From Parvibaculaceae bacterium Mf 1.05b.01 (GTDB lineage: Bacteria > Pseudomonadota > Alphaproteobacteria > Parvibaculales > Parvibaculaceae), in the NCBI GenBank assembly GCA_000509225.1, contig BAOK01000001.1, positions 620,001 to 684,000 on the forward strand: a stretch of 64,000 nt of DNA. Direction: 5' to 3'. The position numbers and the translations under genes are program-made. Below the pieces are notes generated by a model. It did not search any database. It was not told where the DNA came from and saw only the letters and a list, made by a program, of their open reading frames with translations. This document shows positions 1-64,000 of the stretch, in pieces. Numbering within the stretch: the first letter of the stretch is position 1; the number at the start of each line of letters is the position of its first letter.

Positions 1-1499
1 GCTTTCGCGCGCTTCGTGGCGTTGCGCTAATCATGATGGCGCGACCGGAAGAAGCGATTGCCGACCTGGCTTTCCCTGCATTGGATGATGATCCGCATTC
101 CTCGCTCTGGCGCGGGGTGGCTTACGCAGAATTGGCCCAGTGGGGAGATGCGCGCTTGGCGTTCGAACAGGCAGAGAAAGCTTTTGAGATTTACGGGCCG
201 GACCTGCAGGCTCTATTCAGGATGAAGGCCGCTGAGGCATCACTCGCGACGGGTGATCTTGGTAGTGTTGAATTCAATTTGGACAGGATCCCCGCAGGTG
301 CAGACGACGATCGATGGACAGAACAAGCAGCCCTTACACGCGCCCACCTTTTCGAGGCGTTGGGACGGGTTGATGAAGCCCTTGAAATTTATGATCAACT
401 CCTGACCTCGGATCACAGAGCCATCCTTGCCCGCGCACGTTTTGGCCATGCCGACCTTCGGCATGAACTTGGTGCCATGAGTGACGAAGAGCTGACCAAT
501 GAGCTGCACGCCCTGCGCCTGGTTTGGCGAGGTGACGACCTTGAACTGGCCGTTCTGGAACGCCTGGGCGAGCTGTTGATTGCGAAAGGTGAGGTCGCTG
601 AGGGGCTGGAAATCTGGCGAATGGCCGTTGGGACGTTCCCGGAAACCGAGCGGGCGCGTCGTGTTGCTTCCAGTATGACAGAGACATTTACTGATCTTTA
701 TTTGAGCGGTGGTGCCGACGAGATGGACCCGGTTGAAGCCCTCTCCATCTATTATGAGTTTCGTGAGCTAACACCAATTGGTCGGCGTGGGGATGCGCTT
801 ATTCGCAATCTCGCCGACCGGATGGTTGAGGTTGATCTATTGGATAAGGCTGCAACGCTGCTCCGGCATCAGGTTGATAATCGCCTCCGCGGCACTGCGC
901 AGGCACAGGTTGCCGCCAAGCTTGCCTTGATTGAGCTTATGAACAGGCAGCCATCGGCTGCACTTCAGGCCATTCGGTCGACCAAGCAGGTCCGGTTGCC
1001 CAAAGATCTTACCCATAAACGTCGGTTGCTCGAAGCGCGCGCTCTGACAGACCTTGGATTGTATGATCATGCCTTGGATCTTCTCTCTGAGACAGAAGGC
1101 GAAGGGGTTGCTGACCTGGTCGCCAATATTCATTGGGAAGCACAGCAATGGGCGGTCGCTGCCGCCAATTTCGAAACCGCGCTTGGGGCACGCTGGCGCG
1201 ATCCACTCCCACTTACTGAAGACGAACGGTTTCAGGTCTTGCGTGCTGCCATAAGCTTTTCTCTGGATGATGATGCCATCGGGCTGGAGCGCATGCGGGC
1301 CAAATTCGGAGATCTGATGAGTGCAAGCCCGGATGCTTCAGCCTTTGCTGTGGTCACAGACCCCATTCAAACCAATGGGGTGGCTTTCAGAGACCTCGCG
1401 CGCAGCGTTGCGTCCATCGACACTTTGGACAGTTTTGTGCAGAGTATGGAAGGCAGTTTCTCAGAGCCTTTGGACGGCTTAGATCCAGCGATCAATTGA
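1..1499 (+). CDS. C-terminal part of a TPR-like helical-repeat protein (5'-truncated by the window edge)
   Basis: The frame is open from the first complete codon at position 3, so the Met at 33 is probably internal and the gene begins outside the window. The visible part (about 498 residues) is almost all alpha-helical, with repeated Ala/Leu-rich helix pairs such as LWRGVAYAELAQWGDARLAF and ALTRAHLFEALGRVDEALEI, typical of tetratricopeptide repeats. These suggest protein-protein scaffolding. No enzymatic motif or membrane segment is seen. It converges on fliP, so a flagellar role is possible but only suggested by position. I do not recognise the family. Confidence is high that it is a gene and low for function. 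Confidence 0.75.
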   Translation, partial: FRALRGVALIMMARPEEAIADLAFPALDDDPHSSLWRGVAYAELAQWGDARLAFEQAEKAFEIYGPDLQALFRMKAAEASLATGDLGSVEFNLDRIPAGADDDRWTEQAALTRAHLFEALGRVDEALEIYDQLLTSDHRAILARARFGHADLRHELGAMSDEELTNELHALRLVWRGDDLELAVLERLGELLIAKGEVAEGLEIWRMAVGTFPETERARRVASSMTETFTDLYLSGGADEMDPVEALSIYYEFRELTPIGRRGDALIRNLADRMVEVDLLDKAATLLRHQVDNRLRGTAQAQVAAKLALIELMNRQPSAALQAIRSTKQVRLPKDLTHKRRLLEARALTDLGLYDHALDLLSETEGEGVADLVANIHWEAQQWAVAAANFETALGARWRDPLPLTEDERFQVLRAAISFSLDDDAIGLERMRAKFGDLMSASPDASAFAVVTDPIQTNGVAFRDLARSVASIDTLDSFVQSMEGSFSEPLDGLDPAIN

Positions 1500-1544
1500 A
1501 GGAACAGTTCTGCCAAATCCGGGCAGGTGCAGGTGGACTAACCA

Positions 1545-1566
1545 CGGCCACCCGTTGATGTGGCCG
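1545..1566. terminator. Weak hairpin between convergent genes
   Basis: CGGCCAC (1545-1551) pairs with GTGGCCG (1560-1566) across an 8-nt loop in the gap between the TPR-like gene and the fliP stop. There is only a short ATTT after it, so termination is a guess from position. Confidence 0.3.
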
Positions 1567-1590
1567 ATTTACGGTGTTGGCTGTTGGTAG

Positions 1591-2346
1591 CTAAGTCCCG
1601 AAGCTTTGAACCAATGATCCCGTGATCAAGTGCCAGCCGTCCACAAGCACAAAGAAGATGAGCTTGAAGGGCAGGGAAATAATGATGGGTGGCAGCATCA
1701 TCATGCCCATAGACATGAGGACAGAGGCCACAATCATGTCGATGACGATGAAGGGGACAAAGATAAGAAAGCCAATTTCAAAAGCCCGCTTCAGCTCGCT
1801 GATCATGAAAGCAGGGACGACGACCTGAAAAGGAATGTCCTGCTGTTCTTCGACAGCGGGTGTTTTTGACAGGTCCATGAATAGCTGCAGGTCTTTGTCT
1901 CGTACCTGGGTCAGCATGAACTCCTGAAACGGTTTGGAGGAAATGCTCAGGGCTTCGCCCATTTCGATTTCTTCATTGATGAGCGGCTCAATGCCCGTCT
2001 CATAGGCCGTTTCAAACACTGGCGCCATGATGAACGCTGTGAGGAAGAGAGCGAGACTGATGATCACAGAGTTTGGGGGGGATTGCTGCACGCCCATCGC
2101 GGTTCTCAGGAGTGAGAGTACCACCACAATTCGCACAAAGGAGGTGATCATGATCAGGATAGACGGAGCGAGGCTGAGTACCGTGACGAGCGCGATGATC
2201 TGAACAACGCGTTCGGTGAGGCCAAAGCCTTCTGAGAAGTCTACGTTGATGGTTTCTGCCGAAGCGGGGAGGGCGGACAGCAGCAAAACCACTAGACCTG
2301 CAAGAGCAGCAAATGTCAGATGCTTTTGACTTGGGGAGAAAATCAC
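1591..2346 (-). CDS. fliP: Flagellar type III export gate protein FliP
   Basis: Core of the inner-membrane flagellar export gate, assembling with FliQ and FliR. The 251-residue protein has a cleavable-type signal (residues 1-30, ending PASAET), then TM segments near 45-75, 85-110, 185-210 and 215-240. The family signature is present near the C-terminus (PFKLIFFVLVDGWHLI), and length is normal. Its ATG overlaps the fliO stop by 4 nt (ATGA), implying translational coupling. The fliO-fliP pair is transcribed away from flgB-flgC-fliE-fliQ-fliR-flhB, which carries the partner gate genes. Confidence 0.97.
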   Translation of the reverse strand: MIFSPSQKHLTFAALAGLVVLLLSALPASAETINVDFSEGFGLTERVVQIIALVTVLSLAPSILIMITSFVRIVVVLSLLRTAMGVQQSPPNSVIISLALFLTAFIMAPVFETAYETGIEPLINEEIEMGEALSISSKPFQEFMLTQVRDKDLQLFMDLSKTPAVEEQQDIPFQVVVPAFMISELKRAFEIGFLIFVPFIVIDMIVASVLMSMGMMMLPPIIISLPFKLIFFVLVDGWHLITGSLVQSFGT

Positions 2347-2723
2347 GCGCGGCGCTCCTTCAGGAGGGAGACAACCTTCTGCATCTGATCCGTTACGGGG
2401 CCGGTAAGGGCTGATGCGTTGAGGGGTTTAACCTCAGCTGCAGGGTCGATTTCTGGCTCTGCCTTGGCGGGCAGCCCGGCTTCTAGAATGGTGTCTTGAT
2501 CTCCAAGGAGGAGGAGGTGTTCGCGATCATCGTGTCGCACAATCACTAGCTTGCGCTTGGGATCGATTGAGAGTGTTTCGGTGACGGCGAGACGCTTGGT
2601 CGGAGATGTTTGACGACCTGTTGGTACCAAGCCGAAGCGCTTTGCGCCCCAGGCACAGGCGACAATAAGACCGACAACAAAAATAAGCGCCGATGCGAAG
2701 CGGAGTATTTCGCTGAGTTCCAT
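2343..2723 (-). CDS. fliO: Flagellar biosynthesis protein FliO
   Basis: Small membrane protein that assists assembly of the FliP ring. It has 126 residues: one TM segment at about 7-27, then a basic stretch and the beta-rich FliO domain (RLAVTETLSIDPKRKLVIVR, then HLLLLG), ending in a variable Ala/Pro-rich tail and a charged helix. It overlaps fliP by 4 nt and precedes it in the same transcript. The promoter should lie in the fliO-flgB gap, which holds CtrA-like boxes. FliO sequences diverge strongly, so context adds much to the call. Confidence 0.9.
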   Translation of the reverse strand: MELSEILRFASALIFVVGLIVACAWGAKRFGLVPTGRQTSPTKRLAVTETLSIDPKRKLVIVRHDDREHLLLLGDQDTILEAGLPAKAEPEIDPAAEVKPLNASALTGPVTDQMQKVVSLLKERRA

Positions 2724-2823
2724 GAACTTTCCCCAATAAACCCTGGCACTTGATGGTGGCGAAACTGGTTAACAAAACCGCCGCACCTGTGCCGTAACTG
2801 GGCAGATGTTGCCGGGTTTATGC

Positions 2824-2838
2824 TTAAGAACGGGTTAA
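2824..2838. promoter_or_regulatory. Perfect CtrA-type box TTAA-N7-TTAA
   Basis: TTAA (2824-2827), seven bases, TTAA (2835-2838): the binding consensus of the alphaproteobacterial cell-cycle regulator CtrA. It lies between fliO and flgB. CtrA is known to control early flagellar operons in Caulobacter and relatives, and its kinase CckA is encoded 4 kb away. Direct control here is inference. Confidence 0.7.
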
Positions 2839-2905
2839 GCCCGTCAAAATGTCCTGTAGATACAATGGTCGAGCGATTTGGGGGCTTTAGCCTGTGGGAA
2901 ACCAA

Positions 2906-2920
2906 TTAAGGCAAAATTTA
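2906..2920. promoter_or_regulatory. Near-match CtrA-type box (TTAA-N7-TTTA)
   Basis: TTAA at 2906-2909 and TTTA at 2917-2920 with a 7-bp spacer, one base from consensus. It lies closer to flgB than the perfect box, so the pair could serve the two divergent operons. Confidence 0.4.
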
Positions 2921-3001
2921 CCTAGTGGCGCGAAACTGCTCTTAACGAACGACGCAAGGATTGCATCTGTTCGCGATTTCTCATTCGCGTGATCCCAGAA
3001 A

Positions 3002-3037
3002 GGGTTGCACCACGCGGCAACCCGCACCTCACGGTGC
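3002..3037 (+). other. Two tandem hairpins in the flgB leader
   Basis: GGGTTGC (3002-3008) pairs with GCAACCC (3017-3023). Immediately after, GCACC (3024-3028) pairs with GGTGC (3033-3037). They end about 20 nt before the flgB ATG. No T-tract follows, so these look like leader structure rather than a terminator. Function unknown. Confidence 0.4.
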
Positions 3038-3056
3038 ATGATCAGGACGCGCGCCC

Positions 3057-3467
3057 ATGTTTCTTGGTGACTCCCCCATCTTTTCGATGATGAAGGAACG
3101 CATGCATTGGCTGTCGGACCGGCAGCGGGTGATTGCAGAGAATGTCGCGAATGCAGATACCCCCAACTATATCGCTAAGGACCTGTCGGAACCTGACTTT
3201 GGTGCGATGCTGCGGTCACGCAGCTCGCGGCCCGTCCTGACAGCAACGCGGACAGACGGGAACCACCTGAGTGCGAATGGCAGCACCGGTGGTAGCTCTG
3301 CTGCCTATGTTCGAAGCCCAGATTTTGAAACCACACCGACCGGCAACTCAGTGGTGTTGGAAGAACAGATGATTAAGGCCGCTCAGAACCAGATGGATTA
3401 CCAGACGGTGACAGGTCTCTACGCCAAGAGCGTCGGCATGTTGAAAATTGCCCTGGGTAAGGGCTGA
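3057..3467 (+). CDS. flgB: Flagellar basal-body rod protein FlgB
   Basis: Proximal rod subunit of the flagellar basal body, exported through the FliPQR-FlhB gate. The 136 residues have the usual N-terminal rod helix and signature (RQRVIAENVANADTPNYIAK, residues about 23-42), a variable centre, and a C-terminal helix that packs in the rod. Length is typical. It is the first gene of a plus-strand operon, 22 nt before flgC. The start is the ATG after AGGA in the leader. Confidence 0.97.
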   Translation: MFLGDSPIFSMMKERMHWLSDRQRVIAENVANADTPNYIAKDLSEPDFGAMLRSRSSRPVLTATRTDGNHLSANGSTGGSSAAYVRSPDFETTPTGNSVVLEEQMIKAAQNQMDYQTVTGLYAKSVGMLKIALGKG

Positions 3468-3489
3468 GCATATTTGAGGAGAGCAGACT

Positions 3490-3900
3490 ATGGATCTCGT
3501 GAAATCAATGATGATTGCTGCTTCCGGCATGCGAGCCCAAAGTGGACGTATGCGGGTTCTGGCGGAGAATATTGCTAACTCGCAGTCAGCTGCGACCACG
3601 CCTGGGGCAGAGCCTTACCGTCGGCAGATTGTGACGTTTGAGAGCGAACTTGACCGCGAGCTGAATGCTCGTGTTGTGAAGGTTGGCAAGCCCGTCGCTG
3701 ATAAGTCTGACTTTGAATTGAAATACATGCCCGGCCACCCCGGCGCCGATGACAATGGCTATGTGCAGATGCCAAACGTCAATGGGCTTGTAGAGTCCAT
3801 GGATATGAAAGAGGCACAGCGCTCATATGAAGCGAACCTCAATATGATCCAGGCATCCCGGCGCATGATGTCTCAGACACTCGAATTGCTTCGTCGTTGA
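3490..3900 (+). CDS. flgC: Flagellar basal-body rod protein FlgC
   Basis: Proximal rod subunit. It has 136 residues with the conserved N-terminal helix (MIAASGMRAQSGRMRVLAENIAN) and the C-terminal rod motif (YEANLNMIQASRRMMSQTLE). A GAGGAGAG Shine-Dalgarno sits just before the ATG. It lies between flgB and fliE, the usual alphaproteobacterial order. Nothing is unusual. Confidence 0.97.
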   Translation: MDLVKSMMIAASGMRAQSGRMRVLAENIANSQSAATTPGAEPYRRQIVTFESELDRELNARVVKVGKPVADKSDFELKYMPGHPGADDNGYVQMPNVNGLVESMDMKEAQRSYEANLNMIQASRRMMSQTLELLRR

Positions 3901-3928
3901 ACCTAAACCCTTTTAGAGGAAACACGTC

Positions 3929-4252
3929 ATGACTGTTCCTGCTTCTGTTGCACTTAGCGCCTATACCAATGCCGTTAAACAGGCGACTGACCTGGGCGGT
4001 GCCAATGATGTTGCCGCAACCGCTGGTTCTGGCCAGGGCGGTTTTGGGGACATGCTCAAAGGTGTTGTGGAAAACATGGCTGCATCGGGCATCAATGCAG
4101 AACAGCAGACAGCGTCTGCAGTTGCTGGAACAGCGGATGTGGTTGATGTCGTAACGGCGGTTTCTGAAGCCGAAGCAACCTTACAGACCGTTGTTGCGAT
4201 CCGCGACAATGTGATTACGGCTTACCAGGAAATTATGAAGATGCCGATCTAA
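3929..4252 (+). CDS. fliE: Flagellar hook-basal body protein FliE
   Basis: Adapter between the MS ring and the proximal rod, and an early export substrate. It has 107 residues: a low-complexity Ala/Gly/Thr-rich N-terminus and the conserved C-terminal helices ending VVAIRDNVITAYQEIMKMPI, the family hallmark. An AGAGGAAAC ribosome-binding site precedes the ATG. It is 28 nt after flgC in the same operon. Confidence 0.95.
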   Translation: MTVPASVALSAYTNAVKQATDLGGANDVAATAGSGQGGFGDMLKGVVENMAASGINAEQQTASAVAGTADVVDVVTAVSEAEATLQTVVAIRDNVITAYQEIMKMPI

Positions 4253-4276
4253 GGCACTTATTAGGGAGTGAAGGGG

Positions 4277-4540
4277 ATGACAGGACCGGAAGTTTTGGAC
4301 GTTGGGCGTGAGGGCATTGTTGTGCTGCTCAAAGTTTCGTCCCCGCTTATGCTTGTTGGGCTAAGTGTTGGCCTGGTCATTGCGCTCTTCCAGGCGTTAA
4401 CACAGATCCAAGAAATGACGCTGGTCTTCGTACCAAAGATTCTTGCGATCTTTATCGGCCTGATCGTGATGCTGCCTTTTATGGGCAGCACATTGGGCGC
4501 TTACATGACCTTTATTGCTGACAGAATTGTCTCTGGTTGA
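4277..4540 (+). CDS. fliQ: Flagellar export gate protein FliQ
   Basis: Two-TM-helix gate subunit, present in several copies in the FliPQR complex. It has 87 residues with TM helices at about 14-40 and 50-78 (the conserved QALTQIQEMTLVFVPKI region lies between and into them). I chose ATG 4277 because GGGAG ends 8 nt before it. A GTG at 4268 would add only three residues and would overlap that ribosome-binding site. Confidence 0.95.
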   Translation: MTGPEVLDVGREGIVVLLKVSSPLMLVGLSVGLVIALFQALTQIQEMTLVFVPKILAIFIGLIVMLPFMGSTLGAYMTFIADRIVSG

Positions 4541-4582
4541 TGTGCGCAATCCTGTTCCCGAATTCTCAAATGGTGCTCGCAG

Positions 4583-5341
4583 ATGAGTTTTGAGCTCGCG
4601 CCCACAACAGCCTATGTGTTCATGCTGGTTTTTTCCCGCATCGGCACCATGGTGATGTTGATGCCGGCGCTTGGTGAGTTCAGTGTCTCAAGTCGTGTGC
4701 GACTGACGCTTGCCGTCCTGATTTCAATGGTCTTGATGCCGCTTGTATCGGATGCGTACGGACCGATGCCGGCGACGGTATCAGGCGTTGCCTGGGGCGT
4801 TATCTCAGAAATCGCTGTTGGGTTTCTTATCGGGTCAGTTGCGCGCCTTATCATGAGTGCGCTGCAGGTTGCCGGCACCATCATTGCTTTTCAGACCGGC
4901 CTTGCCTTTGCACAGAATGTCGATCCGACGCAGGGCATCCAAAGTGCGCTCGTGGGGTCTTTCCTGTCCATGCTGGCTGTGACAATGATCTTTGCGACGG
5001 ACCTGCATTTTCTGTTGATCGCCGCCATGCGCGACAGCTATGTGTTGTTTGAGCCGGGTGCGGGCGTGCCTATTGGGGATTTTGTCGAGACAGCCACAGG
5101 TGTCGTCGCAGGGTCATTCAAATTAGCTGTCCAAATTGCCGCGCCCTTTGTCGTCTTTGGGATGATTTTCTATTTGGCGCTTGGCATTCTTTCTAAACTG
5201 ATGCCGCAGGTTCAGATTTTTTTCGTGGCCATGCCGGCAAATATCCTGTTGGGGTTTGCATTATTTGCTGTGCTCATGGGCGCGATGATGATGTGGTTTC
5301 TCACCTTTTTCGAAGAGAGCATGAGTTTGTTCCTGGCCTGA
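4583..5341 (+). CDS. fliR: Flagellar export gate protein FliR
   Basis: Inner-membrane export gate subunit that completes the FliP5-FliQ4-FliR1 assembly. It has 252 residues with about six hydrophobic segments. The family motif near the C-terminus is PQVQIFFVAMPANILLGFAL, and length is normal. It follows fliQ by 42 nt and precedes flhB by 28 nt. Confidence 0.96.
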   Translation: MSFELAPTTAYVFMLVFSRIGTMVMLMPALGEFSVSSRVRLTLAVLISMVLMPLVSDAYGPMPATVSGVAWGVISEIAVGFLIGSVARLIMSALQVAGTIIAFQTGLAFAQNVDPTQGIQSALVGSFLSMLAVTMIFATDLHFLLIAAMRDSYVLFEPGAGVPIGDFVETATGVVAGSFKLAVQIAAPFVVFGMIFYLALGILSKLMPQVQIFFVAMPANILLGFALFAVLMGAMMMWFLTFFEESMSLFLA

Positions 5342-5369
5342 TGGCTAGGCGCTTCGTGCGAGAGGGTCT

Positions 5370-6443
5370 ATGGCGGATCAAGCCGACGATTCAGAAAAAA
5401 CCGAAGAGGCGACCTCCAAAAAGCTGGAGGACGCCCGAAAAAAGGGTGACATGCCCAAGAGCCAGGAGGTCAATACCTGGTTCATCATGATTGCGACGGC
5501 GTTGGTGGTCGGAATTGCGTCGACTGGTGCTTCCGGGGATTTTGCGCGCGCCTTCACTGTTTTTCTCTCTGACCCTCACGACATTGCCGTTGATCAAAAC
5601 AATCTTATGTTTGTATGGGAGCAGATTGGGATTGCGGTCCTCAAAATTCTCGCCATACCGATGATGCTTCTGATGGGGGCAGGTGTTGCCGGAAATCTTG
5701 TTCAGAACATGCCGGTTTTCTCGACAGAGAATATGAAGCCGAAGCTCAGCAAGATTTCTCCGATGGCGGGTTTGAAGCGGCTTTTTTCACCCAAAAGTCT
5801 GATGAACTTCACAAAGGGTTTGGTGAAACTGAGCTTGGTGTCGGTGGCGACCTTTCTCATTGTCTGGCCCATGCGGGATCAGCTGCTCATCATGATGACC
5901 ATGGATGTGGGGATGCTGCTTCCTTTTGTTCAATCAATTGCGGTCAAAATCCTGGCGATGGTGGTCGCAATTATGACCGTGCTCGCGGCTGCGGACTATG
6001 TGTTTGAAGTGGCTCAGTGGAACAAGAAGCAGCGCATGACCGTTCAAGAGGTCAAAGACGAATACAAGCAGATGGAAGGGGACCCAACGGTCAAAGCGAA
6101 GCTCCGGGCGCTCCGAATGGAACGGGGACGTCAGCGTATGATGTCCCGTGTGCCTGATGCAGCGGTCATCATTACCAACCCGACCCATTATGCCGTTGCA
6201 TTGGAGTACAGCCAAGGCATGGCCGCGCCGGTCTGTGTGGCCAAGGGTATGGATGCCATTGCCCTAAAAATCAGGGAAATCGGGGCAGAGCATGATGTGC
6301 CGATTGTCGAGAGCCCGCCGCTTGCCCGAGCCCTTTATGCTTCTGTGGAACTGGAAGAGTCTATTCCGCCAGAACATTACAAAGCGGTGGCTGAGGTTGT
6401 TGGCTACGTGATGCGTCTTAAGAGTAAGATGTCCCGCAGCTAG
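5370..6443 (+). CDS. flhB: Flagellar export switch protein FlhB
   Basis: Switches export specificity from rod/hook to filament substrates by autocleavage. It has 357 residues: a charged N-terminus (SEKTEEATSKKLEDARKKGD), four TM helices to about residue 210, then the cytosolic domain. The self-cleavage motif NPTH is intact at residues 270-273 (ITNPTHYAVAL). It is the last flagellar gene of the operon; cckA follows 103 nt later on the same strand. Confidence 0.97.
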   Translation: MADQADDSEKTEEATSKKLEDARKKGDMPKSQEVNTWFIMIATALVVGIASTGASGDFARAFTVFLSDPHDIAVDQNNLMFVWEQIGIAVLKILAIPMMLLMGAGVAGNLVQNMPVFSTENMKPKLSKISPMAGLKRLFSPKSLMNFTKGLVKLSLVSVATFLIVWPMRDQLLIMMTMDVGMLLPFVQSIAVKILAMVVAIMTVLAAADYVFEVAQWNKKQRMTVQEVKDEYKQMEGDPTVKAKLRALRMERGRQRMMSRVPDAAVIITNPTHYAVALEYSQGMAAPVCVAKGMDAIALKIREIGAEHDVPIVESPPLARALYASVELEESIPPEHYKAVAEVVGYVMRLKSKMSRS

Positions 6444-6546
6444 CGTGTACGATGATTCGCGGACGCTGGGGCATTGATCGCAGCCGGATATAGCAGAACT
6501 GTCCGGTTCCTTAGGATTGTGACATCAGCAGATAAGATCTGGACAA

Positions 6547-9174
6547 ATGAGCGATACACTGATGGACGGGCCCGGAGGCGGCGGGGCTCGGGGCGACGAG
6601 CCAGCTTCTGATCCGAAGACGACACTTAGTGAGGTTGCTCGCGCTTCTTCAGACAAGGAGGGGACCGGGGCCGGAGACAGGGCTGGACTTCCTGATCAGA
6701 ACCGATGGCGCAGTTCGCTGGGATTGGCGGGCCTGATTGGGCTCTTTTTAGCTGGCGCTGCAGGCGGTTTTGTTTTTCTCAATCTTAGCGCTGCGGGGCC
6801 TTTGGGTTATTTGATGATTGGCGGGCTGGTCGCGGTCGGGTTTTTCTCAACCGTGGCGCTTGTTGCCGGGCGTCCTTCAAGCCCGATTGTGGGACGCGGC
6901 AAAGTTACCGGCGTTGCTGGTCACGCATTGGAAAGTCTGCCTGACCCCTGTCTCGTGACCGACCGCCGAGGGTCCGTCCTTTTTGCGAACCAGGCCTATC
7001 GGCATCTCGGGCTTGATGCACATGACCGCCCAATGCCGTTGGAACGGCTACTTGCTGGTCAGGTCGGGGTTGATGAACAGCTATATCAATTAGCGCAGGC
7101 AGCCCGGCTGGGCTTGGCAGATGAGGAAGAGCTGCGCTTTGTTCCTCCTGCGGGGCAGGGCCAGGAGCGGGTGTTTAAAGCAGCCGTTCAGCCGCTGACG
7201 GGAGCGGCAGCAAAGACCGGTGCCAGCATTTGGCTCCTAAGAGACATGACGGCTGAGAGACTTGCTGCAGCGCAAGCGCAAGTGGGGCGCGACAAATATC
7301 TGGCCTATCTGGATGACGCGCCATTCGGCTTTTTCTCGGCCCAGGAGTCTGGTCAGCTAGATTATGTGAACCAGATGTTCGCAACCATGGTGGGACAATC
7401 CGCCGAAGACCTGGTGTCAGGCACCACACGATTTGGCGATCTTGTGGCGGGTGATGTGAACGCCTTTGTTCAGGAAAAAGATGGCGAGGATGGTACCCAT
7501 GTCATCGATGTTGATCTGGCGGGCCCCGATGGTCCGGTCCAGGTGCGCATTGTGCAAAATTTTGCGCCGACGCGGGACGGCGCCCCTGGGGCGTCGCGTT
7601 CTGTGGTTATGTTCCGGGAGGACGAAGACGATACGGAAGCGCATTTGCGCGACGCCGAAATGCGCTTTGCGCGTTTCTTCAACAATGCACCGATCGGTGT
7701 CGCCACGCTGGACAAGGACGGCGTGCTTGGCAGTTCGAACGCGGCGTTTGTCACTCTTGTTGGTGGGACACCTGACGCAGGCAGCCGATTTGCCGATCTG
7801 GTTGTTCCAGAGGACCGGGTGGCCCTTTTAGAGTTCCTAGACGGTGCCGTGTCATCAGGGGGCTCTCGGGGCCCCATTGATATTCGGTTCCTCCAGAAGC
7901 AGGGTGAGGAGATTGAGAAGACTGCCCAGCTATTTGCCAGCTACTCCAACGAGACGGGGGGACAGCCTTCTATCATCGCCTATCTCATTGATACGAGTGA
8001 ACAGAAGTCGCTTGAGATGCAGTTCGCTCAATCGCAGAAGATGCAGGCGGTCGGACAGCTTGCGGGCGGTGTGGCGCACGATTTCAATAATTTGCTCACC
8101 GCGATTATCGGCTTTTGTGACCTGCTTCTTGCGCGCCATCAGGCCGGCGACCCGAGCTTTGCTGATGTCATGCAGATCAAGCAGAACGCTAACAGGGCCG
8201 CGAACCTTGTGCGGCAGCTGCTTGCCTTCTCCCGCCGCCAGACATTGCGGCCGAAGGTTCTGAACCTTACCGATGAGCTTGCGGAGCTTTCCAATCTGCT
8301 GAGCCGCCTTCTGGGTGAAACAGTGGAGCTCAAGATTACCCATGAGCGGGACCTGGGGCTTGTAAAGGTCGATCAGAACCAGCTGGAGCAAGTGGTGATC
8401 AACCTGGCTGTGAATGCGCGCGATGCCATGGAAGATGGCGGGCGCCTCACCATTCGCACGGCCAATGTCTCTGCTGAGGATGCAAAAGCGCTGGATCATG
8501 CGCTGATGCCACCGGCCGAATATGTGCTGATCGAAGTGACGGATACTGGTTGCGGTATCCCGAAAGAACATCTGGGCAAGATCTTCGAGCCGTTCTTCAC
8601 AACGAAAGATGTGAGCAAAGGGACGGGGCTCGGCCTCTCTACGGTCTATGGGATCGTGAAGCAGACTGGCGGCTATATCTTTGCCTTCTCCACTGTCGAC
8701 AAGGGCACCACCTTCCGCATTTATCTGCCGCGCTATTTCGAGACAGAGGAAGAAGCGGCGGCGAAGGTCCAGGCTCAAGTTGAAGAAACCGCGGCACCAG
8801 ATCTCACCGGCAAGGGCACGATCCTGTTGGTGGAAGACGAAGATGCCGTGCGGACCTTTGCGGTCAGGGCGCTCGGCACACGGGGTTACACTGTCCTTGA
8901 AGCTGAGAGTGGCGACGTGGCGCTGGAGATTGTCGACAGCCACGAGGGCACGATTGACCTCGTGGTGAGCGACGTGGTGATGCCCAATATGGATGGGCCG
9001 ACCATGGTGAAACAGCTGCAGGAAAAACGGCCGGGTACCAAGATCATTTTCATCTCCGGCTATGCGGAAGATGCTTTTGCCAAGAGCCTCGACCCGTCCG
9101 TCGACTTCCGCTTTTTGCCAAAACCTTTCAGCCTGAAGCAGCTCGCAGCGGCTGTGAAAGAGGCGATGGGGTAG
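6547..9174 (+). CDS. cckA: Cell-cycle hybrid histidine kinase CckA
   Basis: Bifunctional kinase/phosphatase at the top of the ChpT-CtrA/CpdR phosphorelay. The 875 residues contain two TM helices (about 56-78 and 85-107), PAS-like domains (about 125-230, 250-355, 370-480), a HisKA domain with the phospho-acceptor in [11 protein letters not shown] (His511), an ATPase domain with DTGCGIP and GTGLGLSTV boxes, and a C-terminal receiver with phospho-acceptor Asp809 in [10 protein letters not shown]. The full set of domains is intact. The gene follows flhB and is near a CtrA-type box before flgB. The ribosome-binding site is weak, so the exact start is less certain than the identity. Confidence 0.95.
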
Positions 9175-9234
9175 GCGAACTCCAGGTTGTCGCGATTCTG
9201 TCTTTCTTCGCGCTGATCTGTGCATAAATCTGTG

Positions 9235-9249
9235 GAACAGGTTTAGAAC
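9235..9249. promoter_or_regulatory. SOS (LexA) box before recA
   Basis: GAAC (9235-9238), seven bases, GAAC (9246-9249), a perfect match to the alphaproteobacterial LexA direct-repeat operator GAAC-N7-GAAC. It lies about 110 bp before recA, so LexA repression and DNA-damage induction are expected. Confidence 0.8.
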
Positions 9250-9360
9250 ACACTTCAAATAGATAAGCTAAATCAACGACTTAAACTTTTTCTTGCTCAT
9301 GAGAACAAAAAAGGTACATTTACCTCAATTGCTTCCGCAGAGCCGGTATGAAATAAGGGG

Positions 9361-10470
9361 ATGACGCTTATGGCGCGAGAACAGAAAGAAAACGTAGTCA
9401 GCTTGCTTGGCAAGGATAGTATGGATAAGCAAAAAGCTCTGGATGCCGCGCTCAGTCAGATTGAGCGGTCTTTTGGTAAAGGTTCGATCATGCGGCTCGG
9501 GAAAAACGAGCAGGTGGTCGAGATTGAGGCGATCCCAACCGGCTCTTTGAGCCTGGACATTGCGCTCGGCATTGGCGGTCTGCCAAAGGGCCGGGTGGTT
9601 GAGGTCTACGGCCCTGAGTCGAGTGGTAAAACCACGCTTGCACTTCACACTGTCGCTGAAGCCCAGAAGAATGAGGGCATTTGCGCCTTTGTTGACGCAG
9701 AGCATGCATTGGACCCGGTCTATGCGCGCAAGCTTGGCGTTAATCTGGATGATCTTTTGATCTCGCAGCCTGACACGGGTGAGCAGGCGCTGGAAATTGT
9801 CGACACGCTGGTGCGCTCCGGCGCAGTGGATGTGATCGTTGTGGACTCTGTTGCCGCTCTCACACCTCGGGCTGAACTTGACGGCGATATGGGCGACAGT
9901 TTGCCAGGTCTCCAGGCGCGGCTTATGAGCCAGGCGCTGCGGAAACTGACAGGCTCCATTTCCAAATCGAATTGCATGGTTATTTTCATCAACCAGATCC
10001 GTATGAAGATCGGGGTGATGTTTGGCAGCCCGGAGACGACGACAGGCGGGAACGCCCTGAAGTTCTATTCCTCCGTTCGTCTTGATATTCGCCGGATTGG
10101 AGCGATTAAGGACCGGGACGAAGTGGTGGGCAACCAGACCCGCGTTAAAGTGGTGAAGAACAAGGTGGCGCCGCCGTTCAAACAGGTTGAGTTTGACATC
10201 ATGTATGGCCAAGGGATCTCCAAAATGGGAGAGATCGTCGATCTGGGGGTCAAAGCCGGGGTCGTTGAGAAATCCGGCTCCTGGTACTCTTATGACAGCC
10301 AGCGGATCGGACAAGGACGTGAGAATGCCAAGACCTTCCTGAAGGAAAATCCTGACATGGCGCTTACCATTGAAACCGCCATCCGGGCGGATGCCGGGCT
10401 TGCCGAAGCCCTCGATGTTGGTCCTGACGCGGACGACGATGATGGCATGCCGGAGGAAGTTGCAGGTTAG
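9361..10470 (+). CDS. recA: DNA recombination and SOS protein RecA
   Basis: Strand-exchange ATPase and co-protease for LexA. The 369 residues include the Walker A motif GPESSGKTT, the Walker B-like [16 protein letters not shown]-binding loop L1, L2 with [20 protein letters not shown], and an acidic C-terminal tail ([11 protein letters not shown]). The annotated ATG at 9361 has an AGGGG just before it. ATG 9370 (MAREQ) is an alternative three residues in. An SOS box lies upstream and a hairpin terminator follows, so it is probably monocistronic. Confidence 0.98.
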
Positions 10471-10790
10471 GTCTGAAACGCCATATTCGACCTGAAAGCG
10501 GTGCGCATTTCGGTGGGCGCCGCTTTTTCATGGGAAACCGGTCGCAGAACCCTCTGGCTAGGCGTTTAACAAAGCGGGTCAAATGATGGGCTCAGGGTGC
10601 TTCCAGGTTGTTGCTTTGCTAGACAGAAGCCTTGGGTGAGCTCATTTTTCGTCGCATTTTCGGGCGGATAACCCCAAGTCTGTCTTGGCACTTATCCTGA
10701 AAATGCTCTAGAAAAAGAGACCAAATTCCAAGGGCTTGGCGTTGTTTCTTCGACGTTGCGCCTGTAGTAGCAGACGAATGTGAGACCGCA
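10471..10790. other. recA-alaS intergenic region
   Basis: A 320-bp gap. It holds the recA terminator (10495-10528). A possible promoter for alaS is TTGGCA near 10685 with TAGAAA about 18 bp on, which is weak. I see no open frame with a ribosome-binding site and no T-box-like specifier structure. Confidence 0.4.
10495..10528 (+). terminator. Rho-independent terminator of recA
   Basis: AAAGCGGTGC at 10495-10504 pairs (one G-U) with GCGCCGCTTT at 10517-10526, followed by further T residues. It lies 25 nt after the recA stop. Confidence 0.75.
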
Positions 10791-13466
10791 ATGACCGGCG
10801 TTAATCAGATCCGCGAGACCTTTCTCGACTTTTTTGAGAAACAGGGGCACGCCCGTGTGCCGTCAGCCTCTCTGGTGCCGCAGAACGATCCCACACTGCT
10901 CTTCACCAATGCAGGCATGGTGCCGTTCAAGAATGTTTTCACAGGCGTGGAGACGCGGGACTATTCCCGCGCGACATCGTCTCAAAAGTGTGTGCGCGCA
11001 GGTGGCAAGCATAATGACCTCGACAATGTCGGCTATACCGCACGGCATCACACATTCTTTGAAATGTTGGGGAACTTCTCCTTCGGGGATTATTTCAAGG
11101 ACGATGCCATTGCCTTCGCCTGGGATTTGATCACCAAAGAGTATGACATCTCGAAAGACCGGCTGGTGGTGACCGTGTTTTCCGAGGATGAAGAGGCACC
11201 GAAGATCTGGAAAAAGGTTGCCGGTCTGTCCGACGATAAAATCATTCGGATTTCCACGTCAGACAATTTCTGGTCCATGGGGGATACGGGGCCGTGCGGT
11301 CCCTGTTCGGAGATCTTCTTTGATCATGGGGACAAAGTACCCGGCGGGCCTCCTGGCAGTCCGGAGGAAGATGGGGACAGGTTCATTGAGATCTGGAACC
11401 TCGTCTTTATGCAGTTCGATCAGCAGGCGGGTGGGGGTCGCATCAATCTGCCCAAACCGTCCATTGATACGGGCATGGGTCTTGAGCGCATTGCAGCGCT
11501 GCTTCAGGGCAGCCATGACAATTACGACACAGACCTTTTCCGGGCGTTGATTGAAGCTTCGGCACATACATCCAACACGGATCCAGACGGGTCTTACAGT
11601 GTCAGTCACCGTGTGATTTCCGATCACCTGCGTTCTTGCTCATTCCTACTCGCTGACGGCGTGATGCCGTCAAATGAAGGGCGCGGCTATGTTCTGCGTC
11701 GGATCATGCGGCGTGCCATGCGTCACGCACAGCTTCTGGGTGTGGCTGAACCGCTTATGTGGCGGCTGGTGCCAGCGCTTATTCATCAGATGGGGGATGC
11801 CTATCCGGAATTGCGGCGGGCGGAAGCGCTTATCACCGAAACCTTCAAGCTCGAAGAAACCCGGTTCCGGGAAACGCTTGCGCGTGGTCTTAAGCTGCTT
11901 GATGAAGCTGTCGGTGAGCAGGGTGGGTCAGGTGAGCTTCCCGGCGATGTGGCCTTCAAGCTCTACGACACTTACGGTTTTCCCTTGGACCTCACGGAGG
12001 ATGCGCTGCGGGAACGCAATATGAGTGTGGACCAGGCTGGCTTTGACGCCGCCATGGAGAAACAACGTGAGGCTGCGCGGGCAAACTGGTCAGGGTCTGG
12101 CGAGGCGGCGACCGAGACCCTCTGGTTTGATCTCAAAGAAGAATCCAGCGCGACGGAGTTTCTTGGCTACACGACAGAAGCGGCTGAGGGGAAGATCGTT
12201 GCTCTCGTAAAAGACGGAGAGCGGGTCGAGAGCATTGCTGTTGGCGATGAAGCTTTGGTGATTGCCAACCAAACGCCGTTCTATGGAGAGTCTGGCGGGC
12301 AGGTCGGTGATACAGGCGGACTGTTCACTGGCGATGGCGGCGAGTTCACCGTAACAGATACCCAGAAGAAGCTGGGAGACCTAATCGTGCATATTGGTAC
12401 CCTGACCAAAGGGACGCTTGCGGTCGGTGAAGTTGCAGACTTCCGAGTGGACGGTCATTTGCGAAAGTCCACCCGGGCCAACCATTCAGCGACCCACCTA
12501 GCCCACGAAGCACTGCGTCGCGTGCTGGGGGATCATGTCAGCCAAAAAGGGTCGCAGGTCGGGCCCGACAGGTTGCGTTTTGACTTCTCTCACCCAAAGG
12601 CGATGACAGCGGAGCAGATCTCGGAAGTTGAGCGGATCGTCAATGAGGAGATCCAGCGCAACAATGAGGTCGTCACACGGGTGATGACACCTGATGACGC
12701 GATCGAAGCAGGTGCCCTTGCGCTCTTTGGCGAAAAATATGGCGATGAGGTTCGTGTGTTGTCCATGGGCTCGCCTCGCAATGATGGTAATCGCTTCTCT
12801 GTAGAGTTGTGTGGTGGCACTCATGTTGGCCGCGTGGGCGATATCGCTCTCTTCAAGATTGTGAGCGAGGGGGCTGTTGGATCTGGTGTTCGGCGGATCG
12901 AAGCGCTGACGGCTGAGGGTGCGCGGGCCTACCTCAATAACCAGGAGCAGATTGCGCTCAACGCTGCGTCGGTGTTGAAGGTCACGCCAGATCAACTGAG
13001 CGACCGGGTCGCAACGCTTGTTGACGAACGCAAGCGTCTTGAGCGTGAATTGGCGGATGCCAAGAAGAAACTCGCCATGGGAGGTGGAGCCTCTGCTGGT
13101 GACAGTGTGTCCGACGTCGAAGAGCTTGGTGGTGTGAAGGTGATTGCACGCGCCATGGAGGGGATCAGTCCGAAGGATCTGCGCGGCATGATCGATGATG
13201 CCAAAAAGAGCGTCGGCTCCGGTATTGTCGCGCTGATAGCGCTTGGTGACGACGGTAAGGCTGGAATCGCCGTGGGAGTGACGGACGATCTGACAGACCG
13301 ATTATCCGCTGTAGATCTCGTGCGGACTGGTGCTGAGGCACTGGGCGGCAAAGGGGGCGGCGGGCGGCCAGATATGGCCCAGGCTGGTGGGCCTGACGGC
13401 ACCAAGGCAGATGCGGCGTTGGCCGCCATTAAAGAAACTGTAGGTGGTCTTGCCGGAGCCGCTTGA
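10791..13466 (+). CDS. alaS: Alanine--tRNA ligase
   Basis: Charges tRNA-Ala and edits mischarged Ser/Gly. The 891 residues include the class II catalytic core (motif 1-2 region around [12 protein letters not shown] and [12 protein letters not shown]), the tRNA recognition helices, the editing domain with HxxxH ([10 protein letters not shown]) and CxxxH (ELCGGTHVG) zinc ligands, and a C-terminal DHHA1/oligomerisation region with the Gly-rich [16 protein letters not shown]. Full length. The next gene, a K+ channel, overlaps its 3' end by 23 nt, so the two are probably co-transcribed. Confidence 0.98.
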
Positions 13467-14700
13467 TAGACAGCCGGTAGGCGGCGCCAATGCGCACGAT
13501 GGTGTCTCGGATGTTCGCCGATGGCTTTATATTCTTCTGGAAGCTGGTAAGACGGGTGATCGCCCAAGCGCCATTTTCGATGTGTTCATGGTTGGGCTCA
13601 TCCTGGCGAATGTTGTGGCGTTTGCTGCAGAGACCGATGTGCGTATTGCGGCGGCCTATGGTGAGGAACTTCGTTTCTTCAACGCCTTCTCAATAGCGAT
13701 TTTTACGGTTGAATATTTGATCCGGCTTTGGGTCTGTGTGGATCATCCGGCGTTCAGAGGCCAGCCCAGATGGCGCGTGCGTCTGGGCTATTCGATGGCT
13801 CCGCAAATGCTCATCGACCTCATCGTTATTCTGCCCTTCTATTTGAGCTTCCTGTTTGCCGTTGATCTTCGGGTGCTACGCATCTTTAGGCTGTTTCGGT
13901 TTCTGATGCTCGCGCGCTATTCCCCGGCGCTCTACACAATCGGACGGGTGTTCAAGTCTGAGCGCCGGGCAATGCTCGCTGCTTTGATTGTCATGTCTGG
14001 CATGTTGATTTTTTCGGCCACAGGCATTTATTGGTTGGAGCACGAAGTGCAACCCGAGGCATTTGGTTCAATCCCAATGTCGATGTGGTGGGCGCTCGCA
14101 ACTCTGACCACAGTAGGGTATGGCGATGTTGTACCGCTCACAACGCTGGGCCGTTTCTTTGGCGGGCTGGTGATGATTTTTGGGTTGGGCATGTTTGCTA
14201 TGCCGATTGCCATCGTCTCAAGCGGGTTTGCAAGGGAAATTCACCGACGGGACTTTGTTGTGTCCTGGGGCATGGTGGCGCGAGTGCCGCTCTTTCAGGA
14301 ACTCAAACCAGCACTTCTGGCGGACCTTGTTGAGTTGCTTGAAGCTCAGGTGATTGATCCAGATGCGGCCATTGCGCATAAGGGGGATGTCGCAGATGCG
14401 ATGTATTTTATTGTCATTGGGCGCGTCCGCCTCGATTTCGACGAGCGATCGGTAGAACTCGGCGAGGGCGAGTATTTTGGCGAGATGGCTCTTCTGGAGG
14501 ATCGACGTCGTTCGGCGGATATTGTTACGCTCAGCCAGGCGCATGTCCTAAAACTTGATGCGCGCAATTTCCGCGAGTTTATCGGGCGCCACCCTGAAGC
14601 TCGGGTTCGGTTGCTTGACGCCATTCGCGCGCGCGATCTCACGCGGGGCGCGACCGATGAACTTGAGCGCGAAATAGAGGAAGAGAAAAGGGACCTTTAG
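13444..14700 (+). CDS. Voltage-sensor K+ channel with C-terminal cyclic-nucleotide-binding domain
   Basis: Six-TM cation channel of the MloK1/Kv-like type. S1-S3 lie at about 43-140. An S4-like segment has spaced arginines ([19 protein letters not shown]). A pore helix leads to the K+ selectivity filter TTVGYGD (residues 222-228), then S6. The last 130 residues form a cNMP-binding beta-roll with the phosphate-binding cassette [19 protein letters not shown], in which the conserved Glu and the Arg-Ser pair are kept, so ligand binding is plausible. The start is GTG 13444 (TTG 13450 also possible). No in-frame ATG occurs before S1, so overlap with alaS is real. Gating by cAMP or cGMP is inferred from the family. 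Confidence 0.9.
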
Positions 14701-14710
14701 GCCTCCCTTT
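14687..14710. terminator. Bidirectional terminator between channel gene and icd
   Basis: AAAGGGA (14687-14693) pairs with TCCCTTT (14704-14710). The stem overlaps the channel stop codon. T-rich sequence follows on plus and A/T-rich sequence on minus, fitting the convergent genes. Confidence 0.5.
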
Positions 14711-14718
14711 CTTCAGCC

Positions 14719-15942
14719 TCAGAGCCCCTTGGACATGGCCTTGTCGAGGTTTTCCGCAATCTTGTCGAGGAAACCGGTTGTGGAGAGCCAGTTCTGCTCA
14801 GCGCCAACGAGGAGCGCCAAGTCCTTGGTCATGTAGCCGCTTTCGACCGTCGACACACAGACCGTTTCGATGAGAGTGGCGAACTTAGCCAGTTGCTCAT
14901 TGCCATCAAGTTTCGCGCGGTGCGTCAGGCCCCGGCTCCAGGCAAAGATCGAGGCAATTGAATTGGTCGAGGTCTCTTCGCCCTTTTGATGGTTTCTGTA
15001 GTGGCGGGTCACGGTGCCGTGGGCGGCTTCGGCCTCCATTGTCTTGCCGTCAGGGGTCATCAATACGCTTGTCATAAGACCGAGCGAGCCAAAGCCCTGC
15101 GCTACGGTGTCGGATTGCACGTCGCCGTCATAGTTTTTGCAAGCCCAGACATAGCCGCCGCTCCATTTCATGGCGGATGCCACCATGTCGTCGATCAGGC
15201 GGTGTTCGTAGGTGAGGTTTTTCTTGTCGAATTCCTTTTTAAATTCCTTTTCGAAGACCTCCTGGAACAGATCCTTGAACTGCCCGTCATAGGCTTTCAT
15301 GATCGTGTTCTTGGTGGAGAGATAGACTGGGTAGTTGCGATCGAAACCATACTTCATACAGGCGCGAGCAAAGTCCCGAATGCTGTCATCCAAATTATAC
15401 ATGGCCATGCCGACACCAGATGACGGGTAGTCGAAAATTTCGTGCTCAAAGGAGTCGGAGCCATCAGAGGCTTCCCATTTGATGGTGAGCTTGCCGGCGC
15501 CTGGAACACGGAAGTCTGTGGCGCGATATTGGTCACCAAATGCATGACGGCCAATAACGATCGGCTCGGTCCAGCCGGGAACAAGGCGCGGGATGTTGCG
15601 GCAGATGATGGGCTCGCGAAAAACGGTGCCACCCAGAATGTTGCGGATCGTGCCGTTTGGTGACCTCCACATTTTCTTGAGGCCAAATTCTTCAACCCGG
15701 GCTTCATCAGGGGTGATCGTCGCGCATTTGACGCCTACGCCGTATTTCTTGATGGCTTCAGCGGAATCGATGGTGACCTGGTCATCGGTCTCATCCCGGT
15801 GTTCCATGCCCAAATCGTAATATTTGAGATCGATGTCCAGATAAGGGTGGATCAGCTTTTCTTTGATGAAGGTCCAGATGATTCTGGTCATTTCATCACC
15901 GTCGAGTTCAACGACGGGGTTTTCCACCTTGATTTTGGACAT
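14719..15942 (-). CDS. icd: NADP-dependent isocitrate dehydrogenase (eukaryote-like homodimeric type)
   Basis: Oxidative decarboxylation of isocitrate to 2-oxoglutarate in the TCA cycle. The true start is the ATG at 15942, giving [20 protein letters not shown] and 407 residues. It has AAGAGG 8-9 nt upstream, while a longer open frame upstream has no conserved sequence. Recognisable blocks: the substrate Ser-Asn loop [42 protein letters not shown] (metal-binding Asp residues) and the NADP-side [12 protein letters not shown]. The length and sequence match the IDH1/IDH2-like subfamily usual in alphaproteobacteria. It is divergent from trmJ. Confidence 0.96.
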
Positions 15943-16177
15943 GCGTACGGACCTCTTAAGCCATTTCGATCGCAGCAGACGCCCGAATGGCTGCACGGGC
16001 GCTGCTTTCCGTTCCTGATGAACGTGATGGAAGACGCCGACATTCGCAGAATCGGGGGCAAAGGGGCGTCTCGCCTCGAACCCTCGTATAACATCTGAGC
16101 CACGTTGATAAAAGCACGCCAATCTCTTATCACCCCTTAATATCCCTCAATTCTGGGGGAGACGAAGGTGATGTGAC

Positions 16178-16981
16178 ATGGCAGGAACCGACCGTTCCAA
16201 GGCAAACGCTACGGCAGGGCTTCCCCCGGCGCCGGCAATTATTCTGGTGCGCCCGCAATTGGGCGCCAACATCGGTGCGTCAGCGCGCGCAATGCTGAAT
16301 TTTGGCATTACGGAACTGCGATTGGTTGCCCCGCGTGACGGCTGGCCGAACGAGCATGCGCTCAAAGCGGCTTCAGGTGCTGTAGAGCTTATCGAAAAGG
16401 CTCAATTGTTCGACACGGTGGCTGACGCGATCGCTGACCTCGATTATGTGCTGGCAACGACTGCCCGACCTCGGGACATGACCAAACAAGTCTTTACGCC
16501 AGAGGAGGGGGCTGGGCGGCTCAAACGGGCGATGCAGGCTGGCGGACGACCAGGTGTGATGTTCGGGGCGGAGCGTGCAGGGCTCCACAATGATGATGTG
16601 GCGCTGGCTGATGCCGTCATCACCGCTGCCCTTAATCCAGGCTTTTCATCTCTTAATCTCGGTCAGGCAGTGCTGTTGCTCGCCTATGAATGGAGCCAGC
16701 TTACCGACAAAACCCCCGCTGAAGAGATGCCGATGAACGGGACGAGGCCAGCCACCAAGAAGGAGCTTCAGGGCTTCTTTGAGCATCTGGAGGTGGAGCT
16801 CGATGATACCGGCTTTCTGCTGCCTTTGGACAAGCGTCCGGCCATGGTGCGGAACCTGCGGAATATGTTCCAGCGAGCCGCGCTCACAGAGCAGGAGATC
16901 CGTACGCTCCGAGGGATCGTTTCAGCGCTGACCAAACATGCGCAGCGTCGTGCGATAGAGAAGATGAAGGGCGAAAAGTGA
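16178..16981 (+). CDS. trmJ: tRNA (cytidine/uridine-2'-O-)-methyltransferase TrmJ
   Basis: SPOUT-fold methyltransferase expected to methylate the ribose of tRNA position 32. The 267 residues carry the three SpoU motifs: NIGASARAMLNFG (about 30-42), FGAERAGL (about 128-135) and NPGFSSLNLGQAV (about 151-163), which forms the knotted SAM site. A C-terminal helical extension of about 90 residues is typical of TrmJ rather than TrmL. The rpsD gene follows after 276 nt with its own promoter. Confidence 0.88.
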   Translation: MAGTDRSKANATAGLPPAPAIILVRPQLGANIGASARAMLNFGITELRLVAPRDGWPNEHALKAASGAVELIEKAQLFDTVADAIADLDYVLATTARPRDMTKQVFTPEEGAGRLKRAMQAGGRPGVMFGAERAGLHNDDVALADAVITAALNPGFSSLNLGQAVLLLAYEWSQLTDKTPAEEMPMNGTRPATKKELQGFFEHLEVELDDTGFLLPLDKRPAMVRNLRNMFQRAALTEQEIRTLRGIVSALTKHAQRRAIEKMKGEK

Positions 16982-17074
16982 ACTGAACCAGATTCTCAGC
17001 TGCTTCTGATTTTTATCAGGGAATCAGTCACTTAGGGCGGGGACTTGTGGGTTTGATTCCAGCAAATCACCGGT

Positions 17075-17102
17075 TTGACTTTGGCTCGCGCCTAAGTATA
17101 GT
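17075..17102 (+). promoter_or_regulatory. Near-consensus housekeeping promoter for rpsD
   Basis: TTGACT (17075-17080), a 16-bp spacer, TATAGT (17097-17102): one mismatch in each hexamer from the sigma-70 consensus. It lies about 155 bp before the rpsD ATG, leaving a long leader. Confidence 0.65.
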
Positions 17103-17113
17103 GCGCCCAGATC

Positions 17114-17133
17114 GCGGGTCCCTTGGGGCCCGC
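17114..17133 (+). other. GC-rich hairpin in the rpsD leader
   Basis: GCGGGTCCC (17114-17122) pairs with GGGGCCCGC (17125-17133) with one G-U pair, a few bases after the predicted transcription start. There is no T-tract, so attenuation or S4 feedback binding are more likely than simple termination. S4 autoregulation is known in other bacteria with different leader structures, so this is inference. Confidence 0.45.
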
Positions 17134-17257
17134 TTCCTATTTACGACGCACCCGTGGGAAGATCCAAGCGCATTGGTCTCTTTCCTGTCGGTGGGGTCCG
17201 GTTTTCGGGCTTCGCAGAGGAGGGCGCGTTTCCTACATTTTGATCAAGGAAACAGCG

Positions 17258-17875
17258 ATGACAAAGCGCATCCAAGCGAAATACAAAATTGACCGCCGTC
17301 TTGGCGAAAACATCTGGGGTCGCCCAAAGAGCCCAGTGAACCGCCGGGAATATGGTCCAGGTGAACATGGCCAGCGTCGCCGCGGCAAGCTCTCGGATTT
17401 CGGTCTGCAGCTTCGCGCGAAGCAGAAGCTGAAAGGTCACTACGGCAACATCACCGAAAAGCAGTTCAAGCGTACGTATCACGAAGCCTCACGGATCAAA
17501 GGCGACACGGGTGAAAACCTGGTGGGTCTTCTTGAGCGCCGTCTCGACGCCGTGGTTTACCGTGCGAAATTCGTTCCGACCGTCTTTTCTGCGCGTCAGG
17601 CAGTGGGCCATGGCCACATTCTGGTCAATGGCAAGCGGGTCAACATCCCATCCTATCGGGTGAAGGAAGGCGACGTGATCGAAGTTAAAGAGAAAATGCG
17701 GACGAACGGCAAGATGCTCGAAGCTGCTGGCAGCCCTGAGCGGGACACGCCGGATTATCTCGACGTGGACCTGGAAAAGTTCAAAGCGACTTTCGTTCGT
17801 ACACCGGTTCTGGCGGATATTCCTTATCCAGTTCAGATGGAACCAAATCTCGTGATTGAGTTCTATTCGCGCTAA
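17258..17875 (+). CDS. rpsD: 30S ribosomal protein S4 (uS4)
   Basis: Primary 16S rRNA-binding protein that nucleates assembly of the 30S body. The start is the ATG at 17258, preceded by AAGGA, giving 205 residues ([20 protein letters not shown]), exactly the usual length. The frame is open further upstream but that part is non-conserved leader. The S4 RNA-binding domain is at about 93-155 ([15 protein letters not shown], then [19 protein letters not shown]). It has its own strong promoter and a strong terminator. Confidence 0.98.
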
Positions 17876-17909
17876 TTGCTTATTGGCAGAGCGTCGAACA
17901 CAGAGTTTC

Positions 17910-17938
17910 AAAGGGGTCCGGTTTCGGGCCCCTTTTTT
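17910..17938 (+). terminator. Rho-independent terminator of rpsD
   Basis: A 10-bp stem, AAAGGGGTCC with GGGCCCCTTT (one wobble), followed by a run of T. It lies 34 nt after the rpsD stop. Confidence 0.9.
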
Positions 17939-17952
17939 GTTAGGGTGAGGTC

Positions 17953-18393
17953 ATGAGTATTCGGATGGCGGTTCCAGTTGACATTCCCACTCTTAAGGAC
18001 ATCGCGGTGAGGGCCTATGAACCCTATATCGAGCGGATGGGGCAGGAACCTGCGCCTATGCGCCCGGATTTTGCAGGCCATATCGCTGACGACACAGTCT
18101 TCGTTTGGGATGACGGCGGGGTGCGGGCCTATGCCGTCATTGTCATTGGCGAAGGTGAGCCACTTCTCGAAAATATCGCCGTTGATCCAAAAGCTCAGGG
18201 CGAGAAGTTAGGGTCAAAACTGTTGAACCATGTTGAGATGCTCCTGCGCCAAAAGGGTTTTGGCGTTGTGACGCTCTATACCAACGTCCATATGACAGAG
18301 AATATCGCTTGGTACACCCGTGCTGGCTTTGCTGAGACCAGGCGGGGGATGCAAGATGGCTTTGAGCGGGTGTTCTTTCGGAAAGAACTTTAG
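17953..18393 (+). CDS. GNAT-family N-acetyltransferase
   Basis: Transfers an acyl group from acyl-CoA to an unknown amine. The 146-residue single-domain protein has the acetyl-CoA binding loop near residues 70-85 (ENIAVDPKAQGEKLGSKLL, fitting Q/R-x-x-G-x-G/A), a following helix, and the C-terminal NIAWYTRAGFAETRR strand common in GNATs. The ATG follows GGTGAGG. It lies just after the rpsD terminator, so it probably has its own promoter. The substrate cannot be read from the sequence. Confidence 0.88.
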   Translation: MSIRMAVPVDIPTLKDIAVRAYEPYIERMGQEPAPMRPDFAGHIADDTVFVWDDGGVRAYAVIVIGEGEPLLENIAVDPKAQGEKLGSKLLNHVEMLLRQKGFGVVTLYTNVHMTENIAWYTRAGFAETRRGMQDGFERVFFRKEL

Positions 18394-18602
18394 GCGGACT
18401 GTACAGGTGGCGGTGGGTTGCAGTGTGCTTGTGTTCCTACCCGAGCGCGCCTAGTGTCTTGCTACTAAACCGTTGAGTAAACCAGTGCCATTTGGCTGAA
18501 TCTGGTGTTTAGACGGAAGCTTTCTTCTACACGATAAACTATCGATTTGACTGTGTTGCCAACGCGGCGGGATCTTCCGCGCGTTTGATTGGGATGCATG
18601 CC

Positions 18603-18815
18603 ATGGATGCTGGAATCGTTGACTTTTATAATGCGGAAAGAGGCTTTGGCTATATCCGACCCAAAGGTGGAGACCCTGACGTTAGGGTTGAGTTCGAAGT
18701 CTTGCGTGTCGCGGGGATAAGAATGCTCGAGCAAGGGCAGAGCGTTCAGTACAGCACCACTGAAAACGCTGTTACGGGAAAGATCACGGTAGACGCGATT
18801 ATGCTTGGTGACTAG
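18603..18815 (+). CDS. Divergent cold-shock-domain protein
   Basis: A 70-residue OB-fold-like protein. The N-terminus MDAGIVDFYNAERGFGYIRP matches the cold-shock domain, with an intact RNP1-like RGFGYI. The second nucleic-acid motif (usually VFVHFS) is changed to VRVEFE, losing the aromatic and His residues that stack on RNA. ATG 18603 gives the standard CSP length. ATG 18594 and TTG 18585 are in frame and also possible. It is convergent with grxD, with only 11 nt between them. Function as an RNA chaperone is uncertain because of the degenerate RNP2. Confidence 0.7.
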   Translation: MDAGIVDFYNAERGFGYIRPKGGDPDVRVEFEVLRVAGIRMLEQGQSVQYSTTENAVTGKITVDAIMLGD

Positions 18816-18826
18816 CGACTGCTTCT

Positions 18827-19162
18827 TTAAGCCGTCTCCAGCGCGATGTCCTTGGAGCCAAAATACTCCCGCAGTTCGCCGCTCTCAAACATTTCTCGGA
18901 TGATGTCACAGCCACCGACAAACTCTCCCTTCACATAGAGCTGAGGAATGGTCGGCCAATCTGAGAATTCTTTGATGCCGTGGCGGATTTCTTCGTCTTC
19001 CAGCACGTTCACGCCTTTGAACTGGACGCCGAGATAGGTCAGGACCTGCACCACGGTATTGGAGAAGCCACATTGCGGGAAGACAGGCGTGCCTTTCATG
19101 AAGAGCACAACGTCGTTGCTTTCCACTTCACCACGGATACGGTCTGCTACTGCTTCACTCAT
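18827..19162 (-). CDS. grxD: Monothiol glutaredoxin, Grx4 (GrxD) family
   Basis: Carries and delivers [2Fe-2S] clusters, usually as a dimer or with BolA. The 111 residues contain the monothiol CGFS motif at residues 31-34 (FMKGTPVFPQCGFSNTV) and the glutathione-binding WPTIPQLYVKGEFVGGCDI. It lies 17 nt downstream of the BolA-family gene on the same strand, and the two families form a known complex in Fe-S and iron regulation, which supports both calls. Confidence 0.95.
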   Translation of the reverse strand: MSEAVADRIRGEVESNDVVLFMKGTPVFPQCGFSNTVVQVLTYLGVQFKGVNVLEDEEIRHGIKEFSDWPTIPQLYVKGEFVGGCDIIREMFESGELREYFGSKDIALETA

Positions 19163-19179
19163 TTTGCTCTCCTAAATTC

Positions 19180-19416
19180 CTAAGCGTCTGGCGCTGATGT
19201 CTGCAGCGCGAGGGCATGGAGGTCGGCGTCCATGCTGCCCTTCAGGGCCTTGTAAACCATTTGATGTTGTTGCACGCGGGTCTTACCTGCGAACGACGCA
19301 GAGATGACTGTTGCAGCATAGTGGTCACCGTCGCCTGCAAGATCGCGGATCTCAACTTTGGCGTCGGGCAGGCCTTCTTTGATCAGCCGTTCTATGTCGC
19401 TGGCATTCATCGCCAT
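19180..19416 (-). CDS. BolA-family protein (short form)
   Basis: Small KH-like fold protein that partners monothiol glutaredoxins. It has 78 residues with an N-terminal helix, a beta-turn-beta section, and the signature FAGKTRVQQHQMVYKAL, including the conserved His thought to take part in cluster ligation with GrxD. It sits between purL and grxD, a common alphaproteobacterial order. The short form is closer to the IbaG/BolA2 group than to E. coli BolA. Confidence 0.92.
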   Translation of the reverse strand: MAMNASDIERLIKEGLPDAKVEIRDLAGDGDHYAATVISASFAGKTRVQQHQMVYKALKGSMDADLHALALQTSAPDA

Positions 19417-19456
19417 CTTTTATGCTCCAGTCTCGTTCAGGCCTTAAGGGTATCAC

Positions 19457-21666
<2,210 letters not shown>

Positions 21667-21670
<4 letters not shown>

Positions 21671-22335
21671 GCGATCGTCTCCAGCGCACTTTCGAAAATA
21701 CCGCGACCGTCCGTGCCACCCTGGGCGGCTTCGATGAGATTTTCCGGGTGGGGCATCATGCCCAGCACATTCTTCTGTTCGTTCATGATGCCAGCAATAT
21801 TGCGTATGGACCCGTTGGGGTTGGTTGCCTGGGTGTAGCGGAACGCGATCCGGTCTTCAGCCTCAAGGCGGTTCAGCGTGTCTTCGTCGGCGAAGTAATT
21901 GCCGTCATGGTGGGCGACCGGGCAGCGGATCACCTGGTTCGCATTGTAGGCGCTGGTGAACACGCTCTTGTTGGTTGCAACTTCAAGCTCGACCTCTTTA
22001 CAGACGAATTTGAGGTGCGCATTGCGAAGGAGTGCACCGGGAAGGATGCCTGTTTCTGTCAGGATCTGAAATCCGTTGCAGACGCCGAGGACACGGACAC
22101 CTTTGTCAGCTTGTTCCTTCACTGCTTTCATGATGGGAGAGAGGCCTGCGATGGCGCCGGTGCGAAGATAATCGCCATAGGAAAAACCGCCGGGTAGGAC
22201 GATCAGGTCTACATCTGGAAGCGTGGTTTCCTGGTGCCAGACCGTGAGGGGTTTCTGCCCGCCAATTTGCTCAAGCGCGTAAAGCATATCGCGCTCTCGG
22301 TTTGACCCGGGAAAGACAATGACTGCCGATTTCAT
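21667..22335 (-). CDS. purQ: Phosphoribosylformylglycinamidine synthase glutaminase PurQ
   Basis: Class I glutamine amidotransferase subunit. The 222 residues have the nucleophile Cys86 in GVCNGFQIL, an N-terminal [14 protein letters not shown] oxyanion region, and a C-terminal MPHPEN bearing the catalytic His and Glu. Overlaps purL by 4 nt and starts 4 nt after the purS stop, indicating tight translational coupling. Confidence 0.97.
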
Positions 22336-22339
22336 GCGC

Positions 22340-22585
22340 TTACGCTCCGTCGAGCTCTATGGCGTAGTTTTCAATGACTGTGTTCGCGAGAACCCGTTCG
22401 CACATGTCTTCCAGTGCGGCACGGGCTTTGGCGGGATCAGTCTCGGTCAGATCAACCTCAATGTATTTGCCTTGGCGAACATCACCGATGCCGTCGAAGC
22501 CCAGTTGGTCTAGCGCGTGAGAGATGGCTTTCCCCTGAGGGTCAAGCACACCGGTTTTCAAAGTGATTTTAATGCGGGCCTTCAT
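22340..22585 (-). CDS. purS: Phosphoribosylformylglycinamidine synthase subunit PurS
   Basis: Small structural subunit bridging PurL and PurQ. It has 81 residues, an alpha/beta ferredoxin-like fold, with the family pattern [20 protein letters not shown] at the N-terminus and [14 protein letters not shown] in the middle. Lies 29 nt after purC and 4 nt before purQ. Confidence 0.95.
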
Positions 22586-22614
22586 ATTGCCTTTTGACTT
22601 TCAGCAGGAGGAAC

Positions 22615-23382
22615 TCAGGACTTTACAAGCGTCGGGCCTGTAGGTTTTCCGGTATCGTTTTCGAAAAGGATGCCCAGGCGCCGTGCGACTTCCTGGTAGG
22701 CATCAACCAGCCCGCCCATGTCCCGGCGAAAGCGGTCCTTGTCGAGCTTTTCGTTTGTGTTGATATCCCAGAGACGGCAGCTGTCCGGGCTGATTTCATC
22801 CGCCAAAACAATGCGCATCATTTCGCCTTCAAACAGCCGACCGAATTCAATCTTGAAATCGACGACTTTGATGCCAATGCCAAGGAAGAGACCGGTCAGA
22901 AAATCATTGATGCGCAAGGCAAGAGCCATCATGTCATCGATTTCCTGTGGACTTGCCCACCCAAAGGCCGTGATGTGTTCTTCCGACACCATTGGGTCGC
23001 CCAACGCATCATTTTTGTAGCAGAACTCGATAATCGAGCGGGGAAGGGGGGTGCCTTCTTCAATGCCCAACCGTTTGGAAATGGAGCCAGCGGCGACATT
23101 CCGGACGATCACTTCGATTGGGACGATCTCAACTTCGCGGATCAGCTGTTCGCGCATGTTGAGCGACCTGATGAAGTGAGTTGGGACACCGATCTCGTTC
23201 AGGCGGGTGAAGATGAATTCGGAAATCCGATTGTTCAGGACACCCTTGCCATCGATCAGCTCGTGCTTGGTGCCGTCAAAGGCGGTGGCGTCGTCTTTGA
23301 AATGCTGAATCAGCGTTCCAGGCTCCGGGCCTTCATAGAGGACTTTGGCTTTGCCTTCGTAAACCCGTCTGCGGCGGCTCAT
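22615..23382 (-). CDS. purC: SAICAR synthetase PurC
   Basis: Joins CAIR and aspartate in purine synthesis. Start set at the ATG at 23382, giving [18 protein letters not shown] and 255 residues, the usual length. The frame stays open upstream to 23589 but that part is not conserved. Motifs: GKAKVLY (ATP site), FNGTK-like [25 protein letters not shown], and [12 protein letters not shown]. First gene of the pur run. The ribosome-binding site is weak. Confidence 0.95.
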
Positions 23383-23733
23383 TTCGGTATGTCCATCAGT
23401 TGGGCCGCTTTGTGGCTGTTTGCCAATGGGTGACCCCGTAGATGGCATTGGTCTGGAGCGGCGTATTTGAGCGTTGGATTCGCTCTTAACTTTCGGTCGG
23501 AACCTATCCCAAGCGCCCCGCAGATACAATCCAGTGGGCCCCAGATTTACCGCACCAAAATACCCCAGAAATGCTGGAAAAAGTGGCATATCTGGATAAA
23601 ATCGGGTCTGCGGGCTGCGGTGCGACCACGTGCATGTTGATTTCGTAAAATGAGCCCGCTATGCCTAGCCCAAGCAACACATCATTGGGGCGCCGTTTGT
23701 GCCTCACCACAGTTATTTAGGAGCGGTTCTCCC
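23383..23733. promoter_or_regulatory. Divergent region between purC and the ATPase zeta gene
   Basis: A 351-bp gap between divergent starts. A possible plus promoter is TTGATT (23637-23642), 17 bp, TATGCC (23660-23665), and AGGAGC precedes the ATG at 23734. For purC I see no clear promoter and no PurR-like palindrome. Part of the gap is open in the purC frame but has no conserved sequence. Confidence 0.4.
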
Positions 23734-24057
23734 ATGTCCGGTTTCGACAAGCGTGAAGAAGGTTTTGAAAGCAAATTTGCCCATGACGCTGACCTTCGGT
23801 TTAAGGCCGAGGCTCGGCGGAACAAGCTGGTTGGCGCCTGGGCGGCAGAATTGATGGGGCTCTCCGGCGATGCCGCAGAGGCCTATGGCAAAGAGCTTGT
23901 GAAAGAAGATCTGAAGGAAGCGGGCGACGACGATGTATTCCGCAAGCTCCGTGCGGATTTTGACGCCAAAGGCATTGAGCAGTCAGATCATCAGATTCGC
24001 CGGACCATGGACGAAATGCTCGCGAAAGCGGTTGAGGAAATTCAAACCCAGGGCTGA
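23734..24057 (+). CDS. F1-ATPase zeta subunit (DUF1476 family)
   Basis: Alphaproteobacterial inhibitor of the F1FO-ATP synthase, known from Paracoccus, where its N-terminus blocks ATP hydrolysis. The 107 residues match the family: FDKREEGFESKFAHDADLRF at the start (the inhibitory region), then helices ARRNKLVGAWAAELMGLSG and KELVKEDLKEAGDDDVFRKL. No signal or TM segment. Monocistronic, with a good ribosome-binding site and a strong terminator after it. Confidence 0.93.
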   Translation: MSGFDKREEGFESKFAHDADLRFKAEARRNKLVGAWAAELMGLSGDAAEAYGKELVKEDLKEAGDDDVFRKLRADFDAKGIEQSDHQIRRTMDEMLAKAVEEIQTQG

Positions 24058-24081
24058 ACTTTCTCCCGATCGAGTCCAAAG

Positions 24082-24113
24082 ACCCGCTATTTGTCAGGAT
24101 AGCGGGTTTTTTT
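24082..24113 (+). terminator. Rho-independent terminator of the zeta subunit gene
   Basis: Perfect 9-bp stem ACCCGCTAT (24082-24090) with ATAGCGGGT (24099-24107), then a T run to 24113. It reaches the 3' end of the convergent TetR gene. Confidence 0.92.
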
Positions 24114-24807
24114 ATTTGAGCGCTGCTTGAAGCGTCCCCGAAAAGGCCTGAGCGGCCAAATCTCGGATGAACTCCTCCGACAATTTGTCCATAGGCTGTG
24201 CATCCAGGCCTTCGCGGTGCCGATGCATGGCTGACCAGGCAAGGGTTTCTATGGCGGCTCTGGCCATCACGGACAGGCCATGGGGTGGAATGGACGACTT
24301 CCCCGTTGCCTCCAAAAGGTCCGTCAGCAGCCCCAACGTGCGACCGCGTACAGAAGTAAGCTGGACGGGTGCGAATTCGGGCAGTTCAAAGGCGAGCCTG
24401 TCCAGAAACCAGATCGCCCGGCGGTTAGCCGACAAGAGGTCAAACATTTCATATCCGACTGATTTGAACCGATCAGGATCGCTGGTTTTGTCCTCTATTG
24501 CCTGTTCCAGTAGGGGCCATCTTGCCAGCTTGGTTGCAGTCTCTGAGAACAGTGTCGCCAGCTCGTCGCGAGAGACCGCCTTAAAGGGAAGAGGAGAGGT
24601 TTCAAGATCAGCTGGGTCCAGAAGGAATTTGCTTGCCAAGGCAAGCAGAGCTTCCTTGTTCTCCACATAGAGGTAGAGCGTCCCTGCCGATATCCCGATG
24701 GCTTTGGCAATGTCAGACATTTGTGTCTGTTTGAAGCCATGGCGGGAGATGTGGTCGAGCGCAGCTTCGGCAATCTCGGAGAGGGTTGTCGCTTGTTTAC
24801 GCGGCAT
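24112..24807 (-). CDS. TetR-family transcriptional regulator
   Basis: One-component repressor. 231 residues: a DNA-binding N-terminus with helix-turn-helix at about 29-48 (MSDIAKAIGISAGTLYLYVE) preceded by a typical first helix (EAALDHISRHGF), then an all-helical ligand domain. It is divergent from a PQQ dehydrogenase. The 104-bp gap contains overlapping ATGAAT/ATTCAT palindromes (24866-24890) that look like its operator. Likely it represses itself and the dehydrogenase. The ligand is unknown. Confidence 0.92.
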   Translation of the reverse strand: MPRKQATTLSEIAEAALDHISRHGFKQTQMSDIAKAIGISAGTLYLYVENKEALLALASKFLLDPADLETSPLPFKAVSRDELATLFSETATKLARWPLLEQAIEDKTSDPDRFKSVGYEMFDLLSANRRAIWFLDRLAFELPEFAPVQLTSVRGRTLGLLTDLLEATGKSSIPPHGLSVMARAAIETLAWSAMHRHREGLDAQPMDKLSEEFIRDLAAQAFSGTLQAALK

Positions 24808-24865
24808 ATGGCTCCTGCTGTCCGGTCCATCTGTAGGGAAGAGACATCTTGAAATCTGACATCGA

Positions 24866-24890
24866 ATTCATATATGAATGAACCATTCAT
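24866..24890. promoter_or_regulatory. Overlapping palindromic operator, probably for the TetR regulator
   Basis: ATTCATATATGAAT at 24866-24879 is a perfect palindrome. ATGAATG (24874-24880) and CATTCAT (24884-24890) form a second inverted repeat sharing the middle half site. Three ATTCAT half sites therefore lie within 25 bp, 22 bp before the dehydrogenase start. Confidence 0.7.
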
Positions 24891-24911
24891 TTATTATATA
24901 CGGGCAATAAC

Positions 24912-26837
24912 ATGAAAATCCAGCAGTTTTTGGCTCTATTGGTCGGGTTTTGTGGGTTTTCATGGGCCGCGGTCGCCAGCGAGTGGACCCATTATGGGGG
25001 CGATGCAGGCGGCAGTCGTCATTCGACGCTCTCTCAGATCACGCCGCAGAATGTGGAGGGGCTCGAACAGGCCTGGAGCTTCAGCACGGGTGATCTGGCC
25101 AGCCGGCCGGACGACATCAAAGTCAGCGCCTTTGAGGGCACGCCCATTCTCGTTGCCGGGGCGCTCATTTTATGCACGCCGTTTAATGAAATCATCGCCC
25201 TTGATCCGGGCACAGGCGAACAGAAATGGAGGTTCGATCCGAAAGTGGCTGGTGGGTATCGGCCTGCCAATCAGTTTGTCTGTCGTGGTGTGACTTACTG
25301 GAACGATACCGAGGCGGAAGAGGGCACAACCTGTTCGCAGCGGATTTATATGGGAACGGTTGATGGTCGTCTGATTGCCGTTGATGCGCTGTCCGGTGCC
25401 CTCTGTGAGGGCTTTGGCGATGCCGGGCAGGTCCAGATTGATCCCGGCATGGACCTGTTGTGGCCAGGGGAATTTCAGATCACTTCCCCGCCCGTGATTG
25501 TGGCGGACGCGCTCATTGTGGGCTCAGCGCTTGGTGACAATCAGCGCGCTGCTGCCCCGAAAGGCACTGTGCGGGCTTTTGATGTTCGCACAGGCGCTCC
25601 CAAATGGAATTTTGATCCGGTTGCTCGTGGGGCTGCTGAGCAGCCTGGAAGTTGGGGTGAGGGTGTTGCCGCAAGAACGGGGCACGCGAATGTCTGGGCG
25701 CCCATGTCCGTTGATGAAGACCGGGGCCTTGTATTCCTGCCGACATCGTCACCGAGCCCCGATTTTTTTGGCGGTGAACGCCCTGGCGATAATCGCTATG
25801 CGAATTCAGTCGTTGCCTTGAATGGCAGCTCAGGGGAGGTGGTCTGGCACTTCCAGACAGTGCATCACGATGTGTGGGATTATGACCTTCCTGCGCAGCC
25901 CAGTTTGGTCACGTTGCAACGTCCAGAAGGTCCGGTGGATGCCGTCGTTCAGGTTGCCAAGACAGGTTTTGTCTTTGTGTTGAACCGTGAAACCGGTAAA
26001 CCGATTTTCGGTGTTGAAGAACGAGCTGTTCCTCAAGATGGCCCGGCGGGAGAATGGCTTTCACCGACGCAGCCGTTTCCTGTTGCGCCCCCAGCGCTGG
26101 TGCCCCAGTCGATCGAGCCCGAAGATGCGTGGGGTCTCACGCCGTGGGACAGAGGTGCCTGCAGCGATGCCATTGCTGCTTTGAGAAATGATGGCCTGTT
26201 TACACCCCCAAGCCCAGAAGGAACGCTGATGTACCCCTTTACCGGTGGTGGGGCCAATTGGGGTGGGATGGCGTTTAACCCCGATACGCAGATCATGTAT
26301 GTGAATACGAGTCGCGCATTGCACGTGGTTAAACTCATTCCGTCGGAGGATTTTGCAGCAGCAGATGCCGCAGAGCCACGGAAAGAAATCTCGGCACAAG
26401 CGGGAACCAGGTGGGCGATGAGGCGCGATCTGCTTTTGTCGCCTCTTGGCCTTCCGTGCAATCCCCCACCATTTGGGGTGTTGCATGCGGTTGATTTGTC
26501 AGACGGCACCATCAAGTGGGAGTCCACCCTGGGAACTGTTCGGGATATTGCGCCCGTGCCCATTCCCTGGAAATTGGGGACGCCCAATTTTGGCGGTCCA
26601 CTGGTGACTAAAGGTGGCCTCGTCTTTATCGGCGCGGCGATGGATGACTATCTGCGTGCCTTCAACGCTGAGACGGGCGACGAGCTCTGGTCGGGACGGT
26701 TGCCCGGCGGGGGGCAGGCGACGCCGATGACCTATGAGTGGGAAGGCCGTCAGTATGTTGTGATAGCGGCCGGTGGCCACTCCACGTCGACGACGACGCT
26801 CGGAGACGAAATTGTCGCCTTTGCGCTGCCTGAGTGA
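24912..26837 (+). CDS. Secreted PQQ-dependent dehydrogenase (glucose/quinate/shikimate type)
   Basis: Quinoprotein alcohol or sugar dehydrogenase of the periplasm. It has a signal peptide at 1-23 (AAVAS|EWTHYGG), then an eight-bladed propeller with repeated tryptophan-docking-like motifs (GTGEQKWRFDP, GAPKWNFDP, GEVVWHFQT, TIKWESTLG, GDELWSGRL). The blade-4 motif HHDVWDYDLPAQPSLV is typical of the membrane glucose/quinate dehydrogenase group. It lacks both the five-helix N-terminal membrane domain of that group and a cytochrome c domain, so its electron acceptor is unclear. It is divergent from a TetR gene with a clear operator between them. The substrate is not determinable. Confidence 0.9.
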   Translation: MKIQQFLALLVGFCGFSWAAVASEWTHYGGDAGGSRHSTLSQITPQNVEGLEQAWSFSTGDLASRPDDIKVSAFEGTPILVAGALILCTPFNEIIALDPGTGEQKWRFDPKVAGGYRPANQFVCRGVTYWNDTEAEEGTTCSQRIYMGTVDGRLIAVDALSGALCEGFGDAGQVQIDPGMDLLWPGEFQITSPPVIVADALIVGSALGDNQRAAAPKGTVRAFDVRTGAPKWNFDPVARGAAEQPGSWGEGVAARTGHANVWAPMSVDEDRGLVFLPTSSPSPDFFGGERPGDNRYANSVVALNGSSGEVVWHFQTVHHDVWDYDLPAQPSLVTLQRPEGPVDAVVQVAKTGFVFVLNRETGKPIFGVEERAVPQDGPAGEWLSPTQPFPVAPPALVPQSIEPEDAWGLTPWDRGACSDAIAALRNDGLFTPPSPEGTLMYPFTGGGANWGGMAFNPDTQIMYVNTSRALHVVKLIPSEDFAAADAAEPRKEISAQAGTRWAMRRDLLLSPLGLPCNPPPFGVLHAVDLSDGTIKWESTLGTVRDIAPVPIPWKLGTPNFGGPLVTKGGLVFIGAAMDDYLRAFNAETGDELWSGRLPGGGQATPMTYEWEGRQYVVIAAGGHSTSTTTLGDEIVAFALPE

Positions 26838-26875
26838 GCAAGCGCAATTTTGAATGGTATTTGCGGCCAGTATAA

Positions 26876-26962
26876 GTCGTCCCCCCGGCCCCGAGTCGGG
26901 GTCCACGCAGCACTAGCGTTCCACCAAAGGCGCAATGGATCCCGGATCAAGTCCGGGATGAC
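26876..26962. repeat. REP/MITE-like composite palindromic element
   Basis: An 87-bp intergenic unit with near-inverted ends: GTCGTCCC (26876-26883) and GGGATGAC (26955-26962), one mismatch. Inside are two hairpins: CCCCGA-G-TCGGGG at 26889-26901 and ATCCCGGA-N5-TCCGGGAT at 26939-26959. The second hairpin sequence is one I recall as widely repeated in alphaproteobacterial intergenic regions. Only this copy is in the window. Confidence 0.65.
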
Positions 26963-26986
26963 ATAAGCTGCATGCCTCTTTAGAGA

Positions 26987-27703
26987 CTAGCTATCCTTCT
27001 TAGACATGCGTTCGGCGATGGTTTCCAACGCTGTTAGGTGCACACCCTTCTTGGCCGGGTCATAGGCTGTGATGTTCACGCCGCGGATGAGAGTGCGGTG
27101 GTGATCGCCCGACTCCGGGTGTGTGTCCACATCAATAATATTCACGCAGCATGTATTTTGTTCGAATGTTGAGAAGCCTTTGAGGCCGGCGCCGGTGGCC
27201 CAGCCAAGCAGTGCCCGGTTGACGCCGCCATGGGCGACAAGGGCAAGCGATTTCCACGACGAGTCAGATATGAGGTTTGCTAGGCCGCTGACAACGCGGG
27301 ACTCAAAGTTCGAGAACTTTTCACCATTCCCGCGAGCTGCGTTTGGCTGGTCTGCATTTGCGAATGCATAGGCAACGTCATCGAGGCCGGTGATCGTTTT
27401 GTAGAAGTCCGGGTCAGATTGTATCTCTTCGAAATCGGCATCCACCTCGATCTCGAGATTGCGGTCACCAAAAATGCCGTTGGCGGTTTCGACCGTGCGG
27501 GGCAGGCCTGAGCAAATGATGCGGTCAATTTCCACGCCTTCCATGAAGGCCCGCATGCCTGCGGCCTGTTCGCGGCCCCAGTCTGTCAGGGGAACGGCGC
27601 GGCTGTCGGCAACGCGGTTGCCCTTATCGTCGACATAGGACACGTCGCCGTGGCGGAACAGGTGGATACGGCGGCGGTGTGAACCATCAAAAGCTTGGCG
27701 CAT
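26987..27703 (-). CDS. Histidine phosphatase family protein (phosphoglycerate-mutase-like)
   Basis: Phosphohydrolase with a covalent phospho-His intermediate. It has 238 residues, with the RHG motif at about 17-19 (IHLFRHGDVSY), a conserved Arg in SGLPRTVETA, and the second catalytic His in LALVAHGGVNRALLGWA. The substrate is unknown. It is downstream of purB on the same strand, but a hairpin with a T run ends exactly at its ATG. Its ribosome-binding site (GGGAG) lies inside that hairpin. Confidence 0.9.
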   Translation of the reverse strand: MRQAFDGSHRRRIHLFRHGDVSYVDDKGNRVADSRAVPLTDWGREQAAGMRAFMEGVEIDRIICSGLPRTVETANGIFGDRNLEIEVDADFEEIQSDPDFYKTITGLDDVAYAFANADQPNAARGNGEKFSNFESRVVSGLANLISDSSWKSLALVAHGGVNRALLGWATGAGLKGFSTFEQNTCCVNIIDVDTHPESGDHHRTLIRGVNITAYDPAKKGVHLTALETIAERMSKKDS

Positions 27704-27735
27704 AAAAAACTCCCGGGAATGTTGTTCCCAGGAGT
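27704..27735 (-). terminator. Terminator of purB abutting the phosphatase start codon
   Basis: On the minus strand ACTCCTGGGAA and TTCCCGGGAGT form an 11-bp stem with one mismatch and a 5-nt loop, followed by six T and then the phosphatase ATG. GGGAG in the 3' arm would be the phosphatase ribosome-binding site. Confidence 0.75.
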
Positions 27736-27769
27736 ATAGGCATTTCTTCTTCTTTTGTATGACGCGCGG

Positions 27770-29098
27770 TTAGCTTTCGCCAAAGACGCGTTTGAAGATC
27801 GTATCGGCGTGCTTGGTATGATAGCCAAGATCGAAGCGCTCGCGGATTTCTTCTTCTGAAAGGAATTTGCGAACGTCGGCATCGCCGAGAAGCTCTTCCA
27901 GGAAATCGACCGTCGCGCTGCCTGCAACCTGGTAGCTGTCCCAGACCTTCATGGCGTTGCGCTGTACAAGACGGTAGGCGTCTTCGCGAGAGCTGCCGGC
28001 TTGGGTAAGTGCCAACAGAATACGTTGTGAGTGCACCAGCCCGCCGAGACGGTTCATGTTACCGAGCATACGCTCTGGATAAACCAACAGATTGTCGACA
28101 ACATTGGTGAGGCGCACCAGCGCGAAGTCGAGAGTTACCGTTGCGTCCGGGCCGATCATCCGCTCAACAGATGAGTGGGAGATATCCCGCTCATGCCAGA
28201 GCGCCACATTTTCCATGGCGGGGTTCACAGCCATGCGCACGATGCGGGCGAGGCCAGTAAGATTTTCCGTCAGGATCGGGTTCCGCTTGTGCGGCATTGC
28301 TGATGAGCCCTTTTGGCCTTTGGAGAAAAACTCTTCGGCTTCCAGAACTTCGGTGCGCTGCAGGTGGCGGATTTCTGTGGCAAGACGTTCGATGGAGCTG
28401 GCGACAACACCGAGGACTGCAAAGAACATGGCGTGGCGGTCACGGGGGATCACCTGTGTCGACACAGGCTCTGGGACGAGGCCCAGAGACTTGGCAACAT
28501 GCTCTTCAACGTGGGGGTCGATATTGGCAAACGTGCCGACTGCGCCCGAGATCGCGCAGGTTGCGACTTCCTTGCGGGCCAGGACAAGACGTTCGCGGCA
28601 GCGCTCAAATTCTACGTAGGCTTGGGCGAGTTTCACACCAAACGTCGTTGGCTCGGCATGGATGCCGTGAGACCGACCAATTGTAATCGTGTCTTTGTGC
28701 TCAAAAGCCCGGCGCTTCAGAGCAGCCAGAAGCTTGTCCATGTCTTCGAGGAGAAGATCGGCAGCGCGAACAAGCTGAACGTTGAGGCAGGTGTCGAGAA
28801 CGTCAGAAGAGGTCATGCCCTGGTGAACAAAGCGGCTGTCTTCGCCAATGAACTCGCCCAAGTGGGTCAAGAAGGCGATGACGTCGTGCTTTACTTCGCG
28901 TTCGATCTCGTCAATCCGGGCAACATCAAACTCGGCTTTCCCGCCGCGTTCCCAGATTGTTTCTGCAGCTTCGTTCGGGATGACACCGAGTTCAGCAAGC
29001 GCTGTGCAGGCGTGGGCCTCAATTTCGAACCAGATACGGAACTTGGTTTCGGGGGACCAAATGTCGGCCATTTCCTGCCGGGAGTAGCGCGGGATCAT
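27770..29098 (-). CDS. purB: Adenylosuccinate lyase PurB
   Basis: Cleaves SAICAR and adenylosuccinate in purine synthesis. The 442 residues carry the fumarase/ASL superfamily signature GSSAMPHKRNP, preceded by FSKGQK, the N-terminal IPRYSRQEMADIWS, the substrate motif HQGMTSSDVLDTC and the catalytic-His region GRSHGIHAEPTTFG. Full length. A terminator follows; the phosphatase beyond it may be expressed by read-through. Confidence 0.97.
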   Translation of the reverse strand: MIPRYSRQEMADIWSPETKFRIWFEIEAHACTALAELGVIPNEAAETIWERGGKAEFDVARIDEIEREVKHDVIAFLTHLGEFIGEDSRFVHQGMTSSDVLDTCLNVQLVRAADLLLEDMDKLLAALKRRAFEHKDTITIGRSHGIHAEPTTFGVKLAQAYVEFERCRERLVLARKEVATCAISGAVGTFANIDPHVEEHVAKSLGLVPEPVSTQVIPRDRHAMFFAVLGVVASSIERLATEIRHLQRTEVLEAEEFFSKGQKGSSAMPHKRNPILTENLTGLARIVRMAVNPAMENVALWHERDISHSSVERMIGPDATVTLDFALVRLTNVVDNLLVYPERMLGNMNRLGGLVHSQRILLALTQAGSSREDAYRLVQRNAMKVWDSYQVAGSATVDFLEELLGDADVRKFLSEEEIRERFDLGYHTKHADTIFKRVFGES

Positions 29099-29190
29099 GT
29101 TGCTCTCAGTCTTAGATGTAAGAAGAGCGCAGGATGTAGCAGATCAGGGACGTTGTCTCAACTGGACCTTAGCTGGGCCTCAACTAGGCG

Positions 29191-30117
29191 TCAGCCCACT
29201 ACCAGTCGGGTGGCGCCGGAGCTTTCCTCGCAGGCTTTCTCAATCATATCAATGAGATAGCTCAGTCGAGCATCTGGCGGGTTGTTGGTCTGCCAGAATG
29301 CGGTGAAGCGGAGCGCTGCCCAATCATGAATGTCTGCGCAATCCAGGGTAACCAGCCTCCCCGCTTCCAGATCTTCAGCGACCGAGTCGCGGGTCATAAA
29401 TGCCCATCCTACGCCTTGTCGCACCAGGTCAAGGGCGAGCGTAGCCGTGTTTACTGCCCAAAGGTCTGTGATGTGGACATGGTAGTTGTAGCGGCCTTCG
29501 TCGACGGCTTCTGACGACAGAATGATCTGACGATAATTGTCGAACTCAGAGAGCGGGAAGGGTGCTTTGATCTGGGCAAGGGGGTGGTCAGGCGCTGCAA
29601 CAGGAAAGGCACCGCGCAGGGCTATCTGGCGTCCATCGAAATGTTGCATAGGCAGCATGTCGTTCAACGCCAGCAATCCAATATGTGCTTCTCCCATCTC
29701 CAAGCGTTCGGCGATCTTATCCACCTGAATTTCCTGGATGGTCAGTTGAACCTCCGGGTGCTGGCGCGCAAAGTCTGCAAGGGCCAATGCAAGGGGGGCT
29801 CTTGGAAAAAGCGAGTCGATAAGGATTGTGGCATTCACCGCGGCCATCTGCTGCAGCGCGCCGGCACGGGCCGATAGGCGTTCGATGCGTCGCCCAATCA
29901 TGTTTGCATCTCGCAGGATTGCTTTGCCTTCATCCGTGAGCTTTGGCCGATAGCCAGATCGATCAAACAATGTCAGGCCTAAATGATCTTCCAGCTGGCC
30001 GATTGTGTATCCAACCGCAGAAACCGTGCGGTTGAGCTTTTTCGCGGCGGCGGAAAAAGTGCCGGTGTCGGCAATGGTCTCGAAAACCGTGAGCTGGTCC
30101 AAAAGATTGGGATGCAT
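29191..30117 (-). CDS. LysR-family transcriptional regulator
   Basis: 308 residues. N-terminal winged helix-turn-helix (LTVFETIADTGTFSAAAKKLNRTVSAVGYTI-like, residues 7-37) then the periplasmic-binding-like effector domain from about 90. Divergent from the amidase gene, with a 117-bp shared gap holding an ATATT-N8-AATAT dyad. It probably activates the amidase in response to a substrate or product; the effector is unknown. Confidence 0.93.
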   Translation of the reverse strand: MHPNLLDQLTVFETIADTGTFSAAAKKLNRTVSAVGYTIGQLEDHLGLTLFDRSGYRPKLTDEGKAILRDANMIGRRIERLSARAGALQQMAAVNATILIDSLFPRAPLALALADFARQHPEVQLTIQEIQVDKIAERLEMGEAHIGLLALNDMLPMQHFDGRQIALRGAFPVAAPDHPLAQIKAPFPLSEFDNYRQIILSSEAVDEGRYNYHVHITDLWAVNTATLALDLVRQGVGWAFMTRDSVAEDLEAGRLVTLDCADIHDWAALRFTAFWQTNNPPDARLSYLIDMIEKACEESSGATRLVVG

Positions 30118-30136
30118 TTCTTGTCCAAGTATTTTG

Positions 30137-30154
30137 ATATTGTTGTCCTAATAT
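30137..30154. promoter_or_regulatory. Candidate LysR-regulator binding dyad
   Basis: ATATT (30137-30141) and AATAT (30150-30154), an 8-bp spacer, in the gap between the LysR gene and the amidase. It is in the right place for the regulator. The AT-rich dyad could also arise by chance. Confidence 0.4.
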
Positions 30155-30234
30155 ATCCGATTTTCTTTGATGTTTGAATCGTCCAGATTGCGCGAGGTCA
30201 GGAGGTAGCCTGAGCATAAAACTGGGAGAAAACA

Positions 30235-31749
30235 ATGGAACGTCGAGACTTTTTGCGCGGCTCAGCTGCTGTCGGGGCGCTTGCAACAGTGGCTAAGCCA
30301 ACAGTTGTGTGGGCGGATAGCGACCCCTTTGTTCGATTGGACGGGATGGCCCAGGCTGATCTGGTCCGTCGTGGTGAGGTTTCTTCGCTGGAGCTGGTGG
30401 ACGCGGCGATTTCGCGGATCGAGAAACTCAACCCCAAGATCAATGCGGTGGTGCACACCCGCTATGACAAGGCGCGGGCGTTGGCTTCTTCCGGTGATAT
30501 TCCTGATGGTCCCTTCACGGGTGTTCCTTACCTCATCAAAGACCTTTCTGAGTTGGAGGGAGAACCCCTCACTTTTGGCTCAAAGCTCTTTGGCGGAAAC
30601 GTTGCGGATAGGGATAATGGTGGTGTCGCCCGAGCAAAGGAAGCGGGTCTGATCATCCTGGGCAAAACAAATACGCCGGAGTTTGGTCTGTTGGGGACAA
30701 CGGAGTCGGAGCTTTTGGGGGCCGCGCACAATCCGTGGGACCTTGAGCGCCATACTGGTGGATCAAGTGGTGGTGCGGGGGCAGCTGTCGCCTCGGGCAT
30801 GGTGCCGTTTGCACATGCCAGTGATGGCGGTGGATCAATCCGCATTCCCGCGTCGGTATGTGGTCTTGTGGGCCTGAAGCCAAGTCGATCACGCATGTTT
30901 ACCGAGGGAGATGACGAAATGCCCGGCGACATTGGCGTGCGTCTTGCTGTTAGTCGGTCGGTAAGAGATACAGCGCAGATACTTAATGTCAGTGAGCGGA
31001 ATGATTCTAATAAAGTCTATGAGCCGACGGGGTTTGTCGCGGGTCCAAGTTCCAAACGATTGAAGATCGGGTACAGCACGCTCAACTATGCAGGCAATGA
31101 TGCTGCGCCAGACGTGAAAGCTGCTATTGATGGGACGGCGAAACTTTGCGCTGATCTCGGTCACGAGATAGTTGAAACAAAGCCTTTTCTGAATGCTGAT
31201 GAGTTCCTTGAGAACTTTATGGGTATCTGGGCATCTTCTCCTGCATTTCTTGTCGACAATGCGTGGTTTATTGGTCTCACCCAGCTCCGTTGGACCAGCG
31301 CGGAAGAGGGACTTGAGCCCTGGACACGCGGACTTGCTGAGTGGTTTGAGAAGAAGGAAGCGGCCAATCCCGGTGTTGTTGAAAGATCGGTGGCATATTT
31401 CGATCGGGTGGTTCGGGAATATGACGCCTACTTCGACACGCTGGATGTGGAGCTAACGCCTGTGCTTCGAACGCCTCCGGTTCTGTTGGGTGAGCAGGCG
31501 CCGGGCGTTGCGTTTGATCAGTTGTTCGAACGCACACTCGACTATGTCTCTTACACACCGCAGCACAATGTGGCAGGCACGCCAGCTATCTCCCTTCCAC
31601 TCTTCACGAGTGTCGAAGGGCTTCCCATCGGTAGTCAGTTTGCGACCAAAAGGGGCGGAGAGCGCACACTGCTGGAGCTTGCCTACGAACTCGAAGCTGC
31701 ACGCCCATGGGCGGATCGCTGGGCGCCGACGTCTGCGGTGCATCTGTAG
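30235..31749 (+). CDS. Tat-exported amidase-signature hydrolase
   Basis: Serine amidase of the amidase-signature family (504 residues). The Ser-cisSer-Lys triad is present: Lys102 (PYLIKDLS), Ser177 (GGSSGGAGAA) and Ser201 (DGGGSIRIPAS), with the standard family spacing of 75 and 24. A twin-arginine signal (MERRDFLRGSAAVGALA, cleavage near WAD) predicts folded export to the periplasm. The sequence reminds me of 6-aminohexanoate cyclic dimer hydrolases, but the substrate is inference. Divergent LysR gene suggests inducible expression. Confidence 0.92.
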   Translation: MERRDFLRGSAAVGALATVAKPTVVWADSDPFVRLDGMAQADLVRRGEVSSLELVDAAISRIEKLNPKINAVVHTRYDKARALASSGDIPDGPFTGVPYLIKDLSELEGEPLTFGSKLFGGNVADRDNGGVARAKEAGLIILGKTNTPEFGLLGTTESELLGAAHNPWDLERHTGGSSGGAGAAVASGMVPFAHASDGGGSIRIPASVCGLVGLKPSRSRMFTEGDDEMPGDIGVRLAVSRSVRDTAQILNVSERNDSNKVYEPTGFVAGPSSKRLKIGYSTLNYAGNDAAPDVKAAIDGTAKLCADLGHEIVETKPFLNADEFLENFMGIWASSPAFLVDNAWFIGLTQLRWTSAEEGLEPWTRGLAEWFEKKEAANPGVVERSVAYFDRVVREYDAYFDTLDVELTPVLRTPPVLLGEQAPGVAFDQLFERTLDYVSYTPQHNVAGTPAISLPLFTSVEGLPIGSQFATKRGGERTLLELAYELEAARPWADRWAPTSAVHL

Positions 31750-31823
31750 TATCCAGGTCGGATTTGCAGAATCAAGAAATAGGTGTTTTTCTATATCAGA
31801 AGCGAGCTGAGGAGTGAAATTCA

Positions 31824-33110
31824 ATTACAGCGGAAATTGCAATTCTCAATAAAACGGCGGTCGCATTGGCGGCGGATAGTGCCGTGACGATCCAGGCGGG
31901 TAGCAAGGAAGAGAAGATCTTCGATACAGCTGACAAGCTGTTCGAACTATCGAATTCCAATGCCATTGGCGTCATGGTTTACAATGGTATGAGCTTCATG
32001 GAAGCGCCCTTACCTTCACTTATCCGCCAGTTTCGCACTGAATGCGCCAACGTTGAACGGGTGGAACAAGCTGCCGAGAAGTTTCTGGGCTTTTTGAATG
32101 AATTTGCCCAATCCTCACCCCAAAGAGTTCAGGAAGATGCTGTTCGGCGAATAGTGATCCCAGTTCTTTCGCAAATCAAAAATCGCTATGTAGGGCAAAT
32201 ACAGAGGGGCATCGCTGAGGGCGATTGGTCTCCAGATCAACTTCAGGAGAATCTATCCAAGGCGTTGGATAATGAGATTTCGCTTTTCACCAGAATCTAC
32301 AAAGCTGCTGGTGATGCTAAGTTTGTAGGTGGGAAAAAGCCTGTATTAACTGCAAATCGAGTTGATCTTTTGCAGGAAATTATTGCCGCCGAAATTCCGA
32401 TTGCCAACGATGGCCAGAAGAAAAATTTGCTTGCTATTGCGCGGCTGGCGGTTAGCAGTGTTCGCTTGTCTCAGGCGCGAACTGGGATCGTTGTGGCAGG
32501 CTTTGGTGCTGGAGATTTGTTCCCGACGTTGGTTTCGTACGAAATTGATGGAAGCGTGTTTGGTCGTTTGAAATATGTTGAGACCAATTTGGTCAATATT
32601 GATCGCGATGGTCATAAAGCTAGAGTTTTGCCATTTGCTCAAAAAGAAATGGTCGAAAGGTTTTTGTATGGCTTGGATGAAGATATCGAGCGCGAGGTAA
32701 CTTTGTTTTGCAAAAGGATGATTCCAATCATCTCTGACGAAATATTGACCCGGTTGAAGTTCGATGACCCTGAAGATCTAGAGCGGATGAAAGAGGACGC
32801 AAAAAGGGCTGAACATGCTTTCTCTGAGGCGTTGAAGGAGAAGGCGTTCGAAGAGATTCGTTCAAATTCGCGTGAAGAAATAGAGGATATGGTCGAGTTT
32901 ATGCCTAAGCCAGAGATGGCAAAAATGGCTGAAGCTCTTATTAACCTAACTTCTATAAAACGTAGGGTCTCCAGAGGGATGGAGACCGTGGGTGGTCCCA
33001 TTGATGTTGCTGTAATATCACAAAGTGAAGGGTTCGTGTGGGTCAGGCGGAAGCATTATTTCCCCGAGGAGTTGAACTCAAGGTATTTTAAACGTATGCG
33101 TTCAACGTGA
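31824..33110 (+). CDS. Proteasome-like (Ntn-hydrolase fold) protein, apparent ATT start
   Basis: A TGA stop at 31815 excludes an upstream start, and the only candidate start codon before the conserved N-terminus is ATT 31824, preceded by GAGGAG (31809-31814) at 9 nt. From there the protein is 428 residues. Its N-terminus (initiator, then TAEIAILNKTAVALAADSAV) aligns without gaps with HslV from Thr1 to about residue 22: Thr2 matches Thr1 and Asp18 matches Asp17. Lys38 (DKLFELS) can match Lys33 and NG in VMVYNGMSF the Gly47 region. The C-terminal block (VGGPIDVAVISQSEGFVWVRRKHYF) is beta-rich. The middle (about 90-330) is helical. TTG 31866 would remove the Thr. Unlike its neighbours the region is visibly AT-rich. 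Peptidase activity is inferred only. Confidence 0.75.
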   Translation: MTAEIAILNKTAVALAADSAVTIQAGSKEEKIFDTADKLFELSNSNAIGVMVYNGMSFMEAPLPSLIRQFRTECANVERVEQAAEKFLGFLNEFAQSSPQRVQEDAVRRIVIPVLSQIKNRYVGQIQRGIAEGDWSPDQLQENLSKALDNEISLFTRIYKAAGDAKFVGGKKPVLTANRVDLLQEIIAAEIPIANDGQKKNLLAIARLAVSSVRLSQARTGIVVAGFGAGDLFPTLVSYEIDGSVFGRLKYVETNLVNIDRDGHKARVLPFAQKEMVERFLYGLDEDIEREVTLFCKRMIPIISDEILTRLKFDDPEDLERMKEDAKRAEHAFSEALKEKAFEEIRSNSREEIEDMVEFMPKPEMAKMAEALINLTSIKRRVSRGMETVGGPIDVAVISQSEGFVWVRRKHYFPEELNSRYFKRMRST

Positions 33111-33145
33111 TCGTTTCTAGGATGCATAAACCAAGGAGGACTAAG

Positions 33146-33343
33146 ATGACCGGACGTTCTTACAAGCCTCTATTCCCCGAAGTAGGGGATACGGAAATCA
33201 CAACTACAGAGGCCAGAGCCGATGTTAGTGAAGAGCTTCAAGAGTTGATTGCAGAAACTGAAGAAGAGATCAGGCGCGCGTTTTCGACCAATAGATCTAA
33301 AGTGACGCGGGTTGAAACTGTGGCGGCTTCTGCTGCTCAGTAA
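33146..33343 (+). CDS. Small acidic helical protein, partner of the proteasome-like gene
   Basis: 65 residues starting at ATG 33146 after a perfect AAGGAGGA (33133-33140), one of the best ribosome-binding sites in the window. The gap to the previous gene is 35 nt, so the two are probably one transcript. The centre is an acidic amphipathic helix (VSEELQELIAETEEEIRRAF), and the C-terminus is flexible and ends in Ala-Ala-Gln. No signal or TM segment. I do not recognise the family. It could be an inhibitor, adaptor or substrate of the upstream protein. Confidence 0.75.
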   Translation: MTGRSYKPLFPEVGDTEITTTEARADVSEELQELIAETEEEIRRAFSTNRSKVTRVETVAASAAQ

Positions 33344-33374
33344 GCATTTCCTTAGTTGTATTCTAACGTTGTAA

Positions 33375-33401
33375 AAAAGGGCGCTCTTAAGGTGCCCTTT
33401 T
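33375..33401. terminator. Bidirectional terminator after the proteasome-like pair
   Basis: AAAAGGGCGC (33375-33384) pairs with GTGCCCTTTT (33392-33401), one G-U, with T runs on both strands. It serves the convergent small gene and yjhX. Confidence 0.9.
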
Positions 33402-33405
33402 CTGT

Positions 33406-33663
33406 TCAGCGGTTGTCTGCCTGACCGCGCACGGATTTGATGCCGCGTTCGGTTATGCGGTAAGGCCCTGAATTGCGGGACGCGATGTAGCGTCGCCGTT
33501 TGAGTTTCTTGAAAAGCTCAAGGGTGAAGCCGGTGAGGACCCAGCCGTCGCGGGTTACGCAGATGGCCTCTGTTACTTTGCCGTCTTCATCACGCTCGAG
33601 GATGATCCGGCCTCCTTGAGCCATCACGTGGAGCGCTTTCTGCTCCTGTCTTGAAATGTCCAC
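33406..33663 (-). CDS. yjhX: YjhX/UPF0386 family protein
   Basis: 85 residues when started at the GTG at 33663 (VDISRQEQKALHVMAQGGRI), the exact family length. The frame is open further upstream without conservation. Family motifs: RQEQKALHVMAQGGRI, GWVLTGFTLELFKKLKRR and GPYRITERGIKSVRGQADNR. E. coli YjhX has been described as a toxin partnered by YjhQ; no yjhQ-like gene is adjacent here, so it may have another role. Winged-helix-like. Confidence 0.9.
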   Translation of the reverse strand: MDISRQEQKALHVMAQGGRIILERDEDGKVTEAICVTRDGWVLTGFTLELFKKLKRRRYIASRNSGPYRITERGIKSVRGQADNR

Positions 33664-33689
33664 TGTATTCGTGCCTTGGAGTATCCAAC

Positions 33690-33774
33690 TGTTGCGCAAA
33701 GCAACACGTCCGCGCGGCGATCCGCGGCGCGGGAAACTCGGGGCAACCTCTCAGAACTGTCAAAGACGGTTCTG
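33690..33774. other. Inverted repeats upstream of yjhX
   Basis: TGTTGC (33690-33695) with GCAACA (33701-33706), and a 10-bp hairpin CAGAACTGTC (33752-33761) with GACGGTTCTG (33765-33774), one G-U, 3-nt loop. Neither has a T-tract. The first is 27 bp before the yjhX start and may be an operator. The second may be a structured RNA. Confidence 0.4.
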
Positions 33775-33862
33775 GGTTACCGATGGGCACTCACATTCAG
33801 CATCAAGCCTCCATAGCTTGTCTCAGAGATAATGCTGGCGGCGTGTGGCGTCAAGATAGGTG

Positions 33863-34573
33863 TTAGATCAGACCCAGGGTTTTGAAGCTCACATGAGCGC
33901 CTTTGCCGATCACAAGATGATCGTGCACGGAAATGCCCAGCGGTTTGGCGCTGTCGACAATCTGGCGGGTCATGTCGATGTCTGCCTGGCTTGGGGTCGG
34001 ATCGCCGGACGGGTGGTTGTGCACCAGGATGAAAGAAGACGCGCTGAGTTCCAGCGCCCGCTTGACCACCTCACGGGGATAGACCGGCGTGTGGTCAATG
34101 GTTCCTTTTTGCTGGATCTCATCGGCAATCAGAACGTTTTTACGGTCCAGAAACAGGATACGGAACTGCTCGGTGTCATTGTACGCCATTGACGCATTGC
34201 AATAGTCGATAAGTGCTGCCCAGGAAGAGAGCGCAGGGCGGTCCATAATTTTGGCCTGTGAAAGTTTGAGTGCCGCTGCTTGTACGATCTTGAATTCGCT
34301 GACTATCGTGTCGGTGACGCTCGGAACCTCGCGCAGGCGCGTTGGGTCGGCGGCAATAGTTGCTCCAAAGCTACCAAATCGATCGATCAGGGATTTTGCG
34401 AGTGGCTTTACATCACGGCGCGGGATTGCGCGGAAGAGGAGAAGCTCCAGCAGCTCATAATCCGCGATGCCGTCAGCGCCTGCCTTTGCAAAACGCTCCC
34501 GCAGCCGTTGCCGGTGACCGGCATGATGCGGTTTCCGCTCTTGTTCGGTGTCGGGCTTTGGAGTGTCAGCCAT
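33863..34573 (-). CDS. radC: RadC-like JAB/MPN-domain protein
   Basis: 236 residues from the ATG at 34573 ([14 protein letters not shown]). It has an N-terminal helix-hairpin-helix-like region ([23 protein letters not shown]) and a C-terminal JAB1/MPN domain with the JAMM metal motif intact ([15 protein letters not shown]). The name is historical; a repair role is doubtful and some homologues act in DNA uptake or mobile elements. It overlaps the map stop by 8 nt and ends the sfsA-map-radC run. Confidence 0.93.
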
Positions 34574-35384
34574 AGGGCGGATGATCAAGTCCGGCGGGCG
34601 ATTTCGTGAATATCTCTGCCCCATCGGCGGTGATGCCGATCGTGTGCTCAAACTGTGCCGAGAGAGACCTATCTCGGGTCACGGCAGTCCATCCATCATT
34701 CAGCATTTTGACAGCGGCCTTGCCGGAATTGATCATCGGCTCAACGGTGAAAAACATGCCCTCATGAAGCGCCATGCCTTCGCCGCCGCGACCATAGTGG
34801 AGAACGTTTGGGATATCGTGGAAGACACGCCCGATGCCGTGTCCGCAGAATTCACGCACGACGGAGCAGCGTTCGCCCTCAGCATAGGTTTGGATCGCGG
34901 CGCCAATGTCACCGAGTGTCGCGCCAGGTTTTGCAGCCGCGATGCCGCGCATCATGGCTTCATAGGTGATGTCACAAAGCCGTTCGACTTTGCGATTGAC
35001 CTTGCCAACATAGTACATGCGGTTGGTATCGCCGTGCCATCCATCTTTGATAAGGGTTACGTCGACGTTCACAGCATCTCCGTCGCGCAGCACTCTGTCG
35101 CCAGGAATGCCATGACAAACAACATGGTTGACCGATGTACAGCAGGACTTGCGAAAGCCGCGATAATGGAGCGGCGCGGGCACGCACTCGTGTTTTAGCG
35201 CGTATTCGAAGACCCATTGGTCGATTTGGTCTGTGGTGATGCCGGGGACAATTCTGTCAGTGAGCATGTCGAGAGCGCCTGCCGCCATTTTGCCCACGAT
35301 GCGCATCTTCTCAAATGCCTCGGGCCCGTGGATTTTCAGTTGGCCCATCGGCTGTATGTCATGGTCGGCGAGGTCGGTCATCAT
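34566..35384 (-). CDS. map: Methionine aminopeptidase, type I
   Basis: Removes the initiator Met when residue 2 is small. 272 residues from the ATG at 35384 ([14 protein letters not shown]); ATG 35381 is equivalent. The five metal ligands are recognisable in [19 protein letters not shown] (two Asp), [11 protein letters not shown] (His), FTVEPMI (Glu) and QFEHTIGI (Glu). It lies between sfsA and radC in one minus-strand run. Confidence 0.96.
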
Positions 35385-35421
35385 GGCCGGTCGGTCTTTC
35401 TTAGAACGTCTGTTTTGGTAT

Positions 35422-36135
35422 TTAGATAACAACTTCCAGACGGCGATCAAGCATGATCTCGTCTGGCGTGAGTCTACAGGAATAACAGAGGACCTCAACG
35501 CCTGCGGCAAGCGCTGTTGTGAGGCTTTCTGCGTATTTTGGGTCTATATCTGCCGCAGGCTGCATCGACATGCAATCTGAGCGCTGAACCAGGAAAAAGA
35601 CGACGGCTCTGTGGCCCTGTTTGGCCATTTCTGCAAGTTCAGCCATGTGTTTAGCGCCGCGCGCGGTCTTTGAGTCCGGAAATTCGGCCAACCCCTTCGT
35701 TCGCGAGAGCGTCACGCTTTTCACCTCCACATAGGCGATTGGCCTCTCAGGGTCTTCTAACAAGAGGTCTATACGGCTGTTCTCGCCATATTTAACCTCG
35801 CGGCGGAGTGATTTGTAGCCGGTCAGCTCCGGAATGTGTCCAGCATTGATCGCGTCTTCAACAAGGGCGTTGGCTTTGCCTGTGTGGACCCCTACCAATG
35901 AGGTTCCGTCGTCTACCAGCTCCCAGGACCAAGCGAGTTTGCGTTTCGGATTGTCGCTTTTAGAAAGCCAGACCGAAGAGCCAGGTTCTGCAAGACCCAT
36001 CATGGAGCCAGGATTGGCGCAATGAGCCGTTGCTTCTGTTCCGTCGTTAAACCGGATGTCTGCGAGGAACCGCTTGTATCTTCTAAGGAGCGTTGCATTG
36101 GTTAGGGGAGGGTCAAATTTCATGGGCCGCACCAT
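35422..36135 (-). CDS. sfsA: SfsA-family nuclease-like protein
   Basis: Sugar fermentation stimulation homologue, now viewed as having an N-terminal OB-like nucleic-acid domain and a nuclease domain. It has 237 residues: KFDPPLTNATLLRRYKRFLADI, CANPGSMMGLAEPG, and the conserved nuclease-like RIDLLLEDPERPIAYVEVKSVTL (Asp and Glu-x-Lys) and FPDSKTARGAKHM. Start is ATG 36135 or ATG 36123. Divergent from the CinA/MoaB-like gene. Function in the cell remains poorly known for the family. Confidence 0.93.
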   Translation of the reverse strand: MVRPMKFDPPLTNATLLRRYKRFLADIRFNDGTEATAHCANPGSMMGLAEPGSSVWLSKSDNPKRKLAWSWELVDDGTSLVGVHTGKANALVEDAINAGHIPELTGYKSLRREVKYGENSRIDLLLEDPERPIAYVEVKSVTLSRTKGLAEFPDSKTARGAKHMAELAEMAKQGHRAVVFFLVQRSDCMSMQPAADIDPKYAESLTTALAAGVEVLCYSCRLTPDEIMLDRRLEVVI

Positions 36136-36224
36136 AAGGTTTGCGGGGCCTGTCCGACAAGCTCTTGGTCCCGGCCTCGTCGGCGCTATATGCTGGGGTA
36201 TTGTCTATTTGTCTGGAGTTCCTG

Positions 36225-36995
36225 ATGTCTGAAACCGGCTCATCCCGCCTGGTCACTGCTGCTGTTCTGCTTATCGGAGACGAGATCCTGAGCGGACGCA
36301 CAAAGGATGCGAACCTGAATTTCGTCGCCCGCTACCTTGGCGATATTGGCATTCAGGTGCGTGAGGCCCGGATCGTGATCGATGACAGGGACAAAATCGC
36401 GGAGGCGGTGAATGCCCTACGCGCGTCGTACGATTATGTGTTTACCACCGGCGGTATCGGGCCCACTCATGATGACATTACGGCGGATTCGGTGGCTCAT
36501 GCCTTTGGTGTTTCCATCGACAAGCATCCCGAGGCGATGGGTATTTTGACCCGCCACTATGAGGAGACGGGCGGAGAATTTACCGAAGCGCGCCAACGTA
36601 TGGCCCGTATTCCCGACGGTGCAACACTGATCCCCAATTCCGTCAGCAAGGCGCCTGGTTTTCAGTTGGAGAATGTCTTTGTCATGGCCGGTATTCCCAT
36701 CATCGTGCAGGTGATGATGGACGCTTTAGCTGACCGGCTTGAGGGAGGAGCTCGCATGATCAGCAAGACCATTGACTGCTTCGTCGGCGAAAGTGCAGTC
36801 GCTGATGAGCTTGGGGCGATCCAGGAGCGGTATCCAAGCGTTGGTATCGGCAGCTATCCGTTTTTTCGCGACAAACAATATGGCACCTCCCTGGTTTTGA
36901 GATCGGTCGAATCGGATCAGCTGGACGAAGCGCTGAAAGCGACGTTTGACCTTGCGGCAAGGGTTGGCGGAAAACCCGTCGAACGGGTGAGCTGA
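36225..36995 (+). CDS. MoaB/CinA N-terminal domain protein (molybdopterin-binding fold)
   Basis: 256 residues from ATG 36225 with CTGGAG just before it. The MoaB/MogA fold is clear: AAVLLIGDEILSGRTKDANL, FTTGGIGPTHDDITADSVA (GGxGPTxDD, the pterin/phosphate loop) and a following PEAMGILTRHY helix. The C-terminal CinA nicotinamide-nucleotide amidase domain is absent, so this is the short 'competence/damage-inducible A-like' family. Function unknown; an involvement in molybdenum cofactor or nucleotide repair is inference. Confidence 0.9.
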   Translation: MSETGSSRLVTAAVLLIGDEILSGRTKDANLNFVARYLGDIGIQVREARIVIDDRDKIAEAVNALRASYDYVFTTGGIGPTHDDITADSVAHAFGVSIDKHPEAMGILTRHYEETGGEFTEARQRMARIPDGATLIPNSVSKAPGFQLENVFVMAGIPIIVQVMMDALADRLEGGARMISKTIDCFVGESAVADELGAIQERYPSVGIGSYPFFRDKQYGTSLVLRSVESDQLDEALKATFDLAARVGGKPVERVS

Positions 36996-37348
36996 TCTTG
37001 GCTCTCTTAACCTTGAATCCCAGACAAAGAGCGGGAGTCAGGTCGTTCGACGTCGTTTTTTTGCAACATTAACCTCAACATTACGAAGTTTTCAGCTGTA
37101 CGCCGGGTTATTTTCGGTACACTGTTTGGCATAACTCGTTACTGTGCCTCACTGAAATGCTCGTAAGTGGAGGTTCATTTGAACGGAGCTGGTGCCTGAT
37201 ATGTTTTGTCAGGGGCCATGGAGGGGGATCTTTTTTGATCCTGCTTCGTGCAAAAGGGTTCCAGTGGAGGGGCTCTCGAGTAGACTGAAGGCTCGGGCAA
37301 CGAAGACGAACTAATTGTGGGTACTAAAACCCTGAGGGAGAACGCGAA
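36996..37348. other. Long leader region before the small secreted protein
   Basis: A 353-bp gap, AT-rich at 37058-37140. Possible local hairpins are CCTGA/TCAGG (37193-37211 region) and GGATC-N6-GATCC (near 37227-37242). I see TTAACC elements near 37071 but no CtrA-spaced pair. A 43-codon ATG frame at 37158 lacks a ribosome-binding site and a family look. Confidence 0.4.
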
Positions 37349-37597
37349 ATGAAGAAGTTTGCTGCCATTGTGGGGATCGCTGCAGGCATGTCGATGATGA
37401 GCACTGGTGCGATGGCGCTGGATTCAAACTTCGACAGCATGTCTAAAGCTGGCAAGCACCAGTTCTATGTTTGGTGCACTGGTAAAGATGATTATGTCGA
37501 AGCTGCTGACGGCTCTGATGCGAAGGACGCGCAGTCCAAGATCGCAGCATCAGCTGGCAACACCTGCTGGCCTGTCTGGCAGGGCATGGTCAACTAA
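37349..37597 (+). CDS. Small secreted protein of unknown function
   Basis: 82 residues. A clear signal peptide (MKKFAAIVGIAAGMSMMSTGAMA, cleavage before LDSNF) gives a mature chain of about 59 residues with two Cys (YVWCTGKDD and NTCWPVW) that can form a disulfide in the periplasm. A GAGGGAGAA ribosome-binding site precedes the ATG and a strong terminator follows 23 nt after the stop. The long leader and own terminator suggest an independently and perhaps highly expressed gene. I do not recognise the family. Confidence 0.8.
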   Translation: MKKFAAIVGIAAGMSMMSTGAMALDSNFDSMSKAGKHQFYVWCTGKDDYVEAADGSDAKDAQSKIAASAGNTCWPVWQGMVN

Positions 37598-37620
37598 GCC
37601 TGCTGACATTGAGTTTTGAG

Positions 37621-37651
37621 ACGGCGGTCCTTTGGGCCGCCGTTTTCTTTT
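37621..37651 (+). terminator. Rho-independent terminator of the secreted protein gene
   Basis: ACGGCGGTCC (37621-37630) and GGGCCGCCGT (37634-37643) form a 10-bp stem with one wobble, followed by TTTCTTTT. Confidence 0.9.
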
Positions 37652-37766
37652 GGAGACCTGTTTGAAGGAATGATCAAGAGGTTTCCAAATTGGGGTGGCC
37701 CGCATTATGGTGGCGCCGCTTATGCGGCTGTTGAGTCGCCCTGCGCTTTAGCGCAGACCCCCATGG

Positions 37767-37853
37767 GGCCCCATGGCGAAATTGGTATACGCAGCAGACT
37801 TAAAATCTGTCGCCCGTAAGGGCTTCCCGGTTCAAGTCCGGGTGGGGCCACCA
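37767..37853 (+). tRNA. tRNA-Leu (anticodon UAA)
   Basis: 87 nt with CCA encoded. Acceptor GGCCCCA (37767-37773) pairs with TGGGGCC (37843-37849), followed by A73 and CCA. D-arm GCG...CGC, anticodon stem GCAGA/TCTGT with loop CTTAAAA (anticodon TAA at 37801-37803), a long class II variable arm (CCC...GGG) and T-arm CCCGG-TTCAAGT-CCGGG. All arms fold. Confidence 0.97.
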
Positions 37854-37913
37854 TTCACCCAAGCTACCTTGTCATGGTTTTGGCAGCGAAGTTGGGAAGT
37901 TGGGAAGTTTGGA

Positions 37914-39140
37914 CTACGAGTCACTGCTCCAGACCACGGCGCCATCTTTGATGACATGAGCGAAGGACACGTCGGGTGTCGCCAGGTCGCGAATGTCTTT
38001 TAGCGGATCACGTTTTGACAAAACGATATCGGCATAGGCGCCGGCCGTCAGCGTGCCGATTTCCCCCTCCATCCGACAAACCGCTGGGTTGACCTGATAC
38101 ATTGAGCCCAGAATTTGAGTTGCTGACTCCACTTCGGCCCGAATTGAAAATTCCCGGTTCTGCCGATTCTGGGTTTCGCCAATGAGATCTGTACCGAACC
38201 CCATCGTGACATTGGCCTCCCTTGCAACTTCCAGAGAGGCTATGCCTGCATTGAGGACCTTCTTGTTTTTGGCCAGATTTTGCGCGGGCATTCCCAAAGA
38301 CGGGCCAAAGGCATCCATTGCCTCATAGGTCGCCAGCGTGGGGACCAAAACCGCATCATGGGCCACCATCGCTTTGGCCGATTTCTCATCAAGCATATTG
38401 CCGTGTTCGATTGTCCAGACACCATTTTCGACGGCCATTTCTATGGCTTGCGGCATGTAGGCATGTGCGGCGACGTAGGTGCTCCGGTTGCGGGCTTCGG
38501 TGACGACAGTTGAAATTTCTTCAGGCGTGTATTGGATGGATTCCAGAGGGTCGGTGGGCGTTGCAACGCCGCCTGACACATGGATCTTGATGAAGTCTGA
38601 TCCATCCTTCAACAGATACCGCGCGCCCTTACGAACCGCATCTACCCCGTCTGCGATGATGCCAAAGGCAGAGTGGGGCATCTGGCAGGCGCAGGATGGA
38701 ACCACGCTTGTGTCGCTGTCCACGTCCGCGTGGCCTCCAGTCTGGGAGAGCATGCGTCCCGCTCGGACAATTCGTGGCCCTTCGGCGGCGCCTGATGCAA
38801 TTGTTCTGATGAGACCGTTCACGTCGCCACCGATATCACGAACTGTTGTGAAGCCTCGATCAAGGGTTTCACGCGAAAGGCGCGCCATGTGAATTCCAAA
38901 CTCCACCTCTGACCATTTGGCAAGCTGCGCGAAATTCAGTGTGGCAAGTCGAAAATGCACATGGGCGTCGATGAAGCCGGGCAACGCGAAGAGACCACCA
39001 GCATCGATCACCTGGTCGGCTGTGCCCGTGGTCTCACCCACCGAGACAATCCTGCCGTCTTCGCAGACCAGCGACGTTTCGCCCTGAAAGGACAGTGTCG
39101 CTGTGTCAAAGACATTGGCGTTTTCGATCAGTAAGCGCAT
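37914..39140 (-). CDS. Metal-dependent amidohydrolase (prolidase/imidazolonepropionase-like)
   Basis: 408 residues from ATG 39140, with GGAG before it. TIM-barrel amidohydrolase: metal ligands HVH in GFIDAHVHF (about 57-65), the bridging Lys in DFIKIHVSGG, His in YVAAHAY and TIEHGN, and the catalytic Asp in MGFGTDLIG. This full set predicts a binuclear enzyme. The C-terminal LTAGAYADIVLSKRDPL is the usual return strand. Closest in look to Xaa-Pro/Xaa-Arg dipeptidases of this superfamily; substrate unknown. Divergent from an alpha/beta hydrolase by 87 bp. Confidence 0.9.
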   Translation of the reverse strand: MRLLIENANVFDTATLSFQGETSLVCEDGRIVSVGETTGTADQVIDAGGLFALPGFIDAHVHFRLATLNFAQLAKWSEVEFGIHMARLSRETLDRGFTTVRDIGGDVNGLIRTIASGAAEGPRIVRAGRMLSQTGGHADVDSDTSVVPSCACQMPHSAFGIIADGVDAVRKGARYLLKDGSDFIKIHVSGGVATPTDPLESIQYTPEEISTVVTEARNRSTYVAAHAYMPQAIEMAVENGVWTIEHGNMLDEKSAKAMVAHDAVLVPTLATYEAMDAFGPSLGMPAQNLAKNKKVLNAGIASLEVAREANVTMGFGTDLIGETQNRQNREFSIRAEVESATQILGSMYQVNPAVCRMEGEIGTLTAGAYADIVLSKRDPLKDIRDLATPDVSFAHVIKDGAVVWSSDS

Positions 39141-39227
39141 TCTTATCTCCGCAAATTTATTTGGTGTTCTAGAGCTTTCGTATTGGTTAGGTTTTGCTCG
39201 TGGTTTGTCAATAGAGGGGGAGAGTTT

Positions 39228-40112
39228 ATGCGCGTAGACATTGGTGGACGACGTCTGTTTTTTGATGTTGTGGGGGAACAGTTGGAACCATCCGGCAAAG
39301 CCCTCCGGCAGAAACATACGCTGATCGTCCTCCATGGGTCGCCCGGATTTTCCGATCATTCGGCACTCAAGCCCGACCTTGGAGTCCTCTCTGATTCCAT
39401 GCAGGTCATCTATCTGGATCTTGCGGGGGCCGGACGCAGTGATGACCCCCCAGAAGGGGTTCCTTTTTCACTTGAGCTATGGGCAGACGACATCGTCCGG
39501 TTTTGTGCTGCGCTCGATATAGAGAAGCCGGTTGTGTTGGGGTTATCGGGCGGAGGGTTTGTCGCACAAGCCTATGCCATTCAGCACCCGGACCATGCAA
39601 GCGGGGTTGTCTTCGCAGGCACGCAAGCAAAATTTGATCCGGAACGATCCATTAAAAAGTTCGAGGAACTGGGCGGACCAGAGGCGGGCAAGGCTGCGCG
39701 GGCACTGCTGTGCAATCCGCCGACCAATGAAACAATAGCGGCTTTCAACACGATTTGCATGCCGCTCTATAATCCAACACCTAGAAACCCAGACGCAGGC
39801 CATCGGATCGTGATACGTCCGCGCCTCGCAGATGATTTCCACAGATATCCAGATGGGATTTGGTACACATTTGATCTTCTGGATGACCTGGATCGCGTGC
39901 GTGCGCCGGTGCTTGTGCTCGGTGGTGAGGAAGATCCCATTACCCCGATCCAGGACTCAATTGATATTGTCGAGCGACTTGACCCAAATCTTGTAACGTT
40001 CGTTCGTATGCCTGGATGTGGCCATGGCACGTGGCGTGATGAGCCAGAGAAGAGCTTTGCTGTTATCCGTCAGTTTGTCGACGGGCTCGGTGGGATCGCA
40101 GATACTGCGTAG
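39228..40112 (+). CDS. Alpha/beta hydrolase (proline iminopeptidase-like)
   Basis: 294 residues from ATG 39228 with a GAGGGGGAGAG ribosome-binding site. Oxyanion motif VLHGSPGFSDH, nucleophile elbow GLSGGG (G-x-S-x-G), acid Asp in GGEEDPITP and catalytic His in MPGCGHGTW. The order and the HGSPG motif resemble prolyl aminopeptidases. It is divergent from the amidohydrolase with which it may share a regulator or pathway. Substrate unknown. Confidence 0.88.
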   Translation: MRVDIGGRRLFFDVVGEQLEPSGKALRQKHTLIVLHGSPGFSDHSALKPDLGVLSDSMQVIYLDLAGAGRSDDPPEGVPFSLELWADDIVRFCAALDIEKPVVLGLSGGGFVAQAYAIQHPDHASGVVFAGTQAKFDPERSIKKFEELGGPEAGKAARALLCNPPTNETIAAFNTICMPLYNPTPRNPDAGHRIVIRPRLADDFHRYPDGIWYTFDLLDDLDRVRAPVLVLGGEEDPITPIQDSIDIVERLDPNLVTFVRMPGCGHGTWRDEPEKSFAVIRQFVDGLGGIADTA

Positions 40113-40370
40113 GCGCGGGCGGAAGGGTCAGAATTTCGAATGTGACATGCTGAGCTACAGGCCAACTAATAGGTATCGGCTCCTGTGCGGTGAATACTCA
40201 GTCCCCTGTGTGAAGCGTAGCGTCTACGTTCATTTGATGCGTGGTTTGGGCTGGTTTCGTTGCATGTTGATAAAATAAACAGTTCGTATAACCAAATATT
40301 TAGACCGCCATGGGCATTCTACCTCCGTACAGAGGGTCTCTTCGGATCCTCTTCTGCGTGCGAGGCCCTA

Positions 40371-42176
40371 ATGCAATCAGACGAAATGGGTAATCTCGAC
40401 CAGGCCACGCTGACCGGCGTTTTTCGGGTGGTGGCTTTTGGTCTTGCGGCCATGATCCTGGCACAGACGTCAATTGCATACTTGATGCATGGTCAGGTTC
40501 GGCTGGGGATCGTCGCAGCGTTGGTGTCGGTTTGTGTTCTGGTTTCGCTTGGGATCTGGTCATTTTTCCGCACTGACATCCGACTGCCAGCGTGGATATT
40601 TATGACCACGCTGATCTTGTTGAGCATTCTCGCTTCTTTCGTGACTGGCGGTGTCGACGGCAGTGTGGCGGAACTCTTTATCATCGCCCCCTTGGGCGCT
40701 GCATTTTTTCTAGGAACACGGTCGTCTATCCTTTTTGGTGCAATAGGCATTCTGTCAATCGCATGTCTCTTTGCTGCCGACGAAATGGGATTTATCCCAG
40801 ACAACCCGTTGGACCCAGAAAGCGTACATGTTGTGCATACGGCCATGCTGATGTTTCTCATCGCTACCGCGCTGTTTCTCTCCGTTGTGTTTGCACGGCG
40901 TGTATCGAGGCATGCGCTAGAAACACAACAGAGTCTTCAAAAGGCGGAAGAGGCAGCGAGAGTGAAGTCAGATTTTCTAGCCAATATGTCGCATGAAATC
41001 CGTACACCCATGAATGGTGTGAGCGGCATGTTGCAGCTTTTGCTTAAGTCAGACTTGAGCGAAGAACAGAAACATCAGGCGAAGCTCGCTCTGTCGTCCG
41101 CAGAACATTTGATGGTTCTGCTCAATGACACCCTGGACATGTCTAAGCTGGAAGCTGGCCAGTTGGCGTTGGAATCGATCAATATTGATCTTTCAGAGCT
41201 TGTGACCATGTCGGCGGAGACTTTCACAGGAGCTGCCAAAGAAAAGGACACGGAGATAAAGCTTCATCTGGAAGAAGAGTTGCCAACGGAGATCATTGGC
41301 GACCCCACGCGTTTGAAACAGATATTGATCAATCTGGTGGGAAACGCGGTGAAGTTTGTTGGTGAGGGTGGACATATCCATGTATCGGTCAAAAAGCGCA
41401 GCAAATGCGGACAGGAAGTGCTCCGGTTTGAGGTCGAGGATGACGGCATCGGTGTTCCCTTTCATCTGAGAGACCATATCTTTGATCGCTTCACCCAAGC
41501 TCAATCGACGACAACGCGGCAGTTTGGGGGAACGGGGCTTGGCCTCTCAATCTGCAGACAGTTGACCGAACTGATGGCCGGTCGTATCGGCGTTGTGAGC
41601 GACGGTGTCACGGGTAGTCTGTTCTGGTTTGAAATCCCTCTGCAAAGGACAATCGCTCAAAATGCCTGCGCCTCTGATGATGCGGGCGCTGAGCCCCGCG
41701 ACGGATGCGACGGTCTCACTGAACTTCCAGCGAAAACCCACCTATCCATTCTCCTGGCAGAAGACAGCCATGTGAACCAGCAAGTTATTCGGGCGTGCCT
41801 GTTGCCGTTTGACGTTGATTTGACCTGCGTGGCGAACGGTGAGGAGGCTGTCTGTATGCTCAGCGAGGAGAGCTTTGATGCTGTTCTCATGGATGTTCAA
41901 ATGCCCGTCCTTGATGGCGTTCAAGCGACCAAACAGATTCGAGAGTCTGCGGAATCCTGGTCAGACATACCGGTGATTGCGCTTACTGCCAATGCAATGG
42001 AAGGCGACGGAGAAAATTACATTGGGGCGGGGATGGATGGGTACGTATCTAAACCTGTCGATCTGGAACTGCTCCTTGAAGAAATAACACGCGTGACCGG
42101 GTTCGATTTCTGGCAAGAAAACCTTCCGTCTTCGGCTGAGGCAGATGACCAGGCACGCGAAATCGCGAGCATTTAG
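40371..42176 (+). CDS. Membrane hybrid sensor histidine kinase
   Basis: 601 residues if started at ATG 40371 (GAGG upstream); an upstream TTG at 40260 is open but unlikely. About six TM helices lie in the first 170 residues with no large periplasmic domain. HisKA follows with His208 in [18 protein letters not shown], then an ATPase domain ([21 protein letters not shown]), and a C-terminal receiver with Asp508 in [12 protein letters not shown]. No response regulator or target is adjacent, so it is an orphan. The signal is unknown; a membrane or redox cue is possible from the MASE-like arrangement. Confidence 0.93.
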
Positions 42177-42283
42177 AGCACAACGGGTTCTGATGCGCGG
42201 AATTGCCCGCCTTGAAATGCTGTTTTGCGCCAACCTGGTGTATGATGCCCCCTAAATAGCTCAGGAATTTGAGGGGGAAGGTG

Positions 42284-44203
42284 ATGCGCTGGATTTATGG
42301 AGCCGGAGCGCTGGTGGTTGTGGCAGGTCTTTCTGCCTATTTCTATGTGCAGCATCAATTGAATGCACCACTCTTTCCAGAAGAGCGACAACAACAAATT
42401 GAGGCCGAGGTGGCTGCCCAGAATGAGGAGGCGTTTTCACGTCCGGCACCACAGGCAGCGATATATCCTCCCTCCAATCCTTTGAACAATGCCTATTTCG
42501 GGGATCTGCATTCTCACTCTGCTTTGTCGTTTGACTCCTACATTTTTGGCAACCGGCTTTCAGTTGACGAGGCATATCGGATCGCGAAGGGCGATGCTTT
42601 CGAAACGGCGTCCGGTGAACGCATTCAGCTCACCGTGCCTCTCGATTTTGCAGCAGTCACAGATCATGCTGAGGGGTTCGGTCTGTTTGAAACATGCGCC
42701 GGGGAGGACGTCTCTGATGATTTTATGAACCTGTGCAGACGTTTCGAAACACCCAATGCCAGCTTTTTTCTCGACCTGAGAGAGGCCGGAGAAAAGCGGC
42801 CGCCGGAGAATCTTGGCGGTTCAGAGGATGCGATCGGTGGGGACCAGGCCCGGTCAACATGGGCTCAGATTGTCGCTGCTGCCGAGAGACACAATGAGCC
42901 CGGTCGCTTTACCACATTTGCGGCTTATGAATATTCACCGCCGTTGCCTGATAGAGGCAAAATCCACCGGAATGTTATCTTCCGGAATGATACGATACCC
43001 ACACGTGCGATCTCAGCATTTGATGCGCTGACGGAAATTGATCTGTGGAACATGATCTCGGCGGATTGCACAGCGCCATGTGATTTTATCACCATTCCGC
43101 ATAACCCGAACAAATCCTGGGGCCTGGCATTTGCCAGTCACACGATAGACGGTGACGCCTATACACCTGACGACTGGAAGTTGCGTGATGAGGTCGAGCC
43201 GCTAGTGGAAATTTTTCAGATCAAAGGCAATTCAGAATGCAGCCTGGGCTTCGGCGCGACGGACGAGGAGTGTGGCTTTGAGCAGTTTTTACCGCCCTGT
43301 GCGGAAGGTCAGGTAACACAGTGTATACATCCGACCTCCATGGCGAGAGATGGACTCAAGCTGGGATTGAAACTTGAAGAAGAGCTGGGCTTCAATCCGC
43401 TTGATTTCGGCATGCTTGGCAGCACGGACACGCATAACTCAAATCCAGGCAATGCCGAAGAGTATGACTTTCGAGGCGCTGCTGCGCTGTTTACCGGGAA
43501 TGCAAACCTGCGCCTTCGTGGCTTGCGCGGCGGCGGAGCATCAACAGTCCAAAATCCAGGTGGTCTGGCCGTGGTGTGGGCACCGGAGAATACACGGGAT
43601 GCTCTGTTTGACGCGATGGAGCGCAAGGAGGTCTATGCGACCAGTGGAACACGGATTCGTCTGCGGTTCTTTGGTGGGCCTTCTTATGAAGAAAGCCTCC
43701 TGACGGCAGACAATCCGATAGAGACGGCTTACGAACTTGGTGTGCCGATGGGGGGCATGCTCCGCCCAAGCGAGGGTGAGACGCCAGCCTTTTTCGTGCA
43801 TGCGTTGCAGGATCCGTTGAATGCACCTTTGGACCGGGTGCAGATCATTAAAGGCTGGCTGGAAGACGGGGACGTCAAAGAGAGGGTGTTTGATGTTGCT
43901 TGCGGCGACGGACGGGTCGTCGATGCAACTACCGGACGGTGCCCCGCCACGGAGGCAGATGTCGACCTGAGCAATTGTGCATTTGATGCTGACAAGGGCG
44001 CTCAGGCTTTGCAATCGGTTTGGACTGATCCCGATTATGATGCGGGTCAACGCGCGTTTTACTACGCGCGTGTCATCCAGAACCCCACCTGTCGTTGGTC
44101 GACCTATGATGCTCTGCGGTTGGGTGAAACACCATCTGCCGACCTGCCAAGCACGAGCACGGAAATGGCCTGGTCCTCTCCCATCTGGGTGGGCGGCCAG
44201 TAG
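42284..44203 (+). CDS. DUF3604 protein (PHP-like metal hydrolase), membrane anchored
   Basis: 639 residues from ATG 42284, after GAGGGGGAAG. An N-terminal signal anchor is at 5-23 (YGAGALVVVAGLSAYFYV). The DUF3604 domain begins at NAYFGDLHSHSALSFDS (H-x-H) with DFAAVTDHAEGFG, features of PHP-type phosphoesterases; later blocks are FAAYEYSP, ITIPHNPNKSWG and LGSTDTHNSNPG. It probably faces the periplasm. The enzyme activity of the family is not established to my knowledge. It converges on an MFS gene. Confidence 0.9.
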   Translation: MRWIYGAGALVVVAGLSAYFYVQHQLNAPLFPEERQQQIEAEVAAQNEEAFSRPAPQAAIYPPSNPLNNAYFGDLHSHSALSFDSYIFGNRLSVDEAYRIAKGDAFETASGERIQLTVPLDFAAVTDHAEGFGLFETCAGEDVSDDFMNLCRRFETPNASFFLDLREAGEKRPPENLGGSEDAIGGDQARSTWAQIVAAAERHNEPGRFTTFAAYEYSPPLPDRGKIHRNVIFRNDTIPTRAISAFDALTEIDLWNMISADCTAPCDFITIPHNPNKSWGLAFASHTIDGDAYTPDDWKLRDEVEPLVEIFQIKGNSECSLGFGATDEECGFEQFLPPCAEGQVTQCIHPTSMARDGLKLGLKLEEELGFNPLDFGMLGSTDTHNSNPGNAEEYDFRGAAALFTGNANLRLRGLRGGGASTVQNPGGLAVVWAPENTRDALFDAMERKEVYATSGTRIRLRFFGGPSYEESLLTADNPIETAYELGVPMGGMLRPSEGETPAFFVHALQDPLNAPLDRVQIIKGWLEDGDVKERVFDVACGDGRVVDATTGRCPATEADVDLSNCAFDADKGAQALQSVWTDPDYDAGQRAFYYARVIQNPTCRWSTYDALRLGETPSADLPSTSTEMAWSSPIWVGGQ

Positions 44204-44232
44204 GGGACGGGTCTGCCAGACAGGCGCCCCTA
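44201..44232. terminator. Hairpin spanning both convergent stop codons
   Basis: TAGGGG (44201-44206) and CCCCTA (44227-44232) pair, with an inner TCTG/CAGA. The TAG of the DUF3604 gene and the TAG of the opposite MFS gene lie in the two arms. No T-tract. Confidence 0.4.
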
Positions 44233-45456
44233 TTTCGAAAGGCTCTTTGCCTTGCTATAGCTCCACATTGATAAAGAGAACACAAGGACGGACATAACGA
44301 AGGCGAAGGTGACATTGCCGGTCCAACCGGCCCAGTCATAGGCGACGGTGCCTGCCCAGCTTGCCATGCCGCCGCCTAAGAACATCAGGAAGATATAGAC
44401 CGTCATCAACCGGGTTCTGACTGATGCGTCCTGGTTGAGGAATGTCATCCGACCGGTAATGTCGATGACGGGGCCGACCAGGTTCATCGTGATCAGTGGG
44501 ATCATGAGGAGCCAGAGGTTGTTGCCAAACACGAAGAGCGAGGCGACGCCCGCGAGCTGTATTGCGGCCAGGATAGTGCGGGCTTTATAGGCACCGACCT
44601 TGTCAGCCCATGCCCCCATGCGCGGTGTTGTCACCAGATTGAGCGCTGAAATTGCAGCGAGAAATCCCACCGTGTCGACGCCATAGCCCATTTCGGGGCT
44701 GGTCAGGTGAAGCCCCAGTCCTAACCAGACAGCAAGGAAAATGCCGAAACTCAAGGCCTGGATCGCGCCAGCGCGCATGATGTCGGGATGCGCTTTGATG
44801 ATTGGGAGAATGGAGAAGATCAATTTTCCGTAGGATTGACGCGTCGATGTTTGATGTTCACGCTCTTCCATGATGAAGGGCAGAACGATTGAGACGATCA
44901 ACATCAGCGTTGCAGCGACAAAATAAATTGCGCGCCAGCCAAAGTTCTCACCTAGAAACCCCGCGCCTGCCCGTGCCAGCAGGATGCCCCCGATAATACC
45001 TGCGGTCAGAATACCTGTGGCATGGCCGAGCTCTGACGGGCTCACGCGCTTCGATACATAGGCCGGAAGCAGATAGGGCGCGATGGTGAAAAATCCGAGG
45101 ATTGTTGAGCCTGCGATGAACAGTCTGAAATCCTGCACGAAGGCCATGGCGAGGATGCCGCAGAACTGTCCGGCGACGAATATGGACGTGAGCCGTCTAT
45201 TGCTTACCCGATCGCCGAGCGGCAACAGAAGAAGAATGCCGAGCGCCAAAGCGATTTGATTGAGAGCGGGGACAGCGCCAATCATGGCGGCGCTTACGCT
45301 GAAGTCCTCGGCGACACGGGCGATGATTGGGTGAATGTAGTAGGCGTTGGCTGTAACCACCGCGCTGGCGAGCGCCAGCATGTAGAGCTTTGCCTTGCTC
45401 AGATGCTTGCTTGTGTCTTCATCAGGTTTTTTAGGCTCAGGGGTAGCCGCGGACAT
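44230..45456 (-). CDS. Major facilitator superfamily transporter
   Basis: 408 residues from ATG 45456 (TTG 45462 also possible). Twelve TM helices in two six-helix halves; the inter-helix 2-3 loop carries LGDRVSNRRL, a variant of the MFS G-x-x-x-D-R-x-x-R-R motif. Short cytosolic N-terminus of about 27 residues. It is 36 nt downstream of a MarR gene on the same strand, so it probably forms an operon with it and exports or imports a small molecule sensed by MarR. The substrate is unknown. Confidence 0.93.
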   Translation of the reverse strand: MSAATPEPKKPDEDTSKHLSKAKLYMLALASAVVTANAYYIHPIIARVAEDFSVSAAMIGAVPALNQIALALGILLLLPLGDRVSNRRLTSIFVAGQFCGILAMAFVQDFRLFIAGSTILGFFTIAPYLLPAYVSKRVSPSELGHATGILTAGIIGGILLARAGAGFLGENFGWRAIYFVAATLMLIVSIVLPFIMEEREHQTSTRQSYGKLIFSILPIIKAHPDIMRAGAIQALSFGIFLAVWLGLGLHLTSPEMGYGVDTVGFLAAISALNLVTTPRMGAWADKVGAYKARTILAAIQLAGVASLFVFGNNLWLLMIPLITMNLVGPVIDITGRMTFLNQDASVRTRLMTVYIFLMFLGGGMASWAGTVAYDWAGWTGNVTFAFVMSVLVFSLSMWSYSKAKSLSK

Positions 45457-45492
45457 ACTCAACCTTATTTGATGTTGCAGGGGGGAAGGACG

Positions 45493-45927
45493 TTAGTCGC
45501 CTTTTGAGAATTCGTCAGTGATCGCAGCGAGGTGTTTTGCCACCTCTTTGGCGCCTTTTTTTCCCAAGGTCGCATCAAGACGTTCATTGATCTCCTTGAA
45601 CGGTTTTTCAACCTGTTTGAGCGTTTTCTTTCCCCTGTCTGTCAGTTCCAGCAACCAGGTGCGCGCATCCGTTTCGCTGCGCTGGCGGACAACTAGCTCC
45701 GCCTTCATCAGTCTTGCGACCATAGCGGTGATGGCTGACTCATTTTGCTTAAGGCGTCGAGCAAGGTCCCTTTGCCTGACATCCGTAGATGAGGCGATGA
45801 GGTTGAGGACGGCGACCTGCGTGGTTGAGAGACCGGCTGCCGCTATCAGCGCATTATCCGCTTCGGTTTTTAGACGGTGAGCTGCGACCTGCAGTAGGAA
45901 ATAGAGTCGTTCTTCATGTGCTGACAT
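45493..45927 (-). CDS. MarR-family transcriptional regulator
   Basis: 144 residues with a winged helix-turn-helix: AAAGLSTTQVAVLNLIASS (first helices), DVRQRDLARRLKQNESAITAMVARLMKAELVVRQ (recognition helix and wing). Start ATG 45927. It is divergent from an amidohydrolase; a 16-bp perfect palindrome just after a predicted promoter lies between them, and an MFS gene follows it. MarR proteins commonly repress transporters and aromatic-degradation genes. Confidence 0.93.
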   Translation of the reverse strand: MSAHEERLYFLLQVAAHRLKTEADNALIAAAGLSTTQVAVLNLIASSTDVRQRDLARRLKQNESAITAMVARLMKAELVVRQRSETDARTWLLELTDRGKKTLKQVEKPFKEINERLDATLGKKGAKEVAKHLAAITDEFSKGD

Positions 45928-45945
45928 GCCGTCAGCATAAACCCC

Positions 45946-45974
45946 TTGTCATGATCCCCCAACTTTCCTATATA
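45946..45974 (+). promoter_or_regulatory. Promoter of the divergent amidohydrolase gene
   Basis: TTGTCA (45946-45951), 17 bp, TATATA (45969-45974). The operator palindrome starts 2 bp after the -10, ideal for repression. Confidence 0.65.
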
Positions 45975-45975
45975 A

Positions 45976-45991
45976 ACTTCACTAGTGAAGT
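45976..45991. promoter_or_regulatory. Perfect 16-bp palindrome, probable MarR operator
   Basis: ACTTCACTAGTGAAGT reads the same on both strands. It lies between the MarR gene and the amidohydrolase, overlapping the expected transcription start and 15 bp before the ATG. Confidence 0.8.
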
Positions 45992-46006
45992 AAATGGAGA
46001 AGGCTA

Positions 46007-46822
46007 ATGGGTGCGATAGATGTTTGGTCTCAGATAACGACGCAACGCATGGCGGATCGGCCATGGATGGAGACACTCCTGCGGTGGACCGGACGGCCTG
46101 GTGATCGGTCGACTCCGGATGTGGCGGGAACCCTTGCCGCGATGGATGCGGCGGATGTAGATATTATGTTCCTATCTGCCTGGCAGGGACCGGAAGGATC
46201 TTTGATCAGTAATGAAGAGGTTGCGGAGTCGATTGATGCGGCGCCAGACAGGTTTCGCGGATTGGCGACGGTTGACATCAACAATCCCGTCGAAGCTGTC
46301 CGTGAGATCCGGCGTTGGGTTGATGGTGAGCGCTTTGTCGGTGTGCGTCTCGTTCCGTGGCTGTTGGACCTGCCGCCAAATGATCGGCGATTTTATCCGA
46401 TCTATGTGGCGTGTGTTGAAGCCGGTGTACCCTTTTGTACGCAGATCGGACATACGGGACCTTTGTGTCGTTCAGAGCCAGGCCGTCTCATTCCTTACCT
46501 GGACGATGTGCTTTTGGATTTTCCTGAGCTGAAAGTAGTCGGTGGTCATGTTGGCTTCCCGTGGATTGATGAGCTGGTCTCTCTCAGCCTCAAATATCCG
46601 AACCTGTATGTGGACACGTCTGCTTATGCGGTGCACCGATTGCCGGAAGATTTTGTGAAATTCATGAAGGGACCCGGACAGTCACGCGTTATGTTTGGTA
46701 CGAACTGGCCGATGCTTTCCCCCAGCCGGTGTCTCAAACATCTGGATGCCCTCGAGCTGTCAGATGAGGGCAGAGAGCTCTTTCTCAGCGGCAATGCCCG
46801 ACGGGTCTTCGGGCTTAAGTAG
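46007..46822 (+). CDS. Amidohydrolase-2-type barrel protein with altered metal site
   Basis: 271 residues, TIM-barrel fold of the ACMSD-like amidohydrolase group: FCTQIGHTGPL and VVGGHVGFPWIDE keep the two later His ligands. The usual N-terminal D-x-H-x-H reads IDVWSQ (His to Trp at 7, His to Gln at 9) and the Asp of FGSDxP reads Asn233 in FGTNWPM. At least three ligand or catalytic residues therefore differ from the family norm, suggesting a different chemistry or a non-catalytic role. The gene is under a MarR-like operator. Confidence 0.85.
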   Translation: MGAIDVWSQITTQRMADRPWMETLLRWTGRPGDRSTPDVAGTLAAMDAADVDIMFLSAWQGPEGSLISNEEVAESIDAAPDRFRGLATVDINNPVEAVREIRRWVDGERFVGVRLVPWLLDLPPNDRRFYPIYVACVEAGVPFCTQIGHTGPLCRSEPGRLIPYLDDVLLDFPELKVVGGHVGFPWIDELVSLSLKYPNLYVDTSAYAVHRLPEDFVKFMKGPGQSRVMFGTNWPMLSPSRCLKHLDALELSDEGRELFLSGNARRVFGLK

Positions 46823-46843
46823 GTGAGACATCTGATAAATACC

Positions 46844-47605
46844 CTAGGCTAGAGCGATGGGTCCCTGCGGCACTGACATCCAGAACTCGGGATCGTGCCC
46901 ATACATGATGGTTGCGCCCCGCGCATGCATTTCACGGAGGCGTTGGAAGACGGCTAGCATTGCTTCTTTGTCATGGGCTATGGCCGGCAGACGCAGTTTC
47001 TCCAGCGACTCCTTTAGATAGCAGGCATCTCCGCAGAGAATGTATTCCTTGTTTTCCGTTCTCACTCGCAGTGACTGATGTCCGGGTGTGTGCCCATAGG
47101 TTGGAAGGCATACGACCAATCCATCGCCAAACAGATCATGCTCACCAGTTATGAGTTGGCGACGCTGGCCGATATCAAAGTCCTTTTTGAAGTAGGCAAG
47201 GTCAGTGTCGGGCAGGGCCATCGCATGGTCCCATTCGATCTGTTGCACCACAAGATCCGCATTGGGTATCTGAGCGTTGCCGCCCGCATGGTCATAGTGC
47301 AGATGGGAATTGACCAGGTGTGTTATCTCGCCGGGATCAATGTGCATCGAAGACAGGCGCGCGGAGATTTCTTCGCCAGGGGAAAAATGGAACTCAGAAA
47401 ACTTGAGAGATTCTTCGCCGGCATATCCCAGCGGGTCGGTTTGCGTTTGAATGTGGAGCCCGCTATCGAAGAGGACTTTGCCCTTGGGGTGCACAATCAG
47501 ATAGGAGGGGATTGGCAAGGTGATCCGGCCTTTGTCCCCTTTGAGTATAAATGTTGCCGGAAGGGTGAGATAGCCGCATGTGAATGCATAAAGCTTCACA
47601 GCCAT
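46844..47605 (-). CDS. Metallo-beta-lactamase-fold hydrolase, N-acyl-homoserine lactonase-like
   Basis: 253 residues without a signal. The H-x-H-x-D-H motif is intact (His101, His103, Asp105, His106 in NSHLHYDHAGGN), followed by PGHQSL and the CGDACYL Asp ligand. The layout, with SYLIVHPKGKVLFDSG at the start, resembles AiiA/AttM-type lactonases that cleave acyl-homoserine lactones; other ester or lactone substrates are possible. It converges on the amidohydrolase and is followed upstream by an NDUFS6-like gene on the same strand. Confidence 0.88.
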   Translation of the reverse strand: MAVKLYAFTCGYLTLPATFILKGDKGRITLPIPSYLIVHPKGKVLFDSGLHIQTQTDPLGYAGEESLKFSEFHFSPGEEISARLSSMHIDPGEITHLVNSHLHYDHAGGNAQIPNADLVVQQIEWDHAMALPDTDLAYFKKDFDIGQRRQLITGEHDLFGDGLVVCLPTYGHTPGHQSLRVRTENKEYILCGDACYLKESLEKLRLPAIAHDKEAMLAVFQRLREMHARGATIMYGHDPEFWMSVPQGPIALA

Positions 47606-47661
47606 GGCCTTATTCTCCTGAATTCAACGCATACAGCGGCGTGTGCAGGCGCTTATGGGCC

Positions 47662-47907
47662 TCAGGACGCTTCCAGCCAGGCGGCCTCAGCCGGTGACGC
47701 CTCGTCGTTCTTCAGTGACGCATCATATTTGTAGAGTGTGGAGCAGTAGGGGCAGATGATTTCTGACTCTTCACCCATATCGAGGAAGACATGGGGATGA
47801 TCATTCGGAGGCGTCGCGCCCACACATTTGAACTCTTTCGCGCCAATGCGGATTTCGCTTACGCCTGTATCATTACGAAACTTGGGGATATTTGTGCCGC
47901 TCGCCAT
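47662..47907 (-). CDS. NDUFS6-like zinc-finger protein
   Basis: 81 residues from ATG 47907 (MASGTNIPKFRNDTGVSEIR). Zinc ligands: Cys and His in KEFKCVGATPPNDHPHVFLD and the CPYC pair at IICPYCSTLYKYD, the arrangement of the mitochondrial complex I subunit NDUFS6 and its alphaproteobacterial homologues. It probably aids complex I assembly. It lies alone with regard to nuo genes here, as is common. The long open frame upstream is not conserved. Confidence 0.88.
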   Translation of the reverse strand: MASGTNIPKFRNDTGVSEIRIGAKEFKCVGATPPNDHPHVFLDMGEESEIICPYCSTLYKYDASLKNDEASPAEAAWLEAS

Positions 47908-48149
47908 GAGACCCACTCTGTTGCGGCGGTGCGATTCCGCCAGTGTCAAACTTGGGCGTACCCTAGCCTCAGGAGGGGTCAAATTCCAGTCTTTTGGCGT
48001 GCTTTCGGAGCGTGTGACAAGCCCCACTAGGGTATCACAAGAGTGTTGTCCGCATTTGCTGGCGCGAAGCGGCTGGTTGCGCATATAGTTAAATCAAAGA
48101 TATTCAGCCTGCCACGAGAGCCGGCCACAAAATTCAGGGAGGAGACTGA

Positions 48150-49589
48150 ATGGCAGACGAGGCCACTCAGCGCGATGACGTGCTCAAAAGGTCAACGTTG
48201 TTCGCGTTTGCACTGCCGGCAGCCCCAATAGCTGCACTTGGACTTCCGCTTGCCGTTCATATTCCACCGTTCTACGCGAAGATTACGGGTCTCGAACTGA
48301 CGTTCATTGGCGTGTTGTTTTTGCTTATTCGTTTCTGGGACGTGTTCACAGACCCTGTTCTGGGTGTGTTGTCAGACCGTTTTGAGACCAAGTGGGGACG
48401 GCGGCGACATTGGATTGTCGCGTCTGTTCCGATCGTCATGATCTCGGTCTACATGATTTTCATTCCACCCTTTGAGGTTGTCGGCGCTGTTTATCTGCTT
48501 GGCTGGATGGTCGTGCTTTACATAGGGTGGACGCTTCTCACCATTTCGCACATGTCCTGGGGTGCTGAATTGACCCCGTCTTACAATGAGCGGTCACGGG
48601 TGCAGGGTGCACGCGAAATAGCCCTCATTCTTGGCATGGTCGCGGTTCTCAGCCTACCAATTGTGATTGAGCAGATGCAGCCGGAAGACCTTGATTACGC
48701 GCGCGTGGCGGCAATGGGATGGTTTGTGATTATCCTGCTGCCCATCATGGTCTTTATTGCCACACGGTTTGTTGGTGAACGAGAAACGCCGCGCCCCGAA
48801 CATGTACCCTTTGCTGAGACAATCCGCGTTCTGGCACGCAATCGGCCGCTACGGCTTCTGTTGATCTGTGATTTGCTGGGCGGTATTGGCGGGGGACTGG
48901 TTGCCAGTCTGTTTATTTTTCTTGTGGAAGACACCCTCAAGCTGGCTACCTTGTCCGGCATTCTGTTGCTTGCGTATTTTTTGGCTGGCGTTTTCTGCAT
49001 TCCCATTTGGATCAAATTGTCAGAACGAGTGGGGAAACATAGAGCTACGGCCTATTCGGCGATTTTCAATGGCGTCACTATTCCACTGATTTTCTTCATT
49101 CCTGAAGGCAATGCGTTGATTGCGCTAATTTGTTGGGTGGTATTCGGTTTCAATATGGCGGCCGGTCCTTTTCTCTATAGGTCCATTATGGCGGACGTTG
49201 CAGATCACGACGCCGTCGAGTCCGGGTTGCAGCGGACGGGGCTGTTTTATTCGCTTCTGACCAGCACCAACAAAATTGGTGCCGCGTTTGCTATTTTTAT
49301 CGGGTTCTTTCTTTTGGACCAGGCGGGCTTTGTCGCCAAAGGTGAGAATTCGCAAGAGGTCCTTGATCAATTGCGCTTTATCTATGTCGTGCCTGCCGTC
49401 ATTGTGAGTTTTGCTGTTGCCATCATCATCTGGCGCTTTCCATTGGATGAGAAAACGCAGGTGGCAAATCGAAAGGTTCTTGAACAGCGGGCTGTTGATG
49501 CCGCCGCTGCTGCTATCATCGATGTGACTGGGGAGCCGTCAGACGCGCAATCTTCTGGCCCACAGCCTTCCGGCGCAGGCGGGAACTAG
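48150..49589 (+). CDS. GPH-family (sugar:cation symporter-like) MFS transporter
   Basis: 479 residues, twelve TM helices. The loop 2-3 motif DVFTDPVLGVLSDRFETKWGRRRHW is the GPH hallmark (D-x-x-x-D-P-x-x-G-x-x-x-D-R/K ... GRRRxW). Its sequence is closely parallel to the transporter at 50409-51764, so the two are paralogues. An alpha/beta hydrolase gene follows 9 nt later, suggesting uptake followed by hydrolysis of an ester. Substrate unknown. Confidence 0.93.
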   Translation: MADEATQRDDVLKRSTLFAFALPAAPIAALGLPLAVHIPPFYAKITGLELTFIGVLFLLIRFWDVFTDPVLGVLSDRFETKWGRRRHWIVASVPIVMISVYMIFIPPFEVVGAVYLLGWMVVLYIGWTLLTISHMSWGAELTPSYNERSRVQGAREIALILGMVAVLSLPIVIEQMQPEDLDYARVAAMGWFVIILLPIMVFIATRFVGERETPRPEHVPFAETIRVLARNRPLRLLLICDLLGGIGGGLVASLFIFLVEDTLKLATLSGILLLAYFLAGVFCIPIWIKLSERVGKHRATAYSAIFNGVTIPLIFFIPEGNALIALICWVVFGFNMAAGPFLYRSIMADVADHDAVESGLQRTGLFYSLLTSTNKIGAAFAIFIGFFLLDQAGFVAKGENSQEVLDQLRFIYVVPAVIVSFAVAIIIWRFPLDEKTQVANRKVLEQRAVDAAAAAIIDVTGEPSDAQSSGPQPSGAGGN

Positions 49590-49598
49590 GGGCAACGA

Positions 49599-50351
49599 AT
49601 GTCAGTTTTCTCAAACAATGGTATCGATATTGCCTATGACGATGTAGGCGAGGGTGCACCCATTTTGCTGCTGCATGGGTTTGCCTCGACCCGGACTGAT
49701 AACTGGTCTCGTACGGGCTGGTATGGAACTCTCGAAAAAACAGGCCGCCGGGTGATCGCCATGGATTGGCGTGGACATGGAGAGAGCACCGCCAGCCATT
49801 CAGTTTCTGACTACACCACCGACCTTCTCATTGGGGACGCCAGAGCGCTGCTGGATCATCTGGGTATTGAAAAGACTGATGTGTTCGGGTTTTCGATGGG
49901 GGCAGGCTTGGCCCTTAACCTTGCTTTGCGGGAAGGCAAGAGGATCGATCATCTCGTGCTTGCGGGCATTGGCGGCAATATGCTGGACCCGCATCGTGCG
50001 CCGCGTTTTACAGAGAACATATTCGATGCAGCGTCAGCGGATGAGATTTCTGACCCCACCGCCAGGGGCTTCCGTCTCTATGCAGACCAGCTCGGGCAGG
50101 ATCTCAAAGCCCTCGCGGCCTGTGCTGGAGCGGGTAGAACGTCCGTCACAGCGGACGACCTATTTGCCGTGCGGGCTAAGACATTAGTTGTAGCTGGGCA
50201 GAGAGACGATCTTGCTGGGGATCCAGTTGCTTTAGCGGACGCGATACCCGGCGCCAAGGGTGAACTCATTCCCGGCGCTGATCACATGTACTTGCTGACC
50301 AATGGGGCCTTTAAAGGCACCGTGATCGATTTTCTTACGGGTTGGCTCTAG
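49599..50351 (+). CDS. Alpha/beta hydrolase (copy 1 of a paralogous pair)
   Basis: 250 residues. Oxyanion motif LLHGFAS, nucleophile elbow GFSMGA (Ser near 97), acid Asp in GQRDDLAG and catalytic His in GADHMYL. It resembles the gene at 53098-53847 over the whole length (HGFAST, LLDHLGI, RGHG). It follows a GPH transporter by 9 nt and precedes another by 57 nt, suggesting one transport/hydrolysis unit. Confidence 0.9.
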   Translation: MSVFSNNGIDIAYDDVGEGAPILLLHGFASTRTDNWSRTGWYGTLEKTGRRVIAMDWRGHGESTASHSVSDYTTDLLIGDARALLDHLGIEKTDVFGFSMGAGLALNLALREGKRIDHLVLAGIGGNMLDPHRAPRFTENIFDAASADEISDPTARGFRLYADQLGQDLKALAACAGAGRTSVTADDLFAVRAKTLVVAGQRDDLAGDPVALADAIPGAKGELIPGADHMYLLTNGAFKGTVIDFLTGWL

Positions 50352-50408
50352 TCAGGCGGCTACAAACCCCTATCTATCATACTGATTTAAGTGGAGGAAT
50401 GCTCTTAC

Positions 50409-51764
50409 ATGGCACAAGACAGGATACCGACGTGGCAACTGGCCGCCTTCGCCGGACCCGCCGTACCCATGGCTGCCATGGGTCTGCCTATCTCTGTTTA
50501 CCTACCTCAGTTCTATGCTGAGCAAATGGGCCTGGGGCTTGCTGCCGTTGGAACTGTTTTCATGATTGCGCGGCTTTGGGATGTGATCACCGATCCAATG
50601 ATGGGGATCATTTCGGACAAGTTCCCCTCTCGCTGGGGCAGGCGGCGGCATTGGATTGTTGGATCGGTCCCCATTATTCTTGTTTCTGCTGTGATGGTTT
50701 ATATGCCAAGTGCACCATCGAGCAGTCTCTACCTGTTTGGATGGATGTTTATCCTCTATATCGGCTACACGATGGCTCAACTCAATCATATGGCCTGGGG
50801 AGCGGAGCTGCACGAAGACTATGATGAACGGTCTCGGATCATGGGCTTTCTGCAAGGAGCCGCGATCTTCGGCGTGCCCGTGGTTCTTCTCATACCTGTT
50901 TTGATCGAACAATTTGGGACCGATGATGTCGCTGCGGACCGGGTGGCGGCGATGGGATGGTTTCTCATTGTTTTGTTGCCAATCACTGTGGCTGTCGCCG
51001 CATGGAGAGTTCCAGAGATCAAAACACGTACCATAAAGCAGGAGTTACCGCTTCGCGATGCGGTTCGTCCGCTGCTGACCAATAGACCATTGCAGCGCGT
51101 GATAGCGTCGGACTTTTTGAGTGGCTTCTCCGGCGCGGCACTTGGTTCTATGTTTCTATTTCAAGTAACATACGTGTTGCAGATTGGTGCTCCGAGCATT
51201 TTGTTGCTGATCTATTTTTTTGCTGGACTGGGATTTGTTCCGGTGGTTGTGAAGCTCAGCTACCGGCTAGGAAAACACCAAGCACTGATTGCCGCTGCCC
51301 TGTTTAACGCGCTTATGGTGCCAACCCTGTTTCTTATTCCACCGGGGAATTTCTATGCAGCCGCCGCAATTTTCACCTTTCTTGGCGTTAATGTTGGCAG
51401 TGTTACGATCCTTTATCGGTCCATATTGGCTGACGTGGTGGACGTTGACGAACTAGAAACAGGACATCGCCGAACCGGGCAATTCTATGCGCTGATGACA
51501 CTGACATCCAAAACGGGTGGGGCAATTGCTGTGGGGGTTGTTTTCTGGACTTTGAGCCTGATCGGATTTGTTCCAGGAGCAGAAAACACCGAGTCTGCTA
51601 TTCGGGGTCTGTCGATTGTCTTTGTTGCCACGCCGATGATCTGCAATTTCGGGGTCGCCGCCATCATGTGGGGTTTTCCGCTCGACAAGGACATGCAGGA
51701 AGGTGTCCGGCGTCAACTGGAAGAGCGCGCAAAGACAGCGGACGCTGCGCCAGCTTCCGACTAG
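50409..51764 (+). CDS. GPH-family MFS transporter (copy 2)
   Basis: 451 residues from ATG 50409 (GTG 50391 has no ribosome-binding site, and GGAGG lies 11 nt before the ATG). Motif DVITDPMMGIISDKFPSRWGRRRHW as in copy 1. Twelve TM helices. The stop codon shares the palindrome CTAG with the stop of the opposite M20 gene. Probably co-transcribed with the hydrolase before it. Confidence 0.92.
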   Translation: MAQDRIPTWQLAAFAGPAVPMAAMGLPISVYLPQFYAEQMGLGLAAVGTVFMIARLWDVITDPMMGIISDKFPSRWGRRRHWIVGSVPIILVSAVMVYMPSAPSSSLYLFGWMFILYIGYTMAQLNHMAWGAELHEDYDERSRIMGFLQGAAIFGVPVVLLIPVLIEQFGTDDVAADRVAAMGWFLIVLLPITVAVAAWRVPEIKTRTIKQELPLRDAVRPLLTNRPLQRVIASDFLSGFSGAALGSMFLFQVTYVLQIGAPSILLLIYFFAGLGFVPVVVKLSYRLGKHQALIAAALFNALMVPTLFLIPPGNFYAAAAIFTFLGVNVGSVTILYRSILADVVDVDELETGHRRTGQFYALMTLTSKTGGAIAVGVVFWTLSLIGFVPGAENTESAIRGLSIVFVATPMICNFGVAAIMWGFPLDKDMQEGVRRQLEERAKTADAAPASD

Positions 51765-53017
51765 CAGCAGCCACATCCGCCAAGGGCAATTGATCCTTCA
51801 GGGTTAAACGCTGCGCCGACAGAGCGGGCGGAGTTTTCAGCCGTTTCAGCAAACCCTGCTTTGGCTGCCTGCTGGATAGCGGGATTTGTCATGAAATCAA
51901 TTGCGGTCATCGCCAGGGATTTGGCGCCGTCAATACAGGCTTTATCGCCCATCTCGCTCCCAGCCCAACGGGCGAATTCGGGATTGTGAATGACGACGCT
52001 TGGGGGCGCTGAGGCGATCATGGGGTGAATGGATGGAACCCGGTGGCTTACATTGCCCATGTCCGTGCTGCCAGCCGACCCGGATGGCATTTTTTCAAGT
52101 GGGAAAAAGTCGCGGCCCAAAGAGCGGGCATTTGCCTCATAGGCATCTGCAATTGGCCAGCTCGTTTTCATGTCCAGATAGTCAGCTTTCGCCCAACGGA
52201 TGTCTGCTGTGCAGCCGGTCGCTAGGGCCCCAGCTTCGAAGCAGGCTTGGACACGAGATTTCAGTGCCGCAAGGGAAATGGCCTCAGCGGCACGGACGTA
52301 GAAGACGCCACTTGCCCGGTCGGGCACGATGTTGGGAGCAACGCCCCCCTCATTAATGATGCCGTGGATGCGCTCTGTCGGTTTGATGTGTTGTCTCAGC
52401 TGAGCAATCGATTGGTAGGCTGTTACGAGCGCGTCCAGCGCATTCAGCCCTGCATGAGGCATTGCCGACGCGTGGGCACTTTTGCCGGTATAGATCACTT
52501 CAACTTCTGACACGCAGATACAGGGCATGGTTGCGAGGTCGACGCCGGCAGGGTGCACCATCATGGCGGCATCCAAGCCGTTGAACGCACCTTCCTGCGC
52601 CATTAGTTCCTTGCCGCCACCTTGTTCTTCTGCAGGCGTGCCGAGATAGCGGATGCGACCAGGAAGTGCGCCATTGAGTTTTGCAAGCGCAAGGCTCGCA
52701 CCCAGCCCCGTTGTGGCGATGATGTTATGGCCGCAGGAATGGCCGATGCCGGGCAGGGCGTCATATTCTGACAGAATGCCGACAGTTGGGCCCTTGTCGC
52801 CAAACTCAGCGGCATAGGCTGTTTCCAGACCATAGGCTTCTCGCGTGACAGGCAAGCCCTCTTTCTCCACGCGGCCCGACAGAAGGGCTGCGGCTTTGTG
52901 CTCATGAAAAGCCAATTCGGGGTTTGCGTGGATCTCATGAGAAATCGAAATGAGCTCATCGCTCATAGCATCAATGGCATCACAGGCTTGACGTTTCAAA
53001 GCAGCAGCGTCGGTCAT
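51761..53017 (-). CDS. M20-family amidohydrolase/aminoacylase
   Basis: 418 residues from ATG 53017. Dinuclear zinc site: GHSCGHNIIATTG, PAEEQGGGKE (catalytic Glu pair) and the dimerisation domain with VIYTGKSAHAS. The layout resembles p-aminobenzoyl-glutamate hydrolase subunits and aminoacylases. Its C-terminus ends GGCGCC, three Cys in the last six residues, an unusual tail. It probably hydrolyses an N-acyl amino acid; the substrate is unknown. Confidence 0.9.
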   Translation of the reverse strand: MTDAAALKRQACDAIDAMSDELISISHEIHANPELAFHEHKAAALLSGRVEKEGLPVTREAYGLETAYAAEFGDKGPTVGILSEYDALPGIGHSCGHNIIATTGLGASLALAKLNGALPGRIRYLGTPAEEQGGGKELMAQEGAFNGLDAAMMVHPAGVDLATMPCICVSEVEVIYTGKSAHASAMPHAGLNALDALVTAYQSIAQLRQHIKPTERIHGIINEGGVAPNIVPDRASGVFYVRAAEAISLAALKSRVQACFEAGALATGCTADIRWAKADYLDMKTSWPIADAYEANARSLGRDFFPLEKMPSGSAGSTDMGNVSHRVPSIHPMIASAPPSVVIHNPEFARWAGSEMGDKACIDGAKSLAMTAIDFMTNPAIQQAAKAGFAETAENSARSVGAAFNPEGSIALGGCGCC

Positions 53018-53097
53018 TTTTGTCCCCGTTGGTGTGATCCTCATACTATACACTCTTCGCTGGCGTGCTCTAGGTATCAGGTATAACGGAGGGTTTC

Positions 53098-53847
53098 GTG
53101 GAGTTTTTTCAGTCGGGTAATGTGAAGTTGGCCTATAGGGTCGAAGGTGTTGGAGATCCGATCGTTCTGGTGCACGGCTTTGCCTCGACCCATGGTGTCA
53201 ACTGGATAGAGCCTGGATGGGCTGATGTGTTGGTGAATGCGGGTCGGCAGGTCGTCATGTTTGATCTCAGAGGGCATGGGGGCAGCGATGATCTATACGA
53301 TGTTTCGGACTACGACCGAGGATTGATGGCTGCTGATATTCTGGCGCTCCTGGACCATCTGGGGATCACACAGACCGACCTTATGGGCTACTCGCTCGGC
53401 GCTATGCTCAGCCTACGGTTTGCCATTGATTATCCAGAGCGTTGCCGGTCGGTTGTTTTGGCTGGTGTTGGCGACAGGCTCTTTGCGCCATCCGGGCAGA
53501 TCGAGCCTGTGGTTGAGGCGCTCCTGGCAGACAGTCTGCATGACGCTAAGACACCCGTGGGTCGGGCTTTCCGGGCATTTGCGGACAAGAATGGGCAGGA
53601 CAGAGAGGCGCTCGCTGCCTGCTATCAGGTGCCGCGCGATAAGCTCACGGATGAGACCCTAGCGCAGGTGGAGCTTCCAGTTCTGGTGGTTGCTGGAGAC
53701 CGTGATGAAATTGCCGGATCAGCGGAAAGGCTGGCTGAGCCTTTTCCCAGGGGGGAAGCTGTGACCATTCCGCGACGCGATCATATGCGCACTGTTGGTG
53801 ATCCAGCTTACAAAAATGCGGTGCTGGCGTTTTTGCAGAAGGCTTAA
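53098..53847 (+). CDS. Alpha/beta hydrolase (copy 2 of a paralogous pair)
   Basis: 249 residues from a GTG at 53098, with GGAGGG before it. Nucleophile elbow GYSLGA, oxyanion motif LVHGFAST, acid Asp in GDRDEIAG and His in RRDHMRT. Paralogue of the gene at 49599. Divergent from the M20 gene. A perfect 13-bp terminator hairpin overlaps its stop codon. Confidence 0.9.
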   Translation: MEFFQSGNVKLAYRVEGVGDPIVLVHGFASTHGVNWIEPGWADVLVNAGRQVVMFDLRGHGGSDDLYDVSDYDRGLMAADILALLDHLGITQTDLMGYSLGAMLSLRFAIDYPERCRSVVLAGVGDRLFAPSGQIEPVVEALLADSLHDAKTPVGRAFRAFADKNGQDREALAACYQVPRDKLTDETLAQVELPVLVVAGDRDEIAGSAERLAEPFPRGEAVTIPRRDHMRTVGDPAYKNAVLAFLQKA

Positions 53848-53866
53848 CATTAAGCCTTCTGCTTTT
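53835..53866 (+). terminator. Perfect 13-bp terminator overlapping a stop codon
   Basis: GCAGAAGGCTTAA (53835-53847) and TTAAGCCTTCTGC (53850-53862) with a 2-nt gap, followed by TTTT. The hydrolase stop TAA is in the left arm. Confidence 0.9.
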
Positions 53867-53871
53867 GTGAT

Positions 53872-54660
53872 TCAGCGGGCAGACAGGGGCGCGAAGTTCA
53901 GGTGCATGCCAGCATCGGTGATGAGGGTTTCACCGGTAATGTGGTCAGAGCCTTCTCCTGCGAAGAAGCACACGGTTGCTGCAATGTCTTCGGGCGTTCC
54001 CGCTCGTTTGAGAGGCATGGTGTTTTCCTGATTTTCGACGATCTTCTGAAAGGTTGCTTCGCCGAATTTGTCGCGGAACCAGCGGGTGCCGATAAAGCCG
54101 GGGCATACTGCATTCACGCGAATTTCCGGCGCGAGGGCGCGCGCGAGCGAGAGTGTCATCGTGTTCATGGCGCCTTTGGACGCTGCATAGGCGACCGAGG
54201 ACCCTACGCCTGTTACGCCTGCTATGGACGATATGTTGACGACGGAGCCTTCACCCTGGTTTTCCATGTGAGGCTGACAGGCTCGGATCATCTGATAGGC
54301 CCCGATGACGTTTACGCCATAGATGCGATGAAAATCCTCTGCCTGAAGGGCATCCATGTCGTCGTGATCAGCAAACTGAGTGGTGCCTGCATTGTTGACC
54401 AGAATGTCGACCCGGCCCCATTTGCCGACTGTTGTCTGGACAATCTTTTTGCAGGCGGCATCGTCTGACACATCGCCCTGGGCGAGGATCGCTTCGCCCC
54501 CGGCTGCTTCGATCTCAGCGACGACTGCTTTGGCCTCGTCTTCTGACTTTGTGTAGTTGATTGCGACTTTCGAGCCGCTCTTCGCGAGGCGGATGGCTGT
54601 TGCAGCGCCGAGGCCTGCAGCTGATCCGGTGACAATGGCGACGGCGCCGTCAAGTTTCAT
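53872..54660 (-). CDS. Short-chain dehydrogenase/reductase
   Basis: 262 residues with TGSAAGLGAATAIRLA (Rossmann TGxxxGxG), NNAG (NNAGTTQ), catalytic Ser and Tyr/Lys in VAYAASKGAMNTM, and PG in VNAVCPGFIG. Probably NAD(P)-dependent oxidation of an alcohol or reduction of a ketone. It converges on the hydrolase at 53098. Substrate unknown. Confidence 0.93.
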   Translation of the reverse strand: MKLDGAVAIVTGSAAGLGAATAIRLAKSGSKVAINYTKSEDEAKAVVAEIEAAGGEAILAQGDVSDDAACKKIVQTTVGKWGRVDILVNNAGTTQFADHDDMDALQAEDFHRIYGVNVIGAYQMIRACQPHMENQGEGSVVNISSIAGVTGVGSSVAYAASKGAMNTMTLSLARALAPEIRVNAVCPGFIGTRWFRDKFGEATFQKIVENQENTMPLKRAGTPEDIAATVCFFAGEGSDHITGETLITDAGMHLNFAPLSAR

Positions 54661-54726
54661 GGAGCTCTCCCTTGTGATGTTTTACGGAGAGTTTAGCGGG
54701 GCCGTCACGCGGAGTCGCGGGTGGAA

Positions 54727-55059
54727 TCAGTCGTCTTGGGTGGTATTTGCCTGGCTCCTCATGAGATCACTCAGTCGGTCATCCATCGCTTGTTCTTTGC
54801 GAAGCGAAGGGCCCAATCGGATACAAACATGGCGGCCTGTATGCCGGACTGTGATGCCTCGGGAAAACCCGATGCCGGGAACGTCAAGGGCGACTGGTGT
54901 CTGGAGCGCAGGGAGGGGCACAACTTCAACCAAAGCACTTGTTGCTGACATCTGATTGATCCAGCATTCAGCGTCGATGCCTGGGTAAACAATGCGGCCT
55001 GATATGGCGGTAGCGACGCGGCGTCTTCGTCGGCGATCGATTTTTACTTTTGTCGTCAC
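54727..55059 (-). CDS. PilZ-like domain protein, degenerate c-di-GMP site
   Basis: 110 residues. A PilZ-like beta-barrel: basic N-terminus (DRRRRRRVATAISGRI) resembling the R-x-x-x-R loop, then INQMSATSALVEV where the usual D/N-x-S-x-x-G is altered (Gly to Ser). c-di-GMP binding is therefore uncertain. Divergent from the glutathione S-transferase gene. The basic run of six Arg is noteworthy. Confidence 0.65.
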   Translation of the reverse strand: MTTKVKIDRRRRRRVATAISGRIVYPGIDAECWINQMSATSALVEVVPLPALQTPVALDVPGIGFSRGITVRHTGRHVCIRLGPSLRKEQAMDDRLSDLMRSQANTTQDD

Positions 55060-55202
55060 GTCTTACCTGGTCTTTTCCGTGGATGCACAGGCTAGTCCGG
55101 TCAGTATTGATAATAAGTTGAACAGCTTGGCGGATTTGAAAACAAAGGCTAAATTGCCACAAAACGGCATAAGGCATGCCATAACCAATTTGAACCACCG
55201 GG

Positions 55203-56315
55203 ATGGGCATGACAGACAAATATCAGTTGCTGGGCGCGGAAATATCCTACTTCACGGGCAAAGTGAGGTCCTATCTGCGCTACAAGGACATCCCGTATCA
55301 GGAGGTAAATGCAGACCGCGACGTGTATCTGAAGGTCATTCTGCCGCGGACGGGGGTCGCCATGATGCCGGTTCTGATTTCGCCGGACGATATTGCCGTT
55401 CAGGACACGAGCGACATTATTGATTTTCTCGAAGACCGTTTTCCGGAGCCCTCGATTTATCCGTCCACGCCGCGACAGGGGACCATCGCGCGACTGTTTG
55501 AGCTCTACGGCGATGAATGGATGAAGATCCCTGCTATGCATTACCGTTGGAACCACAATGCAGAAGCCATGTATCTGGAGTTCGGCAAAGTTTCCCAACC
55601 AGACCTGAGCGAAGCAGAACAGATCAATGTGGGCAAACAGACCTGCAAACCCTTTGAGGGGTCGCTTCCTATATTGGGTGTGACACCAGCGACTGAGAAA
55701 GCTGTTGAAGCGTCATACGAACAGTTGCTTCGAGACCTAGACGCGCATTTTGCGATCCATCCCTATCTTCTAGGAACACGGCCCAGCATTGGGGATTTTG
55801 GCATGATCGGCCCGCTTTATGCGCACCAATATCGCGATCCGGCCTCTGGTGAAATCATGAAACGGATTGCGCCCAATGTGGCGCGATGGGTTGAACGGAT
55901 GATGGCGCCAGAGCCCAAGGCAGGTGCGTTTTTGCCGGACGACAAAGTTCCAGAAACGCTTTATCCCGTGTTACGGCGCATCTTTGAAGAGCAGTTTCCG
56001 CCGCTCCGCAACATGATCTCGTCTTTTGCCGACTGGATTGATGAGAACCCGGGCGTGGACGTTCCTCGCGCCATCGGCAAGCAGAGTTTTGTGTTGAAGG
56101 AAGCCGATGGCAAACCTGTGACAGGGGTACGGGGCATGTTCACCTTTGAGCAATGGATGCTGCAGCGTGTGCTGGATTTCTACCAGCCACTGCAGGGCGA
56201 TGATCGCCAAAGTGTGGACACATTGCTCGATGAGGTTGGGGGCAAGGACGCTATGCAGTTCGATCTGCGCCACCGCGTGGCGAGAGTGAAGAACCAGCTG
56301 GTTGTGGAGGGATGA
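55203..56315 (+). CDS. Glutathione S-transferase-family protein (long form)
   Basis: 370 residues from ATG 55203 (ATG 55209 also possible). N-terminal thioredoxin-fold GST domain (about 1-90, AEISYFTGKVRSYLRYKDIPYQEV, MMPVLIS and the following QDTSDIIDFLE) and a C-terminal helical domain with LGTRPSIGDFGMIG. About 150 residues longer than classic GSTs, with a C-terminal extension of unknown role. The next gene starts 1 nt after its stop. Confidence 0.88.
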   Translation: MGMTDKYQLLGAEISYFTGKVRSYLRYKDIPYQEVNADRDVYLKVILPRTGVAMMPVLISPDDIAVQDTSDIIDFLEDRFPEPSIYPSTPRQGTIARLFELYGDEWMKIPAMHYRWNHNAEAMYLEFGKVSQPDLSEAEQINVGKQTCKPFEGSLPILGVTPATEKAVEASYEQLLRDLDAHFAIHPYLLGTRPSIGDFGMIGPLYAHQYRDPASGEIMKRIAPNVARWVERMMAPEPKAGAFLPDDKVPETLYPVLRRIFEEQFPPLRNMISSFADWIDENPGVDVPRAIGKQSFVLKEADGKPVTGVRGMFTFEQWMLQRVLDFYQPLQGDDRQSVDTLLDEVGGKDAMQFDLRHRVARVKNQLVVEG

Positions 56316-56316
56316 T

Positions 56317-57048
56317 ATGAAGAAGCGTTACATCGGTGTAGCTTGCGTCGCCGGGACTTTCTTGTGGGCGACGGCAGCTGGTGCCGCCTCATACACGAGC
56401 TCCTATTCGGACCTTGATCTTGGAAAATGTGCTCTCATTGAAGAGGAGTCCGAAATTGGATTTGTCCAAGTTAAATGTTCCGGGCAGCACGGTTATGATG
56501 TGTACGCGACGGAGGGTGACCTGCGTCTCTATCTTGCTTATCGGAAACCCGGCGAGCCGTTGATTATTGAAGAAGAGCCCGCTGAGGTTGAAGAAACAGC
56601 CGAGTCGGTTTTGGACCCGCTTGAGTCCGCTGCGGAAGAAGCGGATGCGATAGTTGATGTGGTTGAGACCGAACCAGAAGAACCGGTTGATGTTTTTGTG
56701 CCGGTGGGGGTGCGTCCGCTGGGGCAGACAATTCCCCCATTCAATAATCTTGGGCCCAAGCTTGAATGGCGCGCCCCGCAAAGAGCTGGGGCAGAACCCT
56801 TTGCCACCATCGTCCGCTACACCTATCAGCAGATGAGTGAAGATGGTTCCTATTCGAATGGGCAGGTTCTGGTCGTTTCTCGTTTTCGGAGTGGGGACAG
56901 CTGTCACGTTGCCTATGTCGATGCTCTGGCAAACGCGAATGCCAATGAGATGGCGCGGGAGGTTGCTGACAAATACGCCACCGGGGGCAACTGCCCCGAT
57001 GGCGCTGTGCCTGTGCTCGGCCGTGGTGGCGATGAGTTTCGCTACTAG
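56317..57048 (+). CDS. Secreted protein with acidic linker, unknown function
   Basis: 243 residues from ATG 56317 (GGAGGG before it), one nucleotide after the GST stop, so co-translated. Signal peptide MKKRYIGVACVAGTFLWATAAGA. A first region with two Cys (LGKCALIEEES, VKCSGQHGYDV), a Glu/Pro/Val-rich acidic linker at about 85-130, and a C-terminal domain with two more Cys (GDSCHVAYVD, GGNCPDG). A periplasmic or surface role is likely; I do not recognise the family. Confidence 0.75.
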   Translation: MKKRYIGVACVAGTFLWATAAGAASYTSSYSDLDLGKCALIEEESEIGFVQVKCSGQHGYDVYATEGDLRLYLAYRKPGEPLIIEEEPAEVEETAESVLDPLESAAEEADAIVDVVETEPEEPVDVFVPVGVRPLGQTIPPFNNLGPKLEWRAPQRAGAEPFATIVRYTYQQMSEDGSYSNGQVLVVSRFRSGDSCHVAYVDALANANANEMAREVADKYATGGNCPDGAVPVLGRGGDEFRY

Positions 57049-57896
57049 CTGGACTGATGGGTTGATAGAAACTCATTGATTGTTTCTTCGAAATTGACCG
57101 CGTCAGAGAGACCGCGCATCCGTCCTGCGGTGAGGCCACCATCTACAGCGATGATCTGGCCCGTCACGAAGGTGGAGGCGTCTGACGCTAGGAACAGGGC
57201 CATCTCTGCGATATCATTGGGCACGCCGGAGCGGGCGACCGGTTGAAGCTTTGCGAGGCGTGGTTTCATGAATTCGGCAAACTCATCTGCTGCGTTTGCG
57301 CCAAGTTCCAAAGCGCTTGCAAAGATGGGTGTGGCGATGCCGCCTGGGCAGATGGCATTGGAGCGGATGTTAAACTCGCCAAGCTCTAGCGCGGCAGTTT
57401 TCGCAAGATGGGCGACTGCGGCCTTGCAGGCGGAGTAAACCTGTGGTCCAAAGCCCGCCTGAAGACCGGCTACACTCGCTGTAGAGATGATGGAACCGGA
57501 ACCCTGTTTCTTCATCACCGGCACGGCGTATTTGTAGCCGAGAAAGACGCCTTTCAGCAGAACGCCGACGGATGTGTCGAAGCCATCCATGTCGATTTCG
57601 TCGAGCTGTCCGCCGACACCCCCAAAACCCGCATTGTTAAACATGCAGTCGACGCGACCAAACTTCTCCACCGTATGATCGACAAGGTTTTTGACGTCGG
57701 CTTCTTGCGAGACGTCCGTCTGACAGTAGGAGAAATTGTCTCCGAGGGTCAGCGTCATCTCTTCGCCGCGATGTTCCTGTACATCGCCGACGACGACCTT
57801 GGCCCCTTCGGCCAAGAACAGATCGACCGTGCCGCGGCCAATGCCGCTGGTGCCGCCGGTGATGACGGCGACTTTGTCTTTCAGACGTTCTCCCAT
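57045..57896 (-). CDS. Short-chain dehydrogenase/reductase
   Basis: 283 residues with TGGTSGIGRGTVDLF (TGxxxGIG), NNAGFGG, catalytic S and Y-x-x-x-K (STASVAGLQAGFGPQVYSACKAA), and ICPGGIATP. Last gene of the minus-strand run hydrolase-sulfatase-crotonase-SDR (12 nt after the crotonase). Its 3' end overlaps the opposite secreted-protein gene by 4 nt. Confidence 0.93.
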   Translation of the reverse strand: MGERLKDKVAVITGGTSGIGRGTVDLFLAEGAKVVVGDVQEHRGEEMTLTLGDNFSYCQTDVSQEADVKNLVDHTVEKFGRVDCMFNNAGFGGVGGQLDEIDMDGFDTSVGVLLKGVFLGYKYAVPVMKKQGSGSIISTASVAGLQAGFGPQVYSACKAAVAHLAKTAALELGEFNIRSNAICPGGIATPIFASALELGANAADEFAEFMKPRLAKLQPVARSGVPNDIAEMALFLASDASTFVTGQIIAVDGGLTAGRMRGLSDAVNFEETINEFLSTHQSS

Positions 57897-57908
57897 GAGT
57901 TCTCTTTC

Positions 57909-58703
57909 TTATTTGCCTTTGAAGGTTGGTTTTCTTTTTTCCATGAATGCGGCGCGGCCTTCTGCATAGTCGTCGCTGCCAAAGCATTCAGCGATCAGAC
58001 GAAGGCAGGCTTTGGTGTCAAAGCTGTCGGCTTCGCGCACGAGCTCATCAATGATCTTCTTTTCATTGCGAACGGTGAGCGGCGCATTGTCGTCAATCTG
58101 TTCGCAGGTCGTCCGTGTGAATGTTTCCAGTTCACCTTTGTCCAAAACACGATTGATCAGGCCCATGTGCAGGGCTTCGTTATGATCAAAACGGCGGGCA
58201 GTGAAAAAGATCTCTTTGGCGGATGAGGGCCCGACAACGTCCACCAACCGTTTGGTGGAGACGAGTGGGTAGGCGAGCCCAAGCTTGCCAGCGGGGATGC
58301 CGAAGGTGGATCCTGTTGCGGCAAAGCGCAGGTCACAGGCAAGTGCGATCCCCAAGCCGCCGCCAATGCAGTAGCCATCAATCATGGCAATTGTAGGTTT
58401 CGAGGACCGTGCGATCCGCTCAAAGGCCACTGTGGACGTGTCCTCATAGTTCTGGACGCTTTCCGGATTGGAGCGTGCCTGCTCAAATTGGGAGATGTCT
58501 GCTCCCGCCACGAAAGCTTTTTCGCCGGCGCCTGTCAGCACAATGGAGAGGATCTCCGGATCGGCTTCAAATTCATCCAATATGTCGGGGACCGCCTGCC
58601 ACATGTCCAGGCTGACGGAATTGTGCTTCTCTGGATTGTTGAAAATCATCCATCCAATGGCGCCTTCTTTGCGGGCGATCATTTTGTCTGTTGGTGAGGG
58701 CAT
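57909..58703 (-). CDS. Enoyl-CoA hydratase/isomerase (crotonase) family protein
   Basis: 264 residues with the crotonase oxyanion-hole blocks KAFVAGADISQFEQ and YCIGGGLGIALACDLRFA. At the first catalytic Glu position of typical hydratases (PEI) the sequence reads IPAG, while a Glu in AKEIFFT is kept near the second. Hydratase activity is therefore less certain and another crotonase reaction is possible. It lies 12 nt before the SDR and 11 nt after the sulfatase in one run. Confidence 0.9.
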   Translation of the reverse strand: MPSPTDKMIARKEGAIGWMIFNNPEKHNSVSLDMWQAVPDILDEFEADPEILSIVLTGAGEKAFVAGADISQFEQARSNPESVQNYEDTSTVAFERIARSSKPTIAMIDGYCIGGGLGIALACDLRFAATGSTFGIPAGKLGLAYPLVSTKRLVDVVGPSSAKEIFFTARRFDHNEALHMGLINRVLDKGELETFTRTTCEQIDDNAPLTVRNEKKIIDELVREADSFDTKACLRLIAECFGSDDYAEGRAAFMEKRKPTFKGK

Positions 58704-58714
58704 TCTGTCTTTCC

Positions 58715-60253
58715 TTAAACGATAGCAACCCAGTCGAGCTTTGGCTCGCGGGCGGGGGGAAGGGCGTCGGTGAGTGCTGACAACAAATCTTTTTTCAGGG
58801 ATGCGGAGGCGGGATCATCCCACAAATTCACCCATTGATTGGGGTCGTCTTCCAAATTGTAGAGCTCGCCTTCTGTTCCGTCATAGACATTTGATTTGTT
58901 GTAGGCGGTGATGATGTAGCCGTCTTTAAAGAGGGTGCGCAGGCTGACCTCTGTTCCGTCTGTGTAGACTGAGTCCCATTCAGTGAAGACACGGTCCCGT
59001 TTCTGCGACGTGGCGATCGTCTCGTTCTGGGGGAGGATCTGTCCCTGCATCCAATCGGGTATGTCGACGCCTGCTATTTCACAGAAGGTTGGCGCCAGGT
59101 CGACTTGTCCAACGGGAGCGGAAACTGTTGCTGGTGTTGCCTTGGCGTTTGGCGCGGGACGCCAGATAAAGGGAAGTTTCATCAGGCTTTCGACATGATA
59201 AGGACCTTTAAAGAGAAGCCCATAATCTCCCTGAAATTCGCCATGGTCAGTGGTGAAGATAATGTCGGTGTCGTCTTCCCAGCCGAGTTGTTTGATCCGC
59301 TGGAACACTTTCGCGCATGCCTCGTCGATCAGTTCGTTTTCCACGTGGGTCATGGCGTTCACTTCGCGGACCTGATCAGGGGTCATGTCTTTGGGTATGA
59401 AGGCCGGTGGTGCTTCGATATTGATCGTGCGATCGCCGGTCCAGTACCACATCCAGTGTTTGGGTTTGCCTTCAAGAATGTGTCGGTTTTCATCCGGGCT
59501 ATTCGGATAGGCATCCGGCAGGTCTATGTTGCGCCAGTTGACGCGATGGGTCTCGCTTTCTGGCGGGTCCCACGGATGGTGTGGATCAGGGAAGCTCATC
59601 CAGCAAAACCAGTCCGTATCTTCTTCCAGGCTGTCGAGCCAGGCGATGGTGCGGTCGGCTACCCAGTCGGTGTGGTAATGCTCTTTTGCCACCGGGTTCT
59701 TGTGGACCTGGCAGGCGCCAGTTTCTCCGCCGCCTGCGGCGTTCACCTCGAAGTTGGCCGTCAGGTTTTGATAGAAGCCACCAATTTCGTCCTTCGCATT
59801 CTCTCGCATCCATTTGTTGTAGTGAAGGATGAGGGGTGTGTGACTTGAGAGCTCCATATGGTCGAAGCCGCGATGGGCCCCATTTTCATCTATGCGCGCC
59901 ATGCGGTTTTCATAGAATTTGAGTTCAGGGTCGAGGAAGGGCTCAAAATGCGCCTTTCCTATGAGGGCGGTTTTGTATCCCGCCTGTTCCTGTAGGTGGG
60001 CGGCCACGCTTGGGGCGTCTTCCGGAAGAGGTACGCCGTTCATCCAGACACCATGGGTACTCACATATTGTCCGGTCAGCATGGTGGAGCGGGCGGGCAT
60101 GCAGACAACACTTTGCGCATGGGCCCGTGTGTAGTTGATGCCATCACGGGCAAGCGCATCAATCGCGGGCGTACGGGCGACTTTGCCGCCATTGCAGCCC
60201 AGCGCGTCAAACCGCATCTGGTCGGTCGTGATGAAAAGAATTTTTCGGCCCAT
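58715..60253 (-). CDS. Type I sulfatase (formylglycine-dependent)
   Basis: 512 residues. Active-site motif C-x-P-x-R with Cys51 in VVCMPARSTMLTG, to be oxidised to formylglycine by a maturase not in this window. Metal ligands in ITTDQMRFDALG and FTTDHGEFQGDYGLL; no signal peptide, so probably cytoplasmic. Family also includes phosphonate monoester hydrolases and choline sulfatases, so a sulfate or phosphonate ester substrate is likely. It is second in the run hydrolase-sulfatase-crotonase-SDR. Confidence 0.92.
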   Translation of the reverse strand: MGRKILFITTDQMRFDALGCNGGKVARTPAIDALARDGINYTRAHAQSVVCMPARSTMLTGQYVSTHGVWMNGVPLPEDAPSVAAHLQEQAGYKTALIGKAHFEPFLDPELKFYENRMARIDENGAHRGFDHMELSSHTPLILHYNKWMRENAKDEIGGFYQNLTANFEVNAAGGGETGACQVHKNPVAKEHYHTDWVADRTIAWLDSLEEDTDWFCWMSFPDPHHPWDPPESETHRVNWRNIDLPDAYPNSPDENRHILEGKPKHWMWYWTGDRTINIEAPPAFIPKDMTPDQVREVNAMTHVENELIDEACAKVFQRIKQLGWEDDTDIIFTTDHGEFQGDYGLLFKGPYHVESLMKLPFIWRPAPNAKATPATVSAPVGQVDLAPTFCEIAGVDIPDWMQGQILPQNETIATSQKRDRVFTEWDSVYTDGTEVSLRTLFKDGYIITAYNKSNVYDGTEGELYNLEDDPNQWVNLWDDPASASLKKDLLSALTDALPPAREPKLDWVAIV

Positions 60254-60261
60254 GAGTTTTC

Positions 60262-61068
60262 CTAGCTCTTGTCGGCGTTCAGAAAGTCCAGCATTGCAGG
60301 CACAGCCGTTTTGTCCTGGATCATGAAGAGATGACCTCCATCGAACATGGCAAGCTCCGCATTCGGCATTTGAGCGGCTAGCTTTTCCTGTGTCGCTGGG
60401 AGCGCAATACCGTCATAGACACCGCCGCAGATGAGCGTGGGGTGCTTCATGTCGGGTAAACGATCCCAGGTGTCGTGATGGCGTCGGGCTTCCAGTTGTC
60501 GCCCCGCCCCCATCGCGCGGCCTGGCTCGCTCGCATAGGCATCGGTTGAGGCGAAGTCGACGAAGAACTCATATTCTTTTGGATTGGCTGCTGCCCAGTC
60601 AGCGTCGCGCCTTGTGTCCGATATCGGGATCATGAACTTTGCCCGGGCGACCGGATCCATGTCTTGCACCTCATGGAGGGGATAGGACGCGCCGCCTTCG
60701 CCGCCGGGTGATGTGCAGGCAAGCACCAGGCGGTTAATCCGATCCGGATGTCTCAGCGCCAGCTCCTGGGCGACCATGCCTCCGAAGGACACGCCAATCA
60801 CATTGGGCTGCTTCCAGTCGAGGGCGTCCAGCAGGGCGACCGCGTCGTCTGCGTAGTCTGCCATGGTGTAAGGCTGGTCGGGCTTCTCGGTCTGACCAAG
60901 ACCGCGCTGATCATAGGCCAGTGTTTCAAATCGAGAAGGTGCTGGACCATCCAGAAAATTGGGTTTGTTCCTCAAGTCAGCGCCGGTGCCGCTTATGAAA
61001 AGGAGAGGGGTGCCCGATCCTTTGATTTCATAATAAATTTTCAACCTCGCGGTCTGAATATGGGGCAT
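60262..61068 (-). CDS. Alpha/beta hydrolase
   Basis: 268 residues from ATG 61068 (GTG 61080 is in frame and adds four residues). Oxyanion motif LLFISGTGADLR, nucleophile elbow GVSFGGM (Ser near 97), acid Asp in GVYDGIA and His in DGGHLFM. It is the first gene of the run that continues 8 nt later with the sulfatase. Probable ester or lactone hydrolase; substrate unknown. Confidence 0.88.
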   Translation of the reverse strand: MPHIQTARLKIYYEIKGSGTPLLFISGTGADLRNKPNFLDGPAPSRFETLAYDQRGLGQTEKPDQPYTMADYADDAVALLDALDWKQPNVIGVSFGGMVAQELALRHPDRINRLVLACTSPGGEGGASYPLHEVQDMDPVARAKFMIPISDTRRDADWAAANPKEYEFFVDFASTDAYASEPGRAMGAGRQLEARRHHDTWDRLPDMKHPTLICGGVYDGIALPATQEKLAAQMPNAELAMFDGGHLFMIQDKTAVPAMLDFLNADKS

Positions 61069-61262
61069 CGCACGACTCACATTTGAACAGTTCTGAATTG
61101 CAATGTTTGGAGCCTAGCAATTGGTTCTCTTTCCGTCACCCGCAGCCCGGGATAATGGCGCAAAACTGAGAAAACACTGTTGAACTCGCCGTCTCCTAGG
61201 CCTATGTGCTAGGCTCGCTGGAAACGCTGTCCGGGTAATTCAGAGCCCGAGGAGGAGGACCG

Positions 61263-62090
61263 ATGTCCAAGCCCATCGAGAATGTAAAGCTCATGGATCC
61301 TGTTTGGGATCGTATGCGCAATGAAGCACGTGACATGGCAGCGGCTGAGCCGGTGCTTGCGAGTTTCATTTTTGCGACGGTTCTCAATCACGACGCTCTG
61401 CCAGAAGTGCTTAGCTTTCATCTCGCGCGGAAACTGGCGAATGCAGAAGTGAGCGCGATGGTGCTTCGCGAAGTGTTCGAAGATGCTTACGAAGCGGACC
61501 CGGCAATCATCGAAGCGTTCCGTGCAGACACGGTTGCTGTCTATGACCGCGACCCGGCATGTGACTCCTATCTACAGCCGCTCTTGTTCTTTAAGGGCTT
61601 TATCAGCCTTCAGGCCTACCGAATTGCCCATTGGTTATGGCAGGAAGGCCGCAAGCCGATGGCGCACTTCATTCAGAGCCGCGTGTCGGAGCTTTTCGCG
61701 GTTGATATTCATCCCGCTGCCAAGTTCGGCAAAGCGATTATGATTGATCATGCTACGGGTGTTGTCGTCGGTGAGACGGCCGTCGTGGGCGACGATGTCT
61801 CCATGCTTCATGGGGTCAATCTCGGCGGGACCGGCAAAGAGACCGGGGATCGTCATCCGAAAGTTGGGCGCGGTGTTCTGCTCGGTGCTGATTGTAAGGT
61901 CCTGGGCAATCTCACGATTGGGGACTGCGCGCGCGTTGGCGCCGGAAGTGTGGTGCTGACAGATGTGCCCGCGAATTGCACCGTTGCTGGTGTGCCCGCC
62001 AAGGTCGTCGGCTGCGCGGGATGTGACGAGCCTTCTCGTGCGATGAACCAGATCATCGAAGAAGACGGCAAGGATGGCGAGGGCATCTAG
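61263..62090 (+). CDS. cysE: Serine O-acetyltransferase
   Basis: First step of cysteine synthesis, acetyl-CoA plus serine. 275 residues: the N-terminal helical domain (MSKPIENVKLMDPVWDRMRNEA, then HLARKLANAEV), then the left-handed parallel beta-helix of hexapeptides with DHATGVVVGETAVVGDDVSMLHGVNLGG and VGRGVLLGADCKVLGNLTIG. The C-terminus (GCAGCDEPSRAMNQII) is the usual flexible tail involved in cysteine synthase and feedback. The ribosome-binding site is GAGGAGG. Confidence 0.96.
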   Translation: MSKPIENVKLMDPVWDRMRNEARDMAAAEPVLASFIFATVLNHDALPEVLSFHLARKLANAEVSAMVLREVFEDAYEADPAIIEAFRADTVAVYDRDPACDSYLQPLLFFKGFISLQAYRIAHWLWQEGRKPMAHFIQSRVSELFAVDIHPAAKFGKAIMIDHATGVVVGETAVVGDDVSMLHGVNLGGTGKETGDRHPKVGRGVLLGADCKVLGNLTIGDCARVGAGSVVLTDVPANCTVAGVPAKVVGCAGCDEPSRAMNQIIEEDGKDGEGI

Positions 62091-62108
62091 TCTGCGTTGG
62101 ACGGACTG

Positions 62109-63425
62109 TTAAGGCAGTCGGTCCTTCATCGCATAAAACAACATGCCGGCGACCAGGCCCGGATATCGCAGCAGCGTGCCTCCTGGGAATTTTGTGGCCT
62201 TGATGTTTGCCATCAGATCAAACCGTTCGGGTGATCCTTTGCCCTCTGCTTCGGCGGCAACCGCTTCGGCGAGCAGTTTGCCCCCAAGCGTTGCGACATT
62301 GATACCCTGGCCCGAATAGCCATGCCCGAAAAAGCGATTGGGGCCGACCCGACCAAAGTGCGGCATGCGTTTCAGGGTGATGGCCAGGGTTCCACCCCAG
62401 GCATAGTCGATGCGTTTGTCTTTGAGTTGCGGGAAGGCCCGCAGCATGGGCTTCTTCACAAACGCAGCAATGTCTTTTGGGAAGGTGCTTGAATAGTTCT
62501 CGCCGCCGCCAAAGAGCAGGCGACCATCTGCAGAGAGCCTGTAATAGTCGATGACGAATTTGCTATCTGCGATAGCAACATTGTCTCGTATCAATGCTTT
62601 GGCACCGTCATCGCCCAAAGGCTCTGTGGCGATGATGAAGTTGTTGATCGGCATGATGTAGCCGTTCACCTTGCGCTCCAACCCGCCCAGATAGCCATTG
62701 CATGCCAGGATCACCTGCTTGGCAGTAACCGTTCCACTGTCGGTCGCCACCGTTGCGGGTGTTCCATCTGAGATATCGTTTACCCGCGTATGTTCAAAGA
62801 TCCTTGCACCAAGGCTGAGTGCTCCGCGGGCGAGTCCGAGGGCATAGTTGAGAGGGTGGAGATGAGCAGCTTCCTCGTCCAGAACACCGCCCCAATAGCG
62901 GTCTGTGGCGACCATGTCGCCGATTTCGTCTTTTTCAATAACCCGTAACTTGTCATACCCATAGTGCTTCGCCATATGGTCGGCTTCTTCGCGGAGCCAG
63001 GACATGTCGCCTTTTTTCCAGGCGGTGTGCATGATGCCCGGTGTGAGATCGCAATCAATCTCGAACCGCTTGATCAAAGACTTTGCCGTCGTTATCGAGT
63101 CTTGCGCCAGGTCCCATAAGGCGCGGCCGTGATCGCGACCGAGCATTTCTTCGAGTTCCGGCTGACTTTTGCGGAGCGTCGTGCCGAGCTGTCCGCCATT
63201 GCGTCCCGAGGCGCCCCAACCGACCTTGGCTGCTTCTAGAACAACAACGTCATATCCACGTTCTGCAAGATGGATAGCAGCGGAGAGGCCGGTATAGCCG
63301 GCACCCACAATACACACATCGCAGGTGATATCCGCTTCAAGTGCGTTGAGGAGGGGCGCCCCTTTAGCGGTAGCTGCGTAGTAGGAAGGCGGGTGATCGG
63401 TGCCTGCAAATGCGTCGCGTGTCAT
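62109..63425 (-). CDS. FAD-dependent amine oxidoreductase (DAO family, PuuB-like)
   Basis: 438 residues with FAD dinucleotide motif CIVGAGYTGLSAAIHLAERGYDVVVLEA near 35-65 and AAKVGWGASGRNGGQLGTTLRKS, the pattern of gamma-glutamylputrescine oxidases and related DAO enzymes. The C-terminal FFGHGYSGQGINVATLGG binds FAD. Likely oxidises a secondary amine, releasing an aldehyde and H2O2. It lies next to a small monooxygenase gene on the same strand. Confidence 0.92.
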   Translation of the reverse strand: MTRDAFAGTDHPPSYYAATAKGAPLLNALEADITCDVCIVGAGYTGLSAAIHLAERGYDVVVLEAAKVGWGASGRNGGQLGTTLRKSQPELEEMLGRDHGRALWDLAQDSITTAKSLIKRFEIDCDLTPGIMHTAWKKGDMSWLREEADHMAKHYGYDKLRVIEKDEIGDMVATDRYWGGVLDEEAAHLHPLNYALGLARGALSLGARIFEHTRVNDISDGTPATVATDSGTVTAKQVILACNGYLGGLERKVNGYIMPINNFIIATEPLGDDGAKALIRDNVAIADSKFVIDYYRLSADGRLLFGGGENYSSTFPKDIAAFVKKPMLRAFPQLKDKRIDYAWGGTLAITLKRMPHFGRVGPNRFFGHGYSGQGINVATLGGKLLAEAVAAEAEGKGSPERFDLMANIKATKFPGGTLLRYPGLVAGMLFYAMKDRLP

Positions 63426-63477
63426 GGGGATATCATAGGCCGGTTGACGCTTTTTGCACCAGCTGCCCCGTTGAGGC

Positions 63478-63765
63478 TCAGCTTATGATTTTAAACGTGG
63501 TGGCGGTTACTTTATCCGAGAAGGTCTCATTCAGGTCCTGTGCTGCTTCCCATGGAGCCTGGTCCGCGGTTTCAGCGAGATGTTCAGTGCTCTCCCATTC
63601 GGTGAGGAAAACAACCGTGTCAGCCTCTTCATTTGCGTAGATATGGACGCTCAGGAACCCTTCGGGTGGAGAGCGGTCAAGTTCGCGTTCTTTGTAGGCG
63701 ACCGTCTGCGCGACCACCGTATCGACGGAGCTTGTTTCGTAGGTGATCATATGGGCGATGGTCAT
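63478..63765 (-). CDS. Antibiotic-biosynthesis-monooxygenase-domain (ABM) protein
   Basis: 95 residues of ferredoxin-like fold: MITYETSSVDTVVAQTV, EGFLSVHIYANEEADTVVFLTEWES and APWEAAQDLNETFSD, as in ABM/DUF proteins that cleave small cyclic or haem substrates or act without cofactor. It lies 52 nt upstream of the FAD oxidase on the same strand. Function unknown. Confidence 0.75.
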   Translation of the reverse strand: MTIAHMITYETSSVDTVVAQTVAYKERELDRSPPEGFLSVHIYANEEADTVVFLTEWESTEHLAETADQAPWEAAQDLNETFSDKVTATTFKIIS

Positions 63766-63896
63766 TCCTAAAACCTCCTAATTGGTTGTTGCTGTCGTCA
63801 TATCAGCGTGGCCACTCAATCGAAAGCGCTTTTGGCCTTGTTAAGGGCGCGCTCCTTCTTCCACTATATGGCCAAACAAAAACAGGGAGATTGGAT

Positions 63897-64000
63897 ATGG
63901 GGCGGCTAGACGGGAAGGTTGCGATTGTAACAGGAGCTGCGAAGGGCATTGGTGCTGCTGCATCGGGACTGCTCGCGGAAGAGGGCGCGGCTGTGGTTTG
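63897..64000 (+). CDS. Short-chain dehydrogenase/reductase, 3'-truncated by the window edge
   Basis: 34 residues visible, MGRLDGKVAIVTGAAKGIGAAASGLLAEEG, with the Rossmann TGxxxGIG. An AGGGAG precedes the ATG. The rest of the gene is outside the window. Confidence 0.88.
   Translation, partial: MGRLDGKVAIVTGAAKGIGAAASGLLAEEGAAVV

What the first reader, a model, noticed from the sequence alone, without database searches (positions are those of the whole stretch)
31824..33110. Proteasome-like Ntn-hydrolase with an apparent ATT start codon
Read from ATT 31824, nine nt after GAGGAG, residues from position 2 onward align without gaps with the first 22 residues of HslV. Thr2 is then the catalytic Thr1 after removal of the initiator, and Asp18 and Lys38 match catalytic Asp17 and Lys33. 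An in-frame stop at 31815 rules out any earlier start, and the first standard start (TTG 31866) would delete the nucleophile. So either a rare ATT start produces the enzyme, or a base error hides an ATG. Automated annotation would call a truncated, dead protein. The helical middle of about 240 residues is not part of a standard proteasome subunit.
Basis: partly seen in the sequence, partly recalled or inferred. Interest (0 to 1): 0.8.

Follow-up and report, generated by a model that had tools for sequence, protein, structure and literature searches.

The report
Prophage-type proteasome relative with ATT start
A bacterial chromosome has picked up a small two-gene cassette, of a kind often carried by viruses of bacteria, that encodes a relative of the proteasome (the cell's protein shredder) plus a tiny partner protein, and here the first gene appears to begin with the very rare start codon ATT.

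Summary
Read from ATT 31824, the ORF gives 428 residues. The 96 other full-length family rows have ATG (85) or GTG (11) at this position, followed by Thr. Of 32 columns invariant in 52 relatives, the window breaks one: the initiator. AlphaFold2 predicts a proteasome beta fold (pLDDT 89; Z 16.8 to yeast beta5, Thr2 on Thr1).

New here: the gene is half of a compact cassette. A same-strand ORF of 40-80 codons starts at its end in 56 of 57 testable non-redundant clade members (control 26 of 160) and looks protein-coding; later rows gave 4 of 7. Six of six congeners have the empty site. Many relatives lie in prophages, satellites and plasmids.

The architecture fits PMI-4 of Fuchs et al. 2021, an uncharacterised proteasome homologue; cluster membership could not be tested. 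Best reading: a mobile threonine-hydrolase cassette, probably anti-phage or lysogenic-conversion cargo, its enzyme restrained by the small partner. The ATT is probably a real base that lowers or abolishes enzyme output. Activity, partner role and use of ATT are untested.

The parts
31750..33405 (+). inserted cassette (about 1.65 kb), absent from six congeners, lower GC than its near flanks
   Evidence: empty-site comparison; GC 0.43-0.49 against 0.52-0.58 in the near flanks; limits are approximate
31809..31814 (+). GAGGAG Shine-Dalgarno-like motif, 9 nt before ATT
   Evidence: read in sequence
31815..31817 (+). in-frame TGA that excludes an earlier start
31824..31826 (+). ATT codon at the position of the family start codon
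   Evidence: 96 of 96 other rows have ATG or GTG here
31824..33110 (+). proteasome-fold Ntn-hydrolase-type gene, 428 codons plus stop; family phrog_5990, PMI-4-like architecture
31827..31829 (+). codon for Thr2, predicted catalytic Thr1 after removal of the initiator
   Evidence: invariant 53 of 53 and 14 of 14; aligned with residue 1 of mature yeast beta5
32121..32459 (+). first helical insertion (about residues 100-212), after helices H1/H2
   Evidence: AlphaFold2 secondary structure; helix names by my comparison
32679..32897 (+). second helical insertion (about residues 286-358), between H3 and H4
   Evidence: AlphaFold2 secondary structure; helix names by my comparison
33133..33139 (+). 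AAGGAGG, strong Shine-Dalgarno-like motif of the partner gene
   Evidence: read in sequence
33146..33343 (+). small partner gene, 65 aa (ATG 33122 would give 73 aa, and GTG 33107, overlapping the previous stop, 78 aa)
   Evidence: conserved position, alignable C-terminal helix in alphaproteobacterial relatives
33375..33401 (+). terminator-like hairpin with U-rich 3' side after the pair
   Evidence: 11-bp stem, -17.2 kcal/mol for 33366-33410, z -3.82; not listed by the simple terminator scan
30235..31749 (+). left flank: amidase-like gene
   Evidence: syntenic in six congeners; the name is my reading of the translation
33406..33699 (-). right flank: YjhX-like gene
   Evidence: Pfam PF09857, E 7.8e-37; syntenic in four of six congeners

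Best explanation
A mobile two-gene cassette. Gene 1 makes a threonine N-terminal hydrolase with a proteasome beta core that needs no propeptide: the initiator is removed and Thr2 becomes the nucleophile, with Asp18 and Lys38 (predicted fold, residue invariance and start position shown; activity inferred). Two helical insertions sit where proteasome rings pack, so it probably acts as a monomer or small oligomer on a narrow set of substrates (inferred). Gene 2 makes a partner of mostly 45-75 residues, most likely an inhibitor or adaptor that keeps the hydrolase in check (frequent pairing and coding shown; role inferred). Placement next to repressor, Q, holin or element ends in temperate phages and satellites suggests lysogenic-conversion cargo, most likely protection against other phages (inferred). 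In this genome the cassette was inserted between an amidase-like gene and yjhX (shown by the empty sites), and the ATT is most likely a real base that cuts or abolishes enzyme output while the partner keeps its own strong ribosome site (inferred). On the ATT alone I put a used weak start at about 0.5, a real base that silences the gene at 0.3, a sequence error at 0.2.
For: Fold: AlphaFold2 on 53 rows, pLDDT 89.1, pTM 0.84; best VIA-align match yeast beta5, Z 16.8, rmsd 3.4, 183 aligned, model 2..412 on chain 1..195. Active site: T2, D18, K31, K38 invariant in 53 of 53. Start. No decay of the coding part: 31 of 32 invariant columns kept; pN and pS against the five relatives compared are like those among relatives. 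Partner: 56 of 57 against 26 of 160; pN below pS in 72 of 72 pairs, many not independent. Mobility: empty site in 6 of 6 congeners; 70 loci in IMG/VR, 13 phage and satellite records and 10 plasmids with the relative L061 as query, 10 plasmids with the window protein; 3 of 61, 15 of 385 and 10 of 398 genomes (each count includes the window's own genome). Cargo position: genes among the 88 neighbours scanned include Q-like, CI-like and other repressors, integrases, holins; phage records. Same genome: infC appears to start with ATA after a stop and a Shine-Dalgarno motif. In print: the GTC start of sigR sets its ratio to the downstream antagonist rsrA (PMC5472188, passages).
Against: No activity, expression or phage data. 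No PADLOC match for protein or partner (of eight relatives one weak partial match), and at E 1e-10 three PADLOC families, each matched by one of 88 neighbours, so no defence-island signal. Partner sequences from distant hosts do not align convincingly. Members looked at later pair less regularly: of seven TAE members four have the ORF by the rule of 38 codons or more; L143 has 35 codons, L151 a 64-codon ORF 80 nt away, L147 none. A sister clade sits between queA-like and tgt-like genes, which suggests a housekeeping use in that lineage. Pfam's proteasome profile does not match.
Confidence: 0.45

Rival explanations
1. On the ATT: it is a start-loss mutation. The base is real, the enzyme is no longer made, and only the partner is. 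The cassette is a fresh pseudogene.
For: ATT occurs in none of the 96 other family rows; the gene is dispensable, being absent from six congeners; the partner has its own strong Shine-Dalgarno motif.
Against: The rest of the gene shows no decay: 428 open codons, 31 of 32 invariant columns kept; GAGGAG stands at a usable distance; the genome seems to use a non-canonical ATA start for infC.
Confidence: 0.3
2. On the ATT: it is a sequencing or assembly error for ATG or GTG and the gene is ordinary for its family.
For: The 96 other rows and the 16 rows have ATG, GTG or TTG.
Against: The genome is two contigs at completeness 100 and contamination 0.05, and the error would have to be a substitution exactly at the start codon, with the other 31 invariant columns untouched. 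No reads were available, and I did not measure the error rate of this assembly.
Confidence: 0.2
3. On the function: the enzyme is a ligase or transpeptidase like connectase and the small protein is its substrate or tag, conjugated to targets.
For: Same fold family as connectase, a protein ligase (PMC8665760, parts read); the small partner is usually encoded next door.
Against: I saw no motif shared by the partners across hosts, which a tag recognised by a conserved active site should have; the insertion sites differ from the one described for connectase.
Confidence: 0.1
4. On the function: a phage-serving protease that degrades host proteins or processes phage proteins during lytic growth.
For: Some copies lie in structural or lysis gene regions.
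Against: Others are transcribed against the late operon, or sit in satellites, plasmids or a plain chromosome.
Confidence: 0.15

Closest known systems
PMI-4, Proteasome homolog with Multiple Insertions 4 (Fuchs, Alva, Lupas 2021, PMC8665760)
   Same: proteasome core with catalytic Thr, Asp, Lys; no propeptide; helical insertions after H1/H2 and between H3/H4; scattered over bacterial phyla and phages
   Different: the paper reports no informative genomic context or co-occurrence; here a small downstream partner gene and cassette mobility are found.
HslV
   Same: Thr1, Asp17 and Lys33 counterparts; bacterial
   Different: own HslV is 183 aa as listed, without insertions; HslV works with HslU; the window genome has this separate HslV (L001)
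Anbu
   Same: top row for the first, shallower model, Z 16.7, tied with proteasome subunits
   Different: PMC8665760 describes a C-terminal helical extension and no such middle insertions, and its Table 1 does not mark Anbu for phages
20S proteasome beta subunit
   Same: top row for the better model (yeast beta5, Z 16.8)
   Different: part of a ring of alpha and beta subunits, with propeptide; 12% identity over 183 aligned residues
Connectase
   Same: proteasome-fold enzyme outside the ring proteases (PMC8665760)
   Different: archaeal, insertion between S3 and S4, lacks H1/H2 according to the paper
phrog_5990
   Same: the window protein and five of five relatives given match it, the window over 1-424
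   Different: nothing: the same family, category 'unknown function'

Membership tests
proteasome-like Ntn-hydrolase superfamily | proteasome beta core fold | tested here: met
   predicted model: VIA-align Z 16.8, rmsd 3.4, 183 aligned to yeast beta5
proteasome-like Ntn-hydrolase superfamily | N-terminal Thr (or Ser), Asp17 and Lys33 counterparts | tested here: met
   T2, D18, K38 invariant in 53 of 53; K31 is invariant too, so the choice of K38 rests on alignment
Pfam Proteasome PF00227 | match over the curated cut-off | tested here: not met
   no hit for the window protein; one of eight relatives at E 0.15, below cut-off
PMI-4 | long insertion after H1/H2 | tested here: met
   helices 100-131, 137-162, 177-190, 196-211 in the model
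PMI-4 | insertion between H3 and H4 | tested here: met
   helices 286-310 and 316-358 before 362-383; helix names by my comparison
PMI-4 | occurrence in several phyla and in phages | tested here: met
PMI-4 | clusters with PMI-4 reference sequences | not testable with these tools
   reference HDY66466.1 and the alignments are not held here
HslV | compact subunit without insertions | tested here: not met
   428 aa with two insertions
HslV | sequence similarity over the core | tested here: inconclusive
   hhalign to the own HslV, a single sequence, aligns no core; one relative matches the phage HslV family phrog_1040 at E 0.0033
connectase | two-helix insertion between S3 and S4, no H1/H2 | tested here: not met
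   helices 63-73 and 80-96 follow S4, and no helices lie between 39-41 and 47-54 in the model; strand names by my comparison
known anti-phage defence system | match to PADLOC-DB 2.0.0 models | tested here: not met
   no hit for window protein or partner; of eight relatives one weak partial hit (LeoBC, E 7.5e-5)

The most novel reading that the evidence does not exclude
A phage- and satellite-borne two-component system in which a proteasome-fold enzyme acts on, or is aimed or held by, a dedicated tiny partner protein: either a new class of phage-encoded immunity (a proteasome-type protease held by a small antagonist until infection) or a connectase-like conjugation of the partner to targets; with one host tuning the enzyme-to-partner ratio by an ATT start codon.
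Probability: 0.25. Interest if true: 0.9.

Novelty: new variant of a known kind. Interest (0 to 1): 0.62.

Why it matters
The newer proteasome homologues have had little functional lead: the 2021 survey says it found no informative gene context (PMC8665760). A small gene that usually travels with this family in prophages, satellites and a chromosomal cassette gives a direct handle on function (binding, inhibition, substrate). If the pair is phage immunity, it would bring proteasome-type proteases into that field. The ATT start, if used, would be another natural non-canonical start codon in a two-gene unit where the ratio of the products may matter, as in sigR-rsrA.

Tried and rejected
Pfam, NCBIfam and PADLOC on the window protein gave nothing usable; phmmer against PDB sequences gave only a chance hit, and the profile's best proteasome match was E 0.083, so sequence alone does not prove the superfamily. 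Repeats: no pair stands out at the cassette ends; the one tRNA found, tRNA-Leu at 37767, is 4 kb away. Promoter and terminator scans: no more than chance; the fold of the start region is ordinary (z 0.18). Defence-island association: not found. An upstream start is barred by the TGA at 31815; the GTG at 31814 is in another frame and gives a short peptide. Against viral structures, Foldseek's two matches at E 0.001 or better were a proteasome-named phage protein and a Gordonia phage protein, neither a close relative. HslV, connectase and known PADLOC systems were considered and set aside (see Membership tests).

Literature: 'proteasome-like' with anti-phage and prophage, zero papers; four protein accessions, zero papers. 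In some searches, judged by the search listings, I saw no paper on this family beyond PMC8665760. The library holds open-licence PubMed Central papers only. PMC9122126 on antiviral hotspots of phages and satellites (passages) has neither 'protease' nor 'proteasome' in its main text. PMC11497404 held none of the terms looked for; PMC11445065 gave nothing on ATT starts. The other papers in the listings, also those, were not opened.

Full report
What is there. The ORF at 31824-33110 is open for 428 codons when read from ATT 31824. GAGGAG ends nine bases before it, and an in-frame TGA at 31815-31817 bars any earlier start. The first standard start, TTG 31866 (414 aa), would remove the Thr.

Relatives. 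A protein search of genome contigs gave 10 relatives (L002-L011, 32-59% identity) and of viral contigs three; the 13 begin at the same residue with ATG or GTG. With the alignment as query, IMG/VR gave 70 loci, some of them contigs already seen. In 98 full-length family rows the codon before Thr is ATG in 85, GTG in 11 and ATT in 2, the two being this same locus. After removal of near-duplicates 67 remain (57 ATG, 9 GTG, 1 ATT). Of 118 profile matches, 17 partial ones were dropped before the count, and L025, L030 and L034, which lacked the N-terminal motif I used; they too read Met-Thr. As the motif holds a Thr, the Thr of these rows is partly by selection; in alignment A1, made without the motif, T2 is invariant in 14 of 14. 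Sixteen rows looked at later have ATG, GTG or, in L144 and L154, TTG.

State of the coding part. In the 53-row alignment A2, T2, D18, K31 and K38 are invariant. Of 32 columns invariant in the other 52 rows the window keeps 31; the lost one is the initiator (GTG starts are written M by the tool). It keeps 63 of 66 columns conserved at 90% or more (0.95; median of the other rows 0.98). Against the five relatives compared its pN is 0.28-0.36 and pS 0.77-0.84; four comparisons among relatives gave pN 0.30-0.36 and pS 0.81-0.88 (pS is near saturation). So only the start codon is unusual.

Fold. The model from 14 rows has mean pLDDT 81.2, the one from 53 rows 89.1 with pTM 0.84. Rows this close are ties. 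The helical residues form two insertions, about 100-212 and 286-358. Sequence-only evidence is weak: no Pfam Proteasome hit, hhalign to the own HslV aligns no core, best proteasome hit of the profile among PDB sequences E 0.083, one relative matches the phage HslV family at E 0.0033. Among viral predicted structures the best match is a phage protein named proteasome beta type-2 subunit, E 4.8e-5.

Family in print. Fuchs, Alva and Lupas 2021 (PMC8665760; parts 1-4 of 6 of the text, and the Discussion) describe 22 new proteasome homologues. PMI-4 has insertions after H1/H2 and between H3/H4, 501 sequences at nr90, and is marked for phages in Table 1. The architecture here fits PMI-4, or less well PMI-3 (28 sequences, not marked for phages). 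I could not test cluster membership. [quoted passage not shown] The family is phrog_5990, unknown function.

The partner gene. Directly downstream, 33146-33343 encodes 65 aa behind AAGGAGG. Of 59 non-redundant members of the T-A-E or T-T-E clade (window included), 57 could be tested (L008 and L111 could not) and 56 have an ATG ORF of 40-80 codons starting between -50 and +30 nt of the stop; L110 does not. The control, other ATG ORFs of at least 300 codons in the same loci on either strand, gave 26 of 160 (Fisher p 2e-30). Related loci are not independent, and about one in six single hits could be chance. In 72 pairs of partner ORFs at 50-97% identity pN is below pS in 72; many pairs share a member. 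Alphaproteobacterial partners align through a C-terminal helix (roughly I..T...I..AF); many others carry LREWQK.FNP or a related start. I saw no convincing alignment between the two groups, and six partners scanned have no PHROG match better than E 0.045. Against regular pairing: of seven TAE members first seen four have the ORF; L143 has 35 codons, L147 none, L151 a 64-codon ORF 80 nt off. In E. coli ETEC-2265 RefSeq lists no gene for the partner, while several phage and satellite records list one.

Mobility. Six congeners have the amidase-like gene beside yjhX (L121-L124) or near radC without yjhX (L125, L126), and no match to either cassette gene. The cassette replaces a short intergenic stretch, has lower GC than its near flanks, and ends with a hairpin of -17.2 kcal/mol, z -3.82. 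I saw no integrase gene in it and no repeat at its ends. The family is in 3 of 61 relatives, 15 of 385 genomes of the class (some hits partial or split) and 10 of 398 of the phylum (the window's own genome included each time). With the relative L061 as query it is in 13 phage or satellite records (Streptococcus 9, Stenotrophomonas 2, Providencia 1, Porphyromonas 1), 10 plasmids, and 22 of 5,426 E. coli genomes by DNA, 9 of them over at least 80% of the query and the other 13 over a short end only. The listed places are annotated 'hypothetical protein', one plasmid place has no gene. Among 88 neighbour proteins, PHROG matches include Q-like antiterminators, CI-like and other repressors, integrases and holins. 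Placements seen: between a DNA methylase and a holin in a Providencia phage, the last two genes of two Streptococcus satellites but mid-cassette before a RelBE pair in a third, the last gene of Streptococcus phage Javan85, against the late operon in an E. coli prophage and a Stenotrophomonas phage, in the structural region of a Porphyromonas phage. This is a pattern of accessory cargo of temperate elements.

A sister clade (T-S-E) sits between queA-like and tgt-like genes in L130 and L134, followed by a larger gene with a basic C-terminal tail (gene names are my reading of the translations). So pairing with a downstream gene may be a wider rule of this family, with a non-mobile branch.

The ATT. 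In this genome infC appears to start with ATA, right after a stop and a Shine-Dalgarno motif, so a non-canonical start is probably used there. PMC5472188 (passages) states that E. coli infC starts with ATT, that IF3 represses such starts, and that the GTC start of sigR keeps it in proportion to its downstream antagonist rsrA. By analogy, an ATT start on the enzyme with a strong site on the partner would shift the balance to the partner. Equally, the gene may simply be switched off. I rate a used start at 0.5, silencing 0.3, error 0.2; none of these was tested.

Mechanism proposed. Threonine hydrolase with partner control, carried by mobile elements for lysogenic conversion, most likely against other phages. 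Shown: predicted fold, active-site invariance, frequent pairing, coding of the partner, mobility. Inferred: activity, partner role, phage defence. Against: no PADLOC match for the pair, one weak partial match among eight relatives, and at E 1e-10 only three PADLOC families, each hit by one of 88 neighbours.

Noticed in passing
L130, L134 (also L129, L131, L135): A non-mobile-looking sister clade (MTSE...) sits between queA-like and tgt-like genes in L130 and L134 and is followed by a larger gene with a basic tail, such as KKRGFFGWLFGR in L130.
   Followed up: partly
L145, 1980-2075 minus strand: The window genome's infC appears to start with ATA directly after a stop and a GGAGG motif, with no standard start upstream in frame.
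   Followed up: partly
window 33406-33699: yjhX-like gene next to the cassette; no match to it beside the amidase-like gene in two of six congeners (L125, L126).
   Followed up: no
L109, 13308-13457: The partner ORF is not annotated in E. coli ETEC-2265 RefSeq although counterparts in several phage records are.
   Followed up: partly
L028 and L032 (G075:C2:386508-387768): One relative is split into two overlapping pieces, a possible frameshift; the named plasmid CP131057.1 shows two pieces at matching coordinates with no annotated gene.
   Followed up: no
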